Source of the DNA: Roseiflexus sp.
GTDB taxonomy: Bacteria; Chloroflexota; Chloroflexia; Chloroflexales; Roseiflexaceae
Assembly (NCBI GenBank): GCA_025062325.1
Contig: JANXAL010000062.1
Span: 1-35,488 of the forward strand
Length of the DNA: 35,488 nucleotides
Reading direction: 5' to 3'
This document shows positions 1-35,488 of the stretch, piece after piece. Position numbers and translations under genes: made by a program. The notes beneath the pieces are model-generated. The model was given only the letters and a program-made list of their open reading frames with translations. It did no database searches and was not told the origin of the DNA. Numbering within the stretch: the first letter of the stretch is position 1; each line of letters starts with the position of its first letter.

Positions 1-326
1 AAAGTCTAGCACACATGCGCGAGACGCACCGATGGGTCCTATTGGCCGCGAAGCTTTGCGCCTTTGCGTCAATCTTTCTTTTCGAGAAATCTCGCAGAGC
101 CGGAAGATGAGACTCTGAACCGCATGCAAGAGCATACTGACAGTCATCAGACACACTTCGCAGCGCAGCATCACCGAAGATCTCTTTTTACATCACGTCT
201 GCATATCGATCATCTGCGAAACCTCTTTGCTCCCTTTGTCTGTATCTCGCGCTGGCGCTGGCGATGACCTGACCACTGGCGCTGTACCTGACGCGCGCTA
301 TTCCCGGTGACGCCTATGATTCCTGG
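1..326. other. Leader region with remnant of the first helix of the following gene
   Basis: From 141 to 269 the reading frame of the following membrane protein is open but holds no usable start except ATG 264, which is followed at once by TGA 270. An overlapping 67-codon reading frame (64-267) starts with TTG, has no recognisable features and looks spurious. Around 50-80 the sequence (ctttgcgcctttgcgtcaat) resembles 9741-9772, so a dispersed intergenic repeat fragment lies here. Confidence 0.4.
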
Positions 327-2498
327 ATGAACGTGTGGAATCTATGGTGGTTGCGGCAGGCGCTGCTGACCGGCGCGAACCCGTACTTCACCCCAATGCT
401 CTACCATCCGCAAGGCGCCAGTCTGCTGCTGCACACGCTCAATCCGATCAACTTCCTGCTCACCCTGCCAGTTCACCTAATAATTACGCTCCCCGTCAAC
501 TCAGTTCTAAAACTCAATATTACCTTTGCGTATAATTTGGCTATTCTACTATCGCTTACCCTGTGCGGTTTATATACTTATCTTCTAGCGCTCGATGTGA
601 CCGGCAGTCGTCCGGCAGCGCTGACAGCGGGCGCAGTGTTTGCGTGCAGTGGCTATCTCCTCGCGCAGGTGATGGGCGGTAATACCAATCTGGTCGCCGC
701 CTGGCCGCTGCCGCTGGCGATTCTGGCGCTGCGCCGCGCGGCGCGCCAGTCGTCGCTGCGCGCCGTCCTGCTCGCCGGGCTGTCACTGTGGCTCAATATG
801 CTGGCCGACTGGCAGCATTTCCTTTTCATCCTGATTTGGGCAGGCTGGTATGGCTGCTGGCTCATTGCCGCGCCTGCGCGCGTGGGACATACACTGGCGC
901 CGGCGACGTGGCGTGCGCGCCTGCGTGCGGGCGTCCCGGTGCTGGGCGCGCTGGGCGTCGCGCTCGCGCTGGCGGCACCGTGGATCATTGCAACGGCGCG
1001 CGCGGCGCTCGATGTACCGACGGCAGCCACAGAAGGCGGACCGATGTTTCGCCGGGAGCATTCGGTTGACCTGGCGGACCTGCTCATTCCGAGCCAGTTG
1101 CACCCGCTGTGGGGAACCGTGGCTGAACGGGCGCAATCATATAAAGCAGGCACTCATATCCAGACGAAGACGGCGTATCTCGGCATCGTGACGCTGGCGC
1201 TGGCGACGCTGGGGCTGCGGGCGGGGCGCGAACGCGGATTCTGGGCGGCAAGCGTCGGGGTGTTCATCCTGCTGGCAATGGGACCGGAACTGCAGCTTGC
1301 TGGCTGGCGACCGGGCATTCCTTTGCCTGCGGCGCTGCTCTTCGAGCTGCCCTTTGTCAACATCTTTCGCTACCCGATGCGGTTCATTGTCGTGGCGATG
1401 ATTGCGCTCGCCGTCCTGGCGGCATACGGCGTGCAGGCGCTGCTGGCAGCAGGGCGCTCGACGACTAGGGCGTCCCGGCCTTTACCAACGGGAAAGACTG
1501 TCGGTCTCAGGACACGGTTGGTCGTTGCAGGCAGCATCGCGCTGCTGATTTTCGACAACCTTACGCTCCCCTTTCCGCTGGTTGGCGTGTGGATTCCGGC
1601 CTACTACCAGGAGATCAACCGTGAGCCGGGCGCGTTCGCAGTGATGGAGGCACCACTATACTCTGCCACCAGCCCGTTCTATATGCTCTATCAGACCGTG
1701 CATCACAAGCCGCTGGTGGGCGGGCACACGGCGCGGCGTCTGCCGTATGCCATCCTGGACGAACTCCCGGTGTTGCGCGTCCTGGCATACGCCAAGCCGG
1801 CACCGGATATTATTCAGCAGGATATGGCGGCGATCGCACCAAGTGTGTTCAGTTACTTCAATGTCCGGTATCTGATGCTGCACTCAGCAGGCGGAGCGCT
1901 TCGCTATAGCAACATGACCCGCATCGCTGAGACGGCGGCAGGCGGACCGCCGCTCTATCGGGATGTCGCGTTCGTGAAAGCGTCTGACAATCGTGCTGCA
2001 TCCGGCTTGCGCCGCTCCTTCTGGCTCGGCGACCAGGAAGCGTATGGCAGCGTGCTGGTCTATCGGCTGTCGCCGCCCGCAACGACGGTTCCCTTCCTCG
2101 GCATTGGCGCAGGATGGGACTCCCCCTTGTTAGCGGATGGACGCCCCGTAAATACCGTAGTAGAGATTTCGACCTGGGACAATGACCTTTCCTGGCTGGA
2201 CCAGCAGCCTGTCAGTCGCTTGCTGGCGAGACCGGCGCAGCTTATGGTATACAGCTCTGAGGCGCGCCGCATCCGCCTGCACCTGCGCCTGGAGGCGGAA
2301 CATGCGGGGCGTTTGCAGCTCGGCGAACTGAGCGGCGAACAGCGCGCCGAATGGACGCTTCAGCCGGGAACGCAGACGGTGCACGTGGACCTGTCCTTGC
2401 GTCCAGGCAAGACCATTCTGCACCTGACCCCGCAGGCGACCGCGCCGCTGCGCGTCTGGGGCGTCAATCTGGACGTGATCGATGCGGCGACGCCGTGA
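327..2498 (+). CDS. Multi-pass membrane protein, GT-C glycosyltransferase-like, N-terminally interrupted
   Basis: The 723-residue product has about ten hydrophobic segments in its first 460 residues and a soluble C-terminal part. The start of the protein, with WNLWWL followed by a loop containing YHPQG, matches the layout of GT-C type membrane glycosyltransferases or YfhO-like proteins, but I see no diagnostic catalytic motif. Position 327 is only the first available ATG and has no ribosome binding site. In the same frame the coding pattern continues upstream (PLALYLTRAIPGDAYDSW, from 273) to a TGA at 270-272, and beyond it a hydrophobic stretch LYLALALAMT is readable from 240. The expected first transmembrane helix is therefore split by a stop, and no start codon lies between 273 and 327. 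The gene may be a recent pseudogene or be expressed as a shortened protein. It converges with hypE, with 9 bp between the two stops. The membrane-protein call is firm; the function is not. Confidence 0.65.
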   Translation: MNVWNLWWLRQALLTGANPYFTPMLYHPQGASLLLHTLNPINFLLTLPVHLIITLPVNSVLKLNITFAYNLAILLSLTLCGLYTYLLALDVTGSRPAALTAGAVFACSGYLLAQVMGGNTNLVAAWPLPLAILALRRAARQSSLRAVLLAGLSLWLNMLADWQHFLFILIWAGWYGCWLIAAPARVGHTLAPATWRARLRAGVPVLGALGVALALAAPWIIATARAALDVPTAATEGGPMFRREHSVDLADLLIPSQLHPLWGTVAERAQSYKAGTHIQTKTAYLGIVTLALATLGLRAGRERGFWAASVGVFILLAMGPELQLAGWRPGIPLPAALLFELPFVNIFRYPMRFIVVAMIALAVLAAYGVQALLAAGRSTTRASRPLPTGKTVGLRTRLVVAGSIALLIFDNLTLPFPLVGVWIPAYYQEINREPGAFAVMEAPLYSATSPFYMLYQTVHHKPLVGGHTARRLPYAILDELPVLRVLAYAKPAPDIIQQDMAAIAPSVFSYFNVRYLMLHSAGGALRYSNMTRIAETAAGGPPLYRDVAFVKASDNRAASGLRRSFWLGDQEAYGSVLVYRLSPPATTVPFLGIGAGWDSPLLADGRPVNTVVEISTWDNDLSWLDQQPVSRLLARPAQLMVYSSEARRIRLHLRLEAEHAGRLQLGELSGEQRAEWTLQPGTQTVHVDLSLRPGKTILHLTPQATAPLRVWGVNLDVIDAATP

Positions 2499-2507
2499 AA
2501 CGATGAA

Positions 2508-3566
2508 TCAGCAAATCCGCGGCAACTGTTCGCCAACCATCATATCGACGATGCGCGTTCCGCCAATGCCGGTGCGTGCGACTACCAGCCCTGGATGGTC
2601 GGCGGTGACGCGCCCAATGATGGCTGCCTGTCGCCCCAGTGGATGCGCGCGCATGCGCGCCAGCAGTCGTTCGGCGTCGGCAGGCGGCACGATGGCGATC
2701 AGTTTCCCCTCATTCGCCACATAAAGCGGGTCCATGCCAAGCAGTTCACACGCTGCGCGCACGGCGTCCTGCACCGGCAGGTTGCGTTCGTCGATGACCA
2801 TGCCGACCTGCGAGGCGCGCGCGATTTCGTTGAGCGCCGATGCCACCCCGCCACGCGTCGGATCGCGCAGGACGTGGATATTGCGCGTTTCATCCAGCAG
2901 ATCGGCGACCAGCCCGTTGAGCGGCGCCGTGTCCGACTCAATCGTCGCGCCGAACTCAAGCCCTTCGCGCACGCTGAGAATGGCAATGCCGTGGTCGCCA
3001 ATCGTGCCGCTGACGATGATCACATCCCCCGGTTGCGCCCGCGTCGGTCCAATGTCGATCCCTTCCGGCACGATGCCGAAGCCGCTGGTGTTGATATAGA
3101 CCCCGTCGCCGTGCCCGCGATCAACGACTTTGGTATCGCCTGCAACCAGGGTGACTCCGGCGCGGCGCGCAGCCGCGCCCATGCTGCGCGCAATGGCGGC
3201 GAGTTGATCGAGCGGCATCCCTTCTTCCAGAATGAACCCCGCGCTGAGGACGAGCGGCTGCGCGCCGCGCATGGCGATGTCGTTGATCGTGCCGTTCACT
3301 GCCAGCTCGCCAATGTTGCCGCCGGGGAAGAAGAGGGGCCGCACAACGAACGAGTCGGTCGAGAATGCCAGCCGCGCCCCGCCAATCGCTACCAGCGCCG
3401 CGTCGCCCGGATCGACTGCGCCTGCCTCGGCGAATGCGGGCAGGAACAGGTGTTCAACCAGTTCCGCTGAGAGTTTGCCGCCGCCGCCGTGCCCCATGAC
3501 GATATTCGGGTGATCGCGCAACGGCAGCGGGCACGACCATCCCTCAAAGTTCAGCCCTGCGCTCAT
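2508..3566 (-). CDS. hypE: Hydrogenase maturation protein HypE (carbamoyl dehydratase)
   Basis: HypE takes a carbamoyl group from HypF onto its C-terminal cysteine and dehydrates it with ATP to a thiocyanate, the source of the cyanide ligands of the NiFe active site. The 352-residue product shows the PurM/AIR-synthase-type fold signatures: the glycine-rich GHGGGGK near residue 25, the FSTDSFVV stretch near residue 68, and [18 protein letters not shown] after it. It ends in PRIC, the obligatory terminal cysteine (C352). Its start overlaps the stop of hypD by 4 bp (ATGA), so it is the last gene of a translationally coupled hypCDE unit. HypF, its carbamoyl donor, is not encoded in the window. 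Length and motifs are normal and the call is secure. Confidence 0.97.
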
Positions 3567-4678
3567 CGTGCGACTCCCACCTCTTCAGCCTTGATGAACC
3601 GTCCATACTGGTAATAAGCGGCACAGGCGCCTTCGCTCGATACCATCGTGGCGCCGAGCGGGGTGCGCGGGGTGCACTCCTTGCCGAACGCCGGGCACTG
3701 ATTGGGCTTCAGCATGCCCTGGAGCACTTCGCCGCTGCGACAGATCGGCGATTCGCGCGTTTGAATGTCGCCGACTGCAAAGCGCACTTCGGCGTCGTAG
3801 GCGCGGTAGGCGTCGCGCAGGCGCCAGCCGCTCTGCGGAATGACGCCAATGCCACGCCATGCCCGGTCGGTCACCTCGAAGACTTCCGATAGCACCTGTT
3901 GCGCAGCGACGTTCCCCTCTGGACGCACGGCGCGCTCGTAGGCGTTGTCGAGTTCAGCGCGCCCCGACTCCAGTTGCAGAATGACGCGGCGAATTCCCTC
4001 CAGGATATCGAGCGGCTCAAACCCGGCGACCACGATCGGCACGCGGTAGCGTTCGACCAGCGGACGATATTGCCAGGTGCCCATCACGCTGCATACATGC
4101 CCGGCTGCCAGGAACCCCTGCACCCGGTTCGTCGGCGACTCCATGATGGCGGAGATGGCGGGCGGCACCAGGACATGCGACACCAGCATCGAAAAGTTGC
4201 GCAACCCCAGGCGATGCGCCTGCAACACTGCCATAGCATTGGCAGGCGCTGTCGTCTCGAAGCCGATGCCAAAGAAGACCACCTCGCGGTCGGGGTGCTG
4301 CTGCGCCAGGCGCACGGCGTCGAGCGGCGAATAGACCACGCGCACATCGCCCCCTTCGCTCTTGACGCGGAACAGGTCTTTCGTGCTCCCCGGCACGCGC
4401 AGCATATCGCCGAACGAACAGAAGATAACTTCCGGACGAGACGCGATTGCCAGCGCCTTATCGATGATCTCCAGCGGCGTCACACAGACCGGACAGCCGG
4501 GACCGTGAATGAGTTCGATCTCTTCTGGAAGAAGCTGGTCGATCCCGTTGCGAATGATCGAATGCGTCTGCCCGCCGCACACTTCCATGATCGCCCAGGG
4601 GCGCGTCGTAATACGACGAATCTCGGCAAACAGCCGCTGCGCCAACTCCGGGTTGCGATATTCGTCCAGGTACTTCAT
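3563..4678 (-). CDS. hypD: Hydrogenase maturation protein HypD
   Basis: HypD is the [4Fe-4S] scaffold on which, with HypC, the Fe(CN)2CO unit of NiFe-hydrogenase is built. The 371-residue product carries the conserved cysteine motifs: CGGQTH at residues 34-39 and GPGCPVC at 59-65. In the C-terminal third, CRSGEVLQG and [12 protein letters not shown] are followed by [12 protein letters not shown]. These are the cluster-binding and redox-active cysteines of the family. The start ATG overlaps the stop of hypC by 4 bp, and its own stop overlaps the start of hypE by 4 bp. No anomalies were seen. Confidence 0.97.
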
Positions 4679-4944
4679 GTTGCTTCCTCCTCCGCCGCGT
4701 CGGTGCGCAACTCCTCATCGAGTAAACCCATGCTCTGGAAGAGCGCCAGCGTCTCCAACGCCGATTGCTCATCGAGGCGCGTGATGGCAAATCCAACATG
4801 CACAATCGTATAGTCGCCAACGGCAATGTCGGGCAGGTATGCCAGGCAGACATCCTTGACAATACCGTTGAAATCGACTTTGCCCATACGAATGCCGTTC
4901 ATTTCGTAGATTTCTTTCACCTGACCAGGAATGCCGAGACACAT
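4675..4944 (-). CDS. hypC: Hydrogenase assembly chaperone HypC/HupF
   Basis: HypC is a small chaperone that carries the Fe(CN)2CO moiety between HypD and the hydrogenase large subunit. The 89-residue product begins MCLGIPGQV, so the essential Cys2 follows the initiator methionine, and continues with the OB-like beta-barrel pattern [13 protein letters not shown] of the family. A purine-rich AAAGGG lies a suitable distance upstream of the ATG. It opens the coupled hypCDE unit. The 671-bp gap to the NHL gene upstream is full of hairpin repeats, so hypCDE may have its own promoter. Only one HypC-type gene is present in the window. Confidence 0.96.
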
Positions 4945-5615
4945 GGCGCTGCCCTTTCACACGTTTCCGATTTCGCGGTTACGAGTCACGTGTGGTTTGT
5001 CGAGTGCGTAAGTCCAGTGGTTCCACGTGGATGCACGCCGCTCTGGCGCCTTTCTGCCGCCAGTTGGATGTTACGAATGTTTTCCGCATCCTGACGTCCT
5101 GTTTCCCCTCATCCCCCCACCCCTTCTCCCACGAGGGGAGAAGGGGGAGTTAGGGCGTCCTGCCGCCTCATACAGGCAATTCCGTACAAGGGCTCGCCGG
5201 AAAAATCTACCCTTGTGAGATCCCTCGCCCATCTCTCTCACAAGCGTAGCATTTTGGGTGCGATGGATATTTTCCGCGTCCCGACACCCTTGTTCCCCTC
5301 ATCCCCCACCCCCTTCTCCCACGAGAAGGGGAGAAGGGGGCGTTGGGGCGTCCTGTTGCCTGAAACGGGCGATGCAACGGAAGGGCGTGCCGGAAAACCT
5401 CGTGAGCCGCCCCCTTCTCCCGCACGCGGAAGAAGGGGGAGTTTGGGCATCCTAATGCCCGATACGGGTGATACGACGTATGGGCCTGCCAGGAAAACAC
5501 CTCCACTTGTGAGCTCCGACCCTTCTCGCTGCGCGCCTGAGTCGGAGAAGACGGCATGTCGAACCTTCGAAAGACATATCCGAAAAAAGCGACGAAGTGC
5601 ATGCGGAGAAGGGCA
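4945..5615. repeat. Intergenic array of three related hairpin repeat units
   Basis: No gene is seen here. Three degenerate copies of a roughly 100-130 bp unit lie head to tail, about 5100-5222, 5287-5412 and 5411-5515. Each unit contains a CCCCTTCTCCC / GGGAGAAGGGG inverted repeat (arms 5120-5130 with 5136-5146; 5310-5320 with 5328-5339; shorter arms 5411-5419 with 5431-5439). A segment resembling gggcgtcctg then follows, and each unit ends in aaaatctac...cttgtgag or a close variant. The same unit recurs at 15105-15408. They look like a dispersed, non-autonomous repeat family. Confidence 0.75.
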
Positions 5616-6719
5616 TCAGACACTAATATCCCATATGATAACACGATTATTGCCTGAGTCGGCGATTGCCAGCCGGTTGTTGCAACAGGAGATGCCATAG
5701 GGCCAGCAGAGGGTGTCACGTTCGACCGCCTGCCAGCGATTTTCGCCGTTGCCAGCAAAATCTGGCTGCCCGATGACGGCGTCGGCAGGCAGGAACGCGC
5801 CTTCACGCGGCAGTGTATGCCACACCAGCACCCGGTTGTTGGCAGTATCGGCGATGATCAGCCTGCCCGATTCGCACACGACCGCATACGGAAATCGGAG
5901 TGCAGACGGTCCCGGCGGCGTGTGCGGCATCTCCCAGGCGCTCTGGAAGTCGCGTTGCCCAAGCGCCAGGCACGCCGGTGTATCGCGCGCGGGGATCGGC
6001 GTCCAGCCGAGCACGCGGTGGTTGCCAGCATCGGCGACGTACAGGGTGGTAGTATCGCCAGCAATCGCGTGGGGCCAGCGGAAGGAACACGCTGATGGCG
6101 CCTCGCCGCGATTTTCAGCGTGGCTGTACTCGTCGTTTTGACCAAGCACCAGATCGGGCGGTTGCCGATCTTCGGGAATGCCGTTCCAGCCGAGGACGCG
6201 GCGATTGCCAGTGTCGGCGACATAGAAGCGACCAGCAACCCACCCGATGCCGTAGGGCCAGTAGAAGCCGCGTCCTGTGACGTCGCCGCCGCGGTTTGGC
6301 TCACATTCGTCCAGATCCGCCTGCCCGATGACGTCGTCCGGTGGAACGCTCGATGTTTCAGGAATGCGATCCCACACCAGAATGCGGTGGTTCCACGAGT
6401 CGGCAACGTATAACCGTCCTTCAATCACGATCACGCCGGTCGGCAGGTACATCCCGTACCGCGGACCGCGACCGGCAGCCTGCGGCCCTTCGCTGTAGAA
6501 ATCGGGCTGCCCCAGCACCACGTCCGCCGGTTGCCCATCACGATCAGGAACGCTATGCCAGATGAGCACGCGATGGTTGCCGGAGTCGGCGACGATTAGC
6601 GTGCGATCATCGAGATACACTCCGCGAGGCGCATAGAGATGCGATGGCGTGGGATTGGCAGGAGGGAGCGTCAGCGCACCAGGCGCGTGCGCGCCGATCC
6701 AGACGAGCGGGCGCACCAT
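5616..6719 (-). CDS. NHL-repeat beta-propeller protein
   Basis: The 367-residue product is built of six NHL-type repeats, each ending in a variant of the ADSGNHRVLIW signature: NHRVLIW, NHRILVW, NRRVLGW, NHRVLGW, NNRVLVW and NNRVIIW. Between them runs a recurring VLGQPDF-like segment. This predicts a six-bladed propeller, usually a protein- or ligand-binding platform without catalysis. No signal peptide is visible, so it should stay in the cytoplasm with the hydrogenase. It follows the NifU-Rieske gene on the same strand with a 10-bp gap and is clearly co-transcribed with it. A cluster role as an assembly or docking factor is inference from position only. Confidence 0.9.
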   Translation of the reverse strand: MVRPLVWIGAHAPGALTLPPANPTPSHLYAPRGVYLDDRTLIVADSGNHRVLIWHSVPDRDGQPADVVLGQPDFYSEGPQAAGRGPRYGMYLPTGVIVIEGRLYVADSWNHRILVWDRIPETSSVPPDDVIGQADLDECEPNRGGDVTGRGFYWPYGIGWVAGRFYVADTGNRRVLGWNGIPEDRQPPDLVLGQNDEYSHAENRGEAPSACSFRWPHAIAGDTTTLYVADAGNHRVLGWTPIPARDTPACLALGQRDFQSAWEMPHTPPGPSALRFPYAVVCESGRLIIADTANNRVLVWHTLPREGAFLPADAVIGQPDFAGNGENRWQAVERDTLCWPYGISCCNNRLAIADSGNNRVIIWDISV

Positions 6720-6729
6720 CGGTTTCCTC

Positions 6730-7605
6730 CTATCCCTGCGTCGGGCGCACCCAGATGCGCCCCTGTTCGACGCGCAGCGGAAATGGCTCCAGTTGCGCCT
6801 GCGGTGCGGTCAGGCATTCGCCGCTGCCAGCGTCGTAGCAAAAGCCGTGCCACGGACACGTGAGCGTGCCGCTCGCCGGGTCGAGCAACCCGTCGTCGAG
6901 CGGCAGCCCCTGATGTGCACAGGCGTTGCGAAACGCGCTCAGCCGCCCGTCGAGGTTGATGATCAGAATGTCCGCCTGATCGGTTTTCATGCGGCGCATC
7001 GAGCCAGGAGGGACATCACTTGCCATTGGACCGGCGACCCATCCGGCGAGATGGTCGCGCACGCCGATGCTCTCAGGCATGATCAGCGCCGGGACGGCTT
7101 CGGCAGCCACGACCTGCACACCGGTAATTTCGGGGACATTGGCGCGCAGCGCGGCTTCGATTTCGTTGCGCAGCGTCACCGCCGAAAGCGAGCATCCGTT
7201 GCAACTGCCGTGTAGCCGGACGTAGGCGACGTTATCGCGCACTTCGACGAGTTCGACATCGCCGCCGTGCGAGCGGATGTAGGGACGCGCCGCGTCGAGA
7301 ACGCGCGAGACGCGCATGACGATGTTCGGGCGCACGATCCCGTGGCGGGCGAAGAGCGCGTAGATCAGCGGATCGTCCACCATCTCGAAGAGCAGTTCCC
7401 TGCCGCGCGGATCGTCCTTCAGGCGGCGCACGATGCGAATGAGCGCTTCTTTGTGGAAGGCTTCGACGGCGCGTTGCAGTTCGAGTGCGCGCTCACGCGC
7501 CTGCTCGTCCAGTTTGTTCACCGCTGCTGCTGCCTGATCAATCCGCAGCGCCAGTCGCTCCAGTTCGTCGATGGCGGCATCGTGGCTGTTGTGTGTCGTT
7601 GTCAT
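6730..7605 (-). CDS. NifU C-terminal domain fused to Rieske [2Fe-2S] domain
   Basis: The N-terminal 90 residues are helical and coiled. Residues about 95-165 form a NifU C-terminal type domain with the CNGC motif at C135 and C138. Residues about 180-290 form a Rieske ferredoxin domain with C-x-H at C229/H231 (CAHQGLPLDDG) and C-x2-H at C250/H253 (CPWHGFCYD). It is thus a two-cofactor iron-sulfur protein. Proteins of this kind are encoded beside group 2a hydrogenases (HucE of mycobacteria, as I recall) and are proposed to take electrons from the enzyme. I chose ATG 7605; a TTG at 7623 would add six residues. It lies 10 bp upstream of the NHL gene. Domain calls are firm; the electron-transfer role is inferred from the family and the neighbours. 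Confidence 0.92.
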   Translation of the reverse strand: MTTTHNSHDAAIDELERLALRIDQAAAAVNKLDEQARERALELQRAVEAFHKEALIRIVRRLKDDPRGRELLFEMVDDPLIYALFARHGIVRPNIVMRVSRVLDAARPYIRSHGGDVELVEVRDNVAYVRLHGSCNGCSLSAVTLRNEIEAALRANVPEITGVQVVAAEAVPALIMPESIGVRDHLAGWVAGPMASDVPPGSMRRMKTDQADILIINLDGRLSAFRNACAHQGLPLDDGLLDPASGTLTCPWHGFCYDAGSGECLTAPQAQLEPFPLRVEQGRIWVRPTQG

Positions 7606-7654
7606 AGCAAGCTCACGTCTCAAGCGATACGTATTGTTGCGAGTTGTCTGGTCT

Positions 7655-7712
7655 ACCTGGCGCCTGAAGTCGCGGGCTACAATTGCGAAGCCCGCCTGCG
7701 CGGGCTAGATCC
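7655..7712. repeat. Short dispersed repeat with perfect hairpin
   Basis: The 127-bp gap between the 122-residue protein gene and the NifU-Rieske gene holds a palindromic element. AGCCCGC (7689-7695) and GCGGGCT (7700-7706) flank a CTGC loop, preceded by a second half-site cgcgggct (7671-7678). This kind of element is common in intergenic DNA of such bacteria. It may fine-tune mRNA stability inside the operon. Confidence 0.5.
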
Positions 7713-7732
7713 GGCGATACCAGATCATCTTC

Positions 7733-8101
7733 TCAAGGCTCCTCCGAGGTTGCACTGGATATTTCCAGCGCTTCTGCAGCCTTCGCAGCGAGGAGATCGG
7801 CGAAGGCGCGCAGCGCCATCTGTTCCAGCATGGTTCCGATCGTGCCCGGCTGCGGTGCGGCGATCCGGCGACGTTCGAGCGCCTGGAGAATAAAGCATGC
7901 GCCTGCCGGGTTGTCGAGCAGAAAATCGCGCAGAAACGCCTGCACAAACGTGTCAAGCCAGACCCCTTCACCCTGTGGATCGGTGCGCAACCGCGCAAGC
8001 GCCGCTTCATACCCGCCACAGCGATGTGTGATCCGCTCAACGAAGCGCTCGACAGCGATGCCGAGCAGCAGATCAAACTGCAGGCGCTGATACGCTTCCA
8101 C
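7733..8101 (-). CDS. Hydrogenase-locus protein of unknown function, 122 residues
   Basis: I do not recognise the family. The frame extends upstream to 8161, but the best start is GTG 8101: AGAGGA lies five bases before it, and it gives a 29-bp overlap with the end of the TPR gene, suggesting coupled translation. The protein is mostly helical, with EAYQRLQFDLLLGIAVERF near the N-terminus, one cysteine pair too far apart to be an obvious metal site, and an alanine-rich C-terminal helix. No signal peptide or membrane segment is seen. Its place between the TPR and NifU-Rieske genes implies a role in assembly or electron transfer of the hydrogenase, which is inference. Confidence 0.7.
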   Translation of the reverse strand: MEAYQRLQFDLLLGIAVERFVERITHRCGGYEAALARLRTDPQGEGVWLDTFVQAFLRDFLLDNPAGACFILQALERRRIAAPQPGTIGTMLEQMALRAFADLLAAKAAEALEISSATSEEP

Positions 8102-9326
8102 GACCGTCCTCTGCACTAATGGCAGCTTCCTGCCGCGCGATTTCTGCCAGGACCTCATCAACGCCGGTCACAGCATCGGCGTCGCTGCACGCGGCAAACA
8201 GGCGTCGCGCCTCGCTCAACTGCCGCCGCGCACGCGCAAAGTCCCCCAAATGCGCCAGCGCGTTGCCCTGGTTGGCGAGGATTCGCGCATATCCCGCCGG
8301 ATCACGGCGCGGGTCGCAGGTCGCCAGCAACTCATCGTACAGCCCAACCGCTTCGATTAGATGATCGTGCAGGTTCGCCGACGGCAGGTACTGAAGCGCA
8401 TTCGCCAGGTTGAGTTGCGTGCGGCGCCAGAGATCGGGATGCGTCTCGCGCGTGTAGATCGTCAGCGCCTCGCGCAACGCCTGTACTGCGATCCCTTTGC
8501 GCAACTGGTCGCTAGCTTCAGTCAACGGCATCGCCAGATAGACGAGCGCCAGATTGTTCTGCGCCAGTGCGTAGAGTTCAGGCGCTGTCTCGCGCGTATA
8601 GAAACGCAGCGCCTCCTGGTAGCACTTGCTCGCCTCAAGCAGCATGGCGCGCCGTCCTTCGGCGCATTCCTGATAGAGCATGCCCAGCCGCAACGCCAGA
8701 TGCGCACGCACGTCGGGCAGGCTGTGCAATCCGATCAGCGCCAGCGCCTCGCGCAACGACCGGATCGCAGCGTCGGGATCGTTGTCAAGCGCCTGCATCT
8801 CCGCCAGATCGCCGAGCAACTGTGCGGCAAAGAGGGGCGAGATGTCGCGCACGTCGGCGACCGCCTGTTGCAGCAGCGCGCAGGCGACCTCGCGCTGGTC
8901 GATCTCCATCGCGTGCGCAGCCTGGGCAGCGCGGATGCATGCCGCCACCTCGCCATGGCAACCTTCCGCGTCCGGCGGTTGGTCGATGACGCCGGTCGTG
9001 TACGCCACGAGATCGAGCAATGCGCCGAGTTCGCCGTCGAGTTCGCTGCGCAACCGCGCATAATCTTCAGGGTTGCCGCGCAGCACGAAGCGGTTGTAGC
9101 GCGCTTCGGGAGACGGGTCGCCCTCTAGCGCCTGCCACGCCCCATCTATATCGCCACTGAGCGCCTGGACGTAAAAGCGCAGATGAGCCGGAACGCTTTC
9201 AGGAACGCGACCGGTCAGCAGCGCCGCGCACAGTTCGGCGCCGCCATCCGTCGCCGGTATGACCAGATACCCGGCGGGAAGCGGGAAAATGCCAAGCGGC
9301 TGCGGATGGAGCAGTCGATGGGTCAT
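8073..9326 (-). CDS. TPR-repeat protein A of the hydrogenase locus
   Basis: The 417-residue product has an N-terminal domain of about 120 residues (LLHPQPLGIFPLPAGYLVIP near the start, DPSPEARYNRFVLR near residue 85). It is followed by helical TPR-like repeats, for example YALAQNNLALVYLAM and YARILANQGNALAHLGDFAR, rich in paired alanine/leucine helices. TPR arrays bind other proteins. It is a close paralogue of the gene at 15491-16708, with the same N-terminal motif, so ATG 9326 is supported although no strong ribosome binding site precedes it. It is cytoplasmic and lies 15 bp after the 74-residue protein gene. Likely a scaffold or chaperone for hydrogenase assembly; the partner is unknown. 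Confidence 0.88.
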   Translation of the reverse strand: MTHRLLHPQPLGIFPLPAGYLVIPATDGGAELCAALLTGRVPESVPAHLRFYVQALSGDIDGAWQALEGDPSPEARYNRFVLRGNPEDYARLRSELDGELGALLDLVAYTTGVIDQPPDAEGCHGEVAACIRAAQAAHAMEIDQREVACALLQQAVADVRDISPLFAAQLLGDLAEMQALDNDPDAAIRSLREALALIGLHSLPDVRAHLALRLGMLYQECAEGRRAMLLEASKCYQEALRFYTRETAPELYALAQNNLALVYLAMPLTEASDQLRKGIAVQALREALTIYTRETHPDLWRRTQLNLANALQYLPSANLHDHLIEAVGLYDELLATCDPRRDPAGYARILANQGNALAHLGDFARARRQLSEARRLFAACSDADAVTGVDEVLAEIARQEAAISAEDGRGSVSAPAV

Positions 9327-9341
9327 ACTCTTATTCTTGCG

Positions 9342-9566
9342 CTACAATCCTTCGTCTCGAAACGGTGTATCACGCATGGCGCTACGACGGTACATATCGG
9401 CTGCGATCTCCGCCATTCGCCTGGTGCGATGGGCGCTGATCCGATGACGGCGCACGCCGTCGGGAAAGGCGACCTCCAGATACACGATCCATTGCCCACG
9501 CTCATAGCCGATGAGCGTGGCGACTCCAAGGGGCGTGTCGTGATTGGAGGCGTTTTCGGAGGTCAC
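9342..9566 (-). CDS. Small protein of unknown function, 74 residues
   Basis: The start is GTG 9566 with AGGGA seven bases upstream. The product is hydrophilic, with a beta-rich centre (GVATLIGYERGQWIVYLEVAF) followed by an arginine-rich helix (RRHRISAHRTRRMAEIAADM). I do not recognise the family. It ends 15 bp before TPR protein A and is probably co-transcribed with it. The good ribosome binding site and the position argue for a real gene. Confidence 0.6.
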   Translation of the reverse strand: MTSENASNHDTPLGVATLIGYERGQWIVYLEVAFPDGVRRHRISAHRTRRMAEIAADMYRRSAMRDTPFRDEGL

Positions 9567-9582
9567 GATCTGGTCCCTGCGT

Positions 9583-9671
9583 TAACGAATGAGCGAATGG
9601 GTCAACGAATGGGTCAACGAATAAACGAATGCGTCAGCGAATAAACGAATGGGTCAACGAATAAACGAATT
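9583..9671. repeat. Short tandem repeats of a GGGTCAACGAAT-like unit
   Basis: Overlapping 7-bp and 12-14-bp repeats built from the words aacgaat, gggtcaacgaat and aataaacgaat fill this stretch, in the 211-bp gap between two hydrogenase-locus genes. They are imperfect and contain no convincing gene. The following bases to 9777 hold another dispersed fragment (tttgcgtcttggcgcctttg, 9741-9760) that also occurs near position 55. Confidence 0.6.
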
Positions 9672-9777
9672 GCGCTCTCTGTGCGCTTTGTATCTCTGTG
9701 GTGCAACTGACGAATACAATCCTCACAATTGTTGCGCGCTCCTTTGCGTCTTGGCGCCTTTGCGTCAGCCTTTCTGA

Positions 9778-10065
9778 CTAAACCTGGAGTGCAACCCGCA
9801 ACGCGCCGTGCTCGTCGTCCCAGTGCGCCGTCCGCCAGCCGGGAGACGTGTCGGGCGGCAGCACGTCCCGGATCAGCACACTGCGATCTCCCTGCCGGTT
9901 GCGCTGCTTGAGCAACAGACCTCCCGCCGCCGGTCCGCGCGTTGGTAGCAGCCATAACTCGCCATCACGCACCATTGCAACCAGCGCATCGTTTGGAAAG
10001 TAGCGCTGCGCCAGATCGACGGGAAGGTGCAGATATCCCTTCTCGGTCAGCTCAACAGACAGCAT
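9778..10065 (-). CDS. Small hydrogenase-associated protein of unknown function, 95 residues
   Basis: The N-terminal half reads as a compact beta-strand domain (VELTEKGYLHLPVDLAQRYF, then VAMVRDGELWLLPTRG), reminiscent of small SpoVT/AbrB-like or regulator folds but not assignable. It lacks cysteines and membrane segments. The start ATG lies inside the end of the maturation protease gene (14-bp overlap), so the two are translationally coupled, and a function linked to hydrogenase maturation or regulation is likely. The family identity is unknown to me. Confidence 0.75.
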   Translation of the reverse strand: MLSVELTEKGYLHLPVDLAQRYFPNDALVAMVRDGELWLLPTRGPAAGGLLLKQRNRQGDRSVLIRDVLPPDTSPGWRTAHWDDEHGALRVALQV

Positions 10066-10525
10066 CGGTCGTACTGAGGGTTGCGACGAGCGACTGCGCC
10101 AGTTCCTCCATCCGCGCCTGCACGGCAGGACTCAACGGCGCGCCGTAATCGAAGCATCCGCCTTCGATCAGAAACACAGTAATGTCGCGCGGATAGGCGT
10201 CCTTCAACAGCCAGCGCCCGAATGCCAGCGCATGGTCCCAGCGAAAGGCATGGAGATTGATCCCGGTTGGCGGCGGCAGGTGTTCGAGGTGTTCCCCCGG
10301 CACGCGGTAGAGCGTGCCAGGGGCAGCGCCGGTGCGGCAGGCGTCCACAATGATCACCCGATCCGCGCCGCGCATCTGAAATGCCACGTCCATTCCCGCC
10401 GTCCCGCCATCCGCCACGCGGACGCCCTCCGGCAGACCAATCTCCCATAACCGACGAATAAGGATCGGACCGACGCCGTCGTCGCCGCGCAGCAGATTGC
10501 CGCATCCAATGATCAGGGTCTGCAT
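10052..10525 (-). CDS. NiFe-hydrogenase maturation endopeptidase (M52 family)
   Basis: This 157-residue protein is the HyaD/HybD/HoxM-type protease that removes the C-terminal peptide of the large subunit after nickel insertion. The family signature GCGNLLRGDDGVG is at residues 7-19. Likely nickel-sensing ligands are D16, D61 (IIVDAC) and H92 (INLHAF), by alignment to the HybD positions E16, D62 and H93. Its ATG follows directly on the TAG stop of the large-subunit gene. This pairing fits the large subunit, which carries an extension beyond its last ligand motif. Confidence 0.95.
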   Translation of the reverse strand: MQTLIIGCGNLLRGDDGVGPILIRRLWEIGLPEGVRVADGGTAGMDVAFQMRGADRVIIVDACRTGAAPGTLYRVPGEHLEHLPPPTGINLHAFRWDHALAFGRWLLKDAYPRDITVFLIEGGCFDYGAPLSPAVQARMEELAQSLVATLSTTDAVC

Positions 10526-12148
10526 CTATCCTGTCTCGCCGATCCGATAGACGCCGATCTCCTTGCCGGTCTTCGAGTCGTAGGCGTGGACGGTGCAGAC
10601 CAGACAGGAGTCGAAGCTGCGTGCCACATGCCCCAATTCGACCGGATCGCTAGGATCGTGGATCGTCGTCCCGATATATGCCTGTTCCATCGGTCCATCG
10701 ACGTTCTGGCTGTCGCGCGGTCCGATGTTCCACGCAGTCGGCGTAATGATCTGGTAGTTGGCGATTTTGCCATTCTCCAGCACAATCCAGTCGGCAAGGG
10801 CGCCGCGCGCCGCCTCGGTGGCGCCGAAGCCTCTGCCGAATTCGTGCTCGACCGGCTTGATATAGAAGCGGTCGTGCAGATCGATCGCGCCAAGCCATTC
10901 GCGGACTTTCTTATACAGCTTGGCTTCTTCATGCAGCCGCGCCAGCACGCGCACCAGCACGCTTGGTCCCTTTTTGGCAATGATGTCGGAGAAGAGCGGA
11001 TCGACGTCCTGCCAGTCTTCACCCGGCTTTCCTGCGATGACCTGGCGCGCCAGCGGACCGACTTCGAGCGGCACGTAGCCGAGACCATCAACCTCGTACC
11101 GCGGCGCCTTCGCCCAGGTGTACTTGCCCTGACGCTTGGCTTCTGCTGGATCCATCGGCTCGGTGCGTCCCTCGAAGGGGTGGAGCAGGCCGCTCCCTTG
11201 GTAGAATGAGTAGGTGTGATCCTCGCGTACCCGCGCCTGGTCGAACTCGTAGTGTTTCCCATTCACATAGACGCCGGAACGCTGGATGAGCGCCGCATTG
11301 CGTCCTTCGATTGTCGGACGGTTGTACTTCTCATGGTGCAGGTAGGTGCCCATCGCCAGGTAGTTGCCGCACCCGGCGCCGAATGTGTCCAGTCCAATCT
11401 CTAGCCCAAACCGCAGGAAGAAGCCTAGGTCGGAATTGTGCTGCGACTCATTCTCATCGACCCATGCCAGCATATCTTCCCAGGTCTTGATCTCCAGCCA
11501 GCGGTCGACGGAACATCCCAGGAAATACGGCTCGAGCCAGTTGTGGCGGAACTCTTCGAGGATGGCGATCGAGCGGGTCACGTCAGAGAGCGTTGGACCG
11601 CACATCACCCCGCCGGGGATCATGAAGCTGGAGTGGGGCCATTGCCCGCCGAAGATAGCGTAGATCTCAACCGGCTTCGCCGACATGGTCACGCCGCGCT
11701 CGTATGACTCGCCCACCAGCGGTGCGAAGCGGCGCACGGCTTCGTCGTACCCCTTTGCCTTCGCGTAGCGCCGGTTGGTTAGATCGATGGCGAACAGCGC
11801 GTAGAACCAGCGCGGCACGCTCTGCAACGTTTCGCATGCCTGCGCGATGTTACGCACCAGCAGCGCGTTCGGCGGCAGCTCAGTGCGCCAGGCGACATCC
11901 AGCGCAAAGGCGGATTTGTACAGATGGCTGCCGCCGCAGATGCCGCAGATGCGCGGCGTCACGATCAGCCCTGCCTGTGGGTCTTTCCCCTTCAAAATCA
12001 TCTCGAAGCCGCGAAACATGCCGGCTTCCGTCCACGCCTTCGTCACCACGCCATCCTCGACGATGACGCGCAGATCAAGGTCGCCTTCCACGCGCCCCAG
12101 CGGACTCACGTGGAGGTCCATGCGTTTTGTGCTCACAGTCGCAGTCAT
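10526..12148 (-). CDS. hupL: NiFe-hydrogenase large subunit, group 2a-like (HupL/HucL)
   Basis: The 540-residue catalytic subunit oxidises H2 at the NiFe(CN)2CO centre. The L1 motif is RICGICGGSH with C68, C71 and H75; the L2 motif is DSCLVCTVH with C515, C518 and H521. Residues 522-540 after H521 form the peptide expected to be removed by the adjacent protease. The L2 motif has Ser where most families have Pro (DPCxxCxxH). A deep alignment to respiratory group 1 enzymes is not apparent; the length, accessory genes and lack of export signals point to group 2a (cyanobacterial Hup, mycobacterial Huc). It starts 27 bp after the small-subunit gene. Confidence 0.96.
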   Translation of the reverse strand: MTATVSTKRMDLHVSPLGRVEGDLDLRVIVEDGVVTKAWTEAGMFRGFEMILKGKDPQAGLIVTPRICGICGGSHLYKSAFALDVAWRTELPPNALLVRNIAQACETLQSVPRWFYALFAIDLTNRRYAKAKGYDEAVRRFAPLVGESYERGVTMSAKPVEIYAIFGGQWPHSSFMIPGGVMCGPTLSDVTRSIAILEEFRHNWLEPYFLGCSVDRWLEIKTWEDMLAWVDENESQHNSDLGFFLRFGLEIGLDTFGAGCGNYLAMGTYLHHEKYNRPTIEGRNAALIQRSGVYVNGKHYEFDQARVREDHTYSFYQGSGLLHPFEGRTEPMDPAEAKRQGKYTWAKAPRYEVDGLGYVPLEVGPLARQVIAGKPGEDWQDVDPLFSDIIAKKGPSVLVRVLARLHEEAKLYKKVREWLGAIDLHDRFYIKPVEHEFGRGFGATEAARGALADWIVLENGKIANYQIITPTAWNIGPRDSQNVDGPMEQAYIGTTIHDPSDPVELGHVARSFDSCLVCTVHAYDSKTGKEIGVYRIGETG

Positions 12149-12175
12149 TGCGCTCTCTCCTCTGGAACGTTACGG

Positions 12176-13147
12176 CTAGACGACGAACATATCCTCTTTC
12201 GCCCACTGAGGCGCAGCGACGCGCGCTGCGGCGGCAAGCCCCATGTAACTGATCGGGTCGAGACCGGCGGGCATATCCTTCGGGATTGTGCCACTGATCT
12301 TCTGCGTCTTGAACACCGTGCCAGGCGCCAGGTCGAAGAAGGGAAACTCCGGCTCGGTGCACCCGGTGCAGGGCATGCCGGCGCGCGTCTTGCTCGACTG
12401 GCGGTTCCAGAGGATGCGGTTGCACGGCGAGCGCGTCATCGGTCCGCGGCAACCGAACTCGTAGAACAGACACCCTTTGCGCGTCCCCTGGCCAAACTCC
12501 GTCGTCGATTGCTTGTACTCGAAGTACTGGTTGCGGGTGCAGCCGGTTTGCGTGAAACTGGTGAAGAACGTCTTCGGGCGATTGAGCTCGTCGAGGGCAA
12601 TGTCGTGCGCGCGCCCGGTCGCCAGCGCCACAAGGATCTGGGTGATCCAGTCGGGATGCGCCGGGCAGCCGGGAATGTTGATCACCGGCAGCCCCAATTT
12701 CGAGCGGAAATCTTTCCCCAGAAAGCCGCCAAACTCACGCCGCAGGAATTGGAGCCCAATCGAGTCCGACGGATTTGGTGGGACTGCCGGAATGCCGCCC
12801 CAGCAGGCGCAATCGCCAATCGCGACGACAATCCCCGCTTGTGGCGCAAGCATCCGCACCCACTCCAGCATCGGGCGCTCAGCGAACATGTTGTAGCGCC
12901 CGGTGCCGTTCGGCGCGCGGATGACCGTTCCCTCGAACACGAAAATGTCCAGCGGCTTCTCGCCGCGCGCCAGCGCGTGGAACAATGCCTGCGCCTGCTC
13001 ACCCAGTTCCATGCCGAGCGAGGGGTGCCAGAGAAACTCGATGCCAAAGTCGGTTAGCAGGTCGCAGACCGTCGGTTCCTCAGCGTTGAGAAACGACATG
13101 GTATTCCCGCTGCATGCGCCGCCCTGGAACCATAACAGCGTTGCCAT
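12176..13147 (-). CDS. hupS: NiFe-hydrogenase small subunit, cytoplasmic (HupS/HucS)
   Basis: The 323-residue electron-transfer subunit starts directly at MATLLWFQGGACSGN with no Tat signal, and it has no C-terminal membrane anchor. The proximal-cluster cysteines are C12, C113 (GDCACWGG, with an extra C115) and C161 (PGCPAHP); the usual fourth ligand of the CxxC motif is N15. In the distal site the usual histidine three residues before the first cysteine is Gln200 (QTGC203), followed by C226 and C233. The medial site is C242, C260 and C263. These substitutions fit clusters other than standard [4Fe-4S] at the proximal and distal sites, as in oxygen-insensitive group 2a enzymes. It lies 18 bp after hypB. 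Confidence 0.95.
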   Translation of the reverse strand: MATLLWFQGGACSGNTMSFLNAEEPTVCDLLTDFGIEFLWHPSLGMELGEQAQALFHALARGEKPLDIFVFEGTVIRAPNGTGRYNMFAERPMLEWVRMLAPQAGIVVAIGDCACWGGIPAVPPNPSDSIGLQFLRREFGGFLGKDFRSKLGLPVINIPGCPAHPDWITQILVALATGRAHDIALDELNRPKTFFTSFTQTGCTRNQYFEYKQSTTEFGQGTRKGCLFYEFGCRGPMTRSPCNRILWNRQSSKTRAGMPCTGCTEPEFPFFDLAPGTVFKTQKISGTIPKDMPAGLDPISYMGLAAAARVAAPQWAKEDMFVV

Positions 13148-13165
13148 ACCGCCACGTGCTCCTTA

Positions 13166-13873
13166 CTAGTCTTGTGCATAACCGGGAGAAGAGACTTCCG
13201 CTACCGCCGACATCGCACGTCGCCGTGCATCAAGCCAGGCGATCCAGTCGTCCAGCCCGGCGCCGGTGCGCGCCGAGGTGTACAAAATTGGTACGCCGGG
13301 ATGGACCGAGGTGATGTTCGCTTCGGCAGTGCGCGTGTCGAATTCAACTGCTTCCGCCAGATCGACCTTGGTGACCACCACGCAATCCGCCGACACGAAC
13401 GCGCCAGGATATTTCAACGGCTTATCCTCGCCCTCGGTCACCGACAGCAGCACCGCGCGCGCTGCCTCACCCAGGTCGTACCCTGTCGGGCAGACGAGGT
13501 TGCCGACATTTTCGATAAACAGCACATCGAAGTCGTTCAGGTTCCAACCTTCCAGATAGCGTTCGATCAGGTGCGCCTCCAGGTGGCACAGATCGCCAGT
13601 CTGAATCTGGCGCACCGGTGCGCCGCTGCGCGCCAGGCGCTGCGCATCGTTGTCGGTCGCCAGGTCGCCGACGAGCGCCGCCACCCGCAGGTTGCGCTGC
13701 CGCATGCGACGCATCGTTTCTTCGAGCAGCCGGGTTTTGCCGGCGCCAGGGCTAGAGAGCAGGTTGACGACAAAAATGCCAGCCGCAGTAAAGCGGTTGC
13801 GCAACTCAGCCGCTAGGCGGTCGTTCTTGCTCAGCACCCCCTGGCGAATCTCAAGGAGTCGTGGCGTTGCCAT
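13166..13873 (-). CDS. hypB: Hydrogenase nickel-incorporation GTPase HypB
   Basis: HypB delivers nickel to the large subunit with HypA, driven by GTP. The start is ATG 13873, preceded by AGGGAAG at good spacing; a start at 13891 is less likely. The 235-residue product has the P-loop SPGAGKT (41-47), the nickel/zinc site C96-H97 (GDLCHLEAH) with C128 (LVCPTGYD), the ENVGNLVCP switch region and the base-recognition TKVD (168-171). It lacks the histidine-rich N-terminal nickel-storage tail. Its start overlaps the end of the DUF1641-like gene by 23 bp. Confidence 0.96.
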   Translation of the reverse strand: MATPRLLEIRQGVLSKNDRLAAELRNRFTAAGIFVVNLLSSPGAGKTRLLEETMRRMRQRNLRVAALVGDLATDNDAQRLARSGAPVRQIQTGDLCHLEAHLIERYLEGWNLNDFDVLFIENVGNLVCPTGYDLGEAARAVLLSVTEGEDKPLKYPGAFVSADCVVVTKVDLAEAVEFDTRTAEANITSVHPGVPILYTSARTGAGLDDWIAWLDARRRAMSAVAEVSSPGYAQD

Positions 13874-14762
13874 TGACACTTCCCTTTCCATTGCCGTTCA
13901 GCGACTTGCCGAAGCGCCGGGCGAAATCGACCACCAGCGCGGCAATCCGCTGAACATCCGGATCGTAGAGCGCGCGGACGAGACCAATCGGTCCCAGGCG
14001 CCGCTGCGCCTGACGATCCTCATTATAGGCGGCAACGAACGCATCGCCAGCGCGCCCCACCAGCGTGACGGTATCGGGATCGAAGACGCCGGAGGTCAGC
14101 AGGGTGCGGAACTCTTCGGAGGCGACGAAGGGACCGATCTGCTCCACCAGTTCAGTGAACTGCGGCACTACGGCGATCAGGCGCGGCACATAGTCGCGGT
14201 GGCGGTGGAGCATCTCGATCAGGGTCAGCAGGCTTTCGCTGGCGCCCGGCGTGCCAGCGGCAACATCGCGCAACAGGACGTTGACGTTCTCGACAATCGT
14301 ATCGCTGCGGCGAATGAGTGCATCAATCGCTTCGACCAGATAGGCAAGCAATTCGGCGTGCTGCAACAGACGCCGGAGCGAGATCATAGTCGACGGGTTG
14401 CTGAGCAGGTTCAACAGCGCCTCGAACTCCGGGGTCGCTGTCAGCGCCGTGAGGCGGCTGGTCAATTCGAGCAGGCGGGGCAGGTCGCGGAGCAGGCGTG
14501 TCAGCGCCGCCGTGTCGATCTCCGGCGCCGCTGGCAGCGCCTCGCGCACCTCGGCGACTGTCGAAGTCACATTCTCGACGATCACCTCGCTCCGGCGCAC
14601 CAACCCGTCGAGCGACGCTGCGGAGAATGCCAGCAACTCAGCATGATCAAGGAGGCGGTTCAGCGCCTCAAGCGTTCGCGGCTCGTTCAGACGATCAAGC
14701 AACTGCTCGACCCCGGCGCGTGGTGCGCCGTTGCGGTGATGACCATCGAGCGTGGAGGTCAT
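13851..14762 (-). CDS. Duplicated DUF1641-like helical protein, first gene of the hydrogenase operon
   Basis: The 303-residue protein starts at ATG 14762, with AGGGGAG four bases upstream. It contains two copies of a helical unit, residues 25-65 and 120-160, each ending in RRS-x2-IVENV and containing LL-x-HAELLA; about 23 of 41 positions agree by eye. The C-terminal part (LGPIGLVRALYDPDVQR, about 256-272) resembles the DUF1641 signature. It ends in a Gly/Asn-rich tail. There are no cysteines, signal peptide or clear membrane spans. Its place at the head of the hydrogenase genes suggests a structural subunit or membrane/quinone scaffold comparable to HucM. That is an inference; assignment to DUF1641 is from memory of the motif. 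Confidence 0.8.
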   Translation of the reverse strand: MTSTLDGHHRNGAPRAGVEQLLDRLNEPRTLEALNRLLDHAELLAFSAASLDGLVRRSEVIVENVTSTVAEVREALPAAPEIDTAALTRLLRDLPRLLELTSRLTALTATPEFEALLNLLSNPSTMISLRRLLQHAELLAYLVEAIDALIRRSDTIVENVNVLLRDVAAGTPGASESLLTLIEMLHRHRDYVPRLIAVVPQFTELVEQIGPFVASEEFRTLLTSGVFDPDTVTLVGRAGDAFVAAYNEDRQAQRRLGPIGLVRALYDPDVQRIAALVVDFARRFGKSLNGNGKGSVNGNATTP

Positions 14763-14915
14763 GGCGCTCCCCTCTAGCAATGCACTTTATGCTAACAGGC
14801 GCTGACGCACGCCAGCGTGGAAGGGTCAATACGTCAACGCAGCAGACGACAAGCAATCGGTGCGAGGCACTGCTGCGGCAACTCCGGGTATCGCGGAGAA
14901 GGAGTGCTGGCTTCG

Positions 14916-14921
14916 ATTATA
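14916..14921 (-). promoter_or_regulatory. Candidate -10 element of the hydrogenase operon
   Basis: A perfect TATAAT preceded by CAC lies on the minus strand about 155 bp before the DUF1641-like gene. No good -35 is seen at 17 bp. The same CACTATAAT word occurs upstream of hypA (17302-17310), hinting that the two transcription units share a promoter type. Confidence 0.35.
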
Positions 14922-14986
14922 GTGATACCGTGCACAAAATAGTAGTTAATGCCCCTTTACCTATGGTTGAAAAGCGACAACCGCGG

Positions 14987-15410
14987 TGAGAGGCGAGAGA
15001 CAAGAGGCGAAAAGGTTGAAGGCGGGCAATGTCGCCATTGTAGGGGCGTCCCCCATTACAATCATGTTTTGGTGCAATGTGAGGTTTGCCGCGTTCTGCC
15101 GTCCGTTTTTCCCTCATCCCCCTGCCCCTTCTCCCACCAGGGGAGAAGGGGGGGCTGGAGCGTCCTGTTGCTTGAAATCAGCGATGCAACAGAAGGGCTT
15201 GCTGGAAAAAATCTACACTTGCGAGGAGGGGAGAGGGGAGTGCGCACGTCCTGATGCTCAAAATGGACGATGCACCAGAAGGACTGGCCGAAAAATCTCC
15301 ACTTGTGAGCTTTCCCCTGCCCCCTTCTCCCACGAGGGGATAAGGGGGAGTTAACAGATGCTTGAAACAATCAGCACAGGGGATTGCCAGAAAAATCTAC
15401 ACCTGTGAGT
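14987..15410. repeat. Second array of hairpin repeats, plus a GAGGCGA-type element
   Basis: No gene is seen. 14987-15033 is a purine-rich element (gaggcgaaaaggttgaaggc) whose relative lies at 30965-31000. About 15105-15240, 15228-15308 and 15309-15408 are three units of the same family as 5100-5515. Hairpin arms are at 15125-15135 with 15141-15151 and at 15321-15331 with 15337-15347, and each unit ends near aaaaatctacacttgtgag. The two arrays bracket the core of the hydrogenase operon in the same orientation. Confidence 0.75.
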
Positions 15411-15481
15411 GTCCCGGTCAGAGCGACAGCGTTGGCGCAACGCTAGGGTGCGGGCAAAGCGACGGTCACGCCCGGAGGACT

Positions 15482-15515
15482 CCTAACCCCCTAACCCTTA
15501 ACCCCTAACCCCCGG
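15482..15515 (-). repeat. Telomere-like GGGGTTAG repeats at the 3' end of TPR gene B
   Basis: On the minus strand this stretch reads as GGGGTTAGGGGTTAAGGG and then GTTAGGGGG, with five or more G-tracts. It supplies the last codons and the stop of the TPR gene. A shorter version at 31199-31220 does the same for the CBS-domain gene. The strand that would be transcribed could form a G-quadruplex. Confidence 0.6.
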
Positions 15516-16708
15516 CCCTCAATCTCAGCCAGCGCCTCGTCAAGCAGCGCCGCGGCGCCGTAGTCGCGGTTAGCGAGGAAGATTGAGCGAGCGCGGACCA
15601 GACAGTCGCGGGCGCGGGCAATGTCACCAAGGTGGAACAGCGCGTTTCCCTGATTCGCCAGTATGCGGGCGTACCAGAGCGGGTCACACTCCTGATCGCG
15701 GCTCGCCAGCGCCTCGTCGTACAACCGCACTGCTTCGAGCAGATGGTCGGCGGAGGACGAATCAGACGAAAGGCGCAGTGTGTTGGCGAGCGTGATCTGC
15801 GCATTGAGCCATTGCTCGTAGTGCGTTTCACAAGTGTAGACGCGGAGCGACTCACGCAACGACTGGATCGCCCGTTCGTGCGACGCCTGATGACCGTTTC
15901 CAGAGGGTGCGAGCGCCAGGATGGTCAACGCCAGCCGGTAATGCGCCAGCGCATAGAGGTCGGGTGAGCGCTCGATTGAGCAGCAGCGCAGCGCTTCCTG
16001 GAACCATTCGTTTGCCTCGATCAGCAAGGTGCGCTGCCCGTTAGCAAGGTCCTGGCATAACATTCCCAGCCGCAACGCCAGATACGCGCGTAGATCGACG
16101 CGCCGACTCCCGCTGGTCATTTTGACAGCGTCGCGCAGCACCTGAAGCGCGGCTGTCGACTGGCTGATAGTAGTATAGAGGGTTGCTAGACGGTCAAGAA
16201 GCTGTGCGGCAAATAACGGTGAAATATGCCGGACTTCTTCGATCGCTCGCTGGAGGGTGGCAACAGCGACATCGTACTGCTGGCGAGCCAGCGCATTCGC
16301 GGCATGCGCCGGAAGAATGCACGCCGCGATTTCGCCGCTCACTCCGTCTGCTTCAGGCGGCGAGTCTCGCAGGCCCCCCATATACGCTACGAGGTCAAGC
16401 AGGGCAGCTAGATCGCCGTGCAATTGCCGACGCAGATATGCATACGTGTCCGGGTCGCTGCGTAACACAAAGCGGTTGTAGTACGCTTCCGGCGAGGGGT
16501 CGCGCGCTAGGGCGAGCCAGGCGCCTTGGCGGTCGTCCGCTAGCGCCATAGTGTAAAAACGGAGCGCATCGGGTACACGGTCGGGAGTTTGCCCTGCAAG
16601 CAGAGCGGAGCATACCTCTTCAGCGCCGGCAACGGGCGGGATGACCAGATACCCCGTGGGTGCGGGAAAGACGCCGAGTGGTTGTGGGCGGAGCAGTACA
16701 TGCGCCAT
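15491..16708 (-). CDS. TPR-repeat protein B, paralogue of TPR protein A
   Basis: The start is ATG 16708, four bases after AAGGAGG; an upstream in-frame ATG at 16762 lacks a site and would break the alignment with the paralogue. The 405-residue product shares with TPR protein A the N-terminal LRPQPLGVFPAPTGYLVIP, the DPSPEAYYNRFVLR segment, and matching helical repeats through YARILANQGNALFHLGD near the end. It is cytoplasmic and has no catalytic motif. It lies 84 bp after hypA on the same strand. Two divergent copies at one hydrogenase locus suggest non-redundant scaffold or chaperone roles. Its last residues (GLGVKG) are encoded by a GGGGTTAG repeat. Confidence 0.88.
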   Translation of the reverse strand: MAHVLLRPQPLGVFPAPTGYLVIPPVAGAEEVCSALLAGQTPDRVPDALRFYTMALADDRQGAWLALARDPSPEAYYNRFVLRSDPDTYAYLRRQLHGDLAALLDLVAYMGGLRDSPPEADGVSGEIAACILPAHAANALARQQYDVAVATLQRAIEEVRHISPLFAAQLLDRLATLYTTISQSTAALQVLRDAVKMTSGSRRVDLRAYLALRLGMLCQDLANGQRTLLIEANEWFQEALRCCSIERSPDLYALAHYRLALTILALAPSGNGHQASHERAIQSLRESLRVYTCETHYEQWLNAQITLANTLRLSSDSSSADHLLEAVRLYDEALASRDQECDPLWYARILANQGNALFHLGDIARARDCLVRARSIFLANRDYGAAALLDEALAEIEGRGLGVKG

Positions 16709-16792
16709 AGCGCCTCCTTCGGGAAGACCCATGTCAGTCGGCTCTATCGCTACGGGCGCCATTGTCTTTCGCGATATGCCAGCGCCAGATAT

Positions 16793-17164
16793 TCACGACG
16801 CTGTGGCTTCCGGCGCGCTCTCTTCATACTCTAGCGCCGTCAGTTCGATCTCCTGTCCTGTCACGATGCGTCCGCACGGCTCGTCGCACCGCGGGCAGCG
16901 GAACCGCTGTGGATTGGGCAATGTCACTACCGCATTGCACTGTGCGCAGTATGCCTGCAAGGGCACATCTTCAATTTCCAGGCGCGCTCCCTCCAGACGT
17001 GTACCGGCAGCGGCGACATCAAAGCCAAACAAAAGCGCGTCGCGCACTACTCCCGACAGGACCCCTAGACGAAGATGCACTGCCGTGACTCGCGTGACGC
17101 CTGCCTTTGCTGCCGCTTCTTCGGCAATTTCCACTAGACTATGAGCAATCGACAATTCATGCAT
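16793..17164 (-). CDS. hypA: Hydrogenase nickel chaperone HypA
   Basis: HypA binds nickel through its N-terminal amine and His2 and hands it to the hydrogenase with HypB. The 123-residue product begins MHELSIAHSLVEIAEEAA, the family hallmark, which fixes the start at ATG 17164 although no strong ribosome binding site is seen; an upstream extension to 17197 would bury the essential N-terminus. The structural zinc site is C73-x2-C76 and C90-x2-C93. It heads a short unit with TPR gene B. Confidence 0.96.
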   Translation of the reverse strand: MHELSIAHSLVEIAEEAAAKAGVTRVTAVHLRLGVLSGVVRDALLFGFDVAAAGTRLEGARLEIEDVPLQAYCAQCNAVVTLPNPQRFRCPRCDEPCGRIVTGQEIELTALEYEESAPEATAS

Positions 17165-17301
17165 ACGCGGCAACAGCTGCAGGGCGCACGAACCCATGCA
17201 GACGCGCGTCCGTCAACGCTGACGTCGGCTGCTCTCGTGCTCTGGCGCGGATCGGTGCGGCAGAACTCACTGTGCAGAAGACGGAGATTTACTCGAGGCT
17301 A

Positions 17302-17307
17302 ATTATA
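17302..17307 (-). promoter_or_regulatory. Candidate -10 element upstream of hypA
   Basis: A perfect TATAAT preceded by CAC (as CACTATAAT) lies about 138 bp before hypA on the minus strand, the same nine-base word as before the hydrogenase operon. No convincing -35 is seen. Confidence 0.3.
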
Positions 17308-17433
17308 GTGAGCTTCCCAGGTGAGCGCCGGTTAACGAATCGCAACTAAGAGAGAGTATATGACAACCAAATGGCTGGATAGCGTTCTGCCACAGCGCGA
17401 TCATCGACACAATTTGAACAAAAGGTAGACATT

Positions 17434-18243
17434 TCATTCAAAGAGGGCAAGTTGCTCGCCGTGCATGTCGCTCGACCAGTGGAGCGGCGCACGACGCGGC
17501 AGCGCAACCACGCTGACATACTCTACGCCCGCGAGCGCCAGCACCCCGCGCACTACCTGCTCAGCGATCTGCGGCGTATTGGCCTCCCGTGAGAGATGCG
17601 CCAGCCAGGCGCTGCGCCTGCGTCCATCGGCGCCGAGACGGGCCAGCAACTGTCCTGCAGCAATATTGTCCAGATGTCCGGTCGGACCGTAGATGCGGTG
17701 TTTGACCACCTCCACGTACGGAGCGCGCCACAACTTCTCCTGATCGTGGTTTGCTTCAATGACCACCAGATCGGCTGGCGCCAGTCCCTCTACGACCACG
17801 TCATTCCAGTGCCCCAGGTCGGTTGCAACGCCGACGCACCATTGGCCCGCCCTGATTGTGTATCCCACCGGTTCAGCGGCATCGTGCGGCACCGGAAAAC
17901 TACGCACGCAGAAACTGGCAATCGTCGCAGCGGCGCCGGTCGCCAGTTCTCGGACAGGGACGCCTTCCAGGTCCTGCTCGATAGCCGCAAGTGTTGGTTG
18001 GTTGGCGACGATCGGAATACCGTAGCGCCGCGCGAGTAGACCGGCGGATAGCGCATGATCGCCGTGCTCATGGGTCAGGAGAATAGCGCTCAGCTGCGCA
18101 GGATGGATGTCAAGGCGCGCTAGCGCCGGTTCGAGCGTGCGCAACGGCAGTCCGCAATCAACCAGCAGCGCCGCATCGCCGGATCGCACGACCAGGACGT
18201 TACCGCTGCTCCCGGAAGCGAGTGAAGTAACGTAGAGCGTCAT
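17434..18243 (-). CDS. Metallo-beta-lactamase fold hydrolase, WalJ/YycJ-like
   Basis: The 269-residue protein has the metal-binding signature LLTHEHGDH (H58, H60, D62, H63) and further candidate ligands H120 (PVPHD), D142 (VATDLGH) and H190 (PTGHLDN). The C-terminal segment LAHLSREANTP (about 214-224) is typical of the YycJ/WalJ group, phosphodiesterase-like enzymes linked to DNA-repair or cell-wall regulation in Firmicutes. The N-terminus TSLASGSSGN also fits that group. It is cytoplasmic and sits 15 bp downstream of prs on the same strand, probably one transcript. Confidence 0.9.
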   Translation of the reverse strand: MTLYVTSLASGSSGNVLVVRSGDAALLVDCGLPLRTLEPALARLDIHPAQLSAILLTHEHGDHALSAGLLARRYGIPIVANQPTLAAIEQDLEGVPVRELATGAAATIASFCVRSFPVPHDAAEPVGYTIRAGQWCVGVATDLGHWNDVVVEGLAPADLVVIEANHDQEKLWRAPYVEVVKHRIYGPTGHLDNIAAGQLLARLGADGRRRSAWLAHLSREANTPQIAEQVVRGVLALAGVEYVSVVALPRRAPLHWSSDMHGEQLALFE

Positions 18244-18258
18244 AGGCGGACGACGTCG

Positions 18259-19206
18259 CTATCGCGGAAACAGCACGCTGATGCTTTCGCGGTAGTGGAT
18301 GCGCCGGATTGCCTCACCGAACAGCGGCGCCACCGACACCACTTCGACCTGTGGCGTCAATGTCACTGGCTGCGTCTCGACCGTGTCGGTCACAAACAAC
18401 CGTCGGATCGGGCTATCCGCTAGTCGCTCCATCGCTCCCTTGGCAAAGACGCCATGGGTTACCGCAGCGTACACCTCTTTTGCGCCGCGCACTAGCAATT
18501 GCTGAGCAATCTCAACAAGCGTACCCCCTGAGATGATGAAATCATCGACAATCAATGCCGTCTTGCCCTCCACATCGCCGATGATTTCAATGATATGCGC
18601 GTGTTCATCATGCGCAACGCGCTCCTTGTCGCCGACCGCCATGGAAACGCCAAGATACCGTGCATACTTCCGCGCTTTCTTGGCAAAACCGCTGTCGGGC
18701 GCAACAACGATCAGATTGTCCAGGTTCAGTTGCTTGATGCGGTCGCAGAGCACCGGCAACGCATACAGATCGTCTACAGGAATCTTGAAAAACCCCTGGA
18801 TCTGCGGCGCGTGCAGATCCATAACGACAATCCGATCAGCGCCTGCTGCCTCGATAGCATCGGCGCAGACCCGCGCGCGGATTGAGACGCGCGGTTCGTC
18901 CTTTTTGTCTCCTTTGGCGTAACTGAAAAAAGGAACCACTGCCGTCACCGATGCGGCGCTTGCACGCTTGAATGCGTCGATCCAGAAGAGCAGTTCCATG
19001 AAATTGTCATTCGCCGGAAACGCCGTTGACTGCACGATGTAGACGTTCCGCCCACGCACATTCTCGAGAATGCGTACAAACAGGTTGCCCTCGGAAAAGC
19101 GCAACACCTCGCATTGTCCCGGCGTCACGCCCAGGTAATTGCAAATGTTCTTCGTCAACTTCGGACTTCCTGAGCCGGGGAAGATCAACATCTCATCAGC
19201 GCTCAT
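18259..19206 (-). CDS. prs: Ribose-phosphate pyrophosphokinase
   Basis: The enzyme makes PRPP from ribose 5-phosphate and ATP for nucleotide, histidine and tryptophan synthesis. The 315-residue product shows the N-terminal PGSGSPKLTKNIC and RFSEGNLFVRILENVRG, the NDNFMELLFWIDAFKRASA segment, the catalytic/metal region DLHAPQIQGFF, and the PRPP loop IVDDFIISGGT. The flexible loop reads FFSYAKGDKKDEPR where classical bacterial enzymes have YARQDRK, so it belongs to a diverged branch. ATG 19206 has GGAGGG upstream. Length is normal. Confidence 0.96.
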   Translation of the reverse strand: MSADEMLIFPGSGSPKLTKNICNYLGVTPGQCEVLRFSEGNLFVRILENVRGRNVYIVQSTAFPANDNFMELLFWIDAFKRASAASVTAVVPFFSYAKGDKKDEPRVSIRARVCADAIEAAGADRIVVMDLHAPQIQGFFKIPVDDLYALPVLCDRIKQLNLDNLIVVAPDSGFAKKARKYARYLGVSMAVGDKERVAHDEHAHIIEIIGDVEGKTALIVDDFIISGGTLVEIAQQLLVRGAKEVYAAVTHGVFAKGAMERLADSPIRRLFVTDTVETQPVTLTPQVEVVSVAPLFGEAIRRIHYRESISVLFPR

Positions 19207-19549
19207 ACGCCTGCCCTCCGCCGTCTCCGCTACCGTTGCCTCTGTGCCAGTCGGAATGATAATCTTGAGTATACCACGCGCCGTCCTGTAATGTATGCTC
19301 GCTGCAATGCCTTGACCGTTTCAGTGTTCAGGGGCGTCATAAGGTGCACGAGGTGCGAGGCCGGAGGCGCGAGGCACGGGGCGCGATGCGGGAGGCGCGG
19401 GGTGGAAGGCGCGAGGCGCGAGCGGCATACGCTTGTCCGCCCTCGTTTGGTCTGTTGAGGGGCGTCCTTCGTATCGATGTTAGCCCTGGTTGGAGCAAGT
19501 CGCAGATCGGAGAAGTTGCGAACGTATCGAACAAGGTTTTGGAGGCGCT
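19207..19549. repeat. Divergent intergenic region with GGCGCGAG-rich low-complexity stretch
   Basis: No gene is seen. About 19348-19430 is a purine- and GC-rich run of gaggcgcgag-type words, similar in style to elements near 28750-28830 (opposite strand) and 30965. The region should hold the divergent promoters of prs and the FAD oxidoreductase, but none stands out. Confidence 0.5.
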
Positions 19550-20899
19550 GTGACTGGCTATGATGTCATCATCTGTGGCGCGGGCATTGCCGGGGTTGCC
19601 GCTGCCGATGCCCTGACAGCCTGTGGCGCATCGGTGCTGCTGGTCGATGCATGTTCGCCCCTCTCGCTCACCAGCAATGCATCGAGTGAGTGCTATCGCA
19701 ACTGGTGGCCCGGTCCCGATGGCGCGATGGTCGCGCTGATGAACCGCAGCATTGATCTGCTCGAGGTGCTGGCGCGCGAAACGAATAATGCAATTGCGCT
19801 CAACCGGCGCGGCTATCTCTACGTCACGACCGATCCGGCGCGAGCGGCATTCCTGCAGCAGGCAGGCGAAGCAGCAGCAGCGCTAGGCGCGGGACCATTG
19901 CGCGTCCATGTCAGCCCTGGCACATACACACCTGCTGCCGCACACGGATTTGATGGCCAGCCCGATGGTGCGGATCTGATTCTCGATCAGGCGACGCTTC
20001 GCCAGCATTTTCCCTACCTTGCCGACACCGCCGTTGCTGCGTTGCATGCGCGACGCTGCGGGTGGTTGAGCGCGCAGCAACTTGGCATGACTCTGCTGGA
20101 ACGGGCGCGCAGCCGCGGTGCACGGTTTCTGTGTGCGCGCGTCGAGGCAGTTGAGATGGCGAACGGACGGATCTCCGCCGTGCGACTCGATGGTCAACGC
20201 ATCGTAACAGGCGCGTTTGTGAATGCGGCTGGACCATTTCTGCGTCAGGTGGGGCGCATGGTTGGCGTTGAGTTGCCAGTCTTCTCGGAACGCCATCTCA
20301 AAGTTGCGTTCGAGGATCACTTGGGCGTCATTCCACGCGATGCGCCGCTACTGATCTGCGCCGATCCGCAGACGCTTCCCTGGACTGATGAGGAACGCGC
20401 CGTGATCGCAGATGAGCCGGAGGCGCGGATGTTGCTCGGCGAGCTGCCGGCTGGCGCACATTGCCGTCCGGAAGGCGGCGCAGGGAGTGCATGGGTCATC
20501 GCACTATGGGCATACGACGCTGCGCCGGTCGAAGAGGTCTTCCCTCTGCCGCTAGCGCCCTACTTTTTCGAGGTTACGCTGCGTGGGTTGACGCGCATCA
20601 TCCCGGGGCTCGACGCATACGTCTCCCGTCCGCCGCGCCCCTCGATTGATGGCGGCTACTACACCAAGACGCGTGAGAACCGTCCGCTCATCGGTCCTGT
20701 CGGACCGCGCGGGTCATTTGTGATGGGTGCGTTTTCCGGATACGGCATTATGGCAGCGTGCGGCGCGGCAGAGATTCTGGCGGCGTATATTAGCGACGCG
20801 GCAGCACCTGCATACGCAGCGGCGTTTCACCCGGCGCGCTACGACGACCCCGTCTACTGTGCACGCCTTGACGCCTGGACGGATACGGGGCAGTTGTGA
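19550..20899 (+). CDS. FAD-dependent oxidoreductase, DAO/glycine-oxidase-like
   Basis: The start is GTG 19550, four bases after GGAGG; a longer frame from 19490 begins with TTG and has no site. The 449-residue product opens with a Rossmann FAD-binding fold (VIICGAGIAGVAAADAL, G10-x-G12-x2-G15). It ends with the family's C-terminal flavin-contact region (KTRENRPLIGPVGPRG, then GAFSGYGIMAACGAAE). This is the D-amino acid oxidase / sarcosine oxidase type layout. The substrate cannot be told; the SNASSECYRNWWPGPDG stretch near residue 43 replaces the usual glycine-rich contact. It is a single gene, convergent with tRNA-Lys. Confidence 0.9.
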   Translation: MTGYDVIICGAGIAGVAAADALTACGASVLLVDACSPLSLTSNASSECYRNWWPGPDGAMVALMNRSIDLLEVLARETNNAIALNRRGYLYVTTDPARAAFLQQAGEAAAALGAGPLRVHVSPGTYTPAAAHGFDGQPDGADLILDQATLRQHFPYLADTAVAALHARRCGWLSAQQLGMTLLERARSRGARFLCARVEAVEMANGRISAVRLDGQRIVTGAFVNAAGPFLRQVGRMVGVELPVFSERHLKVAFEDHLGVIPRDAPLLICADPQTLPWTDEERAVIADEPEARMLLGELPAGAHCRPEGGAGSAWVIALWAYDAAPVEEVFPLPLAPYFFEVTLRGLTRIIPGLDAYVSRPPRPSIDGGYYTKTRENRPLIGPVGPRGSFVMGAFSGYGIMAACGAAEILAAYISDAAAPAYAAAFHPARYDDPVYCARLDAWTDTGQL

Positions 20900-20917
20900 T
20901 TCATACGCACAAAACAT

Positions 20918-20942
20918 ACAGCCGTTGCAAAGCAACGGCTGT
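20918..20942 (-). terminator. Intrinsic terminator after tRNA-Lys, possibly bidirectional
   Basis: Perfect 11-bp arms ACAGCCGTTGC and GCAACGGCTGT enclose a three-base loop. On the minus strand the hairpin is followed by ATGTTTTGTG, a usable T-rich tail. It lies 8 bases after the tRNA CCA end and could also stop the convergent oxidoreductase transcript. Confidence 0.8.
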
Positions 20943-20950
20943 TCGCGAAA

Positions 20951-21026
<76 letters not shown>

Positions 21027-21033
21027 ACGCACA

Positions 21034-21062
21034 ATGATACCACAACTTAGCGTATTTCGCAA
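21034..21062 (-). promoter_or_regulatory. Promoter of tRNA-Lys
   Basis: On the minus strand TTGCGA (21057-21062) and TATCAT (21034-21039, preceded by TGG) are separated by exactly 17 bp, 7 bases before the mature tRNA 5' end. This is a sigma-70 type promoter with an extended -10. Confidence 0.6.
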
Positions 21063-21150
21063 GTCAATGCGGCGTTGCGGTGCAGTTACGAGCGGAGCAG
21101 CAAACGTCGCATTCACTGTCGCCCAGGTTGTCGCCTTGATCTTGGACGTC

Positions 21151-21179
21151 GGAAGGGCAGGTCCGAGACCCGCCCTTCC
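21151..21179. repeat. Long hairpin repeat upstream of the zinc-ribbon gene
   Basis: Arms GGAAGGGC (21151-21158) and GCCCTTCC (21172-21179) continue after one mismatch with GGTC/GACC around a CGA loop. There is no T-tract on either side, so it is more likely a dispersed repeat than a terminator. Confidence 0.5.
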
Positions 21180-21299
21180 GCTTCACTGCTTTGTCTGAGC
21201 CTGTTCGTTGGCAGCGCTCTCATGCGCTTATCACGGCAAATGGGAATGAAGTATGCTATACTTCTCCAGGGCGTCGATGAGCGGAAGAAGGAGCGACCA

Positions 21300-21728
21300 A
21301 TGGTGGAGCGCATTTGTTTGCAATGCGGTCATGGTAATCCGCTTGATCACCACTTCTGCGGGAAATGCGGCTCAGCGCTGGAACGATTGCTCCCTGCACC
21401 ATTGTCGCAGCAGCCGCTGGCGCGGCTAGGGGCATCCATTCCTGCGCGCTGGCGCGACATTGGGCGCGCGGTGGCGATCAGCGCCGTCGCCCTGGCAGCG
21501 GAAGCTGGCATCGCCTGGCTGGCGCGACGGATTGAACAGCGGAATCTGCCTGTCACTCCTCTGTCTGCACCGATGCGCACTGTGAAACCTGCGGCGCAAC
21601 CGCTGGCGACGCGTACTGCAACGAATGTCGTAACGATCATCAGCGAACGGGTGATCGAGTTCATCGACGAGGGCAACGGTATGCGGCGTATGAGTGAGCG
21701 CGCGTTCTGGCGCCGCGTCGAAGAATAG
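21300..21728 (+). CDS. Zinc-ribbon protein with possible membrane helix
   Basis: The start is ATG 21300, six bases after GAAGAAGGAG; longer frames upstream lack a site. The 142-residue product has an N-terminal zinc ribbon (C6-x2-C9, C20-x2-C23) of the double-zinc-ribbon type, a hydrophobic alanine-rich stretch at about 52-72 that may span the membrane, and a C-terminal part ending in RMSERAFWRRVEE. The function is unknown. It lies 11 bp before the glutamine-rich membrane protein and probably starts that operon. Confidence 0.8.
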   Translation: MVERICLQCGHGNPLDHHFCGKCGSALERLLPAPLSQQPLARLGASIPARWRDIGRAVAISAVALAAEAGIAWLARRIEQRNLPVTPLSAPMRTVKPAAQPLATRTATNVVTIISERVIEFIDEGNGMRRMSERAFWRRVEE

Positions 21729-21739
21729 GCAATCGCCTG

Positions 21740-23449
21740 ATGTCAGCGCCTTCTGTGACAATCCATCACCTTCAGCAGCGATTGCGCCCGATGGCGCGGC
21801 GGTTGCGCCTGCGGGATACGCTCTGGTTTGCCAGCAGCACGCTCTGGATTGCTGCACTGGCGTCACTGGCTCTCCAGATTGCCGGTCGCCTGTTTCCGAT
21901 TCCTGGGTTGCTTTGGATATCGCTGGCGCCGCTGGCGTTGTGGGCACTGATTGTCGCTGGCTATCTGGCAGTGCGTCCATTGCCGCCGATTCGCGTTGCA
22001 CAACGGCTCGACACGTTGCTCGACGCGCGTGAACGACTGGCGACAGCGCTTGAACTCGGGCAGCGCACCGAACGGACGCCGCTGGTCGAATTGCAACAGC
22101 GCGACGCATATGCCTTCGCTACAACTCTCAGACCGCGTCTGGTGCCGCTCAAGATCAATCGGCGACCGCTGATCGTTGCACTGGCACTGGTTGCCGCCAT
22201 GGTCGCACTGATCATAGCGCCTAATCCACAGGACCAGATTCTGGCAGAGCGCGCTGCCATCCGTGAGGCAACGCAGCAGGCGGCAGCACAGATTGAGCAA
22301 CTGCGTCAGGAGATTGCGCAGAACCAGAGTCTCAGCCCTGAGGAACGCGCAGCGCTGGATCGCGAATTGGCAGAGGTGCAACAGCGGTTGGAGCAGAATC
22401 CGGGCAATCGTGAAGAGGCGCTCGCCGATCTCTCGACCGCCGAAGCGCGTCTGCAGCAACGTCTGACGCCCGATGCAGATGCGCAACGCGCAGCGTTGGA
22501 ACAACTTGCCCGCAATTTGCAGGCGATGGAGAAACAACCGCAGAGCGGTCGCCCGACGCTCGAGCAGGCTGAGGATGCGTTGCGTCAACTGGCGCAGCAG
22601 ATCGAATCCATGACCGCTGCAGAACGTAGGCAACTGGCGGAACAATTGCGCCAGGAAGCGCAGCAGTTGCAACAGAGCGCGCCGCAGACAGCGCAGGCGT
22701 TGCAGCAGGCGGCGGACGCCCTGCAGCAAAATGATGTTCAGCAGGCGCAGCAGGCGCTCGAACAGGCAGCGCAGAGCGTTCAACAGGCGCAACAACAGCA
22801 GGCGGCGCAGCAGGCGGCGCAACAGGCGATTGCCCAACTCCAGGAAGAACGCCAGTCCATCGCTCAGTCCGGGCAACACCAGCAAGGACAGCAGCAAGGA
22901 AGCCAGCAACAGCCGGGCCAGCAACTAGGACAGCAGCAACAGCAGCAAGGGCAGCAGCAACAGCAGCAAGGGCAGCAACCGGGACAGCAACAGCAAGGAC
23001 AGCAGCAAGGAAGCCAGCAACAGCCGGGCCAGCAACTAGGACGGCAGCAAGGGCAACAGCAGCCAGGACAGCAGCAGCAAGGGCAGCAACTGGGCCAGCA
23101 GCAGGGGCAGGAAGGTCAAGCGGGTTCGCAGATGGAGGGGAACCAGCAAAGCCCGGCGACTGGAAACCAGGCTGGCACTGGCAGCAGCGACCTTGTCTAT
23201 CAACCCTTCACGCCCGATGGGCAACCGCGCGATATTGAGCGCATTCAAGGTCAGGAGGGCGCAGGCGGGCAGACGCAGATCCAGCAGGGACAGTTGAACG
23301 CGCCGGGGAGCGTGAGCCCGCTTCAGACCCCCTATCAACAGGTGTTGCGCGAGTATCAACGTGCAGCCGGAGAAGCGCTTGATCGGAGCGCCATTCCGCC
23401 GCACCTGAAGGATTATGTGCGCGACTATTTCTCACGGCTCGAACCGTGA
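21740..23449 (+). CDS. Glutamine-rich, coiled-coil membrane protein of the MoxR operon
   Basis: The 569-residue product has two membrane helices at about 27-50 and 53-78, a third near 143-162, a long coiled coil of Gln/Ala/Glu heptads (about 170-370), and a low-complexity Q/G-rich segment (about 375-465). A conserved-looking C-terminal domain follows, ending in LKDYVRDYFSRLEP. The QxxYREVLxxYxxxAxxALD-like end is typical of large DUF4175-like proteins encoded next to MoxR and VWA proteins; here it reads QQVLREYQRAAGEALDR. The Q/G segment contains a 51-bp perfect direct repeat. It probably acts at the membrane with the MoxR/VWA proteins. No strong ribosome binding site was seen at ATG 21740. 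Confidence 0.85.
   Translation: MSAPSVTIHHLQQRLRPMARRLRLRDTLWFASSTLWIAALASLALQIAGRLFPIPGLLWISLAPLALWALIVAGYLAVRPLPPIRVAQRLDTLLDARERLATALELGQRTERTPLVELQQRDAYAFATTLRPRLVPLKINRRPLIVALALVAAMVALIIAPNPQDQILAERAAIREATQQAAAQIEQLRQEIAQNQSLSPEERAALDRELAEVQQRLEQNPGNREEALADLSTAEARLQQRLTPDADAQRAALEQLARNLQAMEKQPQSGRPTLEQAEDALRQLAQQIESMTAAERRQLAEQLRQEAQQLQQSAPQTAQALQQAADALQQNDVQQAQQALEQAAQSVQQAQQQQAAQQAAQQAIAQLQEERQSIAQSGQHQQGQQQGSQQQPGQQLGQQQQQQGQQQQQQGQQPGQQQQGQQQGSQQQPGQQLGRQQGQQQPGQQQQGQQLGQQQGQEGQAGSQMEGNQQSPATGNQAGTGSSDLVYQPFTPDGQPRDIERIQGQEGAGGQTQIQQGQLNAPGSVSPLQTPYQQVLREYQRAAGEALDRSAIPPHLKDYVRDYFSRLEP
22881..23042 (+). repeat. In-frame 51-bp direct repeat in the glutamine-rich gene
   Basis: Positions 22881-22931 and 22992-23042 are identical (51 bp), with starts 111 bp (37 codons) apart, inside a run of CAG/CAA/GGA-rich codons. 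The stretch encodes QQ-G-QQ-type low complexity and is likely variable in length between strains. Confidence 0.85.
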
Positions 23450-23697
23450 ACGCGATGTTCCTGGCTCCGCGTTTGAGTTGGGAGGTGTCAGATTTCGTTA
23501 TGATATGGCTATTTCCTGGCGTGCTTGCGTTGATTGTCGTGCTTGGCAGTGCGGCGATCATCGTCAGCGGGCGCCTGACAAGACTACCCGCGAGCGTCGT
23601 CGCCTTTGTCTTTGCCATCACCGCAGTATCGTGGGTCGTGTTGATCGTTGTGTCGATCAGCCTGATGATGCGAAGTTTCGCCACTATAAGCCTCTAG
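23446..23697 (+). CDS. Small membrane protein, 83 residues
   Basis: The frame begins with GTG 23446, overlapping the stop of the preceding gene (GTGA), a typical coupled start; ATG 23455 is an alternative. The product has two hydrophobic spans at about 20-42 and 50-73, with basic residues (GRLTRLP) between. I know no family. It ends 13 bp before moxR, and its position and membrane nature suggest it belongs to the same complex. Confidence 0.7.
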   Translation: MNAMFLAPRLSWEVSDFVMIWLFPGVLALIVVLGSAAIIVSGRLTRLPASVVAFVFAITAVSWVVLIVVSISLMMRSFATISL

Positions 23698-23710
23698 GAA
23701 AGAATGTGGT

Positions 23711-24715
23711 ATGACAGCAGCCGAAGAGATAGTGCAGGACGTTCTCTCGCCCGAAGAGTTCCGTCAGCGCGCACTGGCGATCGAAAACGAGATTTCACAG
23801 GTGATTGTCGGTCAGCGAGAATTGATCCGGCAGACGGTGATCACGCTCCTGGCGGGAGGAAACGCACTCCTCGAAGGAGTGCCGGGATTGGCGAAAACCA
23901 CGCTGGTGCGCACGCTTGCTGATGTAATCGATTGCTCCTTCAGCCGCATCCAGTTTACACCCGACCTCATGCCCGCTGACATTGTCGGTACGACTCTCAT
24001 CAGCGAGGATGAGTCAGGGCGCAAGACATTCCGGTTCGAGCCGGGTCCGATTTTTGCGAACCTTATTCTGGCGGACGAGATCAACCGCGCAACACCGAAA
24101 ACGCAGAGCGCCTTGCTCGAGGCGATGCAGGAACATACGGTGACCGTCGCCAAGACCATCCATCGTTTGGAAAGCCCGTTCTTCGTGCTGGCGACGCAGA
24201 ACCCGCTTGAAATGGAGGGCACCTATCCGCTGCCCGAAGCGCAGCTTGATCGCTTCTTCTTCAAGATTCTTGTTCCCTTTCCAACAGTCGCCGAACTGGT
24301 GGAAATTGCCAACCGCACGACCGGCGCGCGGACGCCGCAGGTGCGCAAGGTGGCGAATGCTTCGACAATCTTGGCGATGCAGCGGCTGGCGCGGTCGGTC
24401 CCGATTGCCACTCATGTCCTTGCTTACGCAGCTCGCCTGATTACCGCCACCCATCCTGAAGATAAGGATGCGCCCCCGGTAACGAAGCAGTATGTGCGGT
24501 ATGGCGCCAGTCCGCGCGGCATGCAGGCGCTTATTCTGGCAGGGAAAATCATGGCGCTCCTCGACGGGCGCTACAACGTTGCGTTCGCCGATCTGCGCCA
24601 GGCGGCGCTGCCTGCGCTTCGCCATCGGGTGATTCTGAACTTTGAAGCGCAGGCGGAAGGGATTTCCCCCGACGATATCATTAAGCAGGTGCTTGAATCG
24701 GTACGCGCGGAGTGA
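23711..24715 (+). CDS. moxR: MoxR-family AAA+ ATPase
   Basis: The 334-residue chaperone-like ATPase has Walker A GVPGLAKT (56-63), Walker B LILADEIN (118-125), the sensor-1 region LATQNPLEMEGTYPLPEAQ and the MoxR signature RIQFTPDLMPADIVG. MoxR proteins work with VWA-domain partners in metal insertion or complex assembly. AGGAAAG lies before ATG 23711. It is followed by DUF58 and VWA genes in the usual order, but with an unusual 367-bp gap. Confidence 0.96.
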   Translation: MTAAEEIVQDVLSPEEFRQRALAIENEISQVIVGQRELIRQTVITLLAGGNALLEGVPGLAKTTLVRTLADVIDCSFSRIQFTPDLMPADIVGTTLISEDESGRKTFRFEPGPIFANLILADEINRATPKTQSALLEAMQEHTVTVAKTIHRLESPFFVLATQNPLEMEGTYPLPEAQLDRFFFKILVPFPTVAELVEIANRTTGARTPQVRKVANASTILAMQRLARSVPIATHVLAYAARLITATHPEDKDAPPVTKQYVRYGASPRGMQALILAGKIMALLDGRYNVAFADLRQAALPALRHRVILNFEAQAEGISPDDIIKQVLESVRAE

Positions 24716-25082
24716 CGGCGCTCGACGCCTGTTTGTGTCGTCCCAGGCTGCTGTGATGGCGAGAGGCGCAGGCGATGAAGCGATCTCTCCACTTGCGAGA
24801 GGATGGCTTCGCTCACAACGTCAGTCGCCCCGCCAGTTGTTCAGATGGGTTCATTCTTTCTCACAACGCCCAGAGCGAGCACTGTCAGACGTGCGGTTGG
24901 CATCGGTTGAGCCGGTTGCAGCCAGCGTTGAAAATGGACGACAGGCGGTTATGGGTCCCGTGAGCGGAATTCTGGTCCATGCACATCCGTCTTAATGCGT
25001 CTATATCATCGTAGACTGTGCTCGCAGGAGAGGGCGACGCCGGTCTATCTCCGGTTGATCCCTCGTCATCGAAAGCGAAACA
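24716..25082. other. Non-coding gap between moxR and the DUF58 gene
   Basis: There is no gene with a credible start or family here, and no strong hairpin. The sequence has the repeated motif tctctccacttgcgagagga near 24781-24800, loosely similar to the ends of the hairpin repeat units (cttgtgag). It may be an inserted, degraded repeat. Confidence 0.4.
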
Positions 25083-25973
25083 ATGACGACGACTTCATCA
25101 CAACCGCTGTTCGACTCCGCTTTTCTGCGCAAACTTGATCGCCTGGCGCTGCTGACGCGGCGCGCGATGGTCGGCGACTTCCAGGGTGAGCGGCGCAGTC
25201 CACGGCGCGGATCTTCCGTCGAGTTCGCCGATTTTCGTCCCTATGTCCGCGGCGATGATATTCGCCAGATCGACTGGAACCTCTACGCGCGGATGGAACG
25301 CTTCTTCCTCAAACTCTTCGTGGCTGAAGAAGAGTTGACCGTCCATCTGCTCGTGGATAACAGCGCCTCTATGGATTGGGGCGATCCGCACAAACTAACC
25401 TACGCCCGACGTCTGGCGGCAGCGTTCGGGTATGTGGCGCTCTCGACGCTCGACCGGGTGACGGTGACCGCGTTTGCTGCTGGCGCGGGCGGGCAGCTCC
25501 GCGGGGTGCGCGGCAAGGCGGGCGCCCTGCCGCTCTTTGCGTTCCTCCAGCGACTCCAGCCCGGCGGCGCTGGCAACCTAGCAGATGCCTGTAAACGCTA
25601 TGCGCGCACGGCGATCAATCCTGGTCCGCTCATTCTGTGTTCCGATCTGCTCGATCCACGCTGGGAAGATGCGCTTCGTGCGCTCGGATCACGTCCGTTC
25701 GAGATTACGCTGATCCACATCCTGGCGCCCCAGGAACTGCGCCCGCAGCTCGATGGCGATTTCCGCCTGCTGGACGCTGAAACCGGTGAAGCAGTCGAGA
25801 TTACTGCCGATCTGGAGACGCTGCAACGCTACCAGGAACATTTGCGCGAATGGCAAGAGGCGATTGAACGCTTTTGCCACGGTCGTGGCATCACGTATGT
25901 GCAGGTCGATACGGCGCAGCCGGTCGAAGAGTTCATTCTGACGATGCTGCGCCGGCGCGGAGTGTTTCGCTGA
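25083..25973 (+). CDS. DUF58 domain protein
   Basis: The 296-residue product carries the DUF58 signature RPYVRGDDIRQIDWNLYAR (52-70) followed by a VWA-like fold with the metal-site motif D92-N-S94-A-S96 (LLVDNSASM). Such proteins are cytoplasmic or membrane-edge partners of MoxR ATPases. It sits between moxR and the BatA-like gene, 13 bp before the latter. Its length is typical. Confidence 0.94.
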   Translation: MTTTSSQPLFDSAFLRKLDRLALLTRRAMVGDFQGERRSPRRGSSVEFADFRPYVRGDDIRQIDWNLYARMERFFLKLFVAEEELTVHLLVDNSASMDWGDPHKLTYARRLAAAFGYVALSTLDRVTVTAFAAGAGGQLRGVRGKAGALPLFAFLQRLQPGGAGNLADACKRYARTAINPGPLILCSDLLDPRWEDALRALGSRPFEITLIHILAPQELRPQLDGDFRLLDAETGEAVEITADLETLQRYQEHLREWQEAIERFCHGRGITYVQVDTAQPVEEFILTMLRRRGVFR

Positions 25974-25986
25974 TGACAGGTGCGGT

Positions 25987-27921
25987 ATGTCGTTGCTGAC
26001 GCCGCTTGCATTGCTCAGCGCGCTGATTGTGGGGCCGCTGATCGTGGCGATGTATCTGCTGAAACTTCGCCGCGAGGAACGGCGCGTCTCCTCGACATTC
26101 CTCTGGCGGCGCATGGTGCGTGATGTGGAAGCAAATGCGCCCTGGCAGCGCCTGCGACGCAACTGGCTGCTCTTCTTACAATTGCTGCTCCTGCTGCTGC
26201 TGGCTATGGCGCTGGCGCGACCATTCTTCCTCACGACTGGCATCAGCGGGCGCAATCTGATTATCATTATCGACCGCTCGGCAAGCATGGCGGCGACTGA
26301 TGTTCCTCCTTCACGACTCGAAGCGGCGCGTCGGCAGGCGCAGACGCTGGTCGACCAGTTGCCTGAAGGCGGGCGCGCGACGATTATCGCTGTTGGCGGA
26401 CAGATGGAAGTGGTTGCAGCGTCAACCACTGATCGCCGCCAGATGTATGACGCCATTCGCTCGATTAGACTCAGCGTCGGCGGTCGCGGCGATCTGTCGC
26501 AGGCGCTGGCGCTCGCTACAGCCCTCGCGGCGCGCGAACCGGATAGCGAGGTTGCCATCATCTCCGATGGTAATGTCGAAATCCCGACCGATATTCGCGT
26601 TCCGGCGACTGTGCGTTATTTCCCTATCGGGCAACGCGCTGAGAACGTGGCGATCAGCGCGATGGCGCTGCAACCAGGTCCTGCCGGACAGACGCTGTTC
26701 GTACAGGCGACCAATTACGGTCCGGCATCGGTTGTGCGACGACTCGATCTTTACCTTGATGGCGCTCTCTTCAACGCATATGAACTTAATCTTGGTCCCG
26801 ACGGCGCCGCAGACGCCGTTCGGACCGTGATTGTCGATGTTCCTGCCCAGGTGCGTGTAGCTGAGGCGCGTCTCAGTCCAGCGCCCGGCGTAGACTTCCT
26901 GCCCTCCGATGATCGGGCATGGGCAGTGAGTTCAGCAGACGCTGGCGTCGAGGTGCGCATTGTTGGTCCTGGCAATCGCTTCCTCGAAACGGCGCTTGCG
27001 CTGTTGCCCGGCATTACTGCCACAAAAGCGACGACCACGACTGTTTCCGGCGAGGCTGCACCGCAGATTACGATCTTTGACCGTGTGGCGCCGGAAACGC
27101 TCCCGGCTGGCAATCTAGTGTTTATCGCGCCGATGCGCTCGACCAATCTCTTTTCCGTCACCGGCGTTGTTGATTTTCCGCTCCTGCGCCCGGCGCCAAT
27201 CGTTCTCGAAGGGCAGGCGCCGCCGCTGCTGCGGAATATCAGTGTGAGCGAAGTGAATGTACTGCGGGCAATGCGCATCGAGGCGGGAATGTGGGCGCGC
27301 ACACTGGTCGAAGGAGATGGCAGCCCGATGCTGCTGGCAGGGGAGCGCGAAGGGCGCCGGATCGTCATCCTGGCGTTTGCGCTGCAAGACTCCGACCTGC
27401 CGCTCCAGGTTGCGTTTCCGCTGCTGATCTCGAACATTATCGGGTATCTCGCGCCGGGGAGCGGTCTGGAGGCGTCGCAGATCGTTCCCGGGCAACCACT
27501 GGCTGTGGCGGTTGATCCCGCCGTAACCGCAGTGCGCGTCATTCGACCGGATGGGCGCGTCGAGGCGGCGCAGATTCAGGGCGGGCAGGCAATCTATGCC
27601 GGTACTGACGCGCTGGGACCATACCTCATTGAGCAGGCGCGTGATAACCAGGTGATCGATCAGCGTCGTTTCGCCGTCAATCTGTTCACGCCGGAAGAGT
27701 CGCGCATCGCGCCAGCAAGCGAGTTGCGCGTGCCACAGGTGAGCGGGTTGCAACAGGCAGTGACCCGCGAGCAGGTGGGTCGACAGGAGATCTGGCGCTG
27801 GCTGGCGGCTGCGGCGATCCTGGTGATCATTATCGAATGGCTGGTGTATCAGCGGAGCGGTCTAGCGTACCTATGGCAGCGCATCCGCCTCACGCTCGCA
27901 GCGCGTCGCCGTGCGGCGTAG
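25987..27921 (+). CDS. BatA-like membrane protein with VWA domain
   Basis: The 644-residue product has an N-terminal BatA-type module with membrane helices at about 5-25 and 60-78 flanking LKLRREERRVSSTFLWRRM. A VWA domain follows with the MIDAS motif D96-R-S98-A-S100 (IIIIDRSASM). A long extracytoplasmic region follows, and a C-terminal helix (about 603-621, AAAAILVIIIEWLVYQ) ends in a basic cytoplasmic tail. It is the usual membrane partner of MoxR/DUF58. The gene that should follow is broken (see 27923-28740). Confidence 0.93.
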   Translation: MSLLTPLALLSALIVGPLIVAMYLLKLRREERRVSSTFLWRRMVRDVEANAPWQRLRRNWLLFLQLLLLLLLAMALARPFFLTTGISGRNLIIIIDRSASMAATDVPPSRLEAARRQAQTLVDQLPEGGRATIIAVGGQMEVVAASTTDRRQMYDAIRSIRLSVGGRGDLSQALALATALAAREPDSEVAIISDGNVEIPTDIRVPATVRYFPIGQRAENVAISAMALQPGPAGQTLFVQATNYGPASVVRRLDLYLDGALFNAYELNLGPDGAADAVRTVIVDVPAQVRVAEARLSPAPGVDFLPSDDRAWAVSSADAGVEVRIVGPGNRFLETALALLPGITATKATTTTVSGEAAPQITIFDRVAPETLPAGNLVFIAPMRSTNLFSVTGVVDFPLLRPAPIVLEGQAPPLLRNISVSEVNVLRAMRIEAGMWARTLVEGDGSPMLLAGEREGRRIVILAFALQDSDLPLQVAFPLLISNIIGYLAPGSGLEASQIVPGQPLAVAVDPAVTAVRVIRPDGRVEAAQIQGGQAIYAGTDALGPYLIEQARDNQVIDQRRFAVNLFTPEESRIAPASELRVPQVSGLQQAVTREQVGRQEIWRWLAAAAILVIIIEWLVYQRSGLAYLWQRIRLTLAARRRAA

Positions 27922-27922
27922 T

Positions 27923-28740
27923 ATGGATGTGTCGTTCGTCTATCCCGAAGCGCTCTGACGTGCTTCCATCTTGCCGCTGCTCTGGTTTCTCGCGCTGCTC
28001 TCCCCAGTGCGCATTGGCGCCTGGCGACGATGGCTCAGCCTCGTGCTCCGCACCCTTATCGCGCTGGCGCTGATCGGCGCGCTTACTGGCGTGCAATTGG
28101 TTCAGCCTCCCAATACGACCATAACGATATTTCCTGCTTGATAGATCGACTTGGTTGCGGCATCACAACGCACGCGCCGAGGCATTCATCGCCCGAGCGC
28201 TGGCGATAATCCCGCCAGACAACCAGGCGGGCATCGTTGTGTTTGGGCGCGAGGCGCTCGTTGAGCGAATGCCTTCCCTGGAACGCACCTTTGGCGCGCC
28301 TGCGGCGCGACCCATCGGCAGCGCAACTTTATTTATTGCCGACGCGCTCAACTTCAACTTGGGCTGGCAATGTTTCCTGCAGAAGGGCACTGTCGGCTGG
28401 CGTTCCTCGTGTTCCGACGAAACAACGCAACGGATGGCAACATATGTCCGCGACTTTGGCGGCAGCCTGTCGGGGTCGGCGGTCTGCAGTCGTTCGGTCT
28501 GGGAGGCTAGCGCGATGCGCCGGTCGAAGCGGCGCTGCCGGTGACGATCGATATTCCTAAGTGTTAGCGTCAGCCTCCACTCAGCGTCGCGGTAGCGATT
28601 GGCACTTCGGGAAGCAATGTCCTTTTCCTTTGAGGATGACGTATAAACTATCAAACCTCTGTGCGTGATCCTCACCCTGCACACACCCGGCAACGCCCTG
28701 CCGCTGCGACGATGCGCTGACGCCTGTTGATCGCCCGCTA
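27923..28740 (+). pseudogene. Decayed VWA / glutamine-amidotransferase-like membrane protein gene
   Basis: One base after the BatA-like stop, ATG 27923 opens MDVSFVYPEAL and hits TGA. LPLLWFLALLSPVRIGAW and two membrane-helix segments continue in another frame to TGA-TAG at about 28139. RAEAFIARALAIIPPDNQAG and GIVVFGREALVERMPSLE then follow in a third frame. Near 28480-28620 GGLQSFGLGG, DAPVEAALPVTIDIP and LSVAVAIGTSGSN are readable between stops. These are pieces of a second large MoxR-operon protein (VWA with a Cys-less glutamine-amidotransferase-like domain), broken by several stops, frameshifts and deletions. About two thirds of the expected gene is missing or unreadable. Confidence 0.8.
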
Positions 28741-28871
28741 TTCATAAGCGACAGTCACATCCGGCGCGCCTCCCGCCTCACGCTGCACGCCTCTTGGCGC
28801 TCCCCGCGCATCTCTCGCTGCGCGCCTCTTGTTTCTTAGCTCTTCCCGTGCACCCTGCGTCTCTTGCCTGA
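28741..28871. repeat. Low-complexity CGCCTC-rich tail
   Basis: No gene is seen. Words such as cgcctcccgcctc and gcgcgcctcttg resemble, on the opposite strand, the gaggcgcgag stretch at 19348-19430. It is likely a fragment of the same dispersed element, inserted after the broken gene. Confidence 0.4.
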
Positions 28872-29030
28872 ATTAAATACAACTGGCGCCGGCGGGGGTG
28901 CCGACGCCAGTGACACGTGGCTAGGGGGGCGGCCACCGTGGGTCTGGGCTCAGTCGGGCGGCGCTTGTGCGCTATGGCAAACGCGGCTCTCCGCCAACCG
29001 CCTTTGCCCAACCCGACAGTCCTTCGACCG
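28872..29030 (-). ncRNA. Candidate structured RNA with intrinsic terminator
   Basis: Read on the minus strand, the region folds as follows. A closing stem GTCGGG/CCCGAC (29012-29017 with 28953-28958) encloses two hairpins: a longer one with stem GGCAAA/TTTGCC (29003-29008, 28976-28981) and an inner GCGG-AGAG-CCGC, and a short GCGC-ACAA-GCGC (28961-28972). A third hairpin CACG-G-TGGC/GCCACGTG follows (28914-28940). The last hairpin ACTGGCG...CGCCAGT (28882-28911; 11 bp with one mismatch, loop ACCCCC) precedes TTGTATTT and acts as an intrinsic terminator. An extended -10 lies just upstream. No protein gene follows on that strand, so it is not an obvious riboswitch. I cannot match it to 6S, SRP, tmRNA or RNase P RNA. 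Confidence 0.55.
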
Positions 29031-29035
29031 CTCTA

Positions 29036-29066
29036 AGTATACCACTGTCATGCCGCAGTGCGGCAT
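29036..29066 (-). promoter_or_regulatory. Promoter with operator-like palindrome for the structured RNA
   Basis: On the minus strand TGG-TATACT (29036-29044) is an extended -10. The -35 region is occupied by a perfect inverted repeat ATGCCGCA-G-TGCGGCAT (29050-29066). A regulator bound there would cover the promoter. It could also act on the plus-strand flavodoxin gene. Confidence 0.45.
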
Positions 29067-29104
29067 TGCAAATTCACAACTCTAGGTTAAGCAAAAATGA
29101 CGCG

Positions 29105-29166
29105 CTGCGTAACGGAATGTCGCAATCGGACATCTCCATCGTATAACGCACTGCGTAATGGAATGT
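29105..29166. repeat. Direct repeat upstream of the flavodoxin gene
   Basis: The 16-base word ctgcgtaaYggaatgt occurs at 29105-29120 and 29151-29166 (15 of 16 identical), with starts 46 bp apart. It could be a regulator-binding pair; nothing else is seen in this stretch. Confidence 0.5.
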
Positions 29167-29210
29167 TCACTGCTGGTTGCCAGACCGTGCCCGCACAGGA
29201 ACAGCGCTGT

Positions 29211-29229
29211 GGTATGCTCGAAGCGAGCA
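29211..29229 (+). promoter_or_regulatory. Possible promoter/operator of the flavodoxin gene
   Basis: A TGG-TATGCT extended -10 (29209-29218) overlaps the inverted repeat TGCTCG-AAG-CGAGCA (29215-29229), about 35 bp before the start codon. No good -35 is visible. Confidence 0.3.
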
Positions 29230-29261
29230 CAACGACGTGCAGATACAACGAGGTGCATGCC

Positions 29262-29738
29262 ATGAGGGTCCTAATAGTCTACGCATCCTGGTTTGGGCAC
29301 AACCGCGAAGTCGCCAGAGTCATCGCCGACCGACTGTCACCGTATGCTTCCCATGTTATCTGTGCACCGGTAACCTCTGTAACTGCTAGCGATACCATAG
29401 GGTGTGACCTGCTGGTGCTGGGAAGCTTCACCCACGCCCACCACGCCAGTTGGCGCATGCGGCATCTGGTAGAAACCATTCCAGAGCGTCGTTTCAAGCG
29501 CATGGCAATAGCGGTCTTCGGCACACAAACCGTCAACGAGCGACCGAGCAGCATCGATGATCTGGTTAGCCTGCTGGCTAAACGAGGCGCGCGGTTGGTC
29601 GTCCCTCCGCTTAGGGTCATCCTCTCGGCGCCGGATTTCGTACCATGGTCGAGCATCACATCTGCCGAACGCGCCAAAATCGACGCGTTCGCTCAGTCGC
29701 TCGTGCATCAATTGGAACTTGAAACAGTGAGTCGATAA
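29262..29738 (+). CDS. Flavodoxin-like protein
   Basis: The start is ATG 29262, with GAGG eight bases upstream. The 158-residue product has a flavodoxin fold: MRVLIVYASWFGHNREVARVI with the FMN phosphate loop (residues 8-14, SWFGHN in place of the usual STTGNT), then LLVLGSFTHAHHASWRM, and IAVFGTQTVNER as the third strand with its loop. The loop residues differ from classical flavodoxins, so FMN binding is likely but not certain. It may serve as an electron carrier or a protoporphyrinogen-oxidase-type flavodoxin. Single gene. Confidence 0.8.
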   Translation: MRVLIVYASWFGHNREVARVIADRLSPYASHVICAPVTSVTASDTIGCDLLVLGSFTHAHHASWRMRHLVETIPERRFKRMAIAVFGTQTVNERPSSIDDLVSLLAKRGARLVVPPLRVILSAPDFVPWSSITSAERAKIDAFAQSLVHQLELETVSR

Positions 29739-29929
29739 GGAACATTCTGCTGGGATCGGTAGGGGAGAGGCAGCGTCGGCTCTACCGTTTGCTCGCACGA
29801 GCAATGGGCATGGAGGCAGGCAAACACACCGGATATGCCTGCATAATGCTGCTAGGGCGTTAGTCGCTCGTAGGCGTCTTCGCAGCGCGCTCCAGCGCAA
29901 TGATGCGCTTCCCAGCACAACATAGAACA

Positions 29930-30964
29930 ATGCTAAGACCAACTGACATTGCACGTGTGCTGTCCCACTACGAACTGGGACCAATCGAAGGAATCGCCGC
30001 CACGGGCCACGGGTTTGTCAATGAGACTGCCATTGTTGTCACGCGATGCGGGAAGTTTGTGGTGCGTCGCAACCACCATCGCTTCTCGCTGGCATCGGTA
30101 CGCTACCGTCATCACCTGATCGAGCGCCTCTGTCAGCGGTCGTTTCCAACAGCTCGTCTCATTCCGAACAAAACTGGTTCAACGGTGACGATTATCGACG
30201 GACGGATCTACGAGGTCCAGGAGTATGTGCACGGGACCGACTTCGATCCGAGTCGTCCGGCTCAGATTATGGAAGTCGGTGCAACGCTCGCCTGGTACCA
30301 TCAGGCAGTTGTTGATCTCCCGCCGCCAGGCGACGTGACGTTACCCCGGTATGCGCCAGCGCGCATTCCGTCCCTGACTGAGATCTTGTATGAACGCGAC
30401 GTTATGGGAGAACTGCACGCCGATCTTGCCTGGTATGACGGGCGAGCGTCAGCGTTGCGCGCTGCCCTGCCCGATCACGCATATGACGCATTGCCGCGGG
30501 TGCTGATCCATGGCGATATGCACCCAGATAACGTGCGGTTTGTCGGTGACCGGGTCGTGGCGCTGCTTGACTTCGATCAGGTCGAGCGCGATGCGCGCAT
30601 CGTCGATCTCGCGGATGCGCTGGTTGGATTTGCAACCAGAGTGATACCGTCGGAAACGACCTCTTGGGGCGTTTTCCAGGGTCCCTTGGACATTCCACAG
30701 GCGGTCAACCTGGTGTGCAGTTACGGTCGCATCGCGCCGCTGCTGCCGGGCGAGGTCGCTGCGCTGCCTGTGCTTATTGAAGTGCTCTGGCTGCGCGGTG
30801 AGCTCGGTCGGGTCATTTCGACGCCCGAGGGAGCGCCCGATTACCATGCGGCTGTGCTGGCGCAGGGCAAGCGCCTTTCGGAGTGGATGCAACAACACGC
30901 GCGGATGTTGATGGATCGCTGGAGCGAAGCAACAATTGGTCGCGTGGGCGCGCTCGCGGCATGA
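29930..30964 (+). CDS. Aminoglycoside-phosphotransferase-fold kinase
   Basis: The 344-residue product (from ATG 29930; 29900 is an alternative, neither has a clear site) has the APH/choline-kinase fold. It shows a glycine-poor nucleotide loop (ATGHGFVNETAIV, about 24-36), the catalytic loop VLIHGDMHPDN (H194, D196, N201) and the metal-binding LLDFDQV (D214, D216). The HGDxHxxN type is found in homoserine-kinase-II-like and SrkA-like enzymes. The substrate is unknown. Single gene with neither neighbour on its strand close by. Confidence 0.88.
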   Translation: MLRPTDIARVLSHYELGPIEGIAATGHGFVNETAIVVTRCGKFVVRRNHHRFSLASVRYRHHLIERLCQRSFPTARLIPNKTGSTVTIIDGRIYEVQEYVHGTDFDPSRPAQIMEVGATLAWYHQAVVDLPPPGDVTLPRYAPARIPSLTEILYERDVMGELHADLAWYDGRASALRAALPDHAYDALPRVLIHGDMHPDNVRFVGDRVVALLDFDQVERDARIVDLADALVGFATRVIPSETTSWGVFQGPLDIPQAVNLVCSYGRIAPLLPGEVAALPVLIEVLWLRGELGRVISTPEGAPDYHAAVLAQGKRLSEWMQQHARMLMDRWSEATIGRVGALAA

Positions 30965-31205
30965 AGGCGAGAGGCGAGAAGGTTGAAGGCAGGAACATTG
31001 TGTGTGATGCATTGAATATGAGAAGATGGGTAGAGATGCTGTTTTCCAAAACATTCGCAAGGCAGACGAGTGATTATGGTGTATCTGGAGGGTATGAAAC
31101 AATGTGAAGCAAGAGAGGGGTGCAAAAGTGAAAACTCTCGCTCTTCTCTCACCTCCCTGCCTCTGTGCTGGTTCTCGGTTCTTGGTTCATTGGATCTCTT
31201 GACCC
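30965..31205. repeat. Intergenic region with dispersed repeat fragments
   Basis: No gene is seen. 30965-31000 (gcgagaggcgagaaggttga) matches the element at 14987-15033. 31199-31220 is a short ccctaacccataacccc run like that at 15482-15515 and includes the stop of the CBS gene. Confidence 0.55.
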
Positions 31206-31631
31206 CTAACCCATAACCCCGGCTTCGCGTTCTACCATCCGACGGAACAGATCACTCTCGGTGATCACCCCGATGACACGTCCCTCTTCAACGACCGGAA
31301 CGCCGCCGATGCGGTGGCGTAGCAACAACTGAGCGACCGCGATCACTGGCTCGTCGGGGCCCACAGTAATGACATTGCGCGTCATAAAATCACGTAACGG
31401 AAGATCGGCAGCGCGCTGGTGCGGGTTGTACTGACGTGCATCATAGGCGTGTGAGTCGGCGATTCGATTGATGTCGCCCTCCGTGACGATTCCCGCGAGG
31501 CGCCCATCGCTATCAAGAACAGGCAGGCGACGAACGCGGTGTTTGTGCATCAATCGTCGCGCTTCAGAGAGGGTTGTTGTGTCAGAAACGCAGATTGGCG
31601 GCTGGCTCATCCAGTCACGTACTGTATCCAT
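31206..31631 (-). CDS. Two-CBS-domain protein
   Basis: The 141-residue protein consists of two CBS motifs (about 7-60 and 82-137), with VRRLPVLDSDGRLAGIVTEGD and IGGVPVVEEGRVIGVITESD as the paired cores. CBS pairs bind adenine nucleotides and usually regulate other proteins; here they stand alone. The C-terminus GVMG and the stop lie in a GGGGTTATGGGTTAG repeat. No operon partner is evident. Confidence 0.92.
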   Translation of the reverse strand: MDTVRDWMSQPPICVSDTTTLSEARRLMHKHRVRRLPVLDSDGRLAGIVTEGDINRIADSHAYDARQYNPHQRAADLPLRDFMTRNVITVGPDEPVIAVAQLLLRHRIGGVPVVEEGRVIGVITESDLFRRMVEREAGVMG

Positions 31632-31747
31632 AGACTCAACGTGTCCGCCCTGGTTTGCGGTATACTTTGTTCACAGACTGACACCCGATACCGCTTGGCA
31701 GAGGTCTACCGCTGATTTTACGCGGGCCTCAGCCCTGCAAAGCGACG

Positions 31748-31770
31748 TTCACCGCAGGCGAACCTGCGCT
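31748..31770. repeat. Short hairpin repeat
   Basis: CGCAGG-CGAA-CCTGCG forms a 6-bp stem with a stable tetraloop (TTCG on the minus strand), just downstream of the stop of the next minus-strand gene. There is no T-tract, so it is a weak terminator candidate or a dispersed repeat. Confidence 0.45.
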
Positions 31771-31778
31771 CTGACAGG

Positions 31779-32087
31779 CTAGCCCCAATGGATACCGCTC
31801 TCAGAAGCGTTGACCAGTTTGCCGTTGCGGTCGAAGAGCAACCGTACCGAGTGCCGCACCGGACAGTCAATGATCGGGCACCGGCCATTGGCAGCGTCTT
31901 CGGGCGGCACATTGTACGGACATCCATTTGCGCGGCACTGCTCGATTGAGACAGCATATCTTGGTGAACCGGGCGGCCCATCGAGCGTGTGGATGCGCAG
32001 TGGCGCATCTTTTAGCAGCGGCTGATGTTCGCTCAGATATGCGCGTACAACTTTGATCAGCGGATGCTGGCGTTTTCTGCGTGGCAT
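31779..32087 (-). CDS. Small cysteine-containing protein of unknown function
   Basis: I chose the start at MPRRKRQHPLIKVVRAYL (ATG 32087), giving 102 residues; the frame runs to 32177. The centre contains four cysteines, in the order QC, NGCPYN, GRCPI and DCPVRH, within about 24 residues, suggesting a metal or iron-sulfur site. The end is hydrophilic (FDRNGKLVNASESGIHWG). I do not know the family. Confidence 0.65.
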   Translation of the reverse strand: MPRRKRQHPLIKVVRAYLSEHQPLLKDAPLRIHTLDGPPGSPRYAVSIEQCRANGCPYNVPPEDAANGRCPIIDCPVRHSVRLLFDRNGKLVNASESGIHWG

Positions 32088-32269
32088 AGGTTTGCACTCA
32101 CAGATGCAAAAACCATTATGGGATGGCGATAGTGTACTTTCTTTGTGGCGGTCTCCACGAGAAATCTTCTTGACCAACCGTTATCGTCTCGCAACATTCG
32201 ATTTGCGAGAGATGCAAAGGTGTGATACGATTGTGTATATGACTACAATAGCGTGCGCAAATCAGGTCG

Positions 32270-33736
32270 ATGAAACAGCGATCCGCCTCTCCGAAGCAAC
32301 TCAGGCGGCCAGTCAACGGCCAGCCAGACGATAATGCTCATTTGAAGGCTGAATTGACCGCAGCGTATGCGCGTATTGCCGAACTCGAGGCGCAGATGGC
32401 TGCGTCTGTTCAGCGCATGAACCTGGCCCATGAGCGGTTGAACACTATTCTGACGATCAGCGCGGCTTTTCTCATTACTCATGAAATAGATACCATCCTG
32501 CAACTGGTCGTGCGTGAGGCTGTGCGACTGTTCCCCGGCACGAGCAGTGCATTATTGTTTCTGGCGGATCAGGCAGGGATGCGCCTGCGGTTGGCAGCAA
32601 GCAGCAGCGGGCAGACGAGCGGCCTCTCCCTGCGCGCCGGGCAGGGTCTGGCGGGGCGTGCGTTCCTTGCCCCGCGCGCAATGCTAGTTGCCGGTCCGGA
32701 ACTTGAGGCGCCGCTGAGTGAATTGAGTGAAGCACAGCTTGCCCAGAAGAAGAAAGTCCTGGGATTCTGGCCCCCCAGCAGCGCTCTGCTGGCGCCGTTG
32801 CGCATCGAGGATACCCGACTCGGCGCTCTGGCGCTGTATGGCAATCAGAATCCGCATCTGATCCATCCGCGCGAAATCCCCTTCGTTCAGGCGCTGGCGG
32901 ATCTGACGGCTCTTGCAATCGCAGAGCATCGCCAGCGCGCACGCGTAGCAGCATTGCAGCAGGACCTTGATCAGACACAGTCGCTGCATGCCGAGGCGCA
33001 GGCGCGGCTCAATGCAGCGCAGGCGCAACTGTTGCAGAGCGCAAAGCTGGCTGCCGTCGGTGAGTTAGCGGCATCGGTAGCGCATGAGATCAATAATCCG
33101 CTCTATGCGGCGCGCAATAGTCTCTATCTGGTGGAACAGGACATTCCGCCCGATACGCCGCAGCGTCATTTCCTGACGATTGCGCAGAACGAACTTGGGC
33201 GCATTGCCCGCATTATCACGCGCATGCGCGATTTCTATCGCCCGGCGCGCGATGAGCTGGAGCCGACAGAGATCAACGACCTGCTGGCAGAAACAATCGA
33301 ATTAGTGCAGACCCATCTGCGACATGGGCAGGTGACGGTGACTGTCAACTTCTGTCCCCATCTGCCCCGTCTGATCGCGCATCCCGATCAGCTGCGTCAG
33401 GTCTTCCTCAACCTGATGCTCAACGCATGCGATGCCATGCCAAATGGCGGAGAGCTGCATATTGCGACGGAACTTTCCCGCAACGATGAGGCGGGCACGC
33501 AGTATGTCGTCATCTCGGTCCGCGACACTGGCGTAGGGATTAGCCCAGAGCACATGCCACACCTCTTCGAGCCGTTCTATACTACAAAGCCGCAGGGTAC
33601 CGGGCTGGGATTGGCGATCAGCGCCCATATTGTGACGCAACACGGCGGACATATTCAAGTCGAAAGCACACCAGGCGTCGGGAGTACGTTCACCGTCTTG
33701 CTTCCTGTGGATCGCGCCGAGGAGGAGGATAGTTAA
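32270..33736 (+). CDS. GAF-domain sensor histidine kinase
   Basis: The 488-residue soluble kinase has an N-terminal coiled coil (about 22-60), a GAF domain (about 65-220), a second coiled coil (222-260), a HisKA domain with H272 (VAHEINNPLYAAR) and a HATPase with N-box LMLNACDAM, G1 VRDTGVGI and G2 GTGLGLAIS. There is no membrane segment, so it senses a cytoplasmic signal, probably a small ligand or redox state bound by GAF. ATG 32270 has only a weak AGG upstream. A receiver-only protein follows at 34184 and is the likely partner. Confidence 0.95.
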   Translation: MKQRSASPKQLRRPVNGQPDDNAHLKAELTAAYARIAELEAQMAASVQRMNLAHERLNTILTISAAFLITHEIDTILQLVVREAVRLFPGTSSALLFLADQAGMRLRLAASSSGQTSGLSLRAGQGLAGRAFLAPRAMLVAGPELEAPLSELSEAQLAQKKKVLGFWPPSSALLAPLRIEDTRLGALALYGNQNPHLIHPREIPFVQALADLTALAIAEHRQRARVAALQQDLDQTQSLHAEAQARLNAAQAQLLQSAKLAAVGELAASVAHEINNPLYAARNSLYLVEQDIPPDTPQRHFLTIAQNELGRIARIITRMRDFYRPARDELEPTEINDLLAETIELVQTHLRHGQVTVTVNFCPHLPRLIAHPDQLRQVFLNLMLNACDAMPNGGELHIATELSRNDEAGTQYVVISVRDTGVGISPEHMPHLFEPFYTTKPQGTGLGLAISAHIVTQHGGHIQVESTPGVGSTFTVLLPVDRAEEEDS

Positions 33737-34183
33737 GGAAGTGAGAGCCAGGACCTGAGAACCGAGCTGCATTGCAGGGATGTCGTCACTGCGGTAAGAT
33801 TCCCCTCAGACGCTTGGGACCGGGCGACGTTCGCACAGGCCTGTGGTTACGTGTATGCTGCTGCCGTTCACCTATGCACGCTTGCAGCCCGCAACCGTCC
33901 CACTCGCCCCCTTCAACCGCTAGCCCTCTCATCCTTTGCCTCTCGCCTCGATTGCCTCTTCTTAACCAAGAATGGTAAAACTGTAACTGGCGTCACAAAG
34001 AATCTCTGGTATCGTACCGTTTCGATGTTGCGTGATTACAACGCGGAGTTGTCGCCTCACTTTCCTGGACTCAGCCGCTTTTTGTTATAGTGGCAACGGA
34101 GTAGCCGACTCTGACGCGCGGATTGAGCGTTGCAGGCGGATCTCCCCTCTGACCGTCAGTCGAGATGTACCTGGAAAGATATC
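33737..34183. other. Gap between histidine kinase and response regulator
   Basis: No gene is supported. About 33905-33960 contains a degenerate, reverse-oriented copy of the gaggcgagaggc element (read here as tttgcctctcgcctcg). A promoter for the regulator may lie near 34080-34092 (tttgttatagtgg), with a weak TATAGT. Confidence 0.4.
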
Positions 34184-34594
34184 GTGTCGAACTTGCACCA
34201 CATTCTGGTTGTCGACAACGATCCAGTCGCTGCGATGGTGACGCAGCAGGGACTGCAACGGTTGCTTGGCAAAGATGTTGAAGTCGTGCTAGCGCCATCG
34301 CCGGGGGCAGCCTGGCTGCGCTGCATGCGCGACTCCGTCGATCTGCTGATTGTTGATCCGAGTCCTCCTAGTCGTGCGGCGGCAGCGTTGATTAAGGCGC
34401 TGCACGATGAACGCCCCCATATCCCCGTCGTAGTGCTGACAGCATACGATACGCCGCGTCTCCGCGCGCAGATGAAGCGTTTGGGCGTGCGTCACTACCT
34501 CGCCAAGCCGGTAGGGTTGGCAGAGCTGAAGAACACGGTCAGCGGCGTGCTCGCGTCGCTCAATAGTTCTCAGGCGTCTTCAGCAGTGAATTGA
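34184..34594 (+). CDS. Receiver-only response regulator
   Basis: The start is GTG 34184, with GGAAAG before it. The 136-residue protein is a single CheY-like receiver domain: acidic pair D11 and D13 (VVDNDP), phospho-acceptor D58 (LLIVDPSPPS), conserved T86 (VVVLTAYD) and K108 (YLAKPV). No output domain is present, so it must signal through protein contacts or a phosphorelay. The nearest kinase gene is upstream on the same strand, 447 bp away. Confidence 0.9.
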   Translation: MSNLHHILVVDNDPVAAMVTQQGLQRLLGKDVEVVLAPSPGAAWLRCMRDSVDLLIVDPSPPSRAAAALIKALHDERPHIPVVVLTAYDTPRLRAQMKRLGVRHYLAKPVGLAELKNTVSGVLASLNSSQASSAVN

Positions 34595-34802
34595 AAGTGC
34601 GGGAAGCCGTTGCGCAGGCGGTGGGCAGAGCAAGCAAAGACGACCACATTGGAACGGCGCCTTCAGTAAATCATGCCAAAGAACATAGCATGGCGATCCG
34701 CGCTCGTTTGTCTCCTCTGCAGTTACCGTTTCAACATCAGTGATAGCTGAGCAGCAAGCTGCACGTACCGCGAGCGCCAACCGCTTGACACCACACCCAC
34801 TC

Positions 34803-35378
34803 TCACCCGTGAAACATGGTCTTGCCGCTTCGGTCTTTCGGGTCGGGCGGCAGACCCAGATACCGCTGGCGCAGGTCGTCCCACAGCGCCAGACGCGACC
34901 AGTCAGGTTTCTTGAGGAAGCGCATATCGTCGGAAAGGAAGGGGTTCGGCAGAAAAATGTAAATCTGGTTTTCGTCTTTGCCGTTGAACATGCGGAACCC
35001 CCAGCTGCCGACTGTGCCATCAGGGTTGAGCCGACGGTAGAACTCAGCGCGCGCTGTGCGACGATGACGGGCTAACTCAGGATCGACGGGCCGGTTTTTG
35101 CTGCCCCTGTGTTCGCCGATGCAAATGTGGAAATGCCACGTGCCGAAATCGACCGTCAGGTAGCCGTCGAGCATGCTAATTTTCTTCGGCGGTTCGGTTA
35201 CCCTGATCTCGAACACCGACCCCTGAATGAGCGGTCCAAAATGAATCTTGTCCCAGTGATCGCGGAAGAACTCGGTCATCAGTGCGACGAGGGTCTCTTC
35301 TTTCGGTTCGAGGGGGAAGATTTCGAGCGTGCCGTTGCCGGGTTCTTCGACGATCCGCGGTTCGAGCGTGGTAGTCAT
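34803..35378 (-). CDS. Conserved protein of unknown function (DUF7676-like)
   Basis: The start ATG 35378 has GGAGGA six bases upstream. The 191-residue product is soluble, with no signal or membrane segment. It has a beta-rich core (VFEIRVTEPPKKISMLDGYL, then VDFGTWHFHICIGEHRG) and a C-terminal part with MRFLKKPDWSRLALWDDLR. His/Cys residues in WHFHICIG could bind a metal, but no catalytic role is known to me. The family name is from memory and uncertain. Confidence 0.75.
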   Translation of the reverse strand: MTTTLEPRIVEEPGNGTLEIFPLEPKEETLVALMTEFFRDHWDKIHFGPLIQGSVFEIRVTEPPKKISMLDGYLTVDFGTWHFHICIGEHRGSKNRPVDPELARHRRTARAEFYRRLNPDGTVGSWGFRMFNGKDENQIYIFLPNPFLSDDMRFLKKPDWSRLALWDDLRQRYLGLPPDPKDRSGKTMFHG

Positions 35379-35415
35379 AACAAGTCCTCCTCATAAGCAT
35401 AGCGTGTGATAGAAC

Positions 35416-35455
35416 ACGGATCCGCACGGATTGGAACGGATTGCGACGGATTGCG
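35416..35455. repeat. Four tandem 10-bp units, ACGGATTGNN
   Basis: Units acggatccgc, acggattgga, acggattgcg and acggattgcg follow one another exactly, in the non-coding end of the window. Confidence 0.8.
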
Positions 35456-35488
35456 CTGTGTCCTCGGTTGCGCTGGCGGACCGCAACT

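Follow-up and report, generated by a model that had tools for sequence, protein, structure and literature searches.

A predicted small RNA gene of Roseiflexus with a conserved fold and promoter boxes of the PhaR type

A lineage-specific gene for a structured small RNA is almost certainly present on the minus strand of the window (the whole stretch of 35,488 nucleotides from Roseiflexus sp. that was analysed, contig JANXAL010000062.1), and both the gene and its fold are under selection. We read this predicted gene as encoding a PhaR-controlled, Hfq-independent, trans-acting small RNA that would report the status of storage granules, and put the probability of this reading at roughly 60%. Roseiflexus is a hot-spring bacterium, and PhaR, a DNA-binding protein that senses polyhydroxyalkanoate, acts as the switch for granules of stored carbon (bioplastic). 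New in this case are the RNA family and its place in the Chloroflexota PhaR regulon, while the regulatory logic is known from the small RNA MmgR. The elements of the RNA, of its promoter and of the divergent flavodoxin gene are listed in Table 1.

Table 1. Predicted features of the RNA gene and of the adjacent promoter region, in window coordinates
Feature	Position	Strand	Basis or remark
Small RNA gene, ~155 nt	28875..29029	-	covariance-model match 28875-29029; 7 genomes with compensatory changes; fold z -3.5
Three-way-junction domain	28941..29029	-	RNAalifold consensus and pair counts
Closing stem P1/P2	29029-29026 pairing with 28944-28941	-	
Stem P3	29017-29011 pairing with 28959-28953	-	
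Hairpin P4, loop GGCGGAG	29008-28976	-	
Hairpin P5	28972-28961	-	
Bulged hairpin P6, 5' arm invariant	28914..28940	-	consensus structure
C-rich loop CGCCCCCCUA of P6, candidate seed	28931-28922	-	unpaired in partition function
Intrinsic terminator: 12-bp stem, loop ACCCCC, tail UGUAUUU	28875..28911	-	terminator scan; hairpin 28911..28882
Extended -10 TGGTATACT of RNA promoter	29036..29044	-	sequence; TATACT invariant in 7 genomes
Box 1, perfect 17-bp (8-1-8) palindrome ATGCCGCAGTGCGGCAT, core CGCA-N-TGCG	29050-29066		over -35 region; centre at -29 from RNA start
Box 2, TGACGCGCTGCGTAA	29098..29112		centre at -76 from RNA start; spacing to box 1 of 46-47 bp in the seven genomes
Box 3, TAACGCACTGCGTAA	29144..29158		fixed 67 bp to flavodoxin -10 motif in all seven genomes
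Extended -10 TGGTATGCT of divergent flavodoxin gene	29210..29218	+	conserved in 7 genomes
Flavodoxin-like protein gene	29262..29738	+	synteny; divergent neighbour of RNA, kept in 7 genomes
Kinase related to homoserine kinase	29900-30964	+	follows flavodoxin gene

Conservation and fold of the RNA

Among 60 relatives searched at the nucleotide level, the RNA was detected in 6 of 6 Roseiflexus genomes and in G009, a genome of a different genus in the same family; the identity to the window RNA is 89-95% in the five other Roseiflexus genomes and 74% in G009. The covariance search that the preliminary description had proposed was run on 82 genomes of the order and recovered these seven carriers, but none beyond them (next best E 0.06), and a second, weak set of matches with E of 0.06-0.4 was taken as chance. 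When the conserved block RACCCRCGGTGGCCRCCCCCC was scanned for exactly in one genome per species (84,980 species), matches occurred only in RNA-carrying genomes, these being Roseiflexus MAGs, the MAG L.E.CH.5 and one Chloroflexota MAG; viral contigs gave no match. Within the genus the identity drops from ~0.9 to ~0.5 and lower directly past the terminator, and the promoter and the terminator form the exact borders of the conserved block.

The predicted RNA has its 5' end near 29029 and its 3' end at the terminator, and its fold energy of -80.5 kcal/mol (z -3.5) was equalled by 0 of 200 shuffles. In the alignment of the seven sequences 98.8% of the pair cells hold standard pairs, and 7 pairs spread over five helices show double-sided changes; shuffles gave 2.2 such pairs and slid controls no more than 2. 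The stems, on whose retention in homologous regions the earlier proposal had been made to depend, are thus kept, and the compensatory changes expected in them do occur in the seven genomes. Each of P1, P3, P4 and P5 has one or more pairs changed on both sides, and the terminator stem has two; examples are GUCGGGU/GCCCGAC changing to GUCGAGU/GCUCGAC, GCGC/GCGC changing to GCGU/ACGC and, in the terminator, G-C changing to A-U. The P6 helix has no double-sided change (0 pairs), and its support therefore comes from conservation only.

The ~155-nt minus-strand layout of the preliminary description was recovered with its elements in place, including the bulged hairpin (P6), which belongs to the consensus structure. 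Two of its parts need qualification. The three-way junction is the minimum free energy (MFE) structure in the window's species and appears in the RNAalifold consensus, but the sequence of G009 folds by itself to a different MFE structure; as G009 alone prefers another structure, the closing stems of the junction are the least certain part of the fold. The intrinsic terminator, earlier called strong, has the 12-bp hairpin and the two covarying stem pairs, but its U tract is weak. Between the genera, the alignment columns 88-108 (the C-rich segment) are 90% identical and P4, which is invariant inside the genus, is 70% identical. The best-kept segment at this distance reads ACCC(A/G)CGGUGGCC(G/A)CCCCCC, and its C-rich loop is predicted to be unpaired.

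On comparison with the 4227 Rfam families at E up to 10, nothing relevant to the RNA was found; a known RNA class was accordingly rejected, in agreement with the first impression that it fits no standard class. A coding role is excluded because single-base indels at several alignment columns break any reading frame, and, as had been said, no coding gene is attached on the RNA strand. A riboswitch or leader was also rejected, since the RNA strand has no conserved downstream gene in the window or in G003 and conservation stops at the terminator. A CsrA-sequestering RNA of the CsrB/RsmZ type was discarded as CsrA was not found in the genus and the RNA has only two GGA motifs, both conserved; a pseudoknot between the P4 loop and the C-rich loop (GGCGG/CCGCC) is not kept in G009. 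It is highly improbable that the block is a conserved regulatory or structural DNA element that resembles an RNA gene and gives no functional transcript: ORFs of 73-77 codons do overlap it on both strands, but the indels are frame-breaking, the base-pair changes are compensatory and the promoter and terminator stand exactly at the ends of the conserved block.

The 3' flank of the RNA varies between species. In G003 the region downstream of the RNA carries tandem repeats that read as APTAPLRPDCAAAPPSASTG units (L031:6973-7587). Positions 27837-28560 of the window hold short ORFs only, where G003 has an intact 984-aa gene of the von Willebrand/BatA type, and look like a broken copy of that gene. 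Elsewhere in the window, a CRISPR-DR28 direct-repeat match was found at 7684-7707, just over the gathering score.

Promoter boxes and the predicted PhaR regulon

The preliminary description had recognised the layout of a regulated small RNA and named no regulator; this layout is supported by an independent, conserved gene with covariation and by the boxes at its promoter. The extended -10 and the perfect 17-bp palindrome in the -35 region are both present as described (Table 1), while a sigma-70 -35 hexamer is absent at the RNA promoter and a generic promoter scan does not include this site. Altogether three boxes of the type CGCR-N-YGCG lie between the RNA and the flavodoxin gene. Across the window there are six matches to the loose pattern TNNCGCRNYGCGNNA where 0.95 would be expected, and three of the six lie inside 108 bp here. 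With respect to the RNA start, the centre of box 1 is at -28 to -30 and that of box 2 at -74 to -76 in the seven genomes, and in G009 one box doubles as boxes 2 and 3. The product of the divergent gene resembles flavodoxins of the PDB (E 4e-5) and the NCBIfam model flav_short (E 3e-10, below that model's cut-off); its match to Pfam Flavodoxin_5 is weak in the window and above the cut-off for the G003 orthologue.

The box is also found at phasin (PF05597) promoters, where it covers the start just downstream of TATACT, in genera ranging from Roseiflexus to remote members of the family; a second phasin gene has it too. The palindrome TAACGCANTGCGTTA, seen family-wide just downstream of the -10 of the two phasin paralogues (L097-L112; G000:C70:11751, G000:C36:2807), is predicted to be an operator through which PhaR acts on Chloroflexota phasins. 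These proteins form the coat of polyhydroxyalkanoate granules and are classic PhaR targets. In six Roseiflexus and G009 phaR itself carries the box, with one mismatch, overlapping its own -10 (L143, L157-L163; L153:1867-2400), which suggests autoregulation, as is known for PhaR. The gene downstream of phaR is patatin-like (L153:488-1699).

A PhaR-type protein (PF07879, 81-84 bits) is encoded in the genome of the window, and of the 26 family genomes 12 have PhaR, among them every RNA carrier; TAACGCRNYGCGTTA is absent from 13 family genomes that lack both PhaR and phasin. It may be added that only the DNA-binding domain of the homologue matches well, that its C-terminal half is divergent and that it scores 70 bits on the NCBI PhaR model against a cut-off of 109 bits. 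The core of the Roseiflexus boxes recurs in published PhaR sites: that of S. meliloti is YGCR-N-YGCR (PMC12542648), and R. eutropha has TGCR-N-YGCA, centred on a single base (PMC12849132). Because the palindrome at the RNA belongs to the boxes that also mark the phasin and phaR promoters, the regulator is most likely PhaR, and we consider it very likely that the RNA promoter is under PhaR control. Binding of PhaR to the boxes of the RNA promoter is a well-supported prediction, least certain for box 1, where the outer arms (TGC..GCA) differ from those of the phasin boxes (TAA..TTA).

Box 1 could instead be bound by another factor, for example of the Fur family, with PhaR using boxes 2 and 3 mainly for the flavodoxin gene. 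Besides the differing outer arms of box 1, this would agree with the one FUR gene present, with the 7-1-7 symmetry that also occurs in Fur-family sites and with a flavodoxin-like neighbour, flavodoxin being a classic iron-stress product; yet the CGCA-N-TGCG core is complete in box 1, the distance of box 2 is fixed to the RNA promoter and not to flavodoxin, and the sequence is not Fur-box-like. We hold this explanation to be unlikely. Fur as the sole regulator was rejected: one FUR gene was found, but the boxes carry the PhaR core and are located at the phasin and phaR promoters.

Other boxes were seen apart from these promoters. One lies between a GNAT acetyltransferase gene and a divergent homoserine dehydrogenase gene, in Roseiflexus only (L113-L117, G000:C137:19617), and the threonine pathway may be linked to the PhaR boxes, a link considered because the kinase beside the flavodoxin gene resembles homoserine kinase. 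More boxes lie upstream of a HEAT-repeat-like gene and a lipoprotein-like gene (L144:2013 = G003:C1:5766712; L145:1954 = G009:C128:80953).

Proposed mode of action and significance

When little polymer is present, PhaR would occupy box 1 over the -35 and keep the RNA off, probably with the help of the box 46 bp upstream. As granules form they would draw PhaR off the DNA by binding it, and the RNA would then be switched on at the same time as the phasins and PhaR. Repression is predicted from the position of the box, since a box that covers the -35 region should keep RNA polymerase away from an extended -10 promoter. By analogy, activation from -75 may occur as well: PhaR of R. eutropha both represses and activates (PMC12849132). 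The RNA would act in trans without Hfq, which was not found in six Roseiflexus genomes in a search that detected its control. Its exposed C-rich loop would most likely pair with the G-rich ribosome-binding sites of metabolic mRNAs, this pairing being the most tentative step of the model, and the RNA probably helps to adjust metabolism as the cell fills with storage polymer.

The pairing of the RNA with the leaders of the two phasins, GNAT and flavodoxin was found to be no better than with 319 background leaders, and the second phasin, GNAT and flavodoxin were set aside as targets. In the window's species the RNA segment GGUGGCCGCC matches the phasin leader GGAGGCCACC at 9 of 10 positions, which beats 99.7% of the background, but the match fails in G004, G005 and G009 and phasin was dropped as a pairing target. 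A PhaR-controlled RNA might also work without mRNA pairing, by binding a protein or small molecule through the three-way junction and the GGCGGAG loop. The compact and strongly structured RNA, the P4 hairpin invariant in the genus, the two conserved GGA motifs, the lack of Hfq in the genus and the tested leaders that gave no target are all consistent with such binding, but CsrA, which usually binds GGA loops, was not found in the genus, P4 is less well kept between the genera than the C-rich segment (70% vs 90%) and the structure of G009 folded by itself is uncertain. We regard this alternative as unlikely, and likewise the new family that it would imply, a non-pairing RNA whose ligand would be a protein or metabolite of the polymer cycle and that arose independently in an Hfq-less lineage under the regulator of MmgR. 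Base pairing is the likelier mode of action, but unproven.

If the reading as a PhaR-controlled trans-acting RNA is true, this would be, to our knowledge, the first small RNA under PhaR control outside alphaproteobacteria and, for Chloroflexota, a rare case of a small RNA with an assigned functional place; our literature search found no example of either kind. It would suggest that a small RNA coupled to storage-granule status arose at least twice. For Chloroflexota, where we found none earlier, the analysis also yields a motif for the PhaR operator and a predicted regulon of small size (two phasins, phaR, flavodoxin and the RNA), and these make the idea directly testable in cultured Roseiflexus.

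Comparison with known systems

FsrA of Bacillus and IsrR/RsaE of Staphylococcus are Hfq-independent small RNAs with C-rich loops. The Roseiflexus RNA resembles them in its exposed C-rich loops, which could cover Shine-Dalgarno sequences, and differs from them in fold, regulator and lineage. With the PhaR regulon of Ralstonia and Sinorhizobium the predicted regulon shares the core YGCR-N-YGCR with its single-base centre (PMC12849132, PMC12542648), phasins as main targets and boxes placed over the start site or the -35, and in Roseiflexus phaR itself carries a box. It departs from that regulon in its TAA..TTA arms, in a set that includes the flavodoxin and the new RNA, and in the divergent C-terminal half of the PhaR homologue.

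The closest counterpart is MmgR (alpha-r8) of Sinorhizobium meliloti, where a PhaR homologue represses this small RNA by binding to a dyad located between its -35 and -10, and where MmgR lowers phasin protein and polymer (PMC12542648, PMC8401924). Each is a stand-alone small RNA gene whose -35/-10 region holds a PhaR-type dyad, is placed in one regulon with the phasins and is a presumed reporter of storage-polymer status. Of the properties that define the functional class of MmgR, a PhaR-type box in the core promoter is present in seven genomes, and the genome that carries the RNA also encodes PhaR and has this box at its phasin and phaR promoters; as to a post-transcriptional effect on phasin, leader pairing is at background level and not conserved, and an indirect effect is possible. 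Whereas MmgR is a 77-nt, Hfq-dependent, alphaproteobacterial RNA that lowers phasin protein, the Roseiflexus RNA is ~155 nt long with a three-way junction, Hfq was not found and its pairing with phasin is unsupported. Its length (~155 vs ~77 nt) and Hfq set it apart from the MmgR/alpha-r8 family proper. The Roseiflexus RNA would therefore belong to a circuit of the same layout as that of MmgR, built with a different RNA.
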